A DNA stretch of 64,000 nucleotides, taken from NCBI RefSeq assembly GCF_001267405.1, contig NZ_CP012369.1:1638001-1702000 (forward strand), written 5' to 3'. Below, piece after piece: positions 1 through 64,000 of this stretch. How positions within the stretch are numbered: position 1 is the first letter of the stretch; each line of letters begins with the position of its first letter. The DNA is from Moorella thermoacetica. GTDB lineage: Bacteria > Bacillota > DSM-521 > Neomoorellales > Neomoorellaceae. The translations under genes and the position numbers were made by a program. The notes beneath the pieces were generated by a model that was given only the letters and a program-made list of their open reading frames with translations, was not told the origin of the DNA and ran no database searches.

Positions 1-337
<337 letters not shown>

Positions 338-387
338 TTATATCGGAATTATTTACATTTTAATCCCTGGTCATGGGCCTGTCAAGT

Positions 388-420
388 AAAAAAGCCACGG
401 CAACTATAGTATGCCGTGGC
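388..420 (-). terminator. Rho-independent terminator after cooT
   Basis: A 9-bp perfect stem (GCCACGGCA/TGCCGTGGC) with a 9-nt loop is followed on the minus strand by a run of T. It closes the DUF3842-cooT transcript before cysK. Confidence 0.8.
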
Positions 421-442
421 CTGGCCGTAACTAACGCCCGGC

Positions 443-634
443 TTAGAGGGCTTCGAGGATGATTTTATGGTCCACCAGGGCCATTTCTTTAATCCGCGCC
501 CGCAGGAGTTTGCGTTTACCGAAAATATCTTCCATCATAATACCCTCTTCCCCGGGCAAGACCCGGTCAACATTCTCAAAGACCAGTTCCTCTTCCCCGC
601 TCTCTTTGAGCAGGTAGGCGTTGGCTTCACACAT
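443..634 (-). CDS. cooT: CooT-family small nickel-binding protein
   Basis: This 63-aa cytoplasmic protein matches the CooT family by its start MCEANAYLLK and its length. In characterised CooT a conserved Cys2 binds Ni(II) in a dimer linked to CO dehydrogenase maturation, and Cys2 is present here. Acetogens depend on nickel CO dehydrogenase, so a role in nickel handling fits, but no CODH gene is in this window. It overlaps the preceding DUF3842 gene by 8 bases, so the two are probably co-transcribed. Confidence 0.75.
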   Translation of the reverse strand: MCEANAYLLKESGEEELVFENVDRVLPGEEGIMMEDIFGKRKLLRARIKEMALVDHKIILEAL

Positions 635-1061
635 CCTTATCCCCTCCCTCCTGATAAAAAAACTTCACGCGGTTAACCAGGGCTTCAATTAAATGGGGCA
701 ACGGCTCGGGGGTGACTCCTATTACTTCTACCCCCGACCGGTTGATTGGCAGGAGAAATTTGCGTGCCGGGCTGGCGGCGATGGCCGCCGCCATAGCCGG
801 GGTCAATTCGCCCAGCATAGCGTCAGCTAGGATTATGGCCAGGGAACCGGTGATGGCCTCGACCCGGGGAGCGTTGTAGATGATGGCTCGCTCGCCGGTA
901 GCCCCCTCATTGGCCCCGGCTTTGATCATAGCTACGGTAGCCGCGGCGTTGGTTCCCAGGGCCAGGATTTCGACTTCCGGCGGCAGTTCCTGTCGCAGCC
1001 TGGCGGTTATGTGCTTACCGATACCGCCGCCCTGGCCATCGACTACAGCTATGCGCAGCAG
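627..1061 (-). CDS. DUF3842 family protein
   Basis: The protein of about 144 aa starts LLRIAVVDGQGGGIGKHI, a conserved nucleotide-binding-like glycine-rich opening typical of DUF3842, and ends in KFFYQEGGDKDV. Its function is unknown. No ATG lies near the conserved start. An AAGGGGG sits 5-8 bases upstream of two consecutive CTG codons, so I place a non-standard CTG start at 1061. A TTG about 42 bases further upstream is an alternative, and the frame stays open to an ATG at 1175. It overlaps cooT by 8 bases. Confidence 0.7.
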   Translation of the reverse strand: MLRIAVVDGQGGGIGKHITARLRQELPPEVEILALGTNAAATVAMIKAGANEGATGERAIIYNAPRVEAITGSLAIILADAMLGELTPAMAAAIAASPARKFLLPINRSGVEVIGVTPEPLPHLIEALVNRVKFFYQEGGDKDV

Positions 1062-1235
1062 GAATACCCCCTTAAGAAAGTTGCAGTAAAAAAGCAAAAA
1101 GGGCCACAGGGAATCCCACCGGCTCCAGCCGGTTCTGACCTCCTCGTGGCCTTCCATCCAGCGCGGTCTCCACACCGCTCAGGTATTATTTATTCGCCCT
1201 CAATTGTCTAATTCCTGCCTGTTGGACAAGAAAAA

Positions 1236-1916
1236 TTAGAATCCAGGTGCCCTTAAAATACCTTTTAACATTTCCGACCCCAGGGAGACGTAGGTCTGGG
1301 GTACCGGGCCGACGATAATGGCCTCGGCCACGGGAATGGTGGTGGCTACCTGTACCTTTTCCCGGCTAAAAGGGGCTACTACCTGAACCTCGCTCTCCGC
1401 CTGGAGGTAGATGCGATGGCGCGTCTGATTAATGCCGGCGCTTTCAAAGGTATCACCGACATTAACCTTTACCGTGCCCATGGGGACAAAGCGTAATGGT
1501 ACCGGGGGGCCATAGGCCGCCAGGAGTTTTAACCCCAGGATCTGCCCCAGGGGCAGGTAATAGGTTTTACCCTGCAGCCGCGCCAGGCGTTCCTGGATGG
1601 CCAGCTGGGCCGCAGCCTGGAGGCGGCTGATACCCAGGGCGTCGGCCTGCATGAAGACTACCTGGCCGCCATCGCTGCTCCCGGGCTGGATGAGATTATT
1701 ATAGCTTACCTGGCCGGTAATTTTATCCAGCACTGCCTGCTGCATAGCCTCGGTGGCCACCCACCTGGCCTGGGTAGCTGCCACCGCTTCCAGAGCCGGT
1801 CCCAGGCGCCATTCCAGGAGTAAAAGTAGAAGCAAACCGGCCAGGACCAGCGCTGCCACTCCCCACGGCCGCCTTCCAGGGCGCCGCCACCGCCGCCGCA
1901 AGGCAATCACCCCCAT
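1236..1916 (-). CDS. yunB: Sporulation protein YunB
   Basis: This 226-aa protein has a basic N terminus (residues 1-17) and one strong transmembrane helix (about 18-37, rich in Leu). An extracytoplasmic domain follows, with the YunB pattern QADALGISRLQAA and PMGTVKVNVGDTFESAGINQ. In Bacillus yunB is a sigma-E-controlled mother-cell sporulation gene of unclear biochemical role. The assignment rests on family resemblance. It stands alone, on the same strand as tyrS upstream (24-bp gap). Confidence 0.8.
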   Translation of the reverse strand: MGVIALRRRWRRPGRRPWGVAALVLAGLLLLLLLEWRLGPALEAVAATQARWVATEAMQQAVLDKITGQVSYNNLIQPGSSDGGQVVFMQADALGISRLQAAAQLAIQERLARLQGKTYYLPLGQILGLKLLAAYGPPVPLRFVPMGTVKVNVGDTFESAGINQTRHRIYLQAESEVQVVAPFSREKVQVATTIPVAEAIIVGPVPQTYVSLGSEMLKGILRAPGF

Positions 1917-1940
1917 ATAAGAAGTATACTCAGGGGGTGA

Positions 1941-3152
1941 TTAAAATGTGTGCAGCCGGGCAAATTTACGTTTACCGGCCTGGAGGACCTGGCCCTCCCT
2001 GACCTCAACCTCGGTGTCAGGATCGGTTACCCGTTCACCGTCGATCTTTACTGCACCCTGGCGGATCAGGCGCCGGGCCTCGCTGGTGCTGGGAGCCAGC
2101 CCGGCCTGGACCATGAGCCGGGGCAGCCACACCCTGTCTTCTTTAATCGTTAATTCCGGCATATCATCAGGCAGGTCATGCTGCTGGAAGACCTGGCGAA
2201 ATTCCCTCTCCGCCTCCAGGGCCGCTTCCGGAGTGTGATACATGGCTACTATCTCCCGGGCCAGGCGCATTTTGGCATCCCTGGGGTGCAGGCTGCCGCT
2301 GGCCAGGCCCTGCCTGATGGCTGCCAGCTCCTCCAGGGGCACTGCCGTCACCAGCTCGTAATAGGTGAGCATGAGTTCATCAGGGAGGGACATGGTCTTA
2401 CCGTACATCTCCCGGGGGGATTCCTTGATACCGATATAGTTCCCCAGGCTCTTGCTCATCTTCTGTACGCCGTCCAGGCCGGGGAGGATGGGCATCATCA
2501 TGGCCACCTGGGGCTCCTGGCCATATTCACGCTGCAGGTGACGGCCCATAAGGAGGTTAAACTTCTGATCCGTACCCCCAAGTTCGACATCTGCAGCCAG
2601 GGCCACGGAATCATAACCCTGCATTAGGGGGTAAAAAAACTCATGGATGCTGATAGGACGATTTTCCTGGAACCGGCGGGCAAAATCGTCCCGCTCCAGC
2701 ATGCGGGCCACCGTCGTCCTAGCTGCCAGTTCAATGACTTCGGCAAAGGTAAGCTTGCCCAGCCAGTGGCTGTTAAAGGTCACCCGGGTTTGCTCTGGGT
2801 CCAGTACTTTAAAAATCTGTTCCTTATAGGTTTCGGCATTGGCCAGGATTTCTGCTTCTGTAAGCTGGCGCCTGGTTTCCGATTTACCGGTGGGATCGCC
2901 TATACGCCCGGTAAAATCGCCGATGATGATTATCACCTGGTGGCCCAATTCCTGAAACTGGCGCAGTTTCTGGAGCACCACCGTATGACCCAGATGAATA
3001 TCCGGGGCCGTAGGGTCTAAACCCAGTTTAACCTTTAAGGGTTTACCGGTGGCCAGGGATTTTCTGAGTTTGGCCTGCAAATCCTCCTCAGGCACAATCT
3101 CAGCCACTCCCCGGCGGAGGATCCTTAACTGCCGTGCGACTTCTTGTTCCAA
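1941..3152 (-). CDS. tyrS: Tyrosyl-tRNA synthetase (TyrZ-like, KMSKS class)
   Basis: The 403-aa class I synthetase charges tRNA-Tyr. The HIGH-type signature is [11 protein letters not shown], the second signature is KMSKS ([11 protein letters not shown]), and a C-terminal S4 RNA-binding domain ends [15 protein letters not shown]. The KMSKS form with [15 protein letters not shown] is that of the TyrZ/TyrS2 clade rather than the KFGKT form of Bacillus TyrS. I choose a TTG start at 3152 because TCGGAGG sits just upstream and the family starts near LEQEVARQL. An ATG at 3218 would add 22 residues. There is too little upstream space for a tyrosine T-box. Confidence 0.93.
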
Positions 3153-3326
3153 CTTAAACCATCCTCCGAAATAATCATGCAATTCTTTGCTGCCCCAACG
3201 TCTATTTTTAAGTAGCACTTGCTTAAGTTTAGCATAAGCCCCGGCCGTCCTTCAAGGTATCATCATTCCCCTGGCGGCCGGGCTATGATATAATGAAAAA
3301 GCCGTTGAAAGGAGGTCATTTTAGGA

Positions 3327-6044
3327 ATGGCTCCAGAGAAAAAACGCAAAAGGAAATTGAATGTTTTCCGGGCAGTTTTATTGACCCTGTTAGTCCTAGG
3401 TGTGATTCTGGTAGGTGCCGGTGCCGGCTTTGCCATCGGTATCATCCGCACTATGCCTGGTTGGCAACCTGATAATTTCAAACTGGACATGACCACCTTT
3501 GTTTACGACCGCAACAACCAGCTGGTCGGCGAGCTTCACGGTGAGCAAAACCGGGTGGTAGTGCCCCTGGATAAAATACCTGTCAATTTGCAAAACGCTG
3601 TTATCGCTACTGAGGACGCCCGTTTCTACCAGCATCATGGTATCGATTTGAAAGCAATTCTCCGGGCAGCCATTATCAACCTGCGCCACGGGAGCATCCA
3701 GGAGGGTGCCAGCACCCTGACCCAGCAACTGGCTAGAAATGCTTTCATTGAAAATCCGCAGCGGACCTTCAAACGTAAAATCCAGGAAGCCCTCATGGCC
3801 ATTCAACTGGAGCGCATGTATACTAAAAAAGAAATCCTGGAGAAATACCTGAATATCGTCTACCTCGGCCCCGGTACCTACGGGGTGGAAGCCGCCGCCC
3901 AGTACTACTTTGGTACAGACGTCCAGAACCTCGACCTCGCCCAGTCGGCTATGCTGGCGGGTATCATCCAGAGCCCGGGTAATTACAACCCTTTCGTCAA
4001 GGGTAATGAACAGGCAGCTAAAGACCGCCAGGCTGTCGTCCTGGATAATATGGTAAAATACGGTTACATTACCCAGGAACAAGCCAACCAGGCCAAGGCT
4101 GAAAAATTAACCTTTAAGGAGTCCAAAAAGGCTCCGGTAGACAAGTATCCCTATTATATCGATGCTGTAGTCGAGGAAGCCAGCCGCTTACTTGAGAGCA
4201 ACGGTATCGAATCCTCCGAACTTTACCGGGGCGGCCTGAAAATCTATACAGCCTTGGACCCCGCCATCCAAACTGAAATGGAGCAGGTTTACCAGGATAA
4301 AAATAACTTCCCTCCCAGCGCCAAAGACCGCCAGATCGAAAGCGCCATGGTTGTCCTGGACCCCCATACCGGCGAGGTACGTGGCCTGGTTGGCGGGCGC
4401 GATTATACTACCCGCCGGGGCTTTAACCGGGCGATCCAGGCTGAGCGGCAACCCGGTTCCACGATTAAACCACTGGTTGTTTATGCCCCTGCCCTCGAAA
4501 AAGGCTATCCTCCGGCCTATGTCATTGACGACGTACCCACCACCTTCCCCGGGTCACCCAAACCCTTTACCCCCCGTAACTACGATGGCCGTTACCGGGG
4601 GCTCATCAGCATGCGGGAAGCCCTGCGCTGGTCCGTCAACGTCGCCGCCGTCAAGATGCTAAATACCATTGGTGTCGATACTGGCTACGATTTCGGACTG
4701 CGCCTGGGATTGCCCCTTAAACCTGAGGATCGCAACCTGTCCCTGGCCCTGGGTGGCCTGACTACCGGGGTATCGCCCCTGGAGATGGCTGCCGCCTATG
4801 GCACCTTTGCCAACCAGGGGGTATATATCACCCCCCACCTGATTACCCGGATTACCGACCACAACGGCCGGGATCTGATTGTAGTTAATCCCCAGAAGCA
4901 GGCCGTCATGAGCGAGCAATCTGCCTACCTCATGACCGATATGCTGGAAACGGTAGTTACCTCCGGTACCGGCACCAGGGCCCAAATTGGCCGTCCGGCT
5001 GCCGGCAAAACCGGTACTACCTCCCTGCCGGAAACACCGGAGTTCAAAAACTTGAATGGTGAAAAGGACGCCTGGTTCGTTGGTTATACGCCAGAACTAG
5101 TCGGGGCCGTATGGATGGGCTATGACCAGACCGACCCCCAGCACTACTTGAAAAGCGTCGCCGGCGGCGGCTACCCGGCCTTAATCTGGAAAAAGGTCAT
5201 CGGGGCCGCTTTGAAGGATAAACCGGTTCAGGACTTCCCCCGGCCGGCGGGGATTATCTATGCTGACGTGGACGCCAAGTCAGGTCTCCTCCCCAGCGAC
5301 CTGACCCCCAAAGAGTTTATCGTTAAAGAGATCTTTACCCAGAGTATGCTACCCACGAAGGTCTCCGACGTCTGGGTACAGGTACAGATCGACCCCACCA
5401 CAGGTATGCTGGCCACCCCCAATTGCCCCAATGTCACCACCGGCGTGTTTTTAAGGCGACCGGATGGCTATACGGGCAAGGCGGAAGATTCTTATCTGGA
5501 AGCGCCGCGGCAATACTGTACCCTCCACAGCGGGGGAAACAGTAACAAAGCGGGCCTGGTGAGCATCTGTACCGATCCGCGCCACGGCGGTGCCCTTTTC
5601 CTGGCCAACATCCCGGGACCGGGCCAATCCGGCGGTTGCCCCTCCCAGTATGTAAAACAGGTACAATTACCCCCGGGCCAGGTGCCTACCAGACATTGCG
5701 ATCTACCGGATCACCAGCTCAGCAAAAGTACCGGTGGCCCCAGCCAGGACAATGGGCCGCCGGCCCCGCAGCTGGATGCCCAGCTGGAGGTCGGACCCAA
5801 TGTCAGCCAGCCCCGGGTAATCCTCACCTGGGACGTACCTGATGGCGGCAATTACGTCTTTTCCGTCGAGAGAAGTACCGGCGGTTCCGGCCATAGAAGC
5901 CTGGCCATCGTCAGGCAAACCAGTTATACCGACACCAGCGTGCAACCGGGGGTGACCTACCGGTACCGGGTAATCGCCCTGAGTGGTAATGATAAATCGG
6001 GTACTCCTTCCAATGAGGTGACCATAGCTATACCCAAAAAATAA
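3327..6044 (+). CDS. Class A penicillin-binding protein (PBP1A type) with C-terminal FN3 domain
   Basis: The 905-aa bifunctional cell-wall enzyme has a basic cytoplasmic tail and a transmembrane helix (about 14-36). A GT51 glycosyltransferase domain follows, with catalytic Glu in ATEDARFYQHHG. The transpeptidase carries SxxK (QPGSTIKP), SxN (RWSVNVA) and KTG (AGKTGTT). A Pro/Gln/Gly-rich linker leads to a fibronectin type III-like domain over the last 90 residues. It polymerises glycan strands and cross-links peptides outside the membrane. AAAGGAGG precedes the ATG, and a TATAAT -10 lies at 3289-3294. It is transcribed divergently from tyrS. Cysteines in the linker region (about 690-790) are more numerous than usual for PBPs. 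Confidence 0.93.
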   Translation: MAPEKKRKRKLNVFRAVLLTLLVLGVILVGAGAGFAIGIIRTMPGWQPDNFKLDMTTFVYDRNNQLVGELHGEQNRVVVPLDKIPVNLQNAVIATEDARFYQHHGIDLKAILRAAIINLRHGSIQEGASTLTQQLARNAFIENPQRTFKRKIQEALMAIQLERMYTKKEILEKYLNIVYLGPGTYGVEAAAQYYFGTDVQNLDLAQSAMLAGIIQSPGNYNPFVKGNEQAAKDRQAVVLDNMVKYGYITQEQANQAKAEKLTFKESKKAPVDKYPYYIDAVVEEASRLLESNGIESSELYRGGLKIYTALDPAIQTEMEQVYQDKNNFPPSAKDRQIESAMVVLDPHTGEVRGLVGGRDYTTRRGFNRAIQAERQPGSTIKPLVVYAPALEKGYPPAYVIDDVPTTFPGSPKPFTPRNYDGRYRGLISMREALRWSVNVAAVKMLNTIGVDTGYDFGLRLGLPLKPEDRNLSLALGGLTTGVSPLEMAAAYGTFANQGVYITPHLITRITDHNGRDLIVVNPQKQAVMSEQSAYLMTDMLETVVTSGTGTRAQIGRPAAGKTGTTSLPETPEFKNLNGEKDAWFVGYTPELVGAVWMGYDQTDPQHYLKSVAGGGYPALIWKKVIGAALKDKPVQDFPRPAGIIYADVDAKSGLLPSDLTPKEFIVKEIFTQSMLPTKVSDVWVQVQIDPTTGMLATPNCPNVTTGVFLRRPDGYTGKAEDSYLEAPRQYCTLHSGGNSNKAGLVSICTDPRHGGALFLANIPGPGQSGGCPSQYVKQVQLPPGQVPTRHCDLPDHQLSKSTGGPSQDNGPPAPQLDAQLEVGPNVSQPRVILTWDVPDGGNYVFSVERSTGGSGHRSLAIVRQTSYTDTSVQPGVTYRYRVIALSGNDKSGTPSNEVTIAIPKK

Positions 6045-6057
6045 AGGGAGAGGCTAA

Positions 6058-6106
6058 AGAGGGGTAAACGCCGGAGTATTTTCCCCGGGGTCTACCCCTC
6101 TTTTTT
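6058..6106 (+). terminator. Terminator of the PBP gene
   Basis: A long stem beginning GAGGGGTA and closing TACCCCTC is followed by six T residues. It lies between the convergent PBP and mutS2 genes. Confidence 0.8.
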
Positions 6107-6121
6107 ATCCCTGGCACCAGG

Positions 6122-8521
6122 TCAACGGCCGATATCGACGATGGTCACCCCGCTGCCACCTTCCCCGGCCCCGCCCAGGCGAAAGCCCTTGACCAGGGGG
6201 TGCTGGCGCAGGTAGTCCTGCAGGGCCACTCGTAGGGCGCCGGTACCCTTGCCATGGATTAAACTTACCCGGTTCAGACCTGCCAGAACGGCGTCGTCCA
6301 GGTATTCGTCTACTTGATGGCAGGCTTCGGCTACGGTTAGCCCCCGCAGGTCGATTTCCGGCCGGATGTCGTCATTGACGGCCGCTTGGACAGTCCAGCC
6401 GGCACCGGCGACGTTCCTTCTAGTTTTAGTTCTATTTTCGTGATGGTCGTTATTAACCAGGCGAAGCTCCTTTACCGGCACATTCACTTTGAGAGCGCCA
6501 ACCTGGACCAGGACCTCTCCCTGCTCGTTAGGAGGGCTGATAACTTCTCCGACCTGGCCCCAGGAAGCCAGGAAGACCCTGTCCCCCGCCCGGAGGTGCT
6601 CCGGCGGCTGGCCGCCTGCTACCGGCTGGTAGCGTTCCATCCCGGTTTCTACCTCATCCTCCAGTTCCTTTAACCGCTGGCGGGCTCTAGAGAGGACCTG
6701 CTGCTGGCTGCGCAGGCTTTCCTCCGCCAGGGCCTTCTCCACCCTGGCCATGAGCTCCCTGACTTCATAACGGGCCCGGCGGAGGATGGCCCGGGCTTCC
6801 TCCCGGGCCTTCTCCAATTGCCTGGCAGCCTGCTGCTGCCACTCCCTACGTTCCTTTTCCATGGCTTCCCGGGCGGCTTCCGCCTCGCGGCGTAAGGATT
6901 CGGCCTCGGCCCGTTCCCGGGCGCTGGCCCGCCTGTCGGCCGTCAGTCCCTCGATCAGACGGCTGACCCGCCGGTTCTCCTCGCTCAGGAAGCCACGGGC
7001 CTGTTCGATGAGGGCCGGCGGCAGTCCCAGACGACCGGCAACGGCGAAGGCGTTGCTCTCCCCGGGGGTGCCGATGAGGAGCTTATAAGTCGGCTGCAGG
7101 GTCTCGCTGTCAAACTCCACGGCGGCGTTTTCTACCCGGGGCGTGGCATAGGCGTAGGCCTTGAGTTCGCTGAAGTGGGTGGTAGCTACCGTCCGGGCCC
7201 CCACCCCGGTCAGGTAGTCCAGGATGGCCATGGCCAGGGCCGCTCCTTCAGTAGGGTCGGTACCGGCTCCCAGTTCGTCCAGGAGGACCAGGCTCCCCGC
7301 TTCCACTTCCCTGACAATGGCCACAATCTGACGCATGTGGGCCGAGAAGGTGCTCAGGGATTGCTCGATACTCTGTTCGTCACCGATGTCGGCATAGACG
7401 GCTGCCGTGACATCGACTTCGGTACCGTCAGCCGCCGGCAGGTGCAGGCCGCACTGGGCCATCAGGGTAAACAGGCCCATGGTCTTCAAAGTAACCGTCT
7501 TGCCGCCGGTGTTGGGTCCGGTAATGACCAGGGTATCAAAATCCTCGCCCAGGGTCAGGCTAACGGGTACAACCCGGCCGCCCAGGAGGGGATGACGACC
7601 CTGGCGGATACGCCAGCGCCCCCCGGCATTGAGACGCGGCGGCACCGCGGCCATGGCCTGGCTGAGGCGTCCTTTGGCCAGGGTAAAATCCAGTTCCCCC
7701 AGGGCGGCCAGGCTGGCCAGGATTTCTTCTTTCTGCCCGCCTACGAGTTTACTCAAGTGCAGGAGAATAGCCTCCACTTCCCTGGCTTCGGCTGTCTGGA
7801 GACGGCGTAGTTCGTTATTCAACTCCACCAGGGCCATGGGTTCGATGAAGAGGGTGGCCCCGCTGGCCGATTGATCGTGAACCAGCCCCGGTACCTGGTG
7901 GCGGTACTCCTGCTTGACGGGTAAGACATAGCGATCATTGCGAATGGTGAACAGGTTATCCTGGAGGTATTTCTGCATCTCGGTTGAACGCAGGTAGCTA
8001 TCCAGGCGCTCTTTGATCCTCTCCTGGGCCTGGCGAACCTGCTGCCGCAGGCTCGCCAGGCGCGGCGTGGCCTGGTCCAGGACCAGGCCGTCGGGGCCGA
8101 TGGCGGCCGTAATCGCCCTTTCCAGCTGGCGAAAGTCGCCAATCCCGGCGGCCAGCCCTTTAAGAACCGGCCACTCGCCCTCCAGCCCCAGGAGGAACTG
8201 GCGCAAGCGCCGGCCGGCAGCCAGGGTGGTGGCCACCCGGAGGAGTTCCTGGCCCTCCAGGATGGCTCCGGCTGCCGCCCGGTTGATCTCCGGCCGGATG
8301 TCCTGGAAGTTACCCAGGGGTAAATCCGGATAGCGCAGCAATACCCGTTCCCCTTCTCCCGTTGCTTCCTGGCGCCGGCGCACCAGTTCCAGGTCCCGGA
8401 CCGGTTCCAGAGCACGCACCCTCTCCGCTCCCAGGGGCGATAGGCAATAGCCCTCCAGCCGGGCCAGAATTTTATCCAGTTCCAGTTTAATGTACGTCTT
8501 ATTCAAACCTTTGGCCCCCAT
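6122..8521 (-). CDS. mutS2: Endonuclease MutS2
   Basis: This protein of about 799 aa shows the MutS ATPase core, with Walker A TGPNTGGKTV and the signature LLDELGAGTDPTEGAALA. A long Glu/Arg/Ala-rich coiled coil (about 500-620) follows, then a C-terminal Smr domain with DLRG and HGKGTGAL. MutS2 lacks mismatch-repair domain I and acts in recombination control and, in Bacillus, in splitting collided ribosomes. I place the start at ATG 8521 (MGAKGLNKTYIK) behind a GAGG. The frame is open to 8587. It lies just downstream of the U32 gene on the same strand. Confidence 0.93.
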   Translation of the reverse strand: MGAKGLNKTYIKLELDKILARLEGYCLSPLGAERVRALEPVRDLELVRRRQEATGEGERVLLRYPDLPLGNFQDIRPEINRAAAGAILEGQELLRVATTLAAGRRLRQFLLGLEGEWPVLKGLAAGIGDFRQLERAITAAIGPDGLVLDQATPRLASLRQQVRQAQERIKERLDSYLRSTEMQKYLQDNLFTIRNDRYVLPVKQEYRHQVPGLVHDQSASGATLFIEPMALVELNNELRRLQTAEAREVEAILLHLSKLVGGQKEEILASLAALGELDFTLAKGRLSQAMAAVPPRLNAGGRWRIRQGRHPLLGGRVVPVSLTLGEDFDTLVITGPNTGGKTVTLKTMGLFTLMAQCGLHLPAADGTEVDVTAAVYADIGDEQSIEQSLSTFSAHMRQIVAIVREVEAGSLVLLDELGAGTDPTEGAALAMAILDYLTGVGARTVATTHFSELKAYAYATPRVENAAVEFDSETLQPTYKLLIGTPGESNAFAVAGRLGLPPALIEQARGFLSEENRRVSRLIEGLTADRRASARERAEAESLRREAEAAREAMEKERREWQQQAARQLEKAREEARAILRRARYEVRELMARVEKALAEESLRSQQQVLSRARQRLKELEDEVETGMERYQPVAGGQPPEHLRAGDRVFLASWGQVGEVISPPNEQGEVLVQVGALKVNVPVKELRLVNNDHHENRTKTRRNVAGAGWTVQAAVNDDIRPEIDLRGLTVAEACHQVDEYLDDAVLAGLNRVSLIHGKGTGALRVALQDYLRQHPLVKGFRLGGAGEGGSGVTIVDIGR

Positions 8522-8602
8522 TTCCAACCTCGTCCTGATGATAACTTCATCTACCGCCGCGGTCAACAGGAAAGGCCGACGTTGCACCCGGCTGGAGTTA
8601 AT

Positions 8603-11191
8603 TTAAACATCAATAACTCCCCGGAAATAGTGGCCACGGGTAATGCCCGCCGGGGCCAGGGCTTCCGCCTCCCGGGCGGCCGCCCCCAGAACCCTGCTTT
8701 CTTCCCTGGTCCCCAGGGCGGCCAGGGCCTCCCGGTAGAGGGCCGTCACCCGGCGGATATAGCCGGGAGGCTTTTCCCGGGCCTCAATGCGAATCCAGGC
8801 CAGACCCAGGCCGGCGATGGCCGCCAGATGGTCCACGAGGCACATTTCTTTGGGGTTATATAAATAAAAGCGACACTGCCGGTCGGTAGCTACCGGGAAC
8901 ACCAGCCCCAGGCGATCCTTCAGTCCATAGCGACCCCGGCGGCAGGGAGCCGTGCAAACCTGCCCCGGTTTTTTGCCCCCCAGCCGCGCTCCCAGGACGC
9001 AGTGGGCCGAGACTATCAGGGGCAGGGACCCGTGGACGATGCCTTCCAGGGGCAGGCCCGGTGCCCGGGACTTAAACTCCCGCAGCTGTTCCAGATTTAA
9101 CTCCGGCGACAGGGTCACACCTTGTAAACCGGCAGCGGCCAAAGCCTCTACTGCGGTGACGTTAAATACATTTAAAGGATAATCGCCCCATCCCGCCAGG
9201 TGATATTCTTGTAATAGCTCCAGGCCGCCCGGATTGGCCACCATTATCAATCTGGCCCCGGCTTCCATAAATTGTTCCAGGCGCTTCTTTACCCTGCCGG
9301 CCTCCTTTTCGTGCCACAGGCGCGGCAGGGCGGGAATGACTTCTGCCCCCTTCTCCCCGGCCAGGGTCACCAGTTCCCGCAGGTCGCCTGTATCCAGGGT
9401 TTCTTTCCCCTGCCAGATTTCCCCGGCCAGGTACACCCTCCCGGCACCTGCGGCCAGGGCGACCCGGGCTCCTTCACCGTCGCCTACGGCTACAGCCAGG
9501 CGGGGCCGGTGATAGCCGTTTCCTGCTACCGGCCCTGGTAACCCCGTATACCCTGTTATTGTCGTTTTCGTGGTTGGTGCTTGCACCCGTCCCCGGGGCG
9601 TTAGGCAAACTTCCAGGCCGGTACGGAAGGACTCCGGAGACGGTACCCGTTGCGGCCAGGAGGATAGGCGCTTCTGCCGGAGTTCCTCAATGGCCTCCCG
9701 GCGCAACCGGTTTAATTCACTTAAAGGTACCATGACCGGTCCTTCCAAGTGCGCCACCAGCCGGTCCAACCGGTAGGGTGTGTTGCCCAGGCGGCCCAGC
9801 TGGGCCGTTAGAGTGGCCATATCCAGGGGATGGCGTTTAGCCACTGCCGCGGCTACAGCGGTCCGGGCCTGGACACGGTTGCCGCCGGGGTCGACAACCT
9901 CCAGTTCCAGGGGGTCCCCCGGTCGCCCCCGCACTGCCATGGTCAGCGGCACCCGGGGCTCTTCCCGGGGCGAGGTATAGGTACGCCGGACCTCCTCCAG
10001 GAGCTCCACATCGCTGGTTTTAAAGATCCGGTCCCCCGGCCGGGTGGCAGGGGGCAGCTCCAGGGCCACGGTGGTCCCTGGCGGTGCCTGGGGCACCTCC
10101 CGGCCCTCCTGCCAGATATGGTGAACCACTATCCCTTGATGGCCGCCCCGGCTGACCCAGACATCCAGGCCGTCCCCCCGGCGCAAGGGGGCCTCCAGGC
10201 GTACCAGCCAGCGCTCCCCCTGGCGCCGGCCGGCCCGGCCCAGGTAAAGACCCCGGTTACTGGGTCGGCCGTACCCCATGAGTTCGACCCCCGGGTCGCC
10301 GTCCAGGTAACCCGGCGTAAAATCGCGGTTAAAGATCTGGGCCACTTCCGCCCGTTCTGCCGGGGAAACGGCAAATCCCCGGGGATCGGCCAGGTAGCGA
10401 TCAATGACCCGCCGGTAGGCCCTGGTCACCACGGCTACATACTCCGGCCGCCGCAGGCGGCCTTCGATCTTGAAGGCCGTGACCCCGGCAGCCAGCAAAT
10501 CCGGAATCCGGTCCAGGGTATAGAGGTCGCGGGTGCTTAACAGGTGTTCCGGTTTCGCTTCCAGGGGATGGCCGGCCTCGTCCACCAGGGTGTAGGCCAG
10601 GCGACAGGGCTGGGCGCAGCGGCCACGATTGCCGCTGCGGCCCCCAATCATGCTGCTTAACAAGCACTGACCCGAGTAAGAAAAGCAAAGAGCCCCGTGG
10701 ACGAAGGCTTCCAGTTCCAGCTCTACCTGCTCCCTGATGGCCCTGATGTCGTCCAGGGACAGCTCCCGGGCAAGGACCACCCGCTTGAAGCCCAGTTGCT
10801 CCAGGTATTTGACTCCAGCGGCATTGGTCACCGTCATCTGGGTACTACCGATGAGGGGTAGTTCCGGCAGGAGCCGCCGGGCGAGATGGGCCAGTCCCAG
10901 GTCCTGGACGATGACACCATCCACTCGCGCCGCTCCCAAAAAATAGAGGTAATCCATGGCCGCAGGGAGTTCCCGGTCAGCCAGGAGAATGTTTACGGTG
11001 ACATAAACGCGGCAGCCCCTTTCATGGGCATAATCCAGGGCCGCCAGGATCCCATCCCGATCAAAATTATCAGCGCCTGCCCGGGCGTTAAACTGCCGGC
11101 CGCCCAGGTAAACGGCGTCGGCGCCGTTGGCGATGGCCGCCTTCAGGGCTTCCTGGTTCCCGGCCGGGGCCATGAGTTCTGGTTTATTCAT
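8603..11191 (-). CDS. U32 family peptidase / rRNA-hydroxylation-type protein, long form with DUF3656
   Basis: The 862-aa protein starts MNKPELMAPAGNQEALKAAI and carries the U32 signature EAFVHGALCFSYSGQC with a downstream Cys cluster (GRCAQPCR). A DUF3656-like middle follows, then a second U32-like module ending with GKKPGQVCTAPCRRGRYG. Long U32 proteins include RlhA, which is needed for hydroxylation of a 23S rRNA cytidine, and older annotation calls them collagenase-like peptidases. No active-site assignment is attempted. GAGGTG precedes the ATG. It probably forms a unit with mutS2 (81-bp gap). Confidence 0.85.
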   Translation of the reverse strand: MNKPELMAPAGNQEALKAAIANGADAVYLGGRQFNARAGADNFDRDGILAALDYAHERGCRVYVTVNILLADRELPAAMDYLYFLGAARVDGVIVQDLGLAHLARRLLPELPLIGSTQMTVTNAAGVKYLEQLGFKRVVLARELSLDDIRAIREQVELELEAFVHGALCFSYSGQCLLSSMIGGRSGNRGRCAQPCRLAYTLVDEAGHPLEAKPEHLLSTRDLYTLDRIPDLLAAGVTAFKIEGRLRRPEYVAVVTRAYRRVIDRYLADPRGFAVSPAERAEVAQIFNRDFTPGYLDGDPGVELMGYGRPSNRGLYLGRAGRRQGERWLVRLEAPLRRGDGLDVWVSRGGHQGIVVHHIWQEGREVPQAPPGTTVALELPPATRPGDRIFKTSDVELLEEVRRTYTSPREEPRVPLTMAVRGRPGDPLELEVVDPGGNRVQARTAVAAAVAKRHPLDMATLTAQLGRLGNTPYRLDRLVAHLEGPVMVPLSELNRLRREAIEELRQKRLSSWPQRVPSPESFRTGLEVCLTPRGRVQAPTTKTTITGYTGLPGPVAGNGYHRPRLAVAVGDGEGARVALAAGAGRVYLAGEIWQGKETLDTGDLRELVTLAGEKGAEVIPALPRLWHEKEAGRVKKRLEQFMEAGARLIMVANPGGLELLQEYHLAGWGDYPLNVFNVTAVEALAAAGLQGVTLSPELNLEQLREFKSRAPGLPLEGIVHGSLPLIVSAHCVLGARLGGKKPGQVCTAPCRRGRYGLKDRLGLVFPVATDRQCRFYLYNPKEMCLVDHLAAIAGLGLAWIRIEAREKPPGYIRRVTALYREALAALGTREESRVLGAAAREAEALAPAGITRGHYFRGVIDV

Positions 11192-11231
11192 CCTTTCACC
11201 TCAAGGCTTATTATATCGCGGCCCGGGGAAA

Positions 11232-11270
11232 ATAAAAACGCCGGCAGCTCCTTTAGGGGCTTCCGGCGTA
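11232..11270 (-). terminator. Terminator after the 62-aa gene
   Basis: The stem CGCCGGAAGC/GCTGCCGGCG is followed on the minus strand by GTTTTTATTTT. It separates the small gene from the U32 gene. Confidence 0.8.
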
Positions 11271-11298
11271 TATCGTGTGCCCTGCTATTACCGGCATT

Positions 11299-11487
11299 TT
11301 AGTTTTGTTCCACCCGCCCGGCAGGGTCAGCAACAACCCGGGAATAACCGGCCTTCGTAAACCATTCCCAGTTGCTCCGCAGGCAATTATAACGCTCCTC
11401 CAGGCGGGCATAAGCAGCATTTAACTCGGCCGGCGTCAGTTCTGGCAGTACCTTCCCATATTCTGTCCTGGCTAATACTTGGGACAT
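11299..11487 (-). CDS. Small hypothetical protein, 62 aa
   Basis: I do not recognise this protein. It is predicted soluble, helical and rich in Leu, Glu, Ala and Tyr, with an N-terminal half MSQVLARTEYGKVLPELTPA. GGGAGGCGG lies just upstream of the ATG at suitable spacing, and a strong terminator follows the stop. It therefore looks like an independent single-gene unit rather than a chance frame. Confidence 0.6.
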   Translation of the reverse strand: MSQVLARTEYGKVLPELTPAELNAAYARLEERYNCLRSNWEWFTKAGYSRVVADPAGRVEQN

Positions 11488-11816
11488 TTTTTCCGCCTCC
11501 CTTTTAAATCCCCTTGGGTAGAGTTATTTTACCACACTTTTAAAACAGTTGCGTCATTCACCGGCTACAAAGTTAGTTTTAAATATCCAGTGGTCGAAAA
11601 TCCCCCCCGAACGGTTTTTTGTACCTCTTTTCACTATCCTTAAAAAGCAAATCCCGTGCCAGACAATAAAAAAACGGCTTCCGCCCTTGATTTATCTAGC
11701 GAAAGTCGTTTTTTAACAAGCCCATGCCTGTTTTCTTCTATACATTTTTTTGAATGGAATTGGTCTTAATCCTGATAGTTGGCCGTTTCCGTGCTATTCA
11801 TATTTTTGTACAGCGT
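11488..11816. other. Intergenic region, no gene seen
   Basis: This 329-bp AT-rich gap holds the promoter region of the 62-aa gene and the bidirectional-looking terminator listed separately. I see no further coding or RNA signal. Confidence 0.6.
11668..11714 (-). terminator. Terminator downstream of the sigma-54 regulator
   Basis: The arms AAAAAACGGCTTCCGC and GCGAAAGTCGTTTTTT pair around a 14-nt loop with T runs on both strands. It lies about 100 bases beyond the regulator's stop. Confidence 0.7.
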
Positions 11817-14063
11817 TCATTTATTTGTACCACCATTTTTGCGGCCCATTAAATTATAGCGTTTTATCATCTCATTCAAAGTGCTCCGCTTCAGGCCCAG
11901 GATCTCTGCCGCCCGGGCCTGGACCCCCTGGCTCTCCTCCAGAGCCTGCAGAATAAGGCGCGATTCGTAGGCGGCCACAGCCTCTTTAAAACTCATGCCC
12001 CGGGTGAAGGCCCAGCCGGAAGCCCCGGCGGCCATGTTACGGAACTGCCGCGGTAAATCGCCCAGCTCGATTCTCTTACTCTCGGTCAAAATAACCGCCC
12101 GCTCGATGACGTTCTCCAGTTCCCGAACATTGCCCGGCCAGTCGGCCCGTATCAGGGCGTCCATGGCCTCGTGGGTGAAGCCATTGACTTCTTTACCCAG
12201 GCGCTGGCAGGATTTTTCCAGGAAGTGACGGGCCAGCAGGGGGATATCATCCCGCCGTTCCCGCAAGGGCGGCAGCCAGATGGTAATGACGTTGAGGCGA
12301 TAAAGGAGCTCGGGCCGGAAGGCGCCATCCTTGACGGCCTTCTCCAGGTCCCGGTTGGTGGCCGCCAGGACGCGGACGTTCACCCTGGTCGGCCTGGTCT
12401 CTCCCACCCGTAAGAATTCCCCTTCCTGGAGGACGCGCAGGAGCTTGCTCTGGAGTCCCAGGCTGATATCGCCGATTTCATCCAGGAAAATGGTGCCTTC
12501 GTTGGCCTCCTCAAAGAGTCCTTTCTTAGCCGTGACCGCCCCGGTAAAGGCGCCCCGGGCATGGCCGAAGAGCTCGCTCTCCAGCAAGGTTTCCGGCAGG
12601 GCGGCGCAGTTGATGCTGACGAAGGGCGCCTCGCTCCGGCGGCTGTGATAATGTATGGCCCTAGCCACCAGCTCCTTGCCGGTACCGCTCTCCCCCCGGA
12701 TGAGGACGGTGGCATCGGTTTTAGCTACCTTCTCTATCAGGCGGTAGACCTCCTGCATGGCTGCACTGTTGCCCACCAGCTGGCCAAACTTGCCCTGGAA
12801 GGCTTTAAGCTCCTGGCGCAGGTGGAAGTTGCTCTTTTCCAGCTGGGCAATGAGGTAGGGCAGGCACATGCGATTCTCCGCCAGGCCGTGATAAACGGCA
12901 ACGGCCTTCTCCCGGCAGGAGGGATAGCCACAGGCACCGCAATTGAGCTCGTCCTCCGGGGTATACTTACCCAGTTCTGCCAGGATGGCCCGGATATCCG
13001 CCTCGCTGGGCCGGGGAAAGAAAACGCTCTGATCATGAAACTCCCGGCGCAAGTTTATCCCTGTGAGATCCAGGGGCTGGGGACGGGTATTTTGCAATCC
13101 CTGGCGGGTAAATTCGGCCACAATCTTCCGCCGCCGGTAGGGCGAAAAATCGTTTTCCTGCATGGGGCCGTTGATGCACCCCTTGCAGAAGAGCATATCA
13201 GCCATCTGAGGCACCATCTTGCCCTCGTTTACTGCTTTTAAAAAATCCAGGCAGTCTTCACGGCCTTCAACTACCAGGACCTGGTTGGTCAGGATATCGG
13301 CATCGATGCCGGCGCTACGTAAGAGGCCGCCCCCGACGGGGTAGAGGCGGCCCAGATAGGCCGGGTCATTATCGAAATCGCTGTTACCGCAGAGATTAAT
13401 GTCGATCTCCCTGGCGACCAGCATCTCCTTTAGCTCCAGAAAGGTCAGGACGGCGTCAATCGCCCCGGCTACTTCTTCCTCCCTGGCCTCTCCTTTCTTG
13501 GCCACGCAGGGACCAATGAAGACCAGGCGGACATCGGGACCCTTGCGGGCTTTCAGGTAGCGTCCCAAGGCGATCATGGGCGATACCACCGGCACCAGCT
13601 GGGGCAGCAGGCGGGGGTAGTATTTGGTCACCAGGTTGACTATCGCCGGGCATGGGGTGCTGATGAGCCCCTGGCGGTCGCCGGCTTCCTGGAGGTACTT
13701 TTGATACTCCAGGGTAACCAGATGGGCGCCGTAAGCCACTTCATAAACCTCGTCAAAACCCAGCTTCCGCAGGGCCGCCACCACCTGGCCGGGCCAGGCG
13801 GGGTGAAATTCCGCGACAAAAGAAGGCGCCAGGCAGGCTATGACCCGGCCGGCAGCCAGGAATTCCTCTACTTTGTCTATTTCCCGCTCGACCAGCTTGG
13901 CTCCCTGGGCACAGACCTGGACGCAGTGGCCGCAGGCGATACAAAGCTCCGGTACCACCCGGGCCTGGCCGTCGACTACCTTGATCGCCTTGACCGGGCA
14001 GTTGCGGATGCAAGCATAACACATCCGGCATTTGCCTGTGATTGTTTTCACTATTTCCCGCAC
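11817..14063 (-). CDS. Sigma-54 activator with [FeFe]-hydrogenase-like sensor domain
   Basis: Domains of this 748-aa protein in order: two 4Fe-4S motifs (Cys 12/15/18/22 and 41/44/47/51); a hydrogenase large-subunit-like domain (about 65-350) with STPCPA (C138), GPCVAKK (C186) and FCKGC (C293, C296); a small FeS domain (C375, C378, C383, C400); and a sigma-54 AAA+ domain with Walker A GESGTGKE (457-464), GAFTGA (504-509) and FLDEIGD. A Fis-type HTH near 715-740 closes it. GAFTGA indicates real sigma-54 contact. The four Cys match the positions of H-cluster Cys ligands, but the last pair is CxxC rather than CxxxC. It is probably a cytoplasmic H2 or redox sensor. The hydrogenase operon is nearby (16-20 kb). 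Confidence 0.88.
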   Translation of the reverse strand: MREIVKTITGKCRMCYACIRNCPVKAIKVVDGQARVVPELCIACGHCVQVCAQGAKLVEREIDKVEEFLAAGRVIACLAPSFVAEFHPAWPGQVVAALRKLGFDEVYEVAYGAHLVTLEYQKYLQEAGDRQGLISTPCPAIVNLVTKYYPRLLPQLVPVVSPMIALGRYLKARKGPDVRLVFIGPCVAKKGEAREEEVAGAIDAVLTFLELKEMLVAREIDINLCGNSDFDNDPAYLGRLYPVGGGLLRSAGIDADILTNQVLVVEGREDCLDFLKAVNEGKMVPQMADMLFCKGCINGPMQENDFSPYRRRKIVAEFTRQGLQNTRPQPLDLTGINLRREFHDQSVFFPRPSEADIRAILAELGKYTPEDELNCGACGYPSCREKAVAVYHGLAENRMCLPYLIAQLEKSNFHLRQELKAFQGKFGQLVGNSAAMQEVYRLIEKVAKTDATVLIRGESGTGKELVARAIHYHSRRSEAPFVSINCAALPETLLESELFGHARGAFTGAVTAKKGLFEEANEGTIFLDEIGDISLGLQSKLLRVLQEGEFLRVGETRPTRVNVRVLAATNRDLEKAVKDGAFRPELLYRLNVITIWLPPLRERRDDIPLLARHFLEKSCQRLGKEVNGFTHEAMDALIRADWPGNVRELENVIERAVILTESKRIELGDLPRQFRNMAAGASGWAFTRGMSFKEAVAAYESRLILQALEESQGVQARAAEILGLKRSTLNEMIKRYNLMGRKNGGTNK

Positions 14064-14221
14064 AATTCATCCCTCGCCGCACTATTTTTCCTAAACTCTA
14101 TTATACAATACATCTATCTGGATGGGGAGACGAATTTCCGGACCGGATGTGGATGGCCCTTAAATGTGGTGGTCGCTACTGCCGCCAGGGTGAAACTAAC
14201 CTGTTTACTACCAGGCAGGAA

Positions 14222-14260
14222 CACAAAAACAGCTACCCCGCTATAAGGGATAGCTGTTCC
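14222..14260 (-). terminator. Terminator of the small XRE gene
   Basis: The stem AACAGCTA/TAGCTGTT is followed on the minus strand by TTTTG. It lies 70 bases past the stop of the 67-aa XRE gene. Confidence 0.65.
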
Positions 14261-14328
14261 GGAGGTATGTTAGGTGTAACGCCGTCACTTGAATTAAGAA
14301 AAAATGACTTTGAAGCACTAAACGAGCT

Positions 14329-14532
14329 TTATTTGAAAAAAAGCTCATCTACCGTCAAACCGAAATAATCGGCCAGCTTTTTCATGGTTTCTTTACGTGG
14401 ATAACGCTGGCCCCTCTCGATCATGGCATAGGCGCTCTGGGTTATACCAACTGCAGATGCTACCTTAACCTGGCTGAGGCCCCGTTCCCGGCGTAGCTGG
14501 TATAGTTTCTCATTGCGCATAAATCTCACCAT
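14329..14532 (-). CDS. Small XRE-family repressor, 67 aa
   Basis: This protein is a single Cro/C1-type helix-turn-helix (LYQLRRERGLSQVKVASAVG, then ITQSAYAMIERGQRYP) with a short C-terminal tail. It binds DNA. No effector domain is present. Two starts are possible: ATG 14532 behind AAGG, or ATG 14520 behind GGTGAG. It is divergent from a second XRE gene, and its promoter (TTGACA at 14585-14590, -10 near 14562-14567) contains a palindromic operator in the spacer, which suggests self-repression or cross-repression. Confidence 0.85.
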   Translation of the reverse strand: MVRFMRNEKLYQLRRERGLSQVKVASAVGITQSAYAMIERGQRYPRKETMKKLADYFGLTVDELFFK

Positions 14533-14561
14533 AATTACCTTGGAAATCCCATCCTAAGATT

Positions 14562-14627
14562 ATATAATCACGTTTCGCGATATTTGTCAAGGTTTAAAGA
14601 CTAAATTATCACAAATTGTGATATGAT
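14562..14627. promoter_or_regulatory. Divergent promoters with two palindromic operators
   Basis: A perfect 17-bp palindrome TATCACAAATTGTGATA (14607-14623) abuts a TATGAT -10 for the plus-strand XRE gene. A second imperfect palindrome ATCACGTTTCGCGAT (14567-14581) lies between the -35 TTGACA and the -10 of the minus-strand XRE gene. Both overlap RNA polymerase sites, as expected for repressors. Confidence 0.65.
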
Positions 14628-14676
14628 ATTGTTAAGCTTTCCGCCGCCATGTTAAATTGGCAATGAGGTGGCTATT

Positions 14677-15135
14677 ATGAAGTCCCTGGGGGAAAGATTA
14701 GCATTCTTGCGTAAAGAACGGGCCTTATCCCAGGCGGAGATGGCCAAATTGCTCAATATGGGTCAGAGTACTATCGCCATGTACGAAAAAAATAAACGCC
14801 GGCCCGACCCGGAAACCCTGGAAAGGCTTGCCGACTTTTTTGATGTCTCTATTGATTATCTTCTGGGACGTGCTGATTCCCGGCAAAAAGAAACCTATCC
14901 TTTGCAGGATGAAACCCAGGCCAGAACAACTATGGTTTTGCTTGAACCCGGGGTCAGGACCTTGCTTGCTGACCCTATTTTTAAAAATATCTTCAAGCGC
15001 CTGCCCAATCTTGATTTGACTCCGGGTGAAAAGGAATTACTCGCCCAGCACTGGGACCTGGCACTGCAGCTGATTGAAAAGGAAAAGTCGCGGTTGCAAT
15101 CTATTGATAAAAAAGAAAAACCCCCGCAGGAGTAA
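14677..15135 (+). CDS. XRE-family transcriptional regulator, 152 aa
   Basis: An N-terminal HTH (about 1-65: LSQAEMAKLLNMGQSTIAMY, then EKNKRRPDPETL) is followed by the typical SIDYLLGRAD boundary. The C-terminal helical region of about 80 residues is unassigned, with NLDLTPGEKELLAQHW. I choose ATG 14677 because GAGGTGG sits 5-6 bases upstream. A GTG 9 bases earlier overlaps that Shine-Dalgarno. The C-terminal part could be a dimerisation or ligand domain. It is divergent from the 67-aa XRE gene and shares its operator region. Confidence 0.85.
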   Translation: MKSLGERLAFLRKERALSQAEMAKLLNMGQSTIAMYEKNKRRPDPETLERLADFFDVSIDYLLGRADSRQKETYPLQDETQARTTMVLLEPGVRTLLADPIFKNIFKRLPNLDLTPGEKELLAQHWDLALQLIEKEKSRLQSIDKKEKPPQE

Positions 15136-15245
15136 GAAAAAAGACCACCGCCTTCACCCTTCATGGGGGATGAAAGCTTCTAAATACTTTCTAACTCTGA
15201 GGCTGTCAGGCTTCAGCCAAACAGCCTGGACTCATCTGCACATGT

Positions 15246-15830
15246 CTAACATTTCAACTTCCGGAACAGATCGACGGCTACCGCGGCCATGGCCTGATAC
15301 CCTTTTATACTGGGGTGGGCGTCGTCAACGAAGAATTCTCTTTTCCCCCAACCAGTATCCTGGTCCAGGAGGGGGATATAAAAGTCCAGAAGCTCTAAAC
15401 CCAGGGAGCTGGCCAGGTGGCGGCAGGCGTCACGATAATCCGCCAGCAATCCGGCCATCTTTTCCAAGAACGATGCCGGGATGTCGGAACCTGTCCGGCA
15501 GAGGGGGGGCGGCAGGCAGATAATAACCTCGATGCCGGCCCGGCGGGATTTATCAATCATGGTTCGGATGTTACTTTCCACTTCCGCGGCGGCCAAACCG
15601 GCCCAGGCGTCGTTGGTCCCGCCCATGATGGTCACTGCCCGGGGCCCCGGCCGGACAACATCCTCATCGAAACGGGCCAGCATCTCCCCCGTCGTTTCCC
15701 CGCTGATACCCCGGTTGATCACCTGCAGGCCGGTTTCCGCGGCCGCCAGGTTCAGCCAGGAGGCCTCCGGCCCGAAGGGATACCCCCACGTCAGGCTGTC
15801 CCCCAGGCCTACCAGATCAATTGCCTGCAT
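15246..15830 (-). CDS. SGNH/GDSL-family hydrolase
   Basis: The 194-aa protein has block I GLGDSLTWGYPFG with the nucleophile Ser, block III GGTNDAWAG with oxyanion Gly/Asn, and block V DDAHPS with catalytic Asp and His. These make a complete SGNH esterase/lipase triad. There is no signal peptide, so it should act in the cytoplasm. The substrate cannot be told from sequence. It stands alone on the minus strand. Confidence 0.87.
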   Translation of the reverse strand: MQAIDLVGLGDSLTWGYPFGPEASWLNLAAAETGLQVINRGISGETTGEMLARFDEDVVRPGPRAVTIMGGTNDAWAGLAAAEVESNIRTMIDKSRRAGIEVIICLPPPLCRTGSDIPASFLEKMAGLLADYRDACRHLASSLGLELLDFYIPLLDQDTGWGKREFFVDDAHPSIKGYQAMAAVAVDLFRKLKC

Positions 15831-15936
15831 GTTGTTCCTCTCCCTTGATTGGATATTTTTCCCTCCTTAAATTTAATGAAGCTTACGAGCCTGCTTTAGT
15901 TTTCGCCACAAGACCTCTTTCTCCTTCTCGACCAGA

Positions 15937-15979
15937 TAAAAAGGCCTCCCCGGCGCTTTTAAAGAACCGGGGAGGTCCT
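15937..15979 (-). terminator. Terminator of the hydCBA operon
   Basis: An 11-bp stem (GGACCTCCCCGG/CCGGGGAGGCC) is followed on the minus strand by TTTTTAT, 20-60 bases after the hydA stop. Confidence 0.85.
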
Positions 15980-15999
15980 GGCGAACTGCAAAAGATTCT

Positions 16000-17721
16000 C
16001 TAGTATTTCCCCCGCCGCGTATATTCGGTGTGCAATAAGTGGTGGGACTTCTCGCTCAAAGGCTTGCCCAGGAACTCGCGGTAAAGGGCTTGAACGGACG
16101 GGTTCTCGTGGGACTTGCGGATGGGCATCTCCATGTCGACCTGATAAATACCCTTGATGCGCTGCTCCCTGATCTCGGTGTTGGTGGGGATGGGCTGCCC
16201 GCCGCCGCCAATGCAGCCGCCGGGGCAGCACATGATTTCAATGAAGTGATACTGCTCCCCGGCCTTGACCCGCTCTAAAAGCTGCCGGGCATGGCCCAGG
16301 CTGTGGGCTACAGCCACCCGGACTTTGGTACCCTTGATGTCTACCGTGGCTTCCTTGATGCCCTTGAGGCCGCGGATATCATAGAAGTCCAGGGCGGGCA
16401 GGGTCTCGCCGGTAATTAGTTCGTAGGCCGTACGCAAGGCCGCCTCCATGACCCCGCCTGTGGCACCGAAGATGACCCCCGCTCCGGTGGATTCGCCTAA
16501 TGGATCGTCGTACTGCTCTTCCGGGAGGTTTTTGAAATCAATCCCGGCTTCCCTGATCATCCGCGCCAGCTCGCGCGTGGTGAGGACGTAGTCCACGTCC
16601 TGATAGCCGCTGTCCCGCATCTCCGGCCGCTGGCACTCGAACTTCTTGGCAGTGCAGGGCATGATGGAGACGACCACCATCCTGGCCGGATCTACACCGG
16701 CCTTCCGGGCATAGTAAGTCTTGGCCACGGCGCCGAACATCTGCTGGGGCGACTTGCAGGTGGAGACGTTGGGTATAAGCTCCGGGTAGAAGTGCTCCAT
16801 AAACTTGATCCAGCCCGGGCTGCAGGAGGTGATCAACGGCAGGGGGCCATCTTTGGTAAAGCGCTCAATAAACTCGGAGCCTTCTTCCATAATGGTCAGG
16901 TCGGCGGAAAAGTCGGTATCAAAGACCCTGTCAAAGCCCAGGCGCCTTAAAGCCGCCACCATCTGGCCGGTGTTGATGCTCCCCGGTGCTAACCCGAACT
17001 CCTGGCCGATGGACACCCGGGTGGCCGGCGCCGTCTGGACGACGACGAACTTCTCCGGGTCGGCCAGGGCCGCCCAGACTTCGCTGGTGTAATCTTTTTC
17101 GTACAGGGCGCCCACCGGGCAGACAAGGGTGCACTGGCCGCATTCCACGCAGGCGATGTCCACGAGCTTCTCCTGGAAGGCCGGGGCGATGACGGTGTCA
17201 AAGCCCCGCCCCAGGGGGGCTATAGCCATAACTCCCTGGACCTTTTCGCAAACGGCCACGCAACGGCGGCAGAGAATGCACTTGTCAGGCTCGCGCACCA
17301 GGGCTGGGGTCGAATCGTCCACGGGGTGCTCGCTCTTTTTGCCCTTAAAGCGTACCTGGCGGATACCCAGCCCCCGGGCCAGGGACTGGAGTTCGCAGTT
17401 CAAGTTACGGATGCAGGTCGGGCACTCCATCTCGTGGTTGGAAAGGAGGAGCTCAACGTTCAGGCGCCGGGCCATCCTTACCCTCGGGCTGTTGGTCTTT
17501 ACCACCATACCTTCGGCTACCGGGGCTACACAGGAGGCCATCAGGTTCCTGGCCCCTTCAACTTCAACCACGCAGACCCGGCAGGCGCCGATCTCGTTGA
17601 TGCCTTCCAGGTAACAAAGGGTGGGTATATGAATACCAGCCTCCTCGGCGGCCTTTAAGATCGTCGTTCCGGCCTCAACTTCCACCGGTATATTGTCAAT
17701 GGTCAGTTTTACGGTGCTCAA
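16000..17721 (-). CDS. hydA: Electron-bifurcating [FeFe]-hydrogenase, catalytic subunit
   Basis: This 573-aa subunit holds the H2-producing/consuming H-cluster of the NAD+- and ferredoxin-dependent HydABC complex. In order: 2Fe-2S domain (C36, C47, C50, C64), His-Cys3 cluster (H96, C100, C103, C109), two 4Fe-4S clusters (C148-C158 and C191-C201), then the H-domain with TSCSPGW (298-304), MPCTAKKFE (C356) and CCPGGCIGGGGQP. The first H-domain motif has Ser where CpI-type enzymes have the second Cys of TSCCPGW. It is the last gene of hydC-hydB-hydA, 25 bases after hydB. Assembly needs HydE/HydF/HydG, and HydE and HydG are encoded at 41-44 kb. Confidence 0.93.
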   Translation of the reverse strand: MSTVKLTIDNIPVEVEAGTTILKAAEEAGIHIPTLCYLEGINEIGACRVCVVEVEGARNLMASCVAPVAEGMVVKTNSPRVRMARRLNVELLLSNHEMECPTCIRNLNCELQSLARGLGIRQVRFKGKKSEHPVDDSTPALVREPDKCILCRRCVAVCEKVQGVMAIAPLGRGFDTVIAPAFQEKLVDIACVECGQCTLVCPVGALYEKDYTSEVWAALADPEKFVVVQTAPATRVSIGQEFGLAPGSINTGQMVAALRRLGFDRVFDTDFSADLTIMEEGSEFIERFTKDGPLPLITSCSPGWIKFMEHFYPELIPNVSTCKSPQQMFGAVAKTYYARKAGVDPARMVVVSIMPCTAKKFECQRPEMRDSGYQDVDYVLTTRELARMIREAGIDFKNLPEEQYDDPLGESTGAGVIFGATGGVMEAALRTAYELITGETLPALDFYDIRGLKGIKEATVDIKGTKVRVAVAHSLGHARQLLERVKAGEQYHFIEIMCCPGGCIGGGGQPIPTNTEIREQRIKGIYQVDMEMPIRKSHENPSVQALYREFLGKPLSEKSHHLLHTEYTRRGKY

Positions 17722-17746
17722 CTTGTTCGCCTCCCGTTTTCCTCCG

Positions 17747-19606
17747 TTATTCCCTCGTTATGGCGCCGAACCTGCATTTCTCATAACAGCTGCCGCATTT
17801 AATGCAGGCTGCAGGATCAATCTGATGGGCTTCCTTTTTGCCGCCGCTTATGGCCCCCACCGGGCAGACGCGACTGCAGGCCCCGCAACCGGTGCATTTT
17901 CCGGCATCAATAACATATGAAAGCAGCTCCTGGCAGACATGAGCCGGGCAACGGTGGTCGCGAATATGGGCAAGGTACTCGTCCCGGAAATAGGTGATGG
18001 TGCTCAAAACCGGGTTCGGGGCCGTCTGGCCCAGGCCGCAGAGGGCTGTATCCTTGATCTGGCGCGCCAGTTCTACCAAGAGATCCAGGTCTTTTTCTTC
18101 CCCCTGTCCCCTGGTGATGCGATTCAAGATTTCTAGCATCCGCGTAGTGCCGATCCGGCAGGGGGTGCACTTGCCGCAGGATTCGTCTTTGACAAAGTCC
18201 ATGAAGAATTTGGCTACATCTACCATACAGGTGTCTTCATCCATAATGATGAGGCCGCCGGAGCCCATAATGGTGCCCAGGGCCGTCAGGTTTTCATAAT
18301 CAATGGGCGCATCCAGGTGCTCGGCAGGGATGCAACCGCCCGACGGACCTCCGGTCTGCGCCACTTTAAACTTCTTGCCGCCCGGGATACCGCCGCCAAT
18401 TTCATAAATAACCTGGCGGAGGGAAGTCCCCATGGGGATTTCAACCAGGCCGTTGTTGTTAATCTTGCCGGCCAGGGCAAAGACCTTGGTGCCCTTGCTC
18501 TTTTCCGTGCCGATACCGGCAAACCATTCCCATCCCTGGCGGATAATTGTGGGAATATTGGCCAGGGTCTCCACGTTGTTAATAACCGTCGGCTTGCCCC
18601 AGAGCCCGGAAACGGCCGGGAAGGGCGGCCGCGGCCGCGGTTCACCCCGGCGGCCTTCAATGGAGGCCAGCAGGGCCGTCTCCTCGCCACAAACAAAGGC
18701 CCCGGCCCCCAGGCGAATATCAATGTCGAAATCAAACCCGGAGTTAAACAGGTTTTTCCCCAGAAGTCCCTGCTCACGCGCCTGGCTAATGGCCAGCTTT
18801 AACCGCTGGACGGCAACAGGGTATTCGGCCCGGACATAGATATAGCCCTGGCTGGCGCCGATGGCGTAGGCCCCGATAGCCATGCCTTCCAGGACGGCGT
18901 GGGGGTCACCCTCCAGGATACTGCGATCCATAAAAGCCCCCGGGTCGCCCTCGTCGGCATTGCAGACAAAATACTTGACCGGACCGGGGGAACGATAGGC
19001 AAACTCCCACTTAAGACCGGTGGGAAAACCACCGCCGCCCCGGCCGCGTAAACCAGATTTTTTAATGGTCTCGATAACCTCATACGGTTTCATGGTAGTC
19101 AGAACTTTACTCAGGGCTTGGTAGCCGTCGTGGGCGATATATTCGCCAATGGATTCCGGATCTATGAGACCGCAGTTGCGCAGGGCTATGCGGACCTGGT
19201 GTTTAAAAAAGGGCAACTCCGTGTAGGGCCTGACGGCGTCCCCCTGGCGGTTCACGACCCACTCGGTTACAATGTGGCCGTCAACGACATGGCGACCCAC
19301 GATTTCCCTGGCTTTGGCGGCGTCTACCTTCCCGTAAGTCACCTTCGGCTGGCCGGGTAAGATCACGTCAACGAGGGGCTCCTGGGCGCAAAGGCCGATG
19401 CAACTTGTCTGGCTAACCGTCACCCCCGTTAACTGGCGTTTAGCTACTTCATCGAGGATGGCGTTCATAACCTCCCGGGCCCCGGCAGCGATGCCGCAGG
19501 TTCCCATCCCCACGACGATCTTCGCCTTCGCGCCCGCTTCTTGGGATTGCATGGCTTCCAACTGGCTTTCCTTGAACTTCTGCAGTTCTTCCATCGACTT
19601 AATCAC
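17747..19606 (-). CDS. hydB: Bifurcating hydrogenase NuoF-like flavoprotein subunit
   Basis: The 619-aa subunit binds FMN and NAD(H) and is the bifurcation-site flavoprotein of HydABC. An N-terminal thioredoxin-like 2Fe-2S part (about 1-125, with GMGTCGIAAG and SCIGLCAQEP) is followed by the NuoF core with the glycine-rich loop GLRGRGGGGFPTGLKW and CGKCTPCRIGT binding a 4Fe-4S. Two C-terminal ferredoxin clusters follow (CTGCGACSRVCP, CIKCGSCYEKC). The GTG start at 19606 follows GGGGGTGA. It lies 35 bases after hydC. Confidence 0.93.
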   Translation of the reverse strand: MIKSMEELQKFKESQLEAMQSQEAGAKAKIVVGMGTCGIAAGAREVMNAILDEVAKRQLTGVTVSQTSCIGLCAQEPLVDVILPGQPKVTYGKVDAAKAREIVGRHVVDGHIVTEWVVNRQGDAVRPYTELPFFKHQVRIALRNCGLIDPESIGEYIAHDGYQALSKVLTTMKPYEVIETIKKSGLRGRGGGGFPTGLKWEFAYRSPGPVKYFVCNADEGDPGAFMDRSILEGDPHAVLEGMAIGAYAIGASQGYIYVRAEYPVAVQRLKLAISQAREQGLLGKNLFNSGFDFDIDIRLGAGAFVCGEETALLASIEGRRGEPRPRPPFPAVSGLWGKPTVINNVETLANIPTIIRQGWEWFAGIGTEKSKGTKVFALAGKINNNGLVEIPMGTSLRQVIYEIGGGIPGGKKFKVAQTGGPSGGCIPAEHLDAPIDYENLTALGTIMGSGGLIIMDEDTCMVDVAKFFMDFVKDESCGKCTPCRIGTTRMLEILNRITRGQGEEKDLDLLVELARQIKDTALCGLGQTAPNPVLSTITYFRDEYLAHIRDHRCPAHVCQELLSYVIDAGKCTGCGACSRVCPVGAISGGKKEAHQIDPAACIKCGSCYEKCRFGAITRE

Positions 19607-19641
19607 AACTCATCACCCCCGTGCATTTTGGCGAGACCTTA

Positions 19642-20115
19642 TTACTGGTATTCCTTTAATATCTCCAGGGCGGTATCCGGGGTTAAGCGGCCATGGGCCT
19701 TCTGGTTGACGGTCATCACCGGCCCCAGGGCGCAGCAACCGAGGCAGCGTACCTGATTGATGGTAAATCTACCGTCCGCCGTGGTGTCGCCGACTTTCGT
19801 TCCCAGTTCCTGCTCCAGGCGTTCCAGTATCGCCGGCGCACCCTTAACAAAGCAGGCAGTGCCCATGCACACCGAGACCTGGTATTTGCCCTTGGGCTTG
19901 GTCGTAAAATGGTTATAGAAGGACACCACACTGTAAACCTGGCTTAGAGATAGCCCCAGACCATCGGCGATTGCTACCTGGACATTACGGGGCAAATAGC
20001 CTACCAGTTCCTGGCTCTGGTGGAGCACCTCGATCAAGGCCGACGGCTGTCCCCGGTGGGCGTCGATGATTTTTTCAAGTTCCTCCCATTTAGCTTCGCA
20101 TTGACAGGTTTCCAT
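19642..20115 (-). CDS. hydC: Bifurcating hydrogenase NuoE-like 2Fe-2S subunit
   Basis: The 157-aa thioredoxin-fold subunit carries one [2Fe-2S] cluster with ligands in CMGTACFVKGA and VRCLGCCALGP. It passes electrons within HydABC. The start ATG at 20115 (METCQCEAKWEELEK) sits 8 bases after GAGGAGG. An upstream ATG at 20154 has no comparable site. It is the first gene of the operon. Confidence 0.92.
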   Translation of the reverse strand: METCQCEAKWEELEKIIDAHRGQPSALIEVLHQSQELVGYLPRNVQVAIADGLGLSLSQVYSVVSFYNHFTTKPKGKYQVSVCMGTACFVKGAPAILERLEQELGTKVGDTTADGRFTINQVRCLGCCALGPVMTVNQKAHGRLTPDTALEILKEYQ

Positions 20116-20472
20116 TAGAACAACCTCCTCATTGCAAGAGTAGCCATGGTACACTCAGGGGGTATACATCCTGCAATAAGCCGTCTGCCCGAAACCGCCT
20201 CGAGCCGTACCGGGAAAATAGAGCCGGCCTGGAGGGGATAATCCCTCTTTTTCTAAAGCAGGCCCGGGTTTATCGGCCTGTAATTGCAGGGTGATAGTGT
20301 GGCTATTCACTATTATTGTTAAGTCACCTTGTGATAGTTCGTATAGAAAGCTTATTCGCCATAAAAATAAATTCTCCTGCCAGGTCTCACAAAATTCTTA
20401 TTAGCCATTCATTTTTTTGTACAGTACTGTTCATAAATTTGATTTTCGTTCTCTTGAATCTGCTCCCGATAA
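20116..20472 (-). promoter_or_regulatory. Promoter/leader region of the hydCBA operon
   Basis: This is 357 bases with no gene. It contains an inverted repeat ATAGTG/CACTAT (20294-20313) and a TATCACAAGGTGA element (minus strand, 20324-20336) whose left half resembles the operators at 14.6 and 56.0 kb. I searched by eye for a sigma-54 -24/-12 element and found no good match, so control by the nearby sigma-54 regulator is not shown here. Confidence 0.4.
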
Positions 20473-20514
20473 CAAAAAAAATCGGGCCCCGGAGTTTACC
20501 CCCTCAGCCCGATT
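20473..20514 (-). terminator. Terminator of the bza operon
   Basis: The stem ATCGGGC/GCCCGAT closes a G/C-rich loop and is followed on the minus strand by eight T residues, about 77 bases past bzaC. Confidence 0.85.
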
Positions 20515-20590
20515 AGCATTCTTTTTAAGTTTTAGCCCACCCCTACAGAGAATGAATTTACTGCGGCGTTGCGGATCTCCAGCCGGTATT

Positions 20591-21685
20591 TCATGATATC
20601 AAAAGACTTCGGTCAGGCCTGATCACGCCTGGAGCCAGCTTCAGTTTCTCCAGGGCGCCGGCATCCCTGGCGGCGATCACCAGAGCGGTATCGCTTCGCA
20701 GCAGTACAAGCTCGGTGCTGCAAAGCCCCCGGGCCTCAAGCCGCTCCCGCACCCACCGGGAGGATAAAACCTTACCGTTGTAAGTATTGATCAACATATT
20801 CAAGTCCATCAGGGCTGCTTTTTCCGGCCGGTGTTCCGGGAAGAAATCGTGTACCAGAAGAAAGCCTGCCGCCCCCAGGCATCCCGCCGCTCGCGAAAGA
20901 AGCAGGGCGCCCTCTTTCTCCGTATAAATGTGGAGTATGTTGGAAAGGATCACCAGGTCAAAGGGGCCTTGCGGAAGGGCCCCCGGCTCCAGGATGTTCG
21001 CCGGATGACAGGTGACCCGGCCCCCCAGACCCCTTTCCTCCATCAACATTTTTGCGAGTTCCAGGACCTCGGGGATGTCTACCAGGGTGGCCGCAAGCCC
21101 CGGATACTGCTCGAGGAAGCCTGCAGCCACCGCTCCGGAGCCCGACCCCACATCCAGGACCCTGCCTGTATCAAAAACCCCTTCAAAGATAGGCAGTATT
21201 TCCTGTACCTTGTACCTGGCCACATTGTCCATGGCCCGGATGTACCTGCCCACACGCTGCCCCATGCATTCCCTGGATTCCCCCGGAGGCGGGTAAGACA
21301 CCCTCCCTCCCGCCTCCAGGCACTCCTTTAACCCGCGCCAGGATGACGCCAGGTGCTTTCGCCAGAGGATAGAGTCTCCCTGGTAATGTTCCCGCCCCCT
21401 GACGAGGTATGTCTCGGAAAGCCTAGTGTTAAAAAACACGTCCCCATCCCGGCCGATCAGCCCCAGGGCGCAAAGGGCGCCCAGGAAACGCTCCGTACCG
21501 TGAATGCTGAAGCCTAGGGCTTCAGCTATTTCGGCCGCACTCATACCGCCACCGGCCAGGAGCGTGAACAGGCCGGCCTCCACGGCGGTGAAGAGGACTT
21601 CCGAAAACCAGTAACCGGTAGCCAGATCCTCCAGGTACTGGGGGCAAGGGGCCTGGGGGTCATACTTGAGAAAGCCTGGTTTCAT
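20591..21685 (-). CDS. bzaC: Hydroxybenzimidazole O-methyltransferase
   Basis: The 364-aa SAM-dependent O-methyltransferase has an N-terminal dimerisation/winged-helix domain (about 1-110) and a Rossmann core with LDVGSGSGAVAAG and LVDIPEVLELA. Its place after bzaA-bzaB-cobT identifies it as BzaC, which in characterised operons methylates 5-hydroxybenzimidazole to 5-methoxybenzimidazole. The ATG overlaps the cobT stop by 4 bases, indicating translational coupling. On sequence alone it would only be a generic small-molecule O-methyltransferase. Confidence 0.85.
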   Translation of the reverse strand: MKPGFLKYDPQAPCPQYLEDLATGYWFSEVLFTAVEAGLFTLLAGGGMSAAEIAEALGFSIHGTERFLGALCALGLIGRDGDVFFNTRLSETYLVRGREHYQGDSILWRKHLASSWRGLKECLEAGGRVSYPPPGESRECMGQRVGRYIRAMDNVARYKVQEILPIFEGVFDTGRVLDVGSGSGAVAAGFLEQYPGLAATLVDIPEVLELAKMLMEERGLGGRVTCHPANILEPGALPQGPFDLVILSNILHIYTEKEGALLLSRAAGCLGAAGFLLVHDFFPEHRPEKAALMDLNMLINTYNGKVLSSRWVRERLEARGLCSTELVLLRSDTALVIAARDAGALEKLKLAPGVIRPDRSLLIS

Positions 21686-22770
21686 ACCGCATACTCCCTG
21701 GACTTATTTCTGGCGACCCCGGCATCTTCAAAGGTGAGCATCTCGCCGATCACCCGCGCCGCCCCTTCTACAATGCACATGGCCAGGGCAGCCCCTGTAC
21801 CCTCTCCCAGGCGCATGTCTAAATCGAGCAGCGGCCGCAGGCCGAGCTCTTTGAGCATATACCTGTGCCCGTACTCCATGGACCGGTGGGCGGCGATCAT
21901 GTAATCAACCGCCCGGGGGGCGAGTTGTTTCGCCAGGAGGGCACCGGCGGTGGATATAAATCCGTCCACCACAACTGGCACCCGGTAGTAGGCCGCCCCG
22001 AGAATCAACCCCGCAATTCCCCCGATCTCGAAACCGCCCACCTTGGCCAGAACGTCTACTGGGTCACCCGGGTCCGGCCTGTTCAGGGCAAGGGCCCTCT
22101 CGATCACCTGGACCTTCCTTGCCAGGGTCTCGTCGTCGATCCCGGTGCCCCTCCCCGTCACCTCCCGGACCGGCAGGCCGGAAAGGGCCGCCAGAATGGC
22201 GCTGCTCGGGGTGGTGTTGCCGATCCCCATATCCCCTGTTCCCAGCAGTTCAACGCCTTCATTGACCAGGTCTCCGGCGATGTTGATGCCGGTCTCCAGG
22301 GCCTGCACCGCCTGTTGCCTGGTCATGGCAGGGCCCCTGGTCATATTGCGCGTTCCGTAATCCACCTTGCGGGAAAGGATCTTCCCCTGCTCCACCAGGT
22401 CCTTCAGATCTCCGGCCACGCCCATATCCACAACCACTACCCTGGCCCCGGCCGCCCCGGCCAGGGCATTGATCCCGGCCCCGCCGGCTACAAAATTGTA
22501 AACCATCTGGAGGGTCACTCTCTGGGGACAGGTGCTGACCCCTTCCTCAACAACGCCGTGGTCCCCGGCCATGGTGACGACCACCTTGCTACCCGTCGAA
22601 GGCTTCAGGCTTTCCTTTATGGCGGCCAGTTGTTCGGCGATGTCCAGCAGCCTTCCCAGGCTTCCTACCGGAATGGCCAGGTTGTTTAAGTGCTCACGGG
22701 CCTTCCGGCGCCAGGCATCGTTGACAGGCATGATCCCTTTAACCGTCTCCTCCAGCTTTAATCCCATCAT
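21682..22770 (-). CDS. cobT: Nicotinate-nucleotide:benzimidazole phosphoribosyltransferase
   Basis: The 362-aa enzyme activates the cobamide lower ligand to its alpha-ribotide using nicotinate mononucleotide. CobT hallmarks are AGDHGVVEEGVS, GTGDMGIGNTTPSSA, GRGTGIDDE and the catalytic-Glu region RLGEGTGAALA. Its position between bzaB and bzaC suggests it accepts 5-hydroxy- or 5-methoxybenzimidazole. It follows bzaB by 22 bases. Confidence 0.93.
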   Translation of the reverse strand: MMGLKLEETVKGIMPVNDAWRRKAREHLNNLAIPVGSLGRLLDIAEQLAAIKESLKPSTGSKVVVTMAGDHGVVEEGVSTCPQRVTLQMVYNFVAGGAGINALAGAAGARVVVVDMGVAGDLKDLVEQGKILSRKVDYGTRNMTRGPAMTRQQAVQALETGINIAGDLVNEGVELLGTGDMGIGNTTPSSAILAALSGLPVREVTGRGTGIDDETLARKVQVIERALALNRPDPGDPVDVLAKVGGFEIGGIAGLILGAAYYRVPVVVDGFISTAGALLAKQLAPRAVDYMIAAHRSMEYGHRYMLKELGLRPLLDLDMRLGEGTGAALAMCIVEGAARVIGEMLTFEDAGVARNKSREYAV

Positions 22771-22792
22771 TTTCCCCCCTGGTTTTCACGCC

Positions 22793-24073
22793 TCAGTTCA
22801 TCCCGAAATAACGGGCGGCCACCAGGGCTGCGCAGTTCGTCCCACAGGCAGCACAAACCCCGTCTTCCCCGGTACCGTCGAGCAACGAGCGTGCCTTTTC
22901 CTGATCAATGGCAAGGCTTATCTGCTTTTCCACATCGAGGGCGACCCGCGCCCGCGCCATTTGCAGATCCCGCTCCCAGGCCTGCCTGTTTCCCCTGGCC
23001 AGATCGGCGGCATGGGCGGCAATGCGGGCGGCAATCACCCCTTCTTTAACGTCCTGCTCTGTTGGTAACCCCAGATGCTCCGCCGGTGTCACATAGCAGA
23101 TAAAATCCGCCCCAACCGTCCCGGCAAGGGCACCCCCTATTGCGGCAGTGATATGGTCATATCCCGGCGCCACATCAGTAGCCAGGGTACCCAGAATAAA
23201 GTAAGGCGCGCCCCCGCACAGGCTTTTCTGTAGTTTCATTGTCGTTTCCACATGGTTGAGGGGAACATGTCCCGGACCCTCGACCATAACCTGCACGCCG
23301 GCTTCCCTGGCGCGCCTGACCAGTTCCCCGGCCACGATCATTCCCTGCAGTTGGGCCCCGTCCAGGGAGTCGGCTGTAGAACCCGGACGAATGGCGTCGC
23401 CGAGGCTGAGGGTGACATCGTACTTCAGCAAGATTTCGAGCAACCTGTCGAACTGCTCATAAAGGGGATTCTCTTTCTGGTTGTGCAGCATCCAGCCGGT
23501 GAGGAAGGCCCCACCGCGGCTGACAATGTCGGTCACCCTGCCGCTAGCCTGAAGCCTTTCGAGGATCTCGAAATTCAGGGCGCTGTGAATGGCCATGAAA
23601 TCTATCCCGTCCCTTGCCTGTTTTTCCACGGCCGCAAACATGTCGTCCGGCGTCATCGCTACAATACTGCCCCGCTTTTCAATGGCTTCGATGGCTGCCT
23701 GATAAATGGGCACGCTGCCTACCGGAACCCTGGCGTGGGCAAGGGTGAGCCGCCGCATCTCATCGATATCCCCGCCGGTGCTTAAATCCATAAAGGAATC
23801 ACACCCTGCCGCCTCGGCCGCAGCGATCTTCCGCATCTCCATTTGCCGGTCATCCCGGTCGCTGGAGGTCCCGATCAGGGCATTCACCTTGATACGTAAA
23901 CCCCTCCCGATACCGCAGGGTTTAAGGACCTTCCGGTTGGTATTCCGGGGGATTACAATAGTCCCCTCCGCCACCCCTGCCCGGACAAATTCCACATCCA
24001 CCTTTTCATCTGCCGCCACTTTTTCCATTTCCGGAGTAATTTTTCCAGCACGGGCATCTAAAACCTGGCTCAT
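22793..24073 (-). CDS. bzaB: ThiC-like 5-hydroxybenzimidazole synthase subunit BzaB
   Basis: The 426-aa ThiC paralogue is a radical-SAM enzyme that rearranges aminoimidazole ribotide. With BzaA it forms 5-hydroxybenzimidazole under anaerobic conditions. Family marks are the start MSQVLDARAGKITPEME, the VEGPGHVPLNH loop, and a C-terminal cluster motif CAACGTNC (CX2CX3C) at about 407-414. The adjacency of two ThiC-like genes, cobT and a methyltransferase separates it from thiamine ThiC. It is 12 bases after bzaA. Confidence 0.88.
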   Translation of the reverse strand: MSQVLDARAGKITPEMEKVAADEKVDVEFVRAGVAEGTIVIPRNTNRKVLKPCGIGRGLRIKVNALIGTSSDRDDRQMEMRKIAAAEAAGCDSFMDLSTGGDIDEMRRLTLAHARVPVGSVPIYQAAIEAIEKRGSIVAMTPDDMFAAVEKQARDGIDFMAIHSALNFEILERLQASGRVTDIVSRGGAFLTGWMLHNQKENPLYEQFDRLLEILLKYDVTLSLGDAIRPGSTADSLDGAQLQGMIVAGELVRRAREAGVQVMVEGPGHVPLNHVETTMKLQKSLCGGAPYFILGTLATDVAPGYDHITAAIGGALAGTVGADFICYVTPAEHLGLPTEQDVKEGVIAARIAAHAADLARGNRQAWERDLQMARARVALDVEKQISLAIDQEKARSLLDGTGEDGVCAACGTNCAALVAARYFGMN

Positions 24074-24085
24074 TTATCCTACCCC

Positions 24086-25384
24086 CTAACATGTATGTCT
24101 GGCTGTGCCCAGGTATCTGGATACGATTTCCATGGCGCAGTATTTACCGCACATGGCACATCCCGCCGCCGCGGCGTCGCTTCTTTCTTCTCTCAGCCTT
24201 CCCGCCCGTTCGGGGTCTATGGCGAGAGCAATCTGCCGCTTCCAGTCCAGTTCTTTTCTCGCCCGGGAAAGCTCCCGATCCCATTCCCGGGCACAGGTAA
24301 GGCCGTTGGCCAGGTCGGCGGCATGGGCGGCAATGCGAGCGGCAATCACTCCCTCCCGGACCTGGTCAATATCCGGAATCCCCACATGTTCGGCGGCAGT
24401 TACATAACAGAGAAACTCCGCACCCGCCCAGGCGCTCAAGGCACCCCCGATAGCAGCATTGATATGGTCATAACCGATTGCGATATCTGTTACCAGGGGG
24501 CCGAAGACAAAATACGGCGCCCCGTGGCAGAGACTTTTTTCCAGGACAACCGTCGCCTTTAGTTGCTGCAAGGGTACATGACCCGGCCCTTTTACCATCA
24601 CCTGTACACCGGCTTCCCTCGCCCGCCTGACCAGCTCTCCCAAAACAACCAGCTCTTCCACCTGGGGGCCATCCAGGGAATCGGCCAGGCATCCCGGTCG
24701 CATGCCGTCGGCAAAGCTGATGGTAACATCGTACTTCCGGGCAATCGCAAGAACCCGGTCAAAGTGTTCATAAAGGGGGTTTTCCCTCCGGTTCGCCAGC
24801 ATCCACCCGATCAGGTGGGAACCCCCGTAGCTTACCAGAGGATCGATCCGGCCCTCGTTTCTGGCGCGTTCTACAATATTCATAGTAGTCCCGCAGTGCA
24901 GGGCCAGAAAGTCTACCCCGGCGGCCGCGTGGCGTTCAATTACATCAAACAAGTCTTCATCTCTCATGTTAACGGAAGAACCGTATTTTCTGCCGGCTTC
25001 GGCCATGGCCTGGTAAAGGGGCAAGGTACCGACGGGCTTGGGGGAAACGGCCAGCGTTTCCGCAAGCATGGCCTCGATGTCCCCGCTGACGCTCAGATCC
25101 ATGATGGCGTCCGTTCCCGCTTCCACGGCGGCTTTAATCTTGGCAACCTCCACATCAATACCGCCCGTCTCTCCGTACAAACCGACGCTGGCGCTGACCT
25201 TTGTCCTCAGCCCTTTACCGACACCAACTGGAGTGACGTTCTGCCGGCGGGCATTGCGCAGGATGACTATCGTCCCATCAGCCACACCCTGCCTCACGAA
25301 TTCCGGAGTTACACCCTCCTGAACGGCCACCTGCTCCATTTCGGGGGTAATCAAGCCGGCCCGGGCGCTTTCTATCAGGTTCAA
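24086..25384 (-). CDS. bzaA: ThiC-like 5-hydroxybenzimidazole synthase subunit BzaA
   Basis: The 432-aa ThiC paralogue is the first gene of the bza operon. It shares KGPGHVPLQQ, the DGMRPGCLADS region and a C-terminal CAMCGKYC (CX2CX3C) for the radical-SAM 4Fe-4S. BzaA and BzaB together replace the single BzaF of other anaerobes. I take the TTG at 25384 (MNLIESARAGLITPEMEQ) because GGGAGGGAG precedes it. Expression should be shut off by cobamide through the upstream riboswitch and terminator. Confidence 0.88.
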   Translation of the reverse strand: MNLIESARAGLITPEMEQVAVQEGVTPEFVRQGVADGTIVILRNARRQNVTPVGVGKGLRTKVSASVGLYGETGGIDVEVAKIKAAVEAGTDAIMDLSVSGDIEAMLAETLAVSPKPVGTLPLYQAMAEAGRKYGSSVNMRDEDLFDVIERHAAAGVDFLALHCGTTMNIVERARNEGRIDPLVSYGGSHLIGWMLANRRENPLYEHFDRVLAIARKYDVTISFADGMRPGCLADSLDGPQVEELVVLGELVRRAREAGVQVMVKGPGHVPLQQLKATVVLEKSLCHGAPYFVFGPLVTDIAIGYDHINAAIGGALSAWAGAEFLCYVTAAEHVGIPDIDQVREGVIAARIAAHAADLANGLTCAREWDRELSRARKELDWKRQIALAIDPERAGRLREERSDAAAAGCAMCGKYCAMEIVSRYLGTARHTC

Positions 25385-25532
25385 CTATTCTCCCTCCCAC
25401 TGTATTTTTGCAACTCCAACAGCGGTTTACGCCGCAATGTTTGCCTTCTTCACAGTATTTTTTCGCTTTCTTGATGACCGGGTAAAACCCTGCAATGACA
25501 GCCATGCACAAGGAACCTATGCCATAAATCAT
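25278..25532 (-). CDS. Possible Cys-rich small membrane peptide in the bza leader
   Basis: A frame between the riboswitch terminator and bzaA starts MIYGIGSLCMAVIAGFYPVI behind AGGGAGAGG. It continues with KKAKKYCEEGKHC and NRCWSC. The first 35 residues look like a membrane anchor followed by a Cys-rich tail. The frame then overlaps the start of bzaA by 107 bases, which is unusual, and the C-terminal third looks like non-coding translation. It could be a real leader-encoded peptide, a remnant, or chance. Confidence 0.35.
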   Translation of the reverse strand: MIYGIGSLCMAVIAGFYPVIKKAKKYCEEGKHCGVNRCWSCKNTVGGRIVEPDRKRPGRLDYPRNGAGGRSGGCNSGIREAGCG

Positions 25533-25552
25533 CCTCTCCCTTTGTTTGATTG

Positions 25553-25592
25553 ATAAAAAATAAAGTCCACGCCATATCTCAGCGTGGACTTT
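25553..25592 (-). terminator. Riboswitch-linked terminator before bzaA
   Basis: The strong stem AAAGTCCACGC/GCGTGGACTTT is followed on the minus strand by TATTTTTTAT. It lies between the cobalamin aptamer and bzaA and is the likely expression platform. Confidence 0.85.
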
Positions 25593-25639
25593 ACCATCAT
25601 CCATGCTTACGCCCGCCCCTTCCGCGAGGGCGGCATAAA

Positions 25640-25792
25640 CTTTTCAGGCAGGTCTCCTGACTCGGATCATCACACCTTTGCCCCTTCCCCCATTAAGGAG
25701 TGGTCTGGCAAGTGCTCACCTTCACAGTGGCGGGTCCGTCCGGGATTCGCACCCGGTTCCCTATTCTCCCTTGCGGGCACCTGAAAAGTAAC
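25640..25792 (-). promoter_or_regulatory. Cobalamin (B12) riboswitch controlling bzaA-bzaB-cobT-bzaC
   Basis: The minus strand carries the B12 box AGTCAGGAGACCTGCC (25647-25662). It also carries the core GCCACTGTGA and a GGGTGCGAATCCCGGACGG arm, closed by the complementary ends TTTTCAGGTG and CCTGAAAAG. With the downstream terminator this predicts transcription termination when adenosyl- or methylcobamide is bound. Confidence 0.93.
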
Positions 25793-25857
25793 CATATGCA
25801 ACTTTCTATTCTAAAATTATAATTGTTCGCCTGTTTTCTGTAAAGGCCCTTTGTAAA

Positions 25858-25920
25858 ATATGTGTCACCGGACAGTGATATTGTCACCCTGTAAGCGGAC
25901 TGAGAAAATGTCACTGTGAT
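25858..25920. repeat. TGTCAC direct repeats, possible transposon end
   Basis: Three TGTCAC copies (25863, 25882, 25909) with partly inverted CAGTGATA/TCACTGTG copies occupy about 60 bases just beside the orphan CRISPR repeat. Such multiply repeated ends occur in IS21-like elements, but no transposase is adjacent, so this is only a suggestion. Confidence 0.3.
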
Positions 25921-25929
25921 AGGAGAAAT

Positions 25930-25958
25930 GTTCAAACTCCTCTATGGTCGATGGTCAC
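25930..25958 (-). repeat. Orphan CRISPR repeat
   Basis: These 29 bases match the array repeat at 28 of 29 positions (C for T at position 8). They lie 3.6 kb beyond the array's distal end. No second repeat is nearby. The copy supplies the stop codon of the AbrB-like pseudogene. Confidence 0.85.
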
Positions 25959-26220
25959 CTATGCCGACCCGCAACTCTACCCGCCGGTTTTCCTTTTCGG
26001 TCTCCCTGGCATGTTCTTCTTGCAGTGACCGGACCAGGTTGGTTTCACCCTTTAATGCCCCGTACAAACGCACGAAGGGCTTTTCCTTCAGGGGGACTAA
26101 TACCAGCTTTCCCTCGGCCACCCGCACCTCAAACTTGTCCCCTTGCTTGATGGTATGTTATTTCCGGATTTCAGCAGGGATAATTAGCTGCCCTTTTGAA
26201 GATATCGTCACTACCGGCAC
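25942..26220 (-). pseudogene. AbrB/MazE/SpoVT-type DNA-binding protein, interrupted by a stop codon
   Basis: From GTG 26220 the frame reads VTISSKGQLIIPAEIRK, the hallmark of AbrB/MazE swapped-hairpin antitoxins. It then meets TAA (26158-26160) exactly where a Lys AAA is expected, and continues in the same frame with HTIKQGDKFEVRVAEGKLVL and a charged tail. A single A-to-T change explains the break. The frame ends inside a CRISPR-repeat copy, so its 3' end may be recombinant. A partner toxin is not seen. Confidence 0.75.
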
Positions 26221-26329
26221 TGCCTTACTCCCACCTTAAGTTAATAGAAGTAAGTCCAAGGAGAATTAACGTATACGATAGCCCCTCTGCATCTTTAAAT
26301 CTCATAAATAGGGCCATGTTAGTTATTAT

Positions 26330-26430
26330 AACCATAATCAAATGATTACTTCGCTACCGTTTTAAAACCCAACCCACACGAGCAAAAGCCTGTAAAGCCT
26401 CTTTGACGGAGTTATAGCATTGAAGGACAT
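26330..26430 (-). pseudogene. hicA: HicA-type toxin fragment
   Basis: ATG 26430 opens MSFNAITP. After a one-base shift, KEALQAFARVGWVLKR follows, then TAG in place of the expected Gln and RSNHLIM. This is the HicA mRNA-interferase pattern (KRQRGSHLIM with its catalytic His). It carries a frameshift, a nonsense codon and a missing C terminus. I see no hicB. Confidence 0.55.
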
Positions 26431-26693
26431 TTGTTAAGCTAAAGGAGAGAGACTATAGGTGGGATGTAAGGTCTTTCGACGTTTTGCTATGAATGTGACG
26501 GCACTCGGCTTTCTCCGGTAAGATAGAGACCCAGGGTGGCCAAGAACGAAATTCCTGGGCCCTGCAGATATCTGCAGATTTCCCGGACTTTAGGCGTGGG
26601 GGGTGGTGGAACAATTATTTGCAATCGAGCTTTTTAATGAGATTAGCAGGATTTCCCGTGGGAAGAAAGAAATATCAACTGCGTATTATAAAA
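26431..26693. other. Accessory intergenic DNA, nothing recognised
   Basis: These 263 bases lie between the HicA fragment and the insertion element. There are short palindromes such as CTGCAGATATCTGCAG but no open frame with coding character and no recognised RNA. Confidence 0.4.
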
Positions 26694-28105
26694 CCCATAT
26701 TCCGCACCCAGTGAGGAACCCAAAAATAATTTTTATAGGGTGCAGAAAGAAATAAAAGTAGAGAGAATCTTCTAACCAGGAATTTCTAATTCAGTGTCGA
26801 ATCATTCCTCTAAGAGAATTCTGGAGGAATGTTCGATGCCTGTAGCCATGGATAATATGCGCTTCTTCCGGGCCGGTCCCGCAGCCCTTATCTCCAGGTT
26901 ATGTGACGTCCTGAAGATAGCAGAAATCATAGATGCCGTAGTTGACTGGGACCCGGCCCAGTGCCATCTTTCCCCGGGAAATCGGGTTAAGGCGCTGATC
27001 ATTAATCTCCTGGTAGACCGGGAGGCCCTCTATCATGTGGAGCGCTTTTATGAGAACCAGGACCTGGAGGTTTTGTTTGGAGCTGAGCAACAGGTCCGGC
27101 CTGAAGATTTTAACGATGATGCTCTGGGCCGGGCCCTGGATAAACTCTTCACCAGCGGCCAGCTGAAGAAGTTGTTCTCCAGCATTGCTTTAACTGCCGC
27201 CGCCACCCATAACGTATCCATTGCGGGCATCCACGTCGATACCACCTCCATTTCCGTGCAAGGAGCCTATGATGGTGAAGGAGATTTAGATATCACTTTT
27301 GGTTTTAGTAAAGATCATCGCCCCGACCTCAAACAGTTTCTCATCGGCTTGACCGTAAATAGAGATGGGTTGCCCATTTTGGCTCAGAGCTTGGACGGCA
27401 ATAGCAGTGATAAGTCCTGGTACCCCCAGGTTATAGAGGAATTGGTCCAAACCTTCAAGCCGGAAAAGCTTAAAGAGGTCATTTTCGTGGCGGACTGCGC
27501 CCTGGTAACTAAGGATAACCTGGCTCTTTTGGTTCAGGAGGAAGGTAACAAACCCGCCCTCCAGTTCATCTCCCTGTTACCGGAGAACTTCGGCCTTAAC
27601 AAGGAGATTAAGGCTGAGGCCTTCCGCACCGGCACCTGGCAGGAGATCGGGAAACTAAGCCCCAAGAAAGATGCTGCTTGCTATAAAAGCCAGAGCTTTG
27701 TCCGGGAAATAGACGGCCGCGATTACCGGTTAATCGTGGTCCACTCCACAACCCTGGATAAGCGCAAAGAGAATAGTCTCTTGAAAAAGTGGGCTAAGCA
27801 AAGAGAAGTTCTGGAAAAGGCCGCCAAAGATCTTTCCCGCCGTCCCTTCGCCTGTAAGGCCGACGCCAGGAAAGCCATAGAACTCTTCTTGAGGGAATAC
27901 CGCCACCAACCTTTCATCCTAAAGGGCACAGTTGATGAAGAAATAGTGAGCAACTACTATCAGGGGCCGGAGGTGATTAGAGCCCTTGAACTTGCCGGCT
28001 TCGGTAAGGAAATATATCTTTTTCCACCTCGCGGTGGCGGGTAGAAGTATTTTTTAGTGCCCCAAGAAAACGTTGGTAATTATATCCAAAGGTGCGGAAT
28101 GTGGG
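26694..28105 (+). mobile_element. IS1634-like insertion element, about 1.41 kb, probably defective
   Basis: The terminal inverted repeats CCCATATTCCGCACC (26694-26708) and GGTGCGGAATGTGGG (28091-28105) agree at 14 of 15 positions and bracket one transposase gene. No clear target-site duplication is seen. The element is shorter than typical members because the transposase gene lacks its 3' part. Confidence 0.7.
26836..28044 (+). CDS. IS1634-family transposase, C-terminally truncated
   Basis: This 402-aa DDE transposase starts with a DUF4277-like N-terminal domain (MPVAMDNMRFFRAGPAALIS). The catalytic core begins GIHVDTTSISVQGAY (first Asp), and FVADCALVTKDN carries the second Asp. The family's C-terminal segment with the third acidic residue is missing. 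The frame ends in an unrelated IYLFPPRGGG, and family members usually exceed 500 aa. It is therefore probably inactive. The ATG follows TGGAGG. A GTG 42 bases upstream is possible but has no Shine-Dalgarno. Confidence 0.8.
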   Translation: MPVAMDNMRFFRAGPAALISRLCDVLKIAEIIDAVVDWDPAQCHLSPGNRVKALIINLLVDREALYHVERFYENQDLEVLFGAEQQVRPEDFNDDALGRALDKLFTSGQLKKLFSSIALTAAATHNVSIAGIHVDTTSISVQGAYDGEGDLDITFGFSKDHRPDLKQFLIGLTVNRDGLPILAQSLDGNSSDKSWYPQVIEELVQTFKPEKLKEVIFVADCALVTKDNLALLVQEEGNKPALQFISLLPENFGLNKEIKAEAFRTGTWQEIGKLSPKKDAACYKSQSFVREIDGRDYRLIVVHSTTLDKRKENSLLKKWAKQREVLEKAAKDLSRRPFACKADARKAIELFLREYRHQPFILKGTVDEEIVSNYYQGPEVIRALELAGFGKEIYLFPPRGGG

Positions 28106-28110
28106 ATCAA

Positions 28111-28390
28111 CTATATTGCCACCGGAAAAAGTGATACCTTCAATTTCAAATCGTCAACTTCAATTAGCTCGATAAAATCTCTGCCTACCAGCGTTAACTT
28201 CCCACCTTTGTCTTTTTTACAGCATTCACCACAGAAAAACTCAACATTAGCTACCCTGTCTTGAAATCTGGCAGCCAACCTTCTGAGAAAGTTATCCATA
28301 GTAACTAGCTGTATGTTGACGTTGCTGTTGCTATCGGCCGTGGTAAGAAATCCCCCCCTTTAGGAATTTGATGGTATATACTATTCCCAT
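28111..28390 (-). pseudogene. Small gene frameshifted at a poly-G tract
   Basis: From ATG 28390 the frame reads MGIVYTIKFLKGG up to a 7-G run (plus-strand 28352-28358). A one-base shift there restores a continuous frame FLTTADSNSNVNIQLVTM, then DNFLRRLAARFQDRVANVEF and a Cys-containing region to a stop at 28111. The total is about 91 aa. It resembles small sporulation or coat-like proteins in Firmicutes only loosely. Alternatively the 62-aa part from ATG 28299 is expressed alone. Its 3' end is 6 bases from the IS inverted repeat, so it may also be truncated. Confidence 0.45.
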
Positions 28391-28544
28391 ATCTGCCGAG
28401 TAAGTAATCAAGTTTATCAACTAAATCTTAAAGGTTCTCCTGGCTAATTCTCTAAATTATAAACAGGGTGGGCTAGGTGCCGATCCTGCTGCACCGGCCT
28501 AAATGAACCCAGCCCTTAATACATAATTTTAGACGTTAACACTC

Positions 28545-28571
28545 ACACTTCTCCGCCTGTTTCATACGATA
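28545..28571 (+). promoter_or_regulatory. Sigma-K-like promoter
   Basis: AC, a 16-base spacer and CATACGATA fit the mother-cell sigma-K/sigma-E pattern (AC, 16-17 bases, CATANNNTA). It lies 29 bases upstream of the YjcZ-like start. Confidence 0.45.
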
Positions 28572-28599
28572 TAGTAAGAAATGGGAAAGGAGGACCTTT

Positions 28600-28695
28600 A
28601 TGGACGGTATATTTGGTGGAAAAGGCTTTTTTGGCGGCAGATTTGCTTTTATACTGTTCCTAATCCTCATCCTGCTGTTCTTTGGGGACGACTAA
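28600..28695 (+). CDS. YjcZ-like sporulation peptide, 31 aa
   Basis: The peptide has a Gly/Phe-rich N-terminal half (MDGIFGGKGFFGGR) and one hydrophobic helix (FAFILFLILILLFF) ending GDD. This is the layout of small YjcZ/spore-membrane peptides. AAAGGAGG precedes the ATG, a terminator follows the stop and a sigma-K-like promoter lies upstream. It probably inserts in a spore membrane, and its exact role is unknown. Confidence 0.75.
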   Translation: MDGIFGGKGFFGGRFAFILFLILILLFFGDD

Positions 28696-28721
28696 AATCT
28701 GTTCAAAAATCCTAGTCTTTT

Positions 28722-28750
28722 AGCCCCCCTGTTTCTAGGGGGCTGTTTTT
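28722..28750 (+). terminator. Terminator of the YjcZ-like gene
   Basis: The stem AGCCCCCCT/AGGGGGCT with loop GTTTCT is followed by GTTTTT. Confidence 0.85.
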
Positions 28751-29028
28751 ATGTTATAATCAAAAAATGCCCCGGACCCCAACGTATAGCCGCAGGCCCA
28801 AGGACTTCTCTCTTTCCTTTCATTGCCTATACCAGCGCTCCCAGCCTCCTCTATCTGGCCGTGCCGCTACTACGGCCATAAGCCTGGCTCAGCCAAGTTC
28901 CGGGCGTTGCATTCCCGGGTGCGGGTATCCATACGTGAGGCAATGGTGGCCGCGGGGCGGTCCATAATAAGGCTGCCGTATTGTACCAGGCCCAGCGTTC
29001 TATTAGAAATCAACTACGTTATCGGCGT
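28751..29028. other. Mobile-element debris, no intact gene
   Basis: On the minus strand a 47-codon frame just after the VirD4 remnant reads TLGLVQYGSLIMDRPAATIA, then SRMDTRTRECNARNLAEPGL and stops. It looks coding in style but I cannot assign it. Nothing else is supported. Confidence 0.35.
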
Positions 29029-29559
29029 TCACCACGGGACAACGATTTTTCCATTACCCGTTTTGTTTTCTATCTCTATAACCCTATCTCCCTCTTTTAT
29101 ATTTTCTTCCGTCACCTCTTCTGCCCCTTCTTCTAGAGGTTTCTGGTCCTTAGTATCATGGTAATCCTGATTTCCGCCATCGTTAAGTTCGTCTTCAGTC
29201 TTAGGCTCTGGACGGTGGCGATTTTCTTTTCAAACTCCGGAATACTTACGATATTGGCGAACTCATCCAGAAGAAAACTAACCTGCACCGGTAAACGGCC
29301 ATTGGGAGAGGTATCAGCAACCTCTACCAACCGAACGAATAAAAAGGTGAACAGCAATGAAGCCAGAAAATCAAAGGCGCCATGGGTATCTGGAGTGATG
29401 ATGAAGTAAGCACACTTTCCCTTACCTGGTAACGTTAAGTCTATATCGCTATCACCAGTTATACGTCGCACCATTTCTTGCTGAAAAACTTGCAACCGGG
29501 TACCCAGCCCGATTACTACTCCACCTTTGACGTTATCACCAGATTTTTATCTCCACCCT
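29029..29559 (-). pseudogene. VirD4/TraG-type conjugative coupling ATPase remnant
   Basis: The minus strand preserves VVIGLGTRLQVFQQEMVRRI, then LTLPGKGKCAYFIITPDTHG and the Walker B-like FLLDEFANIVSIPEFEKKIA of type IV coupling proteins. The domain then breaks off. After a frame change it continues as an acidic tail (EDELNDGGNQDYH, IKEGDRVIEIENKTGNGK) to a TGA at 29029. The N-terminal membrane part and Walker A are missing, and the right edge touches the last CRISPR repeat. It is the relic of an integrative conjugative element or plasmid. Confidence 0.75.
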
Positions 29560-32187
29560 GTTCAAATTCCTCTATGGTCGATGATCACTCTGCCAGGTGG
29601 CCGTGGATAGTTTTGATCAACTGCCGTTCAAATTCCTCTATGGTCGATGGTCACCGTAGTTGGACTTTTATGCGCAGCAAGGCCCCCGGTAGTTCAAATT
29701 CCTCTATGGTCAATGGTCACCCAGTTTTTGCCGATGAGGACCTGGGATTGCTTCAGGTTCAAATTCCTCTATGGTCGATGGTCACAAATGGCCGTAAAAC
29801 TGAAAGAGGCGGGATTAAAAGTTCAAATTCCTCTATGGTCGATGGTCACCTAATATTCCAGTGCTTTTTAACCTATTATATCTAAGTTCAAATTCCTCTA
29901 TGGTCGATGGTCACGTGCAGTTACCCAAATACCGCATTACGGTGAGCCAGGTTCAAATTCCTCTATGGTCGATGGTCACAGTTTAATTCCTCTACAGGGA
30001 AGGTTACTGTTATGAGTTCAAATTCCTCTATGGTCGATGGTCACTCACCCAGGGAACGTGATGCCTGGGTGGCTCAATGTAGTTCAAATTCCTCTATGGT
30101 CGATGGTCACGGGTACCCCGGTGGCGTATGGAGCGGCTTGGGACGGTTCAAATTCCTCTATGGTCGATGGTCACACTCAACGGGTTTGAAAAGTACCTCT
30201 ACATGAGCGGTTCAAATTCCTCTATGGTCGATGGTCACGAGATTTGCCGGCAGAAATATTTTATTCCCTGCCCGAAGTTCAAATTCCTCTATGGTCGATG
30301 GTCACCGAAGACGCCTGCCGCCTGGACCACCTGGACGAAAAGGTTCAAATTCCTCTATGGTCGATGGTCACAATAAAGACCTTCTCCGAATTCAAGCGAT
30401 CTGGTAGGTTCAAATTCCTCTATGGTCGATGGTCACGGGTGGGAATGTTGAGAGAAGAGCTCCGAGAGCTTGGTTCAAATTCCTCTATGGTCGATGGTCA
30501 CCTTTATGAATTTCGGCTCTCCGCCTACGCCCCGTAAGTTCAAATTCCTCTATGGTCGATGGTCACCGGTTGTCGCCCCGACTGGAAACCTCGGTGAGTA
30601 AGTTCAAATTCCTCTATGGTCGATGGTCACTCTTCATATTGCCTTCAGGGTCATCAGTAAAAGGAGTTCAAATTCCTCTATGGTCGATGGTCACCCCTGT
30701 CACGGAAGAAACCACCTGGCTCCGAGCCGGAGTTCAAATTCCTCTATGGTCGATGGTCACTAAAATGCTTGATGCGGATTTAATTGATGTTTATAGTTCA
30801 AATTCCTCTATGGTCGATGGTCACGCAAAAAGAAAACCGGCTTATTTGTCGCCGGTTTCTTGTTCAAATTCCTCTATGGTCGATGGTCACTCTTCGTAAA
30901 TCGACTTCTTTTGCTTGATATGCCGCAGTTCAAATTCCTCTATGGTCGATGGTCACTGCCGTACTCTTCTTCACCATGCCAGACGATCCATTGTTCAAAT
31001 TCCTCTATGGTCGATGGTCACCTTCGGCCCACGGCACGGAAACTTATGCTTATAAACCGTTCAAATTCCTCTATGGTCGATGGTCACCCGGAAGGGGACA
31101 AACACTTTGTGCCCCTTAACAGTTCAAATTCCTCTATGGTCGATGGTCACTGGCACACTCGCGGCACTCATTCCGCGTTATCGGGGTTCAAATTCCTCTA
31201 TGGTCGATGGTCACGCTTCGACGGTTTACGGGGCTATTCCGTCATCGCTAGTTCAAATTCCTCTATGGTCGATGGTCACTGCTACGTCCAGCTTCAATAT
31301 CCGCTATAAAAGAAGTTCAAATTCCTCTATGGTCGATGGTCACTTGAACACGGTCGATGCAATCCATCCATTGAAAAGCTGTTCAAATTCCTCTATGGTC
31401 GATGGTCACAAACAGGATCGGCCAGCAGCCGTTCTTCCTGGGGATGTTCAAATTCCTCTATGGTCGATGGTCACCCGGAGCAGGCTAACGGACCGGTAAA
31501 GACGACCCGTTCAAATTCCTCTATGGTCGATGGTCACCTCTTTTGCCCCATTTACAAATACAGCAATCTCCGAGTTCAAATTCCTCTATGGTCGATGGTC
31601 ACCTGCCGTGGGGATGGTCAGGGTTTCGGGAGAGCGGGGTTCAAATTCCTCTATGGTCGATGGTCACCGCTACTGGCGTAGAGAATTGACTTCAGGCGGT
31701 CGAGTTCAAATTCCTCTATGGTCGATGGTCACCCTGATACCACCGCGGCCAATGACCTTCGGGTAAGTAGTTCAAATTCCTCTATGGTCGATGGTCACGG
31801 TCGCCATTGCCTGCGGGGCTGTTGATAAGCTTAAAGTTCAAATTCCTCTATGGTCGATGGTCACTTCGACGGGCAGAAAACTCAAGGGCGCAAGGGCAAA
31901 GTTCAAATTCCTCTATGGTCGATGGTCACGGGTGCTAGACCCGCAGGAGGGGACGGTGGAGTTTGTTCAAATTCCTCTATGGTCGATGGTCACACGTAGA
32001 GCATAACGTCGAGACTTTGAAAATCTCCCGTTCAAATTCCTCTATGGTCGATGGTCACGGCTGGCCGAAAAGGAAGGAATAATTGTAGATTATGTTCAAA
32101 TTCCTCTATGGTCGATGGTCACAATCTGCTGTTGATTATAGTACTACTTTTACCGCAGGTTCAAATTCCTCTATGGTCGATGGTCAC
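29560..32187 (-). CRISPR. Type I-B CRISPR array: 41 repeats, 40 spacers
   Basis: The repeat is 29 bp. Read on the minus strand it begins GTGACCATCGACC and ends ATTTGAAC, the form of the I-B crRNA 5' handle. By hand count there are 41 repeats and 40 spacers of 34-38 bp. Two repeats near the left end differ: the terminal one at 29560-29588 (GATGATCAC) and the third from that end (CAATGGTCAC at 29711-29720). The rest look identical. Decay at the left end, cas2 at the right end and the handle sequence all say that transcription runs leftward from a leader at 32188-32268. No spacer was seen twice. Confidence 0.97.
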
Positions 32188-32268
32188 CGCAGATGAAAGG
32201 CTTGTCCCGACAGGGATTTTAGCAATTTTTTAAAAGCCCCTGCGTCAAACCGCCAGTTTGCACTTACA
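32188..32268 (-). promoter_or_regulatory. CRISPR leader
   Basis: The 81 bases between the cas2 stop and the first repeat include an AT-rich tract (TTTTAAAAAATTGCTAAAAT on the minus strand). The leader may extend into the cas2 end. It should carry the array promoter and the adaptation signals. Confidence 0.6.
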
Positions 32269-32562
32269 CTACAGGAAATTATCTGTAGGGTCGGGGGTGT
32301 CAGTCAAGATTTCACGGTTTAGCTTTACTCCATCCCTGAGGCTATAAATGATGACAAAGTCTTTTTTCATGTTAACTATGGCCATTATTTCCTTCTTAAG
32401 TAAGGATATTTGCCCTTCGGTAATATCTCCTTCAAAAACGGATTTTTGCACATGAGATAAATATTTACGGCTGGTCTTCATGATCTTTACCAGGCGCCGT
32501 TTGCCGTCGTTGTCTTCAGTATTAATATCATAGATCAGGATCACTCTTATATTTACCACCAC
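32269..32562 (-). CDS. cas2: CRISPR adaptation endonuclease Cas2
   Basis: The 97-aa ferredoxin-fold protein joins Cas1 in the spacer-integration complex. Family marks are VILIYDINTEDNDGKRRLVK (with the conserved Asp), the Arg/Ser-containing helix YLSHVQKSVFEGDIT and the strand DFVIIYSLRD. It overlaps the end of cas1 by 10 bases and is the last gene before the leader. Confidence 0.93.
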   Translation of the reverse strand: MVVNIRVILIYDINTEDNDGKRRLVKIMKTSRKYLSHVQKSVFEGDITEGQISLLKKEIMAIVNMKKDFVIIYSLRDGVKLNREILTDTPDPTDNFL

Positions 32563-33518
32563 ACCTTCATGGGGGAATATTTTTCTTCACCAAGGAGGTG
32601 CTTTATAAGCTTATATAAGTCTAACCGGACAAGACTTTTATAGCGAATATTCCTTTTTAGCTTGCGGTGCAAAATCGTCTTTTCCAGAGTTTCTTCAAAT
32701 TCTTTAACAAATACCTTCCTTCCCCCTTCGGTAAGGTAGACGAAATTGACATTGGTGTCGAAGTGGGTTTCCTTTAGCATGTTGAGGTTTATCAAACGGA
32801 ATATTAGTCTGTCGACAAAAACCGGCTTAAATATCTCCGCAACATCAAGGGCCAGGGAATACCTTCGCTCTGATGGCTCATGCAGGTAGCTAATGGTCGG
32901 ATTTAAGGCGGTGCGGTAGATCTCCTTTAAAACTACCGTATACATCATCGCGTTGCCAAAGGAAATCAGGGCATTTAAAGCATTAGCAGGAGGTCGTTTG
33001 CTACGGCTGCCAAACTCCCAGCCCGTGATTTCTTCCCAGGTGTCATAGTAGGCTTTACGAGCATGGGCCTCCAGGCTCATGAGTTCTTCAATGGAAGCAG
33101 TCTTACCTATCCCCTCCCTGATCTCATCCAGTTTGCTGCAAATATCATCATACTCCCTTTTTTCCAGGTTGCGGCGGATGTTGTGCAGTGCTCCCTCGAC
33201 AAAGGTCCGGGCCAGTTCCAGTCTCTTAGCCTGGTCCAGGTAATGCTCCACCTGCCTTACCAATAGAAAACCGGAGAGCTGGGATTCCCGGGGAATAAAA
33301 CTGCCGGAATAGTGCCCGTAGTAGTTGAAAAAATGGAGGCAAATCTGTTTTTGTGCCAGGAAGTCTAAAAGCCTAGTGTTCAAATCCAACTCAGAAAAAC
33401 AGTAAATATGATCAATATCTTCCACCGGGACCACGCGTCGTTCTGTTTCTAGCTCCAAAGCCAGGGTATTATCCATTCGCCGGAGGCGTCCGGAAGAAAA
33501 AATATAGTAGGTCCTCAT
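32553..33518 (-). CDS. cas1: CRISPR integrase Cas1 (I-B type)
   Basis: The 321-aa protein has an N-terminal beta domain (MRTYYIFSSGRLRRMDNTLA) and a helical catalytic domain including NALISFGNAMMY and ISYLHEPSERRYSLALDVAE, which carry the metal-binding Glu/His/Asp. ATG 33518 follows GAGGCG with 6 bases between. The frame is open 36 bases further upstream. Its start is 16 bases after the cas4 stop, within one operon. Confidence 0.95.
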   Translation of the reverse strand: MRTYYIFSSGRLRRMDNTLALELETERRVVPVEDIDHIYCFSELDLNTRLLDFLAQKQICLHFFNYYGHYSGSFIPRESQLSGFLLVRQVEHYLDQAKRLELARTFVEGALHNIRRNLEKREYDDICSKLDEIREGIGKTASIEELMSLEAHARKAYYDTWEEITGWEFGSRSKRPPANALNALISFGNAMMYTVVLKEIYRTALNPTISYLHEPSERRYSLALDVAEIFKPVFVDRLIFRLINLNMLKETHFDTNVNFVYLTEGGRKVFVKEFEETLEKTILHRKLKRNIRYKSLVRLDLYKLIKHLLGEEKYSPMKVWW

Positions 33519-33534
33519 GAAAATCGCCTCGAAG

Positions 33535-34068
33535 TCAAATATAGCAAAAATCAAAGTAAGCGCACCGGCTGCACATCTTCCTACCGGCCTTTTTCTCCGG
33601 CAAGGGCTTACTGAGGACGGCTTGAATCCCCGCCAGGGCTTTCATGAGGAGTTCCCGGTCCCCGGGGGTAAAATTCACTTCTTCCCTGCGCATGCTTGAA
33701 GGATAGTGGATTACCCCCGCAGAGCAGTTAACTCCTTTCTCTTGGAGCATGTAGATATAGTACTTCAACTGCCAGGTATGGGCTTCTTCGAACTTTTTAC
33801 TTTTCTTCACTTCATGGACGTAAACCTGACCGTTGTAGTGTAAAAAGTCGATTTTAACGGTATCAAAAGCCACTTCTTTATTGTTTTGGCGGTTAAACCT
33901 GGTCTCATGTAATATCCTGCCCTTGATGACATCGGCGTTACCGGATATGTTCTCAAGGTTAAGGCCCTTAGCAAAAAGCCATAACTTGCGGTGACAAATA
34001 AAATAGTAAGCCACCATGGTGCCGGTGATATGGGCCTTTCTCAGTTCGGTAACCTGGTCACTGTTCAT
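33535..34068 (-). CDS. cas4: CRISPR-associated exonuclease Cas4
   Basis: The 177-aa RecB-like nuclease trims prespacers and helps choose PAMs. The N-terminal Cys (CHRKLWLF) and the C-terminal CSRCAYFDFC supply the 4Fe-4S ligands. KIDFLHYNGQ and HEVKKSKKF provide the Asp and Glu-x-Lys metal site. The ATG overlaps the cas3 stop by 11 bases. It is not fused to cas1. Confidence 0.93.
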   Translation of the reverse strand: MNSDQVTELRKAHITGTMVAYYFICHRKLWLFAKGLNLENISGNADVIKGRILHETRFNRQNNKEVAFDTVKIDFLHYNGQVYVHEVKKSKKFEEAHTWQLKYYIYMLQEKGVNCSAGVIHYPSSMRREEVNFTPGDRELLMKALAGIQAVLSKPLPEKKAGRKMCSRCAYFDFCYI

Positions 34069-36810
34069 TTTGCACCTCTAACCCTTTAACCTGATCATAG
34101 GGCAAATCGAGGATGTATATACCCTTTAGCCATCTTTCCAGCCTGGATCTGATTTTAGTAATGCTTTTGATGTCAAGCTCCGGGGGGAGCATGGCTTCAA
34201 AATCCAGGTCCCGCACCCTTTCCCCGTTGGACGTCGCGAGAAAAGGGCAGTTAACGGTAAACCGCGGCAGGATGGCCAGGGCCAGTTCCAAGAAATTTAA
34301 GCTTCCCGCGTTTTTGCCGCTCAGCCACGTTCGGATGCTGTCATAGAATTCACCGGCCTTTTCTATGGGAACACCGGTTATGGCATTTATATCTCGAAAA
34401 AGCCTTTCCGCATCCCTTTTGCGATCCGAGCAGTAGCCATGATCTAGGATTGCCAAGGTTTCTTCATACTTCTGAATGTAGTCTTCCAGTTGGAGGGGAT
34501 AGTTGTCTATCCGCCGTAGTTCATCAAGGATACCATAGGTGAGCTCCACCCAATCCATTTTTTCCTTTTCAGTTAAAAGCAAGGTTTGTCCTGTTATTGA
34601 TTTAATAACTTCCACCAGGCGCCTGTTCGTGTTCCCGGAGTTCCCCTTACCCTTGCTTTTCTTAAAACAATCAACCCATGGTTTCCGTTTTAGTTCTTCC
34701 GCCAGGCTGCTGCCCGGGCTGAGGCCGGCTTCGCCCTTTAAGGCCATGAGCAGGATTACCAGGGAGAGGGCCGTCAGGTCCCGGTTATAGACTGTTTTTA
34801 AGCCGGATGCCAGTTGGACGTCACCGGCAGTTTTTTCTTCCTGGTCTGAACGCCGGCGGCGATTGAGGGGTTGATCCCCTCCATTGATTATAATTATGAC
34901 GTTGGCCTCCGGGGGAGCATTGTTACCCGTCAGGCGGGCAAACCGACGAAAAACGCGGCCCATCCGCTGGATCAGGCTGTCGGCCGGGGAAGGCTCGGTA
35001 AAAAGTACGTCCGCGTCAATATCCAGGGAAGCTTCAACAATCTGGGTGGCTACAACTATACAGGGACCGGCATCCCTGTCCGGCCGGTTGGGCATATATT
35101 TTTCGACCACCGCTTTTTCCAGCTCTTCTTTCTGTTTAAGGATAAAGCGCGAATGAAGAAGGAGTGTTTCAATAGCCAGTTGCTCCTGCTGGAGTACCGC
35201 CATAATTTTGTCGTAGATCTCACAGGCGGCCCTGACGGTATTCATCACTACCAGGACCTTTTTACCCTGTTGAGCTGCCCGGATAATAGCCGTTACAGCG
35301 CTGGCATAATCGCCTGCATGGACGTTAAATCCCAGCCGATGCCGGCAAGAAGCAGCCACCCCTTCGAACTCCGGCTCATCAATCAGGCGTATAACCTGAT
35401 GGTCGGCCAGCCCCAGGCGTTTGACCAGCTCCCGGCTGATGAAAGGCGGCAGGGTTGCGGTCATAATCAAATTGTTGCCACCGAGATAGGCATTTTGCTG
35501 TACCAGGTGGGTGATGATTGCCGCCGCGCGGGGATCATAGGCCTGGACTTCATCAATAACCAGGGCCCCGTTCATAAGGGCAGCAAAGATCCGTTCATAG
35601 CCAGGATACCTCAAAGCCGCCGGGGCGACCTGATCGGCAGTGGCTATAATATAAGTCCGGGCCAGGTGGCGGGCCAGCTCCATGGCTTTGCGGGTATTGC
35701 TCTCGCTTTCAAGGTCGCCCTGCTGCTGGTAGCGGCTAAAAGTCTCCAGGGCGGCATCGCTGTGCAACAGGGCCACCTGATCGTCGCCTTTTTCCCCCAG
35801 GCTCTCAACCATATCCCTGGTGCGTTCCCATATCTTATTGACGGCCGCCCGCATGGGCAGGAGGATAAAGTTTTTCTTTTCCGCCCCCCAGAGGAAGGCA
35901 AACTCGGTCTTGCCGAATCCCGTCGGTGCCACCAGCACCAGGTTGTCACCTTTTGCCTCCTTATGGTTTTGAAAGAACTGCTTTTGCCAGTAGTCCGGTG
36001 TATTGAATTTTTCCTTTAAGGTCCTTTCAATTTCACCGGTAGTGAAAACCCGGCCGCTTTCGATGGCGTCAATCTGCAAGCCGGTGTTGCTTTCTTCTAC
36101 CATTGAGGCAAAGTGGTCGGCGCGCATGAGATTGCCGGCAATAAAAACCCTGGCTCTATCTTTTTCATCTCCCCGGGCGGCTTTGGCCCTGATCTGTTCT
36201 GGAAGATAAACCAGGGTATAAGGCGGGATGAGGAGCCCGGCCGAACCGAGGGTATTGTAACGTAGATACTCCGTCAAGGTGGTGTTAAGGCCCATCACGG
36301 CCGGATCCAGTTCGTACTTTTCCGCCAGAATGGTAAGCTCGGCGACTAAATCCCGGCTCAACCGGTTCCATAAAGCCGCCCTTTCCTCCAGTTCCCCGGC
36401 CTTTTTCCTGATGAGATATTCCTGGCTGCCCAGGAAGTAGTCAGGAAAGCTCTCGCGCCAGTGATGAAAAACAATGGCCGATATAACCGCATAGGCCAAG
36501 TAGGGCTGGGAAAAAGTAAAGTTCTCCGGCCTAACGAAAAACAGAGAAAGGATGCTGTGAGGGATATCTTTATATTTTGGTTCGTCTGCCGGGACGTCCC
36601 CCGCCTTTTGGCCCTGCTTTTTTATGCGCTCCTGAAAAGCGGGATCAACTTTACCTGAGTCATGGAGCAGGGCGGCATACTTTAAACCCAGCCACCAGTC
36701 GCCGGGGACCTTATTACCCAGTTTCTTTTGAAGAACCCCGGTCGCCGCCAGCACGTCCCCGGTGTGCTTGCTTAAAGAAATGCCATTACTTTTAGCCCAG
36801 AAATCAGCCA

Positions 36811-36811
<1 letters not shown>
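34058..36811 (-). CDS. cas3: CRISPR effector helicase-nuclease Cas3 (HD plus DExH)
   Basis: This protein of about 917 aa has an N-terminal HD nuclease (H16, LLHDSGKVD at 49-57) and a superfamily 2 helicase with Walker A APTGFGKTEFA and DExH-type VIDEVQAYD. Motif III is MTATLP and motif VI SLIQRMGRVFRR. It degrades target DNA recruited by Cascade. I choose ATG 36811 (MADFWAKSNGISLSKHTGDV), 7 bases after AAAGGAGG and overlapping the cas5 stop by one base. The frame is open to 36934. Confidence 0.95.
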
Positions 36812-38759
<1,948 letters not shown>

Positions 38760-38785
38760 GTAAACAACCCCTTTCTTTAAGCCGT

Positions 38786-40264
38786 TTAATCGTTTTCTCC
38801 TTGTGGTTCGTCGTTTTCGTTTGCCTTCAACCCGGCGATAAAGGTATAAATGCCGGTTTTAAACAGCTCGCTGTCGCTGGTGGCAAACAGGCTGGCCAGG
38901 GAGGCAGGAAATTGTTTATTGTCGCCGCTGGTAAGGTAAAGCCTTAAAAGCAGGTGATAAACTTCAGTCTTCTTGTTCAACCTGGTCAATTCCAGCAAAC
39001 GGTAAACCAAATTCTTGTCAAGATTGCTGTTGAGGTCTACCGGCGCCTCAGCGGCTGCCGCCTGGATTGCTTTTAAGTTAAGATAACCCATGCTTGTCCC
39101 CCCTTCGTTCCTGGCTAATTGCTGCCGGATCATATAATAAAGGTGGATAAGATTAGTCACCGGCGCGACGTTAGTTACATCCTTGTAGACAACTTCCGGA
39201 TCTTTCTCGTTGTTGCCCCCTTTGAGCAGAGCCCGCAGGGACTTGTAAATCACAGTGGGCAGGTAATCAAAACGCTCCCGGAGGATAATCTCCCATATCC
39301 TGTCATTAGCAATTTGCCCTATTAAGGAGGATACCCGGGGTATCAGGAGCAGGCGGGCCAGCCGGGCCGAAATAGGATAATATTCCACGCTGTCCTGTTC
39401 AAAAACCAGCAATTCCATGTTTTGCAGGCCCCAGCTGCCCAGCGCCCGTCTTAATTGCCGGTCGTATTGCATGGCGCTTAAGAGGGTTTTATGGCCGCCT
39501 TTCCCTGTTCTCCCGGCAAGGAGCCGGTTCAAGTGCCAGTTTACCAGGAGGGAATCGGAATTGATAAAAAATTTGCTTATCAGGTGAAAACATAAAAAAT
39601 AGGAGCGGCACTGCTTGCACATGATAAGGTTAGGATTTCCGTCCCAAAAAAGGTTGGGAAATTCTTCATAGCTGTTACCTAGGTAAATTGATACTGTTCG
39701 TGTAAAAAAGGTATTATACGTGGAACTGTTTATTTCCAGTTCAGTCTTTCTGCCACAAAAGCTGCAAATTGGGGTTCTCAAAGTATGGATATTATTTAAA
39801 TCAAACCATATATTTAAGAACTCGGCTTTACTCGCAGTACTTTTGAGATGGCCCAGATTGGCTAAATTAGGGTAATAACCTCCTTTAAAATGAAATAGTC
39901 TCCCGAAAACCATGTCTATTTTCTCAGCATTAGTCGGGTTATTCCTTTTAGCTTTTTTATCTTTGCTAGGAATAAAACCTTCTTTATAGCTCTTCTCCAC
40001 CCACCACCAGCCGATTCTTTTCAGTGCCGGTAATTCCGCCGGTACTTCCCGAAAGACGTAGCCGTCGGGGAAAGGAGTCCCCCGGGGCTTAAAAGCTGCG
40101 TCCATGAGGTCGCCGGGGATAACGGCCCGGCCGTCCTCCTGGAGGATTTTGCCGGCTACAATTTCCTCTCCCTTTTCGCCCAGGCCGTAAGCCAGTACTT
40201 CGAGGAAACCTTGAACACAGGCATTGTAGTACCAGGAAGCCGGGTAAATCTCTATGTCCTGCAT
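38786..40264 (-). CDS. cas8b1: Cascade large subunit Cas8b1 (Cst1)
   Basis: The 492-aa subunit is expected to recognise the PAM and hold the R-loop. A zinc-finger-like region is formed by CSFCGRK and CKQC about 50 residues apart. The N terminus [20 protein letters not shown] matches Cst1. Homology in this subunit is low in general, so the call leans on the finger, the length and the position between cas6 and cas7. Confidence 0.9.
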
Positions 40265-40267
40265 GGC

Positions 40268-41011
40268 TTAATCGCCCACCTCCAGAAGCCCGAAGCCCTG
40301 CCCCGTTCTAATCCCCAGACCGAAATCGTAGAGAAATTGCAGCGTTTCCGGGGTGCTCTTTAAATGGATACGGCCCTGAAGGGTTGTTAACTGCCCTCCG
40401 TAATGGAAGCACACTCCCTTGTGATAGCTTGGAGGGCCTAAGACTTTAACCGGGCTAACACGGGAGTGATAATCCAGATGATATTGCTGAATTAAAAAAC
40501 TATACCGCTTATAAAGGTGGGTGTTAATTGCTTCCTCCAATTCCCTCACATCAGAACCGTCGACATAATGCCGCACTCCTCTAAAGACAGCGTGGCCGGC
40601 AATCCGGAACTCCTGCTCGCCGGTCTGAATCTGCTTTAACGGCAGGAGATAGATGTCCTTGAGATACAACCCCAGCACCGTTTCCCGGCCTTTCATAGCA
40701 ATGGCGCCGTTGCTAAATGTGGTCATGACGTCAAAAAGGCCGGTAGAAATGGTCACGAGGATGGGCGGCCTGGCCGTTATCTCCCTTTGCCGGGTATCAA
40801 TGTCGATAATTTTGTTGAATTCTACTGAAAAGACATACGGGCTGTAGCCCGGTTTCTCGAGGGTAAAACGTGCGGCCAGGGCAGAGGTACCGGCCAGGGT
40901 TTTAATTAATGAAATGAAGTGGCGACGAAAGTCGAGGGGAAGGACCATTGTTCGCCCCCTCCCCTCTTCGCCTGGTTGAAGGACGATGCGTAAACGCAGC
41001 CTGATCACCAC
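40268..41011 (-). CDS. cas6: CRISPR pre-crRNA endoribonuclease Cas6
   Basis: This 247-aa double-ferredoxin-fold protein ends with the Cas6 glycine-rich loop LGIRTGQGFGLLEVGD. It cuts within repeats to leave the 8-nt handle. The start is one of two adjacent GTG codons (41011 or 41008), giving VIRLRLRIVLQ, the expected first strand. It is the first gene of the cas operon. Confidence 0.92.
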   Translation of the reverse strand: MVIRLRLRIVLQPGEEGRGRTMVLPLDFRRHFISLIKTLAGTSALAARFTLEKPGYSPYVFSVEFNKIIDIDTRQREITARPPILVTISTGLFDVMTTFSNGAIAMKGRETVLGLYLKDIYLLPLKQIQTGEQEFRIAGHAVFRGVRHYVDGSDVRELEEAINTHLYKRYSFLIQQYHLDYHSRVSPVKVLGPPSYHKGVCFHYGGQLTTLQGRIHLKSTPETLQFLYDFGLGIRTGQGFGLLEVGD

Positions 41012-41191
41012 CTGCAGGATGTTCTCTCTTCAGGGCCTCCCGAGCCGTACTCCATTTTACTAATGAACCGGGTTCTATAAGGAATTCTGCAGAAAAAAGG
41101 AATTTCCTGCCGATATATAAAAATTATTCCTTGTAATGGCCATAGCAACCGGCACCCAAACGCTGGCCCCCCGTTTATCTCCACCCATGAT

Positions 41192-41221
41192 AAAACCCCC
41201 TGCCCTGAAGGACGGGGGGTT
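41192..41221 (-). terminator. Terminator of the hydE-hydG operon
   Basis: The stem ACCCCCCGTCC/GGGCAGGGGGT with loop TTCA is followed on the minus strand by TTTTAT, about 25 bases past hydG. IS200/605 elements can end in similar hairpins, but the position fits a terminator. Confidence 0.8.
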
Positions 41222-41246
41222 AAAGCGCCGTTAGGGGGTAGCGGCA

Positions 41247-42665
41247 CTAGAAATACAAATCCCGCTCGCCGGCGGCGATGCGCTCCAGGCGGCGTTCCGT
41301 TTCGGCCCGGATGGCCGGGCTGGGGATCCGGGCCAGGTGCTCCCTGATGGTTGTCTCTCCTACTTCCCTGGTAGCCGGGCGGGCATAATCCAGCAAGTAT
41401 TCCTTAAAGGTGAGGATGGCGTTAGGCTGGCAGCAGTGCTGGATCTCCCCGGTTTTGGCCAGGGACATGAAGCGGTCGCCGGTGCGGCCGCGGCGGTAGC
41501 AGGCTGTGCAGTAGCTGGGGAGATACCCCCGCCGGCAGAGGTCGCCGATAACCTCATCGGGGTGGCGGTGGTCGCCGATTTCAAACTGGGGGATATCGTC
41601 TTCCTGATCGGCATAGTGACGGCCATAGCCCCCTACCCCCGTACAGGAGCCGGCGCTGATCTGGGAAACGCCCAACTCCAGGAGTTCCGCCCTGAGCTCC
41701 GCCGTCTCCCGGGTGGAGATGATCATGCCGGTATAGGGCACAGCCAGGCGGATGATGGCCACCAGTTTCTTAAAATCTTCGTCGTCAACCAGGTAAGGGA
41801 ATTTTTCCAGGGTAATGTTGTAGGCCGGCCGCAGGCGCGGTACGGAGATGGTATGGGGGCCGACGCCGAAGGTCTCCTCCAAGTGCCGGGCATGGTAGAG
41901 CAGGCCCATGACTTCGAATTTATAATCGTAGAGGCCGAAGAGGACCCCCAGGCCGACGTCGTCGATGCCGCCCTCCATGGCCCGGTCCATGGCCGTGGTG
42001 TGCCAGTCGTAGTCCGCCTTGGGGCCGCCGGGGTGCATGTAGGCATAAGTAGGCCGGTGGTAGGTCTCCTGGAAGAGGACGTAGGTGCCGATGCCGGCGG
42101 CCTTTAACTGCCTGTAGGCATCCACCGTCGTCGCCGCGATGTTGACGTTTACCCGCCGGATGCTGCCGTTGGCTTCGGTGATGCGGTAAATGCGGTTAAT
42201 AACATCCAGGGTATATTCAAGGGGACAATGGACGGGATCCTCCCCGGCCTCCAGGGCCAGGCGCTTATGCCCCAGGGATTCCAGGATGCGCACCTCCCGT
42301 TCCAGTTCCTCCGGCTCCAGGCGGCGGCGTTCGAATTTATTTTCCCGCCGGTAGCCGCAGTAGCGGCAGTTGTTAATGCAGTAGTCGCTGAAGTACAGAG
42401 GTGCAAAAAGAACTATCCGCTGGCCGTAGATCTTTTCCTTTATCTCCCGGGCGGCGGTAAACATCCGCCGGCGTACGTCCGCATCGTCGTTCTGGAGCAA
42501 AACCGCCACCTCGTAGGGCTCCAGCCCCTTCGCTTCCCGCGCCTTTTCGATAATCCTGACAGCCACATCCCTCGTTGCCCGTTTAGCTTCTTCCAGGTAG
42601 CCTTCTATCTCTTCATGATTGATAAAATCGGCGCGATAACCGTGTTGCATGGAAAATTCCTCCAT
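41247..42665 (-). CDS. hydG: [FeFe]-hydrogenase maturase HydG
   Basis: The 472-aa radical-SAM tyrosine lyase makes the CO and CN ligands of the H-cluster. The radical-SAM cluster is CINNCRYC (CX3CX2C). A second C-terminal cluster is formed by CTAC and a later CC, 22 residues on. The N terminus FINHEEIEGYLEEAKR is typical. It lies 99 bases after hydE. HydF, needed to assemble the subcluster, is not in this window. Confidence 0.94.
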   Translation of the reverse strand: MEEFSMQHGYRADFINHEEIEGYLEEAKRATRDVAVRIIEKAREAKGLEPYEVAVLLQNDDADVRRRMFTAAREIKEKIYGQRIVLFAPLYFSDYCINNCRYCGYRRENKFERRRLEPEELEREVRILESLGHKRLALEAGEDPVHCPLEYTLDVINRIYRITEANGSIRRVNVNIAATTVDAYRQLKAAGIGTYVLFQETYHRPTYAYMHPGGPKADYDWHTTAMDRAMEGGIDDVGLGVLFGLYDYKFEVMGLLYHARHLEETFGVGPHTISVPRLRPAYNITLEKFPYLVDDEDFKKLVAIIRLAVPYTGMIISTRETAELRAELLELGVSQISAGSCTGVGGYGRHYADQEDDIPQFEIGDHRHPDEVIGDLCRRGYLPSYCTACYRRGRTGDRFMSLAKTGEIQHCCQPNAILTFKEYLLDYARPATREVGETTIREHLARIPSPAIRAETERRLERIAAGERDLYF

Positions 42666-42764
42666 TCCTATTTAAGAACACTTAAAACGTTTATATGGAC
42701 CCTCTCCGCTTTTTCCCCGTTTTCACTCCGTTTTACGGACTTTTGTTTAATAAAACCAAACTGG

Positions 42765-43817
42765 CTAAGCAGGAATGGGCTTCAAGGTATGCCCCGGTCC
42801 CCGGCCCAGGCGTCGCCCTAAGGCGCGGACCATGCCCTCCAGGCAGTAGCGGCAATCCTCCGGTCCCTCATTGATACAAATCTTGTTGGGATAGATCTGG
42901 TAGTCGGCCCGGTAGCGGGTGGGGGTCAGGTTGGGCATGATGACGTTGGCCCCCCGCTGCAGGGCCTTCTGGCGGCCGTTGGGCGCCAGGGTACCCACCG
43001 CTGTGGTGGCCGGCAGGTGGGCGAAAGGAATGACCAGGCGGGCCGTAGCCACCACCCGGTAAGTTAGTTCCAAACTCCCGGCCGGCTCCCCGGCCAGGGG
43101 TGTTGCCGGGTGGGGGATAAAGGGCCCCAAACCCGCCATCTCCACATCCAGCTGTCGCAGGAGGAGCAAGTCGTCGGCCAGGTCGGCCAGGGTCTGGCCC
43201 GGCAGGCCGATGATGTTGCCGGAGCCCACCTGGTAGCCCAGTTCCCGCAGCCACTGGAGGCATTGGAGGCGTTCCTGCCAGCTCATGCCGGGGTGCAGGC
43301 GGGCGTAAAGTTCTTCGTTGGCCGTTTCGTGTTTCAAGAGGTAGCGGTCAGCCCCGGCCTCCCGCCACAGGGCGTACTCCTCCCGGGAGCGCTCGCCTAC
43401 ACACAGGGTCACGGCCACCCCCATTTCTTTAATCTCCCGGACGATCCCTGCCAGGACCGGGGCCGTATACCAGGGGTCCTCCCCGGACTGGAGGACGATG
43501 GTACCATAGCCCAGCTCTACTCCCTGTCTGGCCACAGCTACTATATCCTCCGGCATCAGGCGGTAGCGGTGCAACCGGGCGTTATCAGCCCGGAGGCCGC
43601 AGTAGCAACAGCGACGACGACAGTAATTAGAAAACTCGATGACACCGCGCAGGTGGACCTCGTCCCCCGCCATCCGGGCGCGGACGCCGTCCGCCAGCCG
43701 GTAGAGGGCTTCCTCCTCTTCACCGGGGGTGGCGGCGAGGAGATTAACAATATCTTCACGATCGAGTTCTTCACCTGCTGCCGCCCGCTGCCAGCTTGCA
43801 GCAAATTCCGGTCGCAC
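42765..43817 (-). CDS. hydE: [FeFe]-hydrogenase maturase HydE
   Basis: The 350-aa radical-SAM protein carries CRRRCCYC (CX3CX2C) near residue 63 and the TIM-barrel elements VLQSGEDPWY, VTLCVGERSREEY and GSGNIIGLPGQT. It processes the iron-carbonyl-cyanide precursor from HydG. It follows the TM1266-type gene by only 3 bases, which supports an operon. Confidence 0.93.
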   Translation of the reverse strand: MRPEFAASWQRAAAGEELDREDIVNLLAATPGEEEEALYRLADGVRARMAGDEVHLRGVIEFSNYCRRRCCYCGLRADNARLHRYRLMPEDIVAVARQGVELGYGTIVLQSGEDPWYTAPVLAGIVREIKEMGVAVTLCVGERSREEYALWREAGADRYLLKHETANEELYARLHPGMSWQERLQCLQWLRELGYQVGSGNIIGLPGQTLADLADDLLLLRQLDVEMAGLGPFIPHPATPLAGEPAGSLELTYRVVATARLVIPFAHLPATTAVGTLAPNGRQKALQRGANVIMPNLTPTRYRADYQIYPNKICINEGPEDCRYCLEGMVRALGRRLGRGPGHTLKPIPA

Positions 43818-43820
43818 AGC

Positions 43821-44075
43821 TTACCTCTCCTTCCCCGTCAGGGCCGCCCGGACCTTCACCCCGGGCAGGCTTCCCAGTTTACCTGTCAGGGCACCGATCG
43901 TGTCCGTCGTCCCATCTACAATCAAGGCGATGACGGCCACCCCGCATTCCCGGTAAGGGATGCCCATGCGACCGACAATACAGTGGCCGTAATCGCTTAA
44001 AATGGCGTTGACCCGGGCTGCTGTATGTTCCCGGTCTTCGATAACTATGCCCACAACTCCCAGGCGGTTCTCCAC
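43821..44075 (-). CDS. TM1266-family [FeFe]-hydrogenase system regulator
   Basis: The 84-aa protein has an ACT-like fold and occurs beside hydrogenase maturation genes. It shows RLGVVGIVIEDREHTAARVN, the central GRMGIPYRE and VIALIVDGTTDTIGAL. The role is proposed from genomic association, and it probably binds a small ligand. It is the first gene of the operon, downstream of a structured leader. Confidence 0.88.
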   Translation of the reverse strand: MENRLGVVGIVIEDREHTAARVNAILSDYGHCIVGRMGIPYRECGVAVIALIVDGTTDTIGALTGKLGSLPGVKVRAALTGKER

Positions 44076-44227
44076 CGTCGCACTCCTTCCCGTTGCTACC
44101 TTTTCACCGGAAAATTTCTCCCGGTTTCCGGATTAGGCCGGCTCTTTGATCCCGGCAGGGTTACCGGCGGCAAGCTCTTTTAAACGCCCCCTGTACCGGC
44201 TTACCTCTGGCTGAAAGGTGTTCAAAC

Positions 44228-44265
44228 CAAAAAACGCCTGCCGACTTACGTGAGTCGATAGGCGT
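44228..44265 (-). terminator. Leader terminator before the TM1266-hydE-hydG operon
   Basis: The stem ACGCCTATCGACT/AGTCGGCAGGCGT with loop CACGTA is followed by TTTTTTGG on the minus strand. It lies 150 bases upstream of the first gene, as in an attenuator. Confidence 0.8.
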
Positions 44266-44435
44266 CAAGAATCATCCATCACTTTAAGACCCTCCCCTCA
44301 GGTTCAGGTTACCCCTCACCGCAGGTTTAAATTTTGTTACCCTCCCGGGCCGGCCTCCGGCCCACCCGGTCAGGTTGTTCTAGTACTATTTTGCACTATA
44401 TCCGGCCGAAATGCAAGAAGCATTTGCAGGCCGGA
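44266..44435 (-). ncRNA. Structured leader RNA of unknown class upstream of hydE/hydG
   Basis: Read on the minus strand there is a long hairpin (CCGGCC...GGCCGG, 44402-44434), then a GC-rich stem (GGGCCGG/CCGGCCC). G-rich segments with recurring AACCTG and GAGGGG follow (GGTGAGGGGTAACC, ACCTGAGGGGAGGGTC). The terminator comes directly after, giving a riboswitch-like layout of aptamer plus terminator. I do not recognise it as any known riboswitch. Confidence 0.55.
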
Positions 44436-44594
44436 GGGAAAATTTAGCAGGGATTTCCCCTTCGACGGCGAAATATAACTGTTTGGTGGGCGTCTGGATA
44501 ACATCGGTTCGTGGCGGGGACATCAGTCCCCATGAGTGCTCCTTATGGAACGGAAGTTCATGCAGTGGGGAGTTAAGGATCAGGTGAGTTATTA

Positions 44595-45407
44595 TTGAGT
44601 GTTTCATCTCCAGTCCGGCCCTTTCTAAAGTGGGCCGGGGGCAAAGGGCAGTTACTCGAACAGCTGCAACCTTTACTGCCGCAAAACTACAGCCGCTACC
44701 TGGAACCCATGGTCGGCGGCGGTGCCCTCTTTTTCTACCTGCAACCTGCTTATGCCATCCTGGCCGACCTAAATGACGAGCTGATTAACGTTTACCGGGT
44801 GGTCAGGGATAATGTAGAAGAACTCATCGCCGACCTCCGGCGGCACAGGAACATCAGGGAATATTACTACGCCATCCGGGGTACTGACCCGGCTAGGCTG
44901 CCGCCGGTGGCGCGGGCTTCCCGCTTCATCTACCTCAACAGGACCTGCTACAACGGCCTCTACCGGGTCAACAGGCTGAATAAATTCAACGTTCCCTTCG
45001 GCAGGTACAAAAACCCGGATATTGTGAACGCCGCTGGCCTGCGGGCCGCCTCCTGGGCTTTGCAGGCGGCCGACCTCCGCGCCGGAGATTTCAGCCTGGT
45101 CCTGGAATACGCCCGGCCTGGCGATTTTATTTACTTCGATCCCCCTTACCAGCCCTTGAATCGCACCTCCCGCTTTACCAGTTACACGGCGGGAAACTTT
45201 GGTGAAGGGGAGCAAAAGCGGCTGGCCCGGGTGTTCCGGGAGCTTACCCGGCGGGGTTGCCTGGTGATGCTCAGCAACTCCGACACACCCCTCATCAGGG
45301 AACTCTACCGGGGTTTCCGCATCGAAACCGTCCAGGCCAGGCGGGCCATCAACTCCCGTCCCGACCGGCGCGGCAGCATCACCGAACTGGTTATCCTCAA
45401 TTACTGA
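44595..45407 (+). CDS. D12-class DNA adenine N6-methyltransferase (Dam-like)
   Basis: The 270-aa protein has the SAM motif PFLKWAGGKGQLLEQL, the Dam helix YLEPMVGGGALFFYL and the catalytic DPPY (FIYFDPPYQPL). It methylates adenine in a short site, probably GATC-like by family. No restriction enzyme lies beside it, so it may be an orphan regulatory methylase. The start is TTG 44595 behind AGGTGAG with 6 bases between. Confidence 0.9.
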   Translation: MSVSSPVRPFLKWAGGKGQLLEQLQPLLPQNYSRYLEPMVGGGALFFYLQPAYAILADLNDELINVYRVVRDNVEELIADLRRHRNIREYYYAIRGTDPARLPPVARASRFIYLNRTCYNGLYRVNRLNKFNVPFGRYKNPDIVNAAGLRAASWALQAADLRAGDFSLVLEYARPGDFIYFDPPYQPLNRTSRFTSYTAGNFGEGEQKRLARVFRELTRRGCLVMLSNSDTPLIRELYRGFRIETVQARRAINSRPDRRGSITELVILNY

Positions 45408-45475
45408 GGCCCGGTGCCGGCCATATGGCAACTGGCACCGGCAACCCGGCGGGACAGCGGCGATGATGTTTTTCA

Positions 45476-46567
45476 TCACTCCCCGAAGCTAATTCCAATG
45501 GCCCTGGCTGCGGCCAGGAGCTGGTGGTCCCTTGGGATGGTCCGGGGCTTGCCGACGGCTTCTTCCAGGGGGACATGGGAGATATCGCTGCCCCGCAGGC
45601 AGACCATGACCCCGTGGACGCCCCTGACGGCCAGTTCGGCGGCCGCCACCCCGAAGCGAGTGGCCAGAACGCGGTCGTAGGAGGAAGGCGAGCCGCCCCG
45701 CTGGATATGGCCCAGGACCGTCACCCGGGTTTCGATGCCGCTCTTCTCTTCTATCAATTTACCCACCAGCTGGCCGATGCCACCCAGGCGCACCCTTTCC
45801 ACGCTACCTTCCACCCGGCGCTGGACGACCAGCTCACCCTCCGGCGATTTGACCCCTTCGGCAACAACGACTATGCTGAAGGGCTTACCCTCGGCCCGCC
45901 GGGCCTCTATTTTAGCCAGCACACTTTCTATATTCCAGGGAATCTCAGGAATTAAGATTACATCCGCCCCGCCAGCCAGGCCGCTGTACAGGGCGATCCA
46001 GCCGGCATAACGACCCATAAGCTCCAGGACCATGACCCGGTGATGGGATTCCGCCGTGGTATGTAATTTATCCAGGGCGTCGGTGGCCGTCCTGACGGCC
46101 GTATCGAAACCGAAGGTCTGGTCGGTGGCCGCCAGGTCGTTGTCGATGGTCTTGGGGATGCCGATGACTCGCGCCCCTTTGGCCTTAAAGTCCCGGGCCC
46201 CCGCCAGGGTGCCATCACCGCCAACCACCAGGAGAACCTCGATGTTCATCTCCTTAAGGCGCTCGATGGCCAGGTCCGACATATCCCGGTAAATGGTCTC
46301 GCCATTTTCCTGGATAGGAAAATAAAAGGGATTGCTGCGGTTATTGGTACCCAGAATGGTGCCTCCCCGGTGGAGGAGGCCGGAAATAGCCGCTGGGTCC
46401 AGCCTGATATACCGGCCTTCAACGACGCCGGTATAACCATCCAGAAAGCCGATCATCTCATAGCCGTGGCTCATGGCCGTCTTCGTCGCCGCCCTGATGA
46501 CGGCATTGAGTCCGGGGCAGTCGCCGCCGCCGGTGAGAATACCCAGGCGTTTGCACAAATCCCTCAT
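45476..46567 (-). CDS. pfkA: 6-phosphofructokinase
   Basis: The enzyme of about 360 aa makes fructose 1,6-bisphosphate. It has the opening LGILTGGGDCPGLNAVIRAA, GGDGTLAGA (Gly as in ATP enzymes) and the catalytic PKTIDNDLAATD. Lys replaces the Gly of E. coli PGTIDND, a residue linked to PPi use. This mixed signature leaves the phosphate donor open. AAAGGGGG lies 1 base from ATG 46567 but 9-10 bases from TTG 46558, so TTG may be the true start. Confidence 0.9.
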   Translation of the reverse strand: MRDLCKRLGILTGGGDCPGLNAVIRAATKTAMSHGYEMIGFLDGYTGVVEGRYIRLDPAAISGLLHRGGTILGTNNRSNPFYFPIQENGETIYRDMSDLAIERLKEMNIEVLLVVGGDGTLAGARDFKAKGARVIGIPKTIDNDLAATDQTFGFDTAVRTATDALDKLHTTAESHHRVMVLELMGRYAGWIALYSGLAGGADVILIPEIPWNIESVLAKIEARRAEGKPFSIVVVAEGVKSPEGELVVQRRVEGSVERVRLGGIGQLVGKLIEEKSGIETRVTVLGHIQRGGSPSSYDRVLATRFGVAAAELAVRGVHGVMVCLRGSDISHVPLEEAVGKPRTIPRDHQLLAAARAIGISFGE

Positions 46568-46844
46568 CCCCCTTTAATTTTTAACCATCATAGCAATTTC
46601 CAGGAAGAAAAGCAAACCACAGTACGTGCGGATAGTCTGGTCCCGGCTCCGTCCAGGCATCCTTGCCTCAGAGGCCGGCCAAAAGGCCTCTCTATCCTCG
46701 GCCCCGCTTATCATCCATCGGCTTTCGCCAAGGCTGCTTAACCGCTCGGACCAGGTCGCTCGCTATAAACAAATGCCGGTTCGTTATTTTCATCCTTCTG
46801 TGGTGCCGCGCCAGCGGCCCGGATGCCTGCCCTGACATTAAGAC

Positions 46845-47540
46845 CTATGGCGCGCCGGCAGGAGCTGTTTCCTTTAATCTTTCCCGGTAGACCTCCCAGC
46901 GTTCCAATAACAAATCATGGAGGTAGGGTTCCAGATTGCGGACATTTAACAAGCGCCCCAGCCACCGGCAGGCTTCCACATAATTGCCCAAGCGCCCCTC
47001 CAGTTCGCCGATCAGGTAGAGAATCAGGTTGGGGTTTCCCTCCCTGCCCGTGCCGTTCTCCTTCTGGTAGGCTTCCTGGTAGAGGTCATAGGCGTTCCGC
47101 AGGTACTTTTTTTCTGCCTCTTCTTCCTGGCTGTAACGGTAAAACCATGCAATATGTAAACAAATTCCTGCCAGGACCGATTTTCTTTCCTGGTTTAAAT
47201 CTCCACATAAGAGGGCCAGCTTGTATACTTTTAAGGCATCGCCCAGGGTGCGCGGGCCGGTATAATCCTTATGGGTAATCTTGTTAATATACTCGCGGGT
47301 TATAACTTCCCGGCGCTCCTTTTTTACCGTTCCGAAGCCTGTGGTAAAGGCGTAACCGCAATGGGGACAAACGGCCACTTCGTAAAAGTAAGGGTTTTCG
47401 CCTTCAAAATAGGCACATAAATCGCTGTCACGCTTAACCTGGCGGATGCGGCTCAGGCGCAGCTTTTTGTTGGTAAATTCCCGGTCGCAGAATAGGCAAC
47501 GGTAGTGCTTGTTGTATAAAGGCTCAATCGGGGCTACCAT
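46845..47540 (-). CDS. DUF2225 family protein
   Basis: The 231-aa protein has an N-terminal zinc-binding part with CLFCDREF and CPHCGYAF, about 36 residues apart. A helical TPR-like region (about 95-215) follows, including KVYKLALLCGDLNQERKS. The function is unknown. It is upstream of and convergent with nothing, and a 277-bp gap without a gene follows before pfkA. Confidence 0.82.
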   Translation of the reverse strand: MVAPIEPLYNKHYRCLFCDREFTNKKLRLSRIRQVKRDSDLCAYFEGENPYFYEVAVCPHCGYAFTTGFGTVKKERREVITREYINKITHKDYTGPRTLGDALKVYKLALLCGDLNQERKSVLAGICLHIAWFYRYSQEEEAEKKYLRNAYDLYQEAYQKENGTGREGNPNLILYLIGELEGRLGNYVEACRWLGRLLNVRNLEPYLHDLLLERWEVYRERLKETAPAGAP

Positions 47541-47645
47541 TTTAATTCCTCCAGCTTCTTGCTTGGCTCCGGTTTACCTAATTCTACGCTCGACCGTAAC
47601 TTCCTCTGTAGCTCTCCTTTCCCGATAAGATTTTTTACTGGTTCC

Positions 47646-47672
47646 TTAACGTTCTTCCTTTGCAGCCGATTA
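47646..47672 (+). promoter_or_regulatory. Sigma-D (sigma-28) flagellar promoter of motAB
   Basis: TTAA, a 15-base spacer and GCCGATTA match the sigma-28 consensus (TAAA, N15, GCCGATAA) at all but two positions, 68 bases before motA. Confidence 0.75.
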
Positions 47673-47739
47673 TATTTTATGTATCGAAGAAAAACTTAAA
47701 GGAGGGCAGTCCGGTTGCCGCCGCCGCACCGGACACTTT

Positions 47740-48501
47740 ATGGACCTGGCAAGTATTCTCGGGTTAGCAACAGCCATCGCAGCCATTATTATCGCCCTGA
47801 CCCTGGAAGGGAATAGCCTGGCCTCCCTGATCAACCTCCCGGCCATAATCATTATCCTCGGCGGTACCATAGGGGCCACCGCCTTCTCCTATCCCCTAAG
47901 GGAGCTTACTCGCGTCCCCGGGCTTTTAGGGCAGGTCTTCCAGGATAACCATGCCGATTTCGAGAATATCGTCAACACTCTGGTCGACCTGGCTGAAACC
48001 GCCCGCCGGGAAGGGCTCCTGGCTTTGGAAAGCCGCGCCCAGCAATTTAGCGATCCTCTCCTGCGTCATGGCCTCTCCTTTGCCGTCGATGGTATTGACC
48101 CGGAAGAGATCCGCCGGATCATGGAAAATGAAATCATGCGCCGCCAGCAGGATTATAAAACCGGTGCCGGGATCTTTGAGACGGCAGGCGGTTACGCCCC
48201 CACCATGGGTATTATCGGCACTGTTATCGGCCTGGTGCATGTCTTAAGCAATATCAGCGATACCACCAAACTGGCCGCCGCCATCGCCGTGGCCTTTCTG
48301 GCCACCCTTTATGGTATTGCCAGTGCCAATATCATCTGGTTACCCATGGCTGCCAAGCTGAAGACCCGCGCGGGGGAAAAAATGGTGGTCGACCAAATAA
48401 TCATGGAAGGCATCCTCGGCATTGTCCAGGGGAAAAACCCGCGTTTAATCCGGCGTGAGCTGGGAATTCTGGCTGAAATAGAAACCTCCGGCGAAGTATA
48501 A
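47740..48501 (+). CDS. motA: Flagellar stator protein MotA
   Basis: The 253-aa membrane protein has four helices (about 3-22, 32-50, 148-168, 180-202) and a cytoplasmic loop with conserved charges (RREGLLALE). Pro-containing APTMGIIGTVIGL is the MotA signature. With MotB it forms the ion-conducting stator. The ATG has a weak Shine-Dalgarno. A perfect AAAGGAGG lies about 35 bases upstream, out of place for this start. Confidence 0.93.
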   Translation: MDLASILGLATAIAAIIIALTLEGNSLASLINLPAIIIILGGTIGATAFSYPLRELTRVPGLLGQVFQDNHADFENIVNTLVDLAETARREGLLALESRAQQFSDPLLRHGLSFAVDGIDPEEIRRIMENEIMRRQQDYKTGAGIFETAGGYAPTMGIIGTVIGLVHVLSNISDTTKLAAAIAVAFLATLYGIASANIIWLPMAAKLKTRAGEKMVVDQIIMEGILGIVQGKNPRLIRRELGILAEIETSGEV

Positions 48502-48540
48502 AGGAAAACTTCTCCTGTTTAAAGAAGGGACCGAAAGGGT

Positions 48541-49275
48541 ATGTCCATTTTCAAAAGACTGCAGGCCGGTGAAGAAAACCAGGGCAGCAGTCATGCCGGC
48601 GCCGGGAGCATGCGCTGGCTCTTAACCTACGCCGACCTGATCACCCTCCTAATGGCCTTTTTCATCGTCATGTACGCCGTTTCCAAGGTTGATATGGCCC
48701 GCTACCAGCAACTGGCGCAAGCCCTGAGCCAGATATTCACCAGCAGTGCCGGTAGTATGGTGCTCCCCGAACTTGGTAACGGCAACCAGGTAACGCCCCC
48801 GGACGAGCTGGCGGGCTTCAGCCAGGATTTACAGTCCTACCTGGCGGAACAGGGGTTGAAGGATCAGGTTTTTGTCACCGCCACCGACCAGGGATTGATC
48901 ATAAGCTTTACCGGTTCAGTACTCTTTGACCGCGGCCAGGCCACCCTACGCCCAGCCTCAGTGCCCATTTTACAAAAAATCGCCGGTTACCTCGGGCAGG
49001 TGCCCAATTATATCGGCGTAGCCGGTTCTACTGATGACTTGCCCATCAACACCTCCCAGTTCCCCACCAACTGGGAACTGTCGGTCATCCGGGCCACTAC
49101 GGTCATCCGTTATTTCACGGAAACCGCCGGCCTCTCCCCTTCCCGTTTCGTTGCCCTGGGCTACGGCCAGTATCATCCCCTTTTCCCCAATAACAGCGAA
49201 GAGGATCGCCGTAAAAACCGCCGCGTGGATATTATTATTTATAAAGAGAACCCCTTCGCCCATCAGGCCAGGTAG
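48541..49275 (+). CDS. motB: Flagellar stator protein MotB
   Basis: The 244-aa protein has one helix with the ion-binding Asp32 (TYADLITLLMAFFIVMYAVS). A periplasmic-type OmpA/MotB domain (about 115-240, with NWELSVIRATTVIRYF and EEDRRKNRRVDI) anchors to peptidoglycan. It follows motA by 39 bases with AAAGGGT upstream. Confidence 0.94.
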   Translation: MSIFKRLQAGEENQGSSHAGAGSMRWLLTYADLITLLMAFFIVMYAVSKVDMARYQQLAQALSQIFTSSAGSMVLPELGNGNQVTPPDELAGFSQDLQSYLAEQGLKDQVFVTATDQGLIISFTGSVLFDRGQATLRPASVPILQKIAGYLGQVPNYIGVAGSTDDLPINTSQFPTNWELSVIRATTVIRYFTETAGLSPSRFVALGYGQYHPLFPNNSEEDRRKNRRVDIIIYKENPFAHQAR

Positions 49276-49379
49276 GCCCCGCCTCTGCGGGGCCTTTACC
49301 TTAAACTGCGCAGGAAAATAATTACTTAACAATAGACTGGGCCAGGAGTATAATTGGGCATAGCAAGAGGTGACGGCTT

Positions 49380-51563
49380 TTGTCATATCGCGTTGGTATA
49401 CCGCGGGGACTCAGCTATTATTACCTGTTTCCTTTTATGCAGGGTTTTCTTACAGCCCTCGGCGTCGAAGTCGTCGTTTCGCCACCCACCGACGCCGTGA
49501 CCCTGGCAGCCATGAACGCCTGCCCTACCGACGAACCCTGCGTCTCCGTCAAGCTCTACTTTGCCCATGCCAAAAGGCTGGTAGAGAGTGGCGTCGATTA
49601 CCTCTTCATCCCGGTTCTCTCCAGCGTCGAAAAAGATAATTATTGCTGCCCCAAGCTCATCGGGGCGGCAGCCATGATCCGCAACGGCCTGGGGCTGGCT
49701 CCGGAGCAGGTGCTGGCCCCGGAGTGGAACGAGCGGGAAAAACCAGGCGCCTGGCGGGAAAACCTCCTGGAGATCGCCGCCCGTCTGGGGGCCGGGCCGG
49801 AACGCGCCGCGGCGGCCATCCGGGCCGGCCTCGAGAAACAGGCCGCCTGTGAAAGAATGGCGCGGCAGGGCTTGACCCTCCCCCTGGTCTACCACCGCCT
49901 CTGCGGTACAGAGAAACCGCGGCGGCAACAATTTGACCCCGAGGCCCGGTACGATGAGGGAGAGACCATCGCCGTCCTGGGCCATCCTTACCTGCTGTAT
50001 GACGGGGCCGGCCACCAGATCGTAGAGCGCCTGGCTGAATACGCCCGGGTAATCACGCCAGAGATGGTGCCGCCGGAGGATTACCGGCCGGAAGTAGCCA
50101 CCATTTTTGAAGGCACCCGCATGTGGGCCTATGAAGCCCGCATCCTGGGGGCGGGGTTCAGCCTGTTACGAAAAGGCCAGGTTACCAAAATGGTCCTGGT
50201 AGAAGCCTTCGAGTGCGGGCCTGCTTCGGTGATTGAGTCCTACCTGGAAGCCGAGGCCGAAAGGTTCGGCGTCCCCTTTCTTTTACTCACGGTGGACGAG
50301 CATACCGGGGAGGCCGGGCTGGTCACCAGGCTGGAGGCCTTTGTTGACACCAGCGGTAGCCGCCCGGTTAACCCGGCCGGAAAAAAACAGGCCTTTTTCT
50401 TCCCGGCATCGCGGGGAGGAGAACTTAAGGTGGGGGCCCCCGGCATGGGCCTGCTGGATATAGCCCTGGAGGCCGTCCTCCAGGAATGCCGGGTGGAAAT
50501 GGTTCCCACCCCGCCGGTAACTAAGCGCACAGTGGAACTGGGTAAGGAACTGGCCCCCGAGTTCATCTGCTACCCCCTGGTCACTACCCTGGGGCAGATC
50601 CGGGAGGTCCTGGAACAGGGAGCCAATACCATCGTCATGGTAGGCGGTAAAGGGCGGTGCCGGTTGGGCTGGTATGCCCAGGTCCAGGAGCTGCTCTTAA
50701 AGCGCCTGGGCCGGGATTTTCACCTGGTGATCATTGATTCCCCCCTGCCCTGGCGGGAACGCTGGCCGGCCTTCAGGCAGGCGCTGAAGGAAATTACCAA
50801 TAATGCTCCCCTCTGGCGGATCATTCAGGGGATTTACCTGGGCTACCACAAAATGGCCGCCCTGGACCAGGGGGAAGCCATGGTAAGACGAAAACGTGCC
50901 TATGAAAGCCAGCGCGGTGCCGCCGATAAGGCCTGGCGCCGCTTCGTGGGCCGGGTCAAAACGGCTGCGGGTGTCAGGTCAGTCAAACGAGTGTTCAATG
51001 AGTTCCGGGAAGAGCTGGCGGCAATCCCGGAAGTGCCCGCCAGCCCTTTACGGGTAAAAATTATCGGGGAGATCTATACCGTTCTGGAGGGCTTCGTCAA
51101 CCAGGAGATTGAGCAATTTTTAGCCTCGCGGGAAGATTTGCGGGTCGAGGTGGTGCGTGAGATTACGGCTACCCAGTGGTTTAACCTGAATGTGTTGCAC
51201 CGGCGCTATGAAGTCGAGCGCCACCGGGTCATAGTGACGGCGGCGGCTCCCTACCTCGATGTCAGCGTAGGCGGCCACGGCCAGGAGAGTGTGGGTGAGG
51301 CCGTCCTGGCCGCCCGGGAGGGTTACGACGGGGTTATCCAGCTCCTACCCTTCACCTGCATGCCGGAAATCGTGGCCCAGAATATCCTCGTGCCTTTAAG
51401 CGAAAAACTAGATCTACCCTTCCTCTCGCTGATTATCAACGAGCAGAACGGCACGGCGGGCTGGGAGACGCGCCTGGAAGCATTTCTCGAAGTACTGGCC
51501 GAGCGCCGCGAAAAACTGGCTGCCCCCGGAGGTGAAAAGCATGGAGTGCTTTTTGGGTATTGA
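49380..51563 (+). CDS. DUF2229/HgdB-like CoA-dehydratase activase-related protein, duplicated
   Basis: The 727-aa protein resembles the DUF2229 and COG3581 parts of 2-hydroxyacyl-CoA dehydratase activase-related proteins. The N-terminal part has VGIPRGLSYYYLFPF and Cys-containing NACPTDEPC and DNYCCPK. Two halves each end in a similar block: TVDEHTGEAGLVTRLEAF (about 303-320) and IINEQNGTAGWETRLEAF (about 683-700). Its substrate is unknown. TTG 49380 follows AGAGGTGA. It overlaps the activase gene by 23 bases. Confidence 0.8.
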   Translation: MSYRVGIPRGLSYYYLFPFMQGFLTALGVEVVVSPPTDAVTLAAMNACPTDEPCVSVKLYFAHAKRLVESGVDYLFIPVLSSVEKDNYCCPKLIGAAAMIRNGLGLAPEQVLAPEWNEREKPGAWRENLLEIAARLGAGPERAAAAIRAGLEKQAACERMARQGLTLPLVYHRLCGTEKPRRQQFDPEARYDEGETIAVLGHPYLLYDGAGHQIVERLAEYARVITPEMVPPEDYRPEVATIFEGTRMWAYEARILGAGFSLLRKGQVTKMVLVEAFECGPASVIESYLEAEAERFGVPFLLLTVDEHTGEAGLVTRLEAFVDTSGSRPVNPAGKKQAFFFPASRGGELKVGAPGMGLLDIALEAVLQECRVEMVPTPPVTKRTVELGKELAPEFICYPLVTTLGQIREVLEQGANTIVMVGGKGRCRLGWYAQVQELLLKRLGRDFHLVIIDSPLPWRERWPAFRQALKEITNNAPLWRIIQGIYLGYHKMAALDQGEAMVRRKRAYESQRGAADKAWRRFVGRVKTAAGVRSVKRVFNEFREELAAIPEVPASPLRVKIIGEIYTVLEGFVNQEIEQFLASREDLRVEVVREITATQWFNLNVLHRRYEVERHRVIVTAAAPYLDVSVGGHGQESVGEAVLAAREGYDGVIQLLPFTCMPEIVAQNILVPLSEKLDLPFLSLIINEQNGTAGWETRLEAFLEVLAERREKLAAPGGEKHGVLFGY

Positions 51564-52560
51564 TGTCGGCAGCGTAAGCGCTAAAATCGTCGCCCTCGAT
51601 GCCGGCAAAAATTTGCTCTTTGAAACTTATTTACGCACCCACGGCAACCCCATAGAAGCCCTGCAAGCCGGTTTTCAGCAACTGCAGGAACAATTACCGG
51701 ACCTGCAGATCCTGGCCGTCGGCACCACCGGCTCGGGCCGCCACCTGGCCGCGGCCCTGGTAGGGGCTGATACCATCAAGAATGAGATAACCGCCCATGC
51801 CGTAGCCGCCAGGGAGGTAAACCCCGATGTCCGGACGGTAATTGATATTGGCGGGCAGGACTCAAAGATCATCTTTTTGAAAGATGGGGTTTCCCGCGGC
51901 TTTAACATGAACAGTGTTTGCGCTGCTGGTACCGGTTCTTTCCTGGATCACCAGGCCAGCCGCCTCAATGTTCCCATAGAAAAGTTCGGTGAATTGGCCT
52001 TGCGTTCTACCAGCCCGGTCCGCATCGCCGGGCGCTGCGGCGTTTTTGCCGAATCCGACCTTATCAGCAAGCAACAGATGGGTTACAGCAAGGAAGATTT
52101 AATCGCCGGCCTGTGCCTGGCCCTGGCCCGCAACTACCTGGCCAACGTCGCCCGGGGGAAAGAGATCCAGCCGGTGGTCCTCTTCCAGGGCGGCGTGGCG
52201 GCCAACGTCGGGCTGCGGGCGGCCTTTGAGACCCTCCTGGGTATTCCCATTATAGTGCCCCCCTATTACCGGGTCATGGGGGCCCTAGGGGCGGCCCTCC
52301 TCGCCCGGGAAAAGTGGCAGAAAACCAAAGCCCCCAGCGCCTTCCGGGGGGTACGGGCCATAGCCCAGTTTAAGTGCGCGCCGCGGAGCTTTATTTGCAA
52401 CGATTGCGCCAATAGCTGTGAAATCAGCGAGCTGTATATCTGTGGGGAAATCGTCGGCCGCTGGGGAAGCCGCTGTGGCAAATGGGCCAACCTGCGGCTG
52501 TCGTCCGCCGACCGTGAAGATCAGCGCGAGAAACTCACATTGATGCGCCTGGGAGCTTAA
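51541..52560 (+). CDS. BadF/BadG/BcrA/BcrD-type ATPase (acyl-CoA dehydratase activase)
   Basis: The 339-aa ASKHA-fold ATPase uses a 4Fe-4S cluster to inject electrons at low potential. It shows FLGIDVGSVSAKIV (phosphate 1), IDIGGQDSKI, SVCAAGTGSFLDHQASRL (with the cluster Cys), GRCGVFAESD and QGGVAANVGLR. The C-terminal tail adds CNDCANSC and WGSRCGKW, a possible extra metal site. ATG 51541 follows GGAGGTG. It forms a translationally coupled pair with the preceding gene. Confidence 0.88.
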   Translation: MECFLGIDVGSVSAKIVALDAGKNLLFETYLRTHGNPIEALQAGFQQLQEQLPDLQILAVGTTGSGRHLAAALVGADTIKNEITAHAVAAREVNPDVRTVIDIGGQDSKIIFLKDGVSRGFNMNSVCAAGTGSFLDHQASRLNVPIEKFGELALRSTSPVRIAGRCGVFAESDLISKQQMGYSKEDLIAGLCLALARNYLANVARGKEIQPVVLFQGGVAANVGLRAAFETLLGIPIIVPPYYRVMGALGAALLAREKWQKTKAPSAFRGVRAIAQFKCAPRSFICNDCANSCEISELYICGEIVGRWGSRCGKWANLRLSSADREDQREKLTLMRLGA

Positions 52561-52649
52561 AGGGTTCGGCTTTTATCACCTTTTCATAGCAAAGCAAACC
52601 AGAGGCAAACCCCTGCCCCACCGGCCGGTTCTTTGACCCCTTTACCCCT

Positions 52650-52697
52650 TAAAAATCCCCGGGAGCTACCCCCCAGGTGGGGTCGGGCAGCTCCCGG
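52650..52697 (-). terminator. Terminator of the pseudouridine synthase gene
   Basis: The stem CCGGGAGCT/AGCTCCCGG is followed on the minus strand by GGATTTTTAAG. It lies between two convergent genes. Confidence 0.7.
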
Positions 52698-52722
52698 AAG
52701 GATTTGCCTTCCCTGCCGGCAT

Positions 52723-53454
52723 TTAAAGTAATTCCCGCAGCTTGATGATTTCTTCTTCCGTCAATTCCCGGTACTCGCCGGGCCTTAAAAGTTCGTCCAG
52801 CCTTAAGGGTCCCATAGCGATTCGTTTAAGATATAGCACTCTTTTACTTACAGCCTCAAACATGCGTTTGACCTGATGATATTTTCCTTCATAAATGGTG
52901 AGCTCAACCTCCGATTCCGTTCCGGAGCGGAGGATCGTTAACTCGCCAGGCATGGTTCGATAGCCGTCATTCAAGATTATCCCCTGGCGGAACGCTTCTA
53001 CGTCTGTTTCCGTAACTATACCGTCTACCACAGCGTAATACATTTTGGACACATGTTTTTTGGGCGATAGAAGCCGGTGGGCCAGTTCGCCGTCATTGGT
53101 GAGCAAAAGCAGCCCCTCGGCATCTTTGTCCAGTCTCCCTACCGGGAAGGGATGAAAGGCACGATACCGGGGAGGAAGCAGGTCGACTACTACTTTGGCA
53201 TATCTATCCTCTGTAGCGGAGAGGACACCCTGCGGCTTATTTAACATTAAATAGATGTACTCTTCATACACCAGGGGTTCGCCGTTCACCTCAATGTAAT
53301 CCCGGCCTGGGATAACATGTAACCCTGGGTCCTCAGCCGGCCTGCCGTTGACCTGCACTCTTTTCTCTTTTATCAGCTTCTTAATCATTTTACGCGTACC
53401 AAACCCCATGTGGGCCAGCACTCTATCCAGGCGCTGCCGCTCCTTTGCCGCCAT
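52723..53454 (-). CDS. RsuA/RluB-family pseudouridine synthase
   Basis: The 243-aa rRNA-modifying enzyme has an N-terminal S4 domain (LDRVLAHMGFGTRKMIKKLI) and the catalytic GRLDKDAEGLLLLTNDGELA with Asp in GRLD. The KMYYAVVDG and YEGKYHQVKRMFEAV blocks are present. Which rRNA position it targets cannot be told from sequence. It follows truD with a 46-base gap, so the two tRNA/rRNA modifiers may be co-transcribed. Confidence 0.9.
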   Translation of the reverse strand: MAAKERQRLDRVLAHMGFGTRKMIKKLIKEKRVQVNGRPAEDPGLHVIPGRDYIEVNGEPLVYEEYIYLMLNKPQGVLSATEDRYAKVVVDLLPPRYRAFHPFPVGRLDKDAEGLLLLTNDGELAHRLLSPKKHVSKMYYAVVDGIVTETDVEAFRQGIILNDGYRTMPGELTILRSGTESEVELTIYEGKYHQVKRMFEAVSKRVLYLKRIAMGPLRLDELLRPGEYRELTEEEIIKLRELL

Positions 53455-53500
53455 TTTTTACCTCATCACCCTTCCCTATCCCGCCGGATGCCATCCCGGT

Positions 53501-54661
53501 TCAAGGCATGGTCAGCCTTTTGATGAGCATTGTCCCGTAGCTCCCCCGCGGCAGCTTGAAGAAGAGGCGGATTTTTTGCCTGCCGGGGTAAAGGTCATCG
53601 GGCTCCGCCGGCTGTATTCGAAAATTACCGGGAAAAACTATGGCTTCCCTGGGCGTCGACTTAAAAAAGGCCTGCCGGACCTTACGCAGGTTGAAACTGC
53701 TGCGCTTGATGCCCCTTTCTTCCAGGATGGCCGCAAAGAGCCGCTCGCTCATGGCATCGGGAAATTCCATGCGGCTGGCAGCCAGCGGTAAGCTAAGCGC
53801 TCTTAAATAGCCCAGCTCTTTCCTTTCTAGACGCCGGTAAAAAAGATAGGGCCCGGCGGTGCCGGGTACGGCCGTAAGATCGAGGCCGAATTCCTGCAAA
53901 ATCCTCCTTAAAAGCTCGTTAAAAAGAAAACTCTGGTAGGCTGAAAAAAGCAGGGAGAGCTCTTCGCGGGGTATCATCTGCAAAGCCTCGATGTAAGCTT
54001 TGGGTTTTTCGACAAGCAAGGAAAATATTCTGCTCTCCATAGTGGTTTTAGCACGTGCCAGGCAGGTCGACCAATCACCCCAGTGTTCGCGGAAAAAGAG
54101 CTTGCGTTCCCTGGCCTCTTTTTTTTCTTCCGGGTAAATGCCGGTAAGGTAGATCTGCAGGCTGCCGTTATAATGCTTCTTCAGCAGTCTCTCGGCCATG
54201 AGGCCCATCTGGCGGTCCATGCTGCCAAAACGCTGGTTGTCATAGTAGTTGGGGTAGCCGAAACCCCGCACCTCGTCAACCCGGCGGCTGATGCGGCATA
54301 CCTCCGCCGCTCCCAGGGCGCGGATGGTGATAGCAAACTCGTTCCCCTCCAGGAGATCGGGACCCATGGGCCTGTCCATATAGCCAATACTCTGCAAGGA
54401 AAAGTTTTCTGCCTCAGTGGTTAAATCGGCGGGATGCTTCACTGTGACGTACTGAAAGGTATGGGCGTGCCAGTCCTTTAACCCCCCGTAAGCAAAAAGT
54501 CGGTAGGGAAGGCGATGGGCCTTTGCCAGCCGTATCAAAAGATCGATGGTATTCCATCCCTTCTTTTCAAAAAGATACAGCCGGTAAGGCCCCTTTTCCC
54601 GAATAGGAAGGCGGGCCAGTTCCCGGACCACGAAATCCTCGGGGATCACCTTTAATTTCAT
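53501..54661 (-). CDS. truD: tRNA pseudouridine(13) synthase TruD
   Basis: The 386-aa protein starts MKLKVIPEDFVVRELARLPI. It has the catalytic motif YGGLKDWHAHTFQ (Asp63), and NYYDNQRFGS and AYQSFLFNELLRR are TruD hallmarks. It converts U13 of certain tRNAs. TruD is patchy in Firmicutes, which makes it a mild oddity here. Confidence 0.9.
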   Translation of the reverse strand: MKLKVIPEDFVVRELARLPIREKGPYRLYLFEKKGWNTIDLLIRLAKAHRLPYRLFAYGGLKDWHAHTFQYVTVKHPADLTTEAENFSLQSIGYMDRPMGPDLLEGNEFAITIRALGAAEVCRISRRVDEVRGFGYPNYYDNQRFGSMDRQMGLMAERLLKKHYNGSLQIYLTGIYPEEKKEARERKLFFREHWGDWSTCLARAKTTMESRIFSLLVEKPKAYIEALQMIPREELSLLFSAYQSFLFNELLRRILQEFGLDLTAVPGTAGPYLFYRRLERKELGYLRALSLPLAASRMEFPDAMSERLFAAILEERGIKRSSFNLRKVRQAFFKSTPREAIVFPGNFRIQPAEPDDLYPGRQKIRLFFKLPRGSYGTMLIKRLTMP

Positions 54662-54838
54662 TGCTTTACTCCTTATGCCTGGTTATCACCTTCCTAAATA
54701 TGTACCACAATCCCTACCGCTTTGCAAATGGACCGGAGCGAAAACAAAAGCCGGAACCCTATTACGCCCAGTCCAGCATATGATGTATTGGATAACCACC
54801 CTTACCGGCGCCCGTTTTCCATTTCGCGCAATACGGCA

Positions 54839-55960
54839 TCACTGAAACTGCTGCAAAATATACTGCTGGAACATTGGCTCAACAAAAACATAGCTCCCAC
54901 GGGCCGTTTTTTCAATAACTGCCCTGCTGATTAGATGGTCGACAGCCCGTTTGATTTTATTTGGGTGGATACCCTCTTGATATACATTTTCGCCTGCCGC
55001 AAGCTGGTATAGCACCCTCCGGACTTGAGGACGAGTGCTTAAATCATCCAGCATTTCATCAAAGATTGGGGCAAGGGCCAGCATTGCCCGGTTATATCCT
55101 AACCGGACGTAGTCGCGCGTAAGGACATTATTACCAGTTTCCAAAAGGGTATAATAAACTTCCGAACAAAGGAACATTGTATCTTGCGGGTGACCACCGG
55201 AAAATTGAATAATCTCTTTTACCACCTCCGCATCGGTTTGAATGTTTCTGGAGGCAAATTTTTGAGTAATATATGGTATCCAATCGTCTTCAGCTATAAT
55301 AGGAATGGGAAGCATGATGGCAAAGCGGTAGAATGCTTCCTTTCTCCCACCAAAAAGGGTCTGCATCATGCCTTCCTTCGACCCTAGAAAGAGGTAGGCC
55401 ACGCCTTTTTGGGTCTGGAAATGGGCACGCATCCGTTTAAAGATTTCGGGGTCCGTTACCCTGGAGGCCTCCTGAAACTCATCAAACATGACCACCATTA
55501 CCTTTTCATCCCTGTCGGCCAGGATACCCGGAAGCTTCAAGGCATAGTCAAGGAGTTCGTCGTCCGATTTTTTATCGGGAAACCCGAAGGAAATCTCCAG
55601 GTCTTTAAGTTTAATAGCAAACTGCGCTCCACCAGCCATGGCTTTAGCCCGATCCCGTAAGACGTTCAAGGTTTTATTAATTCCCGTCCTGTTTTCCAGA
55701 CATGCGTCAATCAAACTGGCAGCAAAATCCCGCTTGCCGGAAAAACGGAAGAAGTCCACGGCGGCGGTATAAGCTCCCTTATTTTTCATCCTACGCAGGA
55801 CTTCGTGGGCTAGAGATGTCTTGCCAATGCGACGAGGTCCTGCCAACATCACACTTTGTCCTTCTGAAAGGCGATTGACTAAAGAAACGATGAATTGTTC
55901 CCGGCCGACCAGGTCTTCCTTAGCAACAGGACCGCCAAGCGGGAATAGTCCTTTTGTCAT
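54839..55960 (-). CDS. AAA ATPase of the archaeal-like/DUF234 type
   Basis: The 373-aa protein has Walker A AGPRRIGKTSLA (about 41-52), Walker B VVMVFDEFQEA, a sensor region LFLGSKEGMM and a winged-helix C-terminal part. The family is mobile between archaea and thermophilic bacteria and has no defined role. Some members contact partner nucleases. ATG 55960 follows CGGAGG (frame open to 55984). Its promoter carries tandem palindromes, so it is probably repressed. Location beside toxin-antitoxin debris suggests an accessory island. Confidence 0.8.
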   Translation of the reverse strand: MTKGLFPLGGPVAKEDLVGREQFIVSLVNRLSEGQSVMLAGPRRIGKTSLAHEVLRRMKNKGAYTAAVDFFRFSGKRDFAASLIDACLENRTGINKTLNVLRDRAKAMAGGAQFAIKLKDLEISFGFPDKKSDDELLDYALKLPGILADRDEKVMVVMFDEFQEASRVTDPEIFKRMRAHFQTQKGVAYLFLGSKEGMMQTLFGGRKEAFYRFAIMLPIPIIAEDDWIPYITQKFASRNIQTDAEVVKEIIQFSGGHPQDTMFLCSEVYYTLLETGNNVLTRDYVRLGYNRAMLALAPIFDEMLDDLSTRPQVRRVLYQLAAGENVYQEGIHPNKIKRAVDHLISRAVIEKTARGSYVFVEPMFQQYILQQFQ

Positions 55961-55991
55961 AACGAAACCTCCGTTGATGCTCACTATTTTG

Positions 55992-56025
55992 GTGATATTA
56001 TATCACAATCACCGTGATATGACAA
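55992..56025 (-). promoter_or_regulatory. Promoter and tandem operators of the AAA ATPase gene
   Basis: TTGTCA, 17 bases and TATAAT on the minus strand make a near-consensus sigma-A promoter. Perfect palindromes GTGATATTATATCAC (55992-56006) and ATATCAC-N7-GTGATAT (56000-56020) overlap the -10 and fill the spacer. Confidence 0.7.
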
Positions 56026-56121
56026 CAATTTTTACCAATAAACATTTTGGGTACTAGTCCATGGTCCTGCTTAATAACCCTGTTAATTGGTGTTATAATA
56101 TAACTACATGGAGATGGAAAA

Positions 56122-56256
56122 ATGGAACAGGTCGGTATTAGAAAGATGAAAACATCCTTAAGTCACTATATAAAGCGAGTTAAGCAGGGTGAATCTTTTA
56201 TTATTACCGAGCGCGAGGTCCTGGTTGGTTCAGAAGGGTTTTTCAGAAGATCTTAA
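56122..56256 (+). pseudogene. Phd/YefM-type antitoxin, truncated
   Basis: MEQVGIRKMKTSLSHYIKRV and KQGESFIITER are the N-terminal half of a Phd-family DNA-binding antitoxin. The frame then jumps, with a small deletion, to a tail normally out of frame (LVQKGFSED) and stops after 44 codons. The partner toxin is absent. Confidence 0.65.
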
Positions 56257-56446
56257 GGGAAAACCAAATCGACCGAAAGAGGCCTTTGAACGGGCTTTGA
56301 AACTAACCGGGAAGGCCCGTTCTTCTTCATTGTATTATCAGTTAGCCATATCTGTAAGCCTGGAAAGCTGCATAAATCCGGCATTTGTAAAGTTGAAAGC
56401 TACCTTGAAGAAATGGTTCTCCACAGAATGAAAATCAGGCCTCTTT

Positions 56447-56690
56447 ATGGTATCGAAGTTAGTTAATTTTCAGCTAACTCGATTGGACGTGGCGGTGTCT
56501 CTAAACAGCATGGCGGATTTCGCAGGTGGACAGGAGGATGTCCTAGCCTTGTTTTTATTTGGCTCCTACGGTACGAAATGGCAAACGGCACTATCGGATG
56601 TTGATCTGGCAGTACTGCCGATGCCGGAAACCTCGTAGGACTAAAAGCGCGAATTGGAGCTTATGGCTGAGTTTTGCCATATTTAGCGGA
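56447..56690 (+). pseudogene. MntA-like nucleotidyltransferase antitoxin remnant
   Basis: A 63-codon frame contains LFLFGSYGTKW and ALSDVDLAVLPM, the GSxG...DxD site of minimal nucleotidyltransferases (MntA, partner of HEPN toxins). It stops early. A shifted frame then reads KRELELMAEFCHI, which continues the family pattern. The HEPN toxin is not found. It is probably a decayed HEPN-MNT module. Confidence 0.6.
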
Positions 56691-56726
56691 GCGACGTGAA
56701 TACTGGATTTCTGAAGGGGCATCCTG

Positions 56727-57497
56727 CTAGGACGCCTTCTTATAGCTGCCAGCCAGCAGCAGGGTGCGGAGGATCATTACATTGGCACGCATGTTCTTGC
56801 GGATAGCTTCCCGGCCGGCAGGACGCAACTGATCCAGGGGGTGCAGGGGGGCCTCGCCGCAGACGTCGGCAGCGGCTACCTCTTTCTGCTGCGTAATCTC
56901 CCGCAGGGCCAGTAAAAGTTCCGCCAGGGTCATCGACCCCTGTTCCCAGTTGGTGACGGCATCCTCCCGGCACAACACGTCTTTATCGATGCTGATATAA
57001 ACGGTCCCGGTAGAATTATTTAAAACCTGCCGGAGCCAGGCCTTACCGGTGAAAAAAAGGAAGAGTACCTTCTCGCGGTGACGGGGTGGCACCCACCGCA
57101 TTTCATCCCCGCGGGTTCCGATAATTATGGCCTTCTGCAGGTACGGCAGCTCAAGGGCCCGGGCCACCCAGGAAGCGCAGGAAAGAGGGGCATGCGGGTG
57201 ATCTTGCTTGAGGTCGGCATGATTGTCAAAGAGGATTAAGGTAAAGGGGCGGGTCATGGCCGCCAGCAGCAGGTAGGATACATAATGGAAGTCACCGCTG
57301 CCGATTAAGGTAATCCCCCTTTTAGTCTTACCCAACCGGGTGGCTATCTCTCCCAGGACCTCCGGAGCGCAATACATCCTGGTACCCTTGAGGTCCCGCA
57401 GGTCGACCAGGTCATGGGGGAAACGGCGCAGCTCTTCCTGTTTAGCTAAGGTATCATCAAAATTCAGCAAGGTGACAACCTTCGGTCCTGTAAACAT
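56727..57497 (-). CDS. Arginase/ureohydrolase-fold protein
   Basis: The 256-aa protein keeps most metal motifs of the arginase family: SGDFHYVS (for GGDHS), LFDNHADLK (for FDAHxD) and SIDKDVL (for SxDxDxxDP). Changes at several positions suggest a different substrate from arginine or agmatine, or lost activity. Its neighbours give no pathway. It is transcribed in the same direction as polX, about 146 bases downstream. Confidence 0.75.
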   Translation of the reverse strand: MFTGPKVVTLLNFDDTLAKQEELRRFPHDLVDLRDLKGTRMYCAPEVLGEIATRLGKTKRGITLIGSGDFHYVSYLLLAAMTRPFTLILFDNHADLKQDHPHAPLSCASWVARALELPYLQKAIIIGTRGDEMRWVPPRHREKVLFLFFTGKAWLRQVLNNSTGTVYISIDKDVLCREDAVTNWEQGSMTLAELLLALREITQQKEVAAADVCGEAPLHPLDQLRPAGREAIRKNMRANVMILRTLLLAGSYKKAS

Positions 57498-57591
57498 GGA
57501 TCATCATCCCGGAAAATTATCACCTGTATTGCCCAGCATTTATTATACCATGATTTCCAGGGTTGACAAAAGGTGCAGGGTTTACCGCCAT

Positions 57592-57632
57592 AAGTTAAAG
57601 GCCGCCAGGGTTAACCTGGTGGCCTCTATTTT
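57592..57632 (-). terminator. Terminator after polX
   Basis: The inverted repeat GGCCACCAGG/CCTGGCGGCC around TTAAC has T-rich flanks on both sides. Confidence 0.55.
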
Positions 57633-57643
57633 TAAATACTGTT

Positions 57644-59596
57644 TTACGCCCCGTGCCTGTTCCGCTTCAACCCGGCCAGCAGCCGTTCCAGTTCCCAGGT
57701 GTTGACTACGTCCGCGGGTTCCAGCCAACCGCGCCGGGCGGTGAGGACGCCGTACTCCATGTCCGCGAGACGGTGAGGGTCATGGGCATCGGTATCAATG
57801 GCGATGGGTACGCCGTATTCTTTGGCCAGGCGGGCCGAGGTATCGTTTAGATCCAGCCGTTCGGGGCTGGCGTTGATCTCCAGGATGGTCCCCGTCTCCG
57901 CCGCCAGTTCTATAACCCTCTTGACATCTACGGCGTAGGGCTGCCGCCGGCCCAGCATGCGGCCGGTGGGGTGTCCCAGGATATCCACATAAGGGTTGCG
58001 CAGGGCCGCTTCCAGGCGGGCCATGATTTGCTCCCTCTCCTGGCGGAAGCCGGAATGGATGGAGGCGATAACCAGATCGAATTCCTTTAAAACCTCATCT
58101 TCGTAGTCCAGGCGGCCGTCGGCCAGGATGTCCACTTCGATCCCGGCCAGGATGGTGATGCCTTCCAGTTCCTCATTCAGGCGGGCAATCTCTTCCCGCT
58201 GGGCCTTTAACTGTTCAAGGCTCAGGCCCCGGGCCACCGTCAGGGAGCGGGAGTGGTCGGTGATGGCGATATACTGGTAGCCCCTGGCCCTGGCTGCCGC
58301 GGCCATGGCGGCAATGGTCTCCACTCCGTCGCTGTAGCGGCTGTGCATATGCAGGTCGCCACGGATATCGGCGAGGGTAACAAGGTGGGGCAGTTCCCCC
58401 CGCCGGGCGGCTGCGAGCTCTCCCCGGTCTTCCCGGAGTTCGGGGACGATGTAAGGTAAACCCAGGCGCTGGTAAAAGGCAGCTTCAACCGGCTCCCTCA
58501 CCCCGGCGTGTTCTTCCCGTGCATTGGTCCCGGTACCGGCATGTGTAAGGGGTGCGCCGGCGTGTGCAGGGGGGACGCCGGTACCAGGAGCACCGCCGGC
58601 GACCCCGGGGGTATCCTCCTTAGCCGTCGCCCCGGATGTTGCAAAGGCGGCAGCTGCTTCCCCATGGGACCCGCCGCCCTTTCCCGGGGCTTCCGTAGTT
58701 CCCCCGGCCAGCACGTCCTCCTCCTCGGCCAGCCAGCGCGGGGTAACCAGGCCCAGGTCGGCCGCCCCAAGGCCTCTTTCGGCGGCCAGGCGAAGCAGGG
58801 CCCGGCGATGCGCCTTTGACCCGGTGGCATAAAAGAGGGTGGCCGGGAAATCCTCCGGGGGAACCATGATCACTTCGATCTTCAGGCCCAGGTTCGTCTG
58901 CAGGGCCAGGCGGTCCGGTTCCCTGGCCAGGACTTCCTTGACCTGGGGGTGGCGGACCAGGACTGCCGCCACCTGGTTGTCCGGCTCGACGGCGGCCACC
59001 AGATCAATATCCCCCACCATTTCTTTACCGCGGCGGACGCTCCCGGCTATTTCCGCCCGGACCACCCCCGGCAGGGCCAGGAGTTGAGCCCGCAACAACA
59101 GGGCCAGGGGCCGGGCCACCCCCAGGGGTACCCGGTCCTGGACCTCCCGCAGCATCTCCAGCCCCCGCAGAATGGCCAGTTCCGTCTTGCTGCCCAGACC
59201 CGGCAGGGTGCGGATGCGCCTCTCCCAGGCCGCCTGTTCCAGCTCAGCCAGGGTCGTAATCCCCAGTCCCTGGTGAATCTGGCGGACGGTACGGCTGCCC
59301 AGCCCCGGGATGGCCAGCATCTCCCGCAGGCCCGGCGGCACTTCCCGGCGGAGATTGTCGAGAAAGGTAGAGCGGCCTGTAGTCAGGAGTTCGGCGAGCT
59401 TTTTGGCCAGGTTCTTGCCCACGCCGGGTATCTCCTCCAGGGCGCCGCGGGCGTATAGATCGGCCGCCTCTTCCTCCAGGTTCTCCAGGGAACGGGCGGC
59501 ACGATGGTAGGCCCGCACCTTAAAGGGCTCCTCCCCCTTTAACTCCAGCAAGTCGCCCATTTCCGCCAGGGCCCAGGCCAGCTCCAGGTTGGTCAA
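57644..59596 (-). CDS. polX: Family X DNA polymerase with PHP exonuclease domain
   Basis: The 650-aa protein has helix-hairpin-helix repeats (IPGVGKNLAKKLAELL, IPGLGSRTVRQIHQ, LPGLGSKTELAI) and the polymerase site GSVRRGKEMVGDIDLV (D196, D198). A C-terminal PHP domain starts DLHMHSRYSDG, with EVDIL and TDAHDPHRL as metal ligands. It fills repair gaps. Between the two domains lies an unusual Gly/Ala/Thr-rich insert of about 70 residues (297-367), so the protein is longer than the usual 570-580 aa. The TTG start overlaps the zapA stop by 4 bases. Confidence 0.92.
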   Translation of the reverse strand: MTNLELAWALAEMGDLLELKGEEPFKVRAYHRAARSLENLEEEAADLYARGALEEIPGVGKNLAKKLAELLTTGRSTFLDNLRREVPPGLREMLAIPGLGSRTVRQIHQGLGITTLAELEQAAWERRIRTLPGLGSKTELAILRGLEMLREVQDRVPLGVARPLALLLRAQLLALPGVVRAEIAGSVRRGKEMVGDIDLVAAVEPDNQVAAVLVRHPQVKEVLAREPDRLALQTNLGLKIEVIMVPPEDFPATLFYATGSKAHRRALLRLAAERGLGAADLGLVTPRWLAEEEDVLAGGTTEAPGKGGGSHGEAAAAFATSGATAKEDTPGVAGGAPGTGVPPAHAGAPLTHAGTGTNAREEHAGVREPVEAAFYQRLGLPYIVPELREDRGELAAARRGELPHLVTLADIRGDLHMHSRYSDGVETIAAMAAAARARGYQYIAITDHSRSLTVARGLSLEQLKAQREEIARLNEELEGITILAGIEVDILADGRLDYEDEVLKEFDLVIASIHSGFRQEREQIMARLEAALRNPYVDILGHPTGRMLGRRQPYAVDVKRVIELAAETGTILEINASPERLDLNDTSARLAKEYGVPIAIDTDAHDPHRLADMEYGVLTARRGWLEPADVVNTWELERLLAGLKRNRHGA

Positions 59597-59868
59597 CCCT
59601 GTTTTTCCTCCTGTATCAATTTCACCAGGGTGTCGTAATCCTGCTGTACTTTGTAGAGCTCGTCGGCAATATTCAACGCGGCGAGGACGGCCACCTTCAC
59701 GGGCGAATAGTGGGGGAATTTCTGGTTTACCTGACGCATCTTTTTATCCACATAGGCGGCCAGCATCTGGATATATTCCGGGGCTTCCCCTTTAACTACA
59801 TAGTCCTGGCCGTTAATATTCACTGTGGTGCGGTCCTGAGCCGCCACCTGGCCTTCGGCCTGGGGCAA
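59593..59868 (-). CDS. zapA: Cell division protein ZapA
   Basis: The 91-aa FtsZ-ring-associated protein reads TTVNINGQDYVVKGEAPEYI, then LAAYVDKKMRQVNQ. A helical tail ends VQQDYDTLVKLIQEE. TTG 59868 follows AAAGGGAGGG. It sits between pheT and polX, a common Firmicute arrangement, and is coupled to polX by a TTGA overlap. Confidence 0.9.
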   Translation of the reverse strand: MPQAEGQVAAQDRTTVNINGQDYVVKGEAPEYIQMLAAYVDKKMRQVNQKFPHYSPVKVAVLAALNIADELYKVQQDYDTLVKLIQEEKQG

Positions 59869-59953
59869 GCTGATCCCTCCCTTTCGCCTGGTAGCTTTTT
59901 TACCTTACTTTCGCTTCCGGGCGGCAAAATCCTCCCGCCGGCAAAAAAATCTC

Positions 59954-62371
59954 CTACTGTCGCAAACTGGCCCCCAGACGTTCCTCCAGGGCCCTTTGAA
60001 TCCTTTCCTGGGCTGCATTGACCTCGGCATCGGTCAGGGTCCGGTCGGGCAACTGATAGACCAGGGAATAGGCCAGGCTCTTGCATCCCTCCGGCACCGG
60101 GGCGCCTTCATAGACATCGAAGAGGGCGATGGCCCGCAGCAGTTCGCCCCCGGCCTCCCTGATTACCCCGGCCACGGCCGCCGCCGGGGTCGTGGCCGGC
60201 ACCACCACCGCCAGGTCCCGTTCCACGGCCGGGAAACGGGGCAGGGGTTCATAGCGGGGCACCCTCAGTGCCAGGTCCCCGGCAGCCTCCCAGTCCAGTT
60301 CAAAGGCGCAGGCCCTTGCCGGCAGCTCCACGGCCGCCAGAACATCCGGGTGCAGTTCCCCCAGGTAGCCCAGGACCCTGGTACCGGCCTTGATGGTCGC
60401 GGCCCGGCCGGGATGGAGGAAGGGATAGGCATTACTGGCTTCCCAGGAAACGTCCCTTACCCGGAGCCGGCTGAATATACTTTCGAGGATACCCTTCAGG
60501 TAATAAAAATCCATCTCCCCGGCCGGCCAGTTCCATCCCCGCGGGGTGGTCCCCATGACCAGCCCGGCCAGGCGCAGTGGTTCACCGGGCCGGCGGGACC
60601 CTGCCGGTATAAATACCCGCCCCAGTTCATAGATGGCCACCGGCAGCACCCGGCGGCTGGCGTTTCGGCCGGCCACCTCCAATAAGCCCGGCAGCAAGGA
60701 GGGCCGCATGATGCTCTGCTCTTCCCTTAAAGGATTCTGGATCTTCACTGTACGGCGCCAGGGGTGGTCCTCCGGCAGCCGCAGTTGATCCAGGGCCCTG
60801 GGACCGATAAAGCTGTAGGTGATGACCTCCGCCAGCCCGGCGGCCGCCGCCGCTTCCCTGCCGGCCTCTTCCCAGCGCTGGGCCGGGGCCTGTTTTTCCC
60901 TGGCCGTGAGGTTACCCGGCAGGGTGACGGGGATGCGGTTATAGCCATAGAGGCGGGCTATCTCTTCCACCAGGTCAATCTCCCCGGTCAGGTCGCCCCG
61001 GTAGGCCGGGACGGTCACCTGGAAGGGGCCTTCACCCCGGACTTCCAGGTGCAGGCGCTCCAGGAGTTCCTTCATGGTTGTTGGTGCCAGTTCCGTCCCC
61101 AGGAGGTAGTTTACCCGCTCCGGCCGCAGCTCAATAGTGACCGGCTGGCGCCGTTTTACATAGCAGTCGATGCGGCCAGGGGCCACCCGGCCCCCGGCCA
61201 GTTCGGCCATTAACCGCGCCGCCCGGTCGGCCGCAGCTGGCGCGCCCTCCAGGTTGACCCCCCGTTCAAAACGGGTCGAGGCCTCCGAGCGCAAGCCCAG
61301 GCGGCGGGAGGTACGGCGGATGGAAGCACCGTCAAAATGGGCGGATTCGATCAGGATATTGGTGGTTGCCGGGGTAACCTCCGTCGCCAGCCCTCCCATG
61401 ACGCCGGCTACGGCTACCGGCCGCGCAGCGTCGGCGATGACCAGCATCTCCGGATCCAGCTCCCGTTCCACTCCATCCAGGGTCGTTATTTTTTCTCCCG
61501 GCCCGGCCCGGCGCACGATTATCCGGTGTCCTTCCAGGAGGTCGTAATCAAAGGCATGGAGGGGCTGGCCCATCTCCAGCATGATAAAGTTAGTTATGTC
61601 AACCACGTTGTTGATCGGCCGCATACCTGCGGCCCGTAAAAAGGCCTGCAGCCAGGCCGGTGAGGGGCCGATGCGCACTCCCTGGACCAGGCGAGCCACA
61701 TAGCGGGCGCAGAGGTCCGGGGCGGTAATTTCTACCGTCGCCAGACCGGTAATTTCCGGGCCGTCCTCGCCGGGAAGAGTGGCCGGCAGGTGGATGGGGG
61801 CGCCGGTAATAGCCGCCACTTCCCGTGCGACGCCCAAAATGCTCAGGCAGTCGGCCCGGTTGGGGGTCAACTCCAGAACCAGGACTACGTCCTTGAGGCC
61901 CAGGACTTCAGCCGCATCCGCTCCCGGGGAGGCATCGGGGGGCAGGGTGATGATGCCTTCCCTGTCTTCCGGGGAAACCAGGCTGACATCCAGGCCAAGC
62001 TCCTGGGCCGAACAAAGCATTCCTTCGGAGACCACGCCGCGGAAGGTAGCCCGGTGAATCTCCCTTCCTCCCGGCAACCTGGCGCCTTCCAGGGCGACGG
62101 CTACCATCTGGCCCTCATGGACGTTGGGAGCCCCCGTTACCAGCTGGAGTTCCCGGCCGGCGTCGACGTTGCAGATGACCAGGTGGTCGGCATCGGGATG
62201 GGGGGTGATGGTTTTTATTTTCCCGGCCACTACCTTCTGAAAGCCGGGGGTGAGGTCTTCGACACCCTCAACCGCCAGGCCGGCCATGGTGAGCTTGTCG
62301 GCCAGCTCTGCAGGCGGCAGGGTGACGTCGACGTATTGTTGTAGCCATTTATACGGGACTCGCAAAGGCAT
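59954..62371 (-). CDS. pheT: Phenylalanyl-tRNA synthetase beta subunit
   Basis: The 805-aa subunit begins MPLRVPYKWLQQYVDVTLPP. It has an EMAP-type tRNA-binding domain (about 40-150: VVAGKIKTITPHPDADHLVI), the B3/B4 editing region, the B5 domain and a C-terminal anticodon-binding FDX-ACB domain ending LTDAEVNAAQERIQRALEER. It forms an alpha2-beta2 enzyme with PheS, whose gene ends 8 bases upstream. Confidence 0.95.
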   Translation of the reverse strand: MPLRVPYKWLQQYVDVTLPPAELADKLTMAGLAVEGVEDLTPGFQKVVAGKIKTITPHPDADHLVICNVDAGRELQLVTGAPNVHEGQMVAVALEGARLPGGREIHRATFRGVVSEGMLCSAQELGLDVSLVSPEDREGIITLPPDASPGADAAEVLGLKDVVLVLELTPNRADCLSILGVAREVAAITGAPIHLPATLPGEDGPEITGLATVEITAPDLCARYVARLVQGVRIGPSPAWLQAFLRAAGMRPINNVVDITNFIMLEMGQPLHAFDYDLLEGHRIIVRRAGPGEKITTLDGVERELDPEMLVIADAARPVAVAGVMGGLATEVTPATTNILIESAHFDGASIRRTSRRLGLRSEASTRFERGVNLEGAPAAADRAARLMAELAGGRVAPGRIDCYVKRRQPVTIELRPERVNYLLGTELAPTTMKELLERLHLEVRGEGPFQVTVPAYRGDLTGEIDLVEEIARLYGYNRIPVTLPGNLTAREKQAPAQRWEEAGREAAAAAGLAEVITYSFIGPRALDQLRLPEDHPWRRTVKIQNPLREEQSIMRPSLLPGLLEVAGRNASRRVLPVAIYELGRVFIPAGSRRPGEPLRLAGLVMGTTPRGWNWPAGEMDFYYLKGILESIFSRLRVRDVSWEASNAYPFLHPGRAATIKAGTRVLGYLGELHPDVLAAVELPARACAFELDWEAAGDLALRVPRYEPLPRFPAVERDLAVVVPATTPAAAVAGVIREAGGELLRAIALFDVYEGAPVPEGCKSLAYSLVYQLPDRTLTDAEVNAAQERIQRALEERLGASLRQ

Positions 62372-62379
62372 TCACTCCT

Positions 62380-63402
62380 TTAAAACTGCCGCAGGAAGCG
62401 CAGGTCGTTTTCATAGAAGAGGCGCAGGTCGTCGATGCCGTACTTCAGCATGGCCACCCGCTCCACGCCCAGGCCAAAGGCAAAGCCGCTGACCTCCTCC
62501 GGGTCGTAGCCGGACATGCTTAAAACCTTAGGGTGAACCATACCGCAGCCAAGGATCTCCAGCCAGCCGGTGTGGGAACAGACACGACAGCCGCTGCCGC
62601 CGCACATGACGCAGGACATATCTACTTCCGCGCTGGGCTCGGTGAAGGGGAAATAGCTGGGCCGGAAACGCACCCGGACCTGTTCGCCGAACATCTGCTT
62701 TAAAAAAGCCATCAAGGTGCCTTTAAGGTCGCCGAAGGTCACCCGCCGGTCCACCAGCAGGCCCTCCACCTGGTGGAACAAGGGGGAGTGGGTGGCGTCA
62801 TCGTCGCGCCGGTAGACTTTACCCGGCGCAATAATACGGATTGGCAGTTGGGGATGCCGCGCTTCCATCACCCTCACTTGTACCGGGGAGGTATGGGTAC
62901 GCAGGAGTACGTCTTCGGTAATGTAAAAGGAATCCTGCATATCCCGCGCCGGGTGCTCCTTGGGTAAGTTCAGGGCCTCAAAGTTATAGTAGTCGCTCTC
63001 CACCTCCGGCCCCTCGGCGACGTCAAACCCCAGGCCGATAAAAACGGCCTTGATTTCGTTCAATATCTGATAAAGGGGGTGACGGTTGCCCCTGGTAACC
63101 GGACGTCCCGGCAGGGTCACATCAAGGGCTTCCGCCCGCAAGCGCTCCGCCTGTTCGCGGCGGGAGAGATTCTCCCGGTGTTCTTTCAGAGCCCCTTCCA
63201 GCTCTTCCCGTACCTTGTTGGCCATCTGTCCTACCCGGGGCCGCTCTTCAGGTGGAAGTTTACCCATCCCCCGTAAAACCCGGGTCAGTTCACCCTTTTT
63301 TCCCAGGTACCGGACCCGTAAGGCCTCCAGTTCCTCGCTGCTGGTGGCCGCTGCCACCCGGGCCAGGGCTTCCTCCCGAATTTTGGCGATAACTTCTAAC
63401 AT
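62380..63402 (-). CDS. pheS: Phenylalanyl-tRNA synthetase alpha subunit
   Basis: The 340-aa catalytic class II subunit has an N-terminal coiled coil (about 1-85), [20 protein letters not shown], motif 2 around [11 protein letters not shown] and [20 protein letters not shown], and motif 3 near [17 protein letters not shown] 63402 follows CGAGGTG with 6 bases between. A GTG at 63411 overlaps that site. Expression should respond to uncharged tRNA-Phe through the T-box. Confidence 0.95.
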
Positions 63403-63424
63403 TGAGGTCACCTCGTTCTGACAA

Positions 63425-63690
63425 AATAAAAAGCCTTCGCCCCTTCGGGACGAAAGCTAATAACATCCTCAAACCACCCCAAGTTACCCGGCACCATCAT
63501 GCCGTTCCCCTCTAACGGCGGGAAAACCGGCCCGGCCTACTCTTCTTTTCAGCCTGCTGCTCCCGGGGGAACTTCGACCGGCCTTTCCCCGGCAGCGCTT
63601 CCAGTCAGCGACGCCGCCTCCCTGTGGGTTCCGCACCGGCTACTTTACCCGTTCATAGCATTTCCACTATAACAATTTTCAGCCTACTGC
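63425..63690 (-). promoter_or_regulatory. Phenylalanine T-box leader of pheST
   Basis: On the minus strand: a stem I region opening GAACGGGTAAAGTAGCC, a specifier segment CGAAGTTCCCCCGGGAGC with TTC (Phe, 63569-63571), then AAAAGAAGAGTAGG. The T-box bulge GGGGTGGTTTGAGG (63467-63480) has TGGT matching the tRNA-Phe acceptor end. A terminator GCTTTCGTCCC/GGGGCGAAGGC with TTTTTATTTT (63426-63458) completes it. The T-box core departs from the usual GGTGGTACCGCG. Confidence 0.75.
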
Positions 63691-63912
63691 AAAACCATCC
63701 GTCGATAAAGAATGTAAGCAGCTATGGAACCTGTTTTTTCAAAAAGCCTCCAAAAGAACTCCGCCGACAGGATCACCCTATCACAACCTTTCCTGGAGCT
63801 TTTGGGGGTAACCTCACAAGTGTAATTATAGCATAGCTTCACGGCCCATGACAAGGTGTAGAACAGATTCCGCCCGGCATACCTTTTAAAACAACTGCAG
63901 GAAGAAAGAGTT

Positions 63913-64000
63913 CTATTTATACAGCAATGTGGCTATCGTGCCGATGAAGCCGACGGATATGGTAATGACGGCGCCGATAGCCCAGAATTTAAGGCTATTA
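63913..64000 (-). CDS. C-terminal end of a small membrane protein (partial)
   Basis: Only the last 28 codons are visible: SLKFWAIGAVITISVGFIGT, then IATLLYK and a stop. They form a single hydrophobic helix. The gene begins beyond the window and cannot be named. Confidence 0.5.
   Translation of the reverse strand, partial: NSLKFWAIGAVITISVGFIGTIATLLYK

Follow-up and report, generated by a model that had tools for sequence, protein, structure and literature searches.

A conserved small-hairpin leader RNA, probably a riboswitch, upstream of the [FeFe]-hydrogenase maturation genes of Moorella thermoacetica and other bacteria of its phylum

The operon that encodes a TM1266-like protein, HydE and HydG in Moorella thermoacetica is preceded by a structured leader RNA that appears to represent a new family of cis-regulatory leader RNAs. 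A conserved structure, covariation, recurrent gene contexts and three arrangements of the output all emerge from the sequence comparisons reported here. We give somewhat better than an even chance to the reading, drawn from these comparisons, that the leader acts in cis to switch off the [FeFe]-hydrogenase maturation genes, a mechanism in which one hairpin, P2, would be the sensor, its G-rich 3' strand the output and a small molecule the trigger. The RNA is probably a switch of the small-molecule riboswitch kind. The features of the locus are collected in Table 1; the window is the whole stretch of 64,000 nucleotides that was analyzed, C1:1638001-1702000 of the Moorella genome G000, and all coordinates refer to it unless another contig or locus is named.

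Table 1. Features of the leader and of the genes behind it (window coordinates)
Feature	Position	Strand	Description
Predicted promoter	44388..44416	-	-35 TTGCAT 44416-44411, 17-nt spacer, -10 CAAAAT 44393-44388
Hairpin P1	44340..44374	-	CCU-GA-CCGGG...CCCGG-GA-GGG; tandem G.A internal loop beside U.G pair
Hairpin P2, conserved core	44296..44325	-	CCU-GC-GGU-GA-GGG-GUAA-CCU-GA-ACC-UG-AGG
P2 G-rich 3' strand	44290..44298	-	AGGGGAGGG; Shine-Dalgarno (SD) sequence of the mini-ORF here
Leader mini-ORF	44265..44282	-	GUG AUG GAU GAU UCU UGA; AUG at 44279; stop at terminator foot
Intrinsic terminator	44229..44266	-	GACGCCUAUCGACU-CACGUA-AGUCGGCAGGCGUUUUUU; compensatory changes across relatives
TM1266-like gene (gene 1)	43821..44075	-	PF21699, TIGR03959; putative hydrogenase-system regulator
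hydE (gene 2)	42765..43817	-	TIGR03956
hydG (gene 3)	41247..42665	-	TIGR03955

A sequence-only reading of this region had described positions 44228-44435 as an unclassified, attenuator-like leader. The characterization is supported and extends far beyond Moorella; the limits hold for about 44381-44229 and fail for 44388-44435, because the latter consists of a conserved promoter and non-conserved upstream DNA that includes an inverted repeat absent from a relative (L002). The promoter motif, TTGnnT-N17-CAAAAT, occupies the same position in the leaders of Moorella and of two further genera (g5 and g7), and judging from its placement transcription is expected to start near 44381. The inverted repeat (44401-44431, CCGGCC-TGCAAATGC/GCATTT-CGGCCGG), which overlaps the -35 region, was rejected as a part of the RNA: it lies 5' of the predicted start and is missing from L002 in spite of 87% identity. 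The AACCTG/GAGGGG repeats noted in the same reading are present on the minus strand and correspond to the 5' and 3' strands of the two hairpins, and the strong terminator with six T residues is likewise present on that strand, some 154 nt 5' of the TM1266 start (44075). The fold of 44435-44228 is far more stable than those of shuffled sequences (-92.6 versus -65.3 +/- 4.2 kcal/mol; z -6.5; none of 200 shuffles as strong), and P1 and P2 appear exactly as described here in the minimum-energy fold of this single leader. The 151 nt between the terminator and the gene fold with a z-score of -0.24 relative to shuffled sequences; an aptamer at 44220-44076 was rejected given this unremarkable folding and the poor conservation of the segment.

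The two hairpins are variants of one common motif in opposite orientation. P2 is composed of three helices of 3 bp each, separated by two 2x2 internal loops and capped by a GNRA-type loop, with the general form CCU-Gm-xyz-RA-GGG-loop-CCU-GA-x'y'z'-N-AGGG; single-sequence folds of most of the distant P2 cores yield the same structure. P1 comprises 12 pairs (97% paired), five of which show two-sided changes, and its U.G pair and tandem G.A loop are invariant in the aligned set.

In a BLAST comparison with 61 relatives, the leader core was identified in 10 of the 11 Moorella genomes, the remaining one being only 58% complete, and in genus g5; it lies 5' of TM1266-hydE in Moorella and of hydG in g5. 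A covariance model (R1) detected it in two genera outside the training set, before hydG in g7 (E 6e-8) and before TM1266 in g4 (E 3e-8), so that P1 and P2 lead the hyd operons in four genera of the family, Moorella included, whatever the gene order (TM1266-hydE-hydG, hydG-TM1266 or TM1266-hydG). In the two-hairpin alignment of 14 sequences, 94% of the cells assigned to pairs are paired, to be read with the bias of such alignments towards the model to which they are fitted. Both-sided changes occur at 7 pairs, a number reached by 2 of 500 shuffles, and the covariation score is 0.300 versus 0.170 (0 of 500 shuffles); the structure scores best in register and collapses when one strand is slid by a single column. 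Conserved, covarying structure 5' of the hyd genes, which the sequence-only reading had suggested seeking in relatives, was therefore found. When genome contigs were scanned with a pattern for P1 plus P2, the Moorella matches alone passed the covariance model. What may be a divergent copy, located before hydG in a different family of the same order (L039 1325-1411, genome G020; 15.5-19.3 bits), with an SD, an AUG and a terminator-like hairpin in the same order, was left out of the counts.

Outside the family, a second model (R2) detected P2 without P1 upstream of hydG in other families. A P2 pattern applied to 398 genomes of the phylum produced 28 matches versus one for the reversed control pattern; 26 of the 28 precede hyd genes, TM1266 or a transporter gene, and two lie inside ORFs. 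With a model built from P2 (R3), the same 398 genomes gave 32 matches at a per-genome E<=0.0076, of which 28 were classed by context as real and 4 as chance, versus about 3 chance matches predicted from the E-value. Altogether, copies that are convincing or supported by their context occur in about 20 families of the phylum; the weak ones, retained because they precede TM1266 or a transporter gene, have per-genome E-values of 0.04-0.23 (G400, G342, G420, G434, G093, G030, G334). The central helix of P2 covaries: it forms in 26 of the 38 distinct sequences versus 15.5 +/- 2.5 when the halves are permuted (0 of 2000), with two sequences mis-parsed in a way that counts against the claim. P1 is absent in many lineages; it also occurs 10-12 nt 5' of P2 in families f45 and f119 (L123, L164), and hence the two-hairpin form is not confined to Moorella. 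A scan for P1 before P2 was positive at 10 of 48 loci, mostly in Moorellaceae, where shuffles predict 0.15; L131, with a separation of 65 nt, is a doubtful member of the ten. Pattern or R3 matches inside ORFs (L124, L135, L166, L168, L170-L173, L175, L177, L179) were set aside as chance, as was a second match in the Moorella genome itself (C1:2103738, E 0.19, inside an ORF).

The feature that unites these leaders is the AGGGG(GG) end of P2, which overlaps the structured domain and serves as the output strand in three arrangements, being, depending on the leader, an SD or an antiterminator strand. In the first, found at genes for ECF S-components and some hydE and hydG genes, the leader lacks a terminator and the strand itself supplies the SD of the gene, close to its start codon. 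In the second, characteristic of many hydG and TM1266 leaders with terminators, the strand base-pairs with the 5' terminator arm, for example GGGGGGAAGGC with GCUUUUCCUCC in family f39 and AGGGAAAAG with CUUUUCCUU in L199 (-20.2 kcal/mol, z -6.4). Such duplexes outside Moorella reach -21.8 kcal/mol and z-scores down to -6.4, these being relative to single-nucleotide shuffles, and several leaders are modest (z -1 to -2). Direct pairing of this kind was rejected for Moorella and its closest relatives, where the duplex energies equal those of the shuffled controls (z about 0). In the third arrangement, that of the Moorella family, the P2 strand provides the SD for a mini-ORF of 3-5 codons that ends at the terminator. 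Every Moorella leader that was inspected has the mini-ORF with its SD, as do those of g4, g5 and g7. In 9 of 10 Moorella leaders, as well as in g4 (L043), the stop codon overlaps the terminator by exactly 2 nt. The encoded peptides are unrelated (MDDS, MRLGV, MKVTV, MRGYC, MRVNF, MSTRL, MKGV). In several genomes of families f39 and f93 (L136-L138, L142, L144, L110), leader ORFs cross the terminator in one frame and end in ...KAFPPGG, which may simply follow from conservation of the terminator sequence.

In the mechanism that we propose, P2 would act as the sensor, joined in some lineages by the similar hairpin P1, and the G-rich 3' strand would act as the output. When P2 is unstable, the G strand would be free and would permit expression by one of three routes. 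At S-component genes and some hydE and hydG genes, it would be the gene's own ribosome-binding site; in many hydG and TM1266 leaders, it would pair with the 5' terminator arm and so act as an antiterminator; and in Moorella, it would allow translation of the mini-ORF, whose ribosome would shield the base of the terminator stem and let RNA polymerase pass. A signal that stabilizes P2 would lock up the G strand and turn the genes off. Because the G strand is hidden when P2 is folded, the folded state should be the OFF state in all three arrangements; we infer both the OFF direction and antitermination by the ribosome.

The genes behind the RNA, counted as genomes by reading of the flanking ORFs, belong to the hydrogenase maturation system and to importers. 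The first gene is hydG in 19 genomes, hydE in 9, hydF in one (G370), and TM1266 in about 28, where hydE/F/G or aspA usually comes next. Among these 28 or so, TM1266 is accompanied by an ECF S-component in 3 genomes (G292, G446, G434) and by genes of an NMT1/SsuA-type ABC transporter in 5 (G400, G342, G301, G421, G422); an S-component gene stands directly behind the RNA in 7 genomes and ABC genes in one (G420). The orphan S-component (PF12822, about 164 aa) is under P2 RNA at L140, L141, L143, L146, L149, L158 and L160, adjoins trpS in two genomes, and has a homologue 3' of TM1266 in L164, L210 and L212. The NMT1/SsuA-type ABC operons, mostly with TM1266 first, are found at L180, L181, L202-L204 and L208, and no hyd genes were seen in the stretches read at these loci. 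Conversely, in families f39 and f93, TM1266 is found without the RNA (L182-L186, L196, L201), between divIVA-like and MTA/SAH nucleosidase-like or other housekeeping genes, though hydG elsewhere in those genomes has it.

Two features of riboswitches are apparent in these data: a conserved structured domain lies before functionally related genes, and an expression platform (terminator/antiterminator or SD) overlaps that domain. The combination of biosynthetic genes and importers under one RNA is typical of a feedback metabolite riboswitch, and the presence of two importer types points to an imported compound as the signal. Whether a small molecule acts directly on the RNA we would put at roughly an even chance; such a trigger would be related to the building of the H-cluster or to an imported compound. 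SAM or metals, named as possible ligands in the sequence-only reading, are neither favored nor opposed by these comparisons. More specifically, and a little more tentatively, the leader may exemplify a new riboswitch class with a core of about 31 nt. Such a class would respond to a metabolite from the assembly of the [FeFe]-hydrogenase cofactor, or to a precursor brought in by an importer, and would switch off hydE/hydF/hydG and TM1266 together with a dedicated ECF or ABC importer in some 20 families of one phylum; its third output, in Moorella, would be unusual, with P2 controlling a 3-5-codon ORF on which the ribosome antiterminates. Naming the ligand through the importers was unsuccessful. 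The likeness of the S-component to RibU/ThiT-type proteins came from a low-confidence model alone (pLDDT 66, best E 0.06), and its sequence has no match among PDB sequences, while the ABC binding protein is NMT1/SsuA-like with no more specific name.

The 'riboswitch architecture' of the sequence-only reading accordingly holds as far as the structured domain and expression platform go, and a protein trigger, TM1266, is a further candidate. The main alternative, rather unlikely in our estimate, is that a dimer of TM1266 or of a partner binds P1 and P2 and represses its own operon, the other hyd genes and the transporters, TM1266 sensing a metabolite or metal. TM1266 is annotated as a putative regulator and shows weak similarity to NikR_C; it frequently follows the RNA directly, as an autoregulated gene would; the two copies of one hairpin motif would suit a dimer; and P2 is small for an aptamer, repeated short hairpins suiting protein binding as well. 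Moreover, TM1266 is encoded in all 37 RNA-bearing genomes tested, including those where it resides in an unrelated division operon without the RNA. However, TM1266 accompanies the hyd genes in general (18 of 22 genomes of the class), so this co-occurrence says little, and we know of no RNA-binding activity of TM1266. It is improbable that ribosome-mediated attenuation at the mini-ORF operates alone, with translation of the peptide reporting an amino acid or translation capacity and P1 and P2 passive: the mini-ORF, with its SD and a stop at the terminator foot, does occur throughout Moorella and in g4, but its peptides have no residue or codon run in common, many P2 leaders lack it or act directly on the RBS of the gene, and the P1 and P2 loops are better conserved than the mini-ORF. 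Quite as improbable is a fixed leader in which the terminator and hairpins set a basal level or stabilize the mRNA with no response to a signal; we can name no signal for the leader, which speaks for this reading, yet the conserved unpaired and internal-loop bases, the three outputs built round one strand and the reuse before transporters argue against it.

The suggestion that the leader fits no known class was borne out: Rfam 15 gave no credible match at E<=10, the only one being RsmY, on the wrong strand (10.9 bits, E 5.3), and 26 related loci gave no match at E<=1. In Rfam 15 and openly accessible papers, we found no earlier description of an RNA regulator of hydE/F/G or hydrogenase maturation, or of one linked to TM1266. 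Nothing of the kind is mentioned in two extensive surveys of non-coding RNA in bacteria (PMC11109978, PMC8632094). Wco RNAs in tandem are reported upstream of certain hydrogenase genes (PMC9481103). Unlike the Moco/Wco riboswitches, which differ in size, sequence and genes, the leader has no Rfam match. Guanidine-II/mini-ykkC is a small single-hairpin riboswitch in which two small hairpins also occur in tandem, and the P2 RNA resembles it in having short conserved hairpins, sometimes in tandem, before enzyme and transporter genes, with terminator or SD output, but differs in its conserved CCUGA...RAGGG, its gene set and the lack of an Rfam match at E<=1. Like the NMT1 motif (xanthine) riboswitch, the P2 RNA precedes NMT1-type ABC transporter genes, but it is tied to TM1266 and hyd genes, and the Rfam model of that riboswitch had no match at E<=1 in L202, L203, L204 and L208. 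In attenuators of the trp/tna type, a short translated ORF lies beside the terminator, as it would in Moorella, but here neither peptide nor codons are conserved and most members of the P2 family do not use an ORF; a leader-peptide amino-acid attenuator was rejected, as no conserved run of regulatory codons was found. BglG/SacY RAT and ANTAR targets are conserved hairpins that overlap the terminator decision; P1 and P2 have a different motif, the candidate protein is TM1266, and no gene for a BglG/SacY- or ANTAR-type regulator was seen at the P2 loci.

To our knowledge, no signal governing the assembly of the [FeFe]-hydrogenase H-cluster has been described, and bacteria may use the leader to sense one and so control hydrogen metabolism. 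The RNA links hydE/F/G to a putative regulator and to orphan importers, suggests what the orphan S-component and the NMT1-type transporter serve, and narrows the question to what binds P2; the leader is also a possible tool for tuning hydrogenase expression in acetogens. Elsewhere in the window, a cobalamin riboswitch at 25630-25799 on the minus strand (107.7 bits) is the sole Rfam match at the gathering level. The ORFs directly 3' of hydG, at 37695-41011 on the minus strand, look CRISPR-associated (Cas6-like and Cas7-like), as judged from their sequences.
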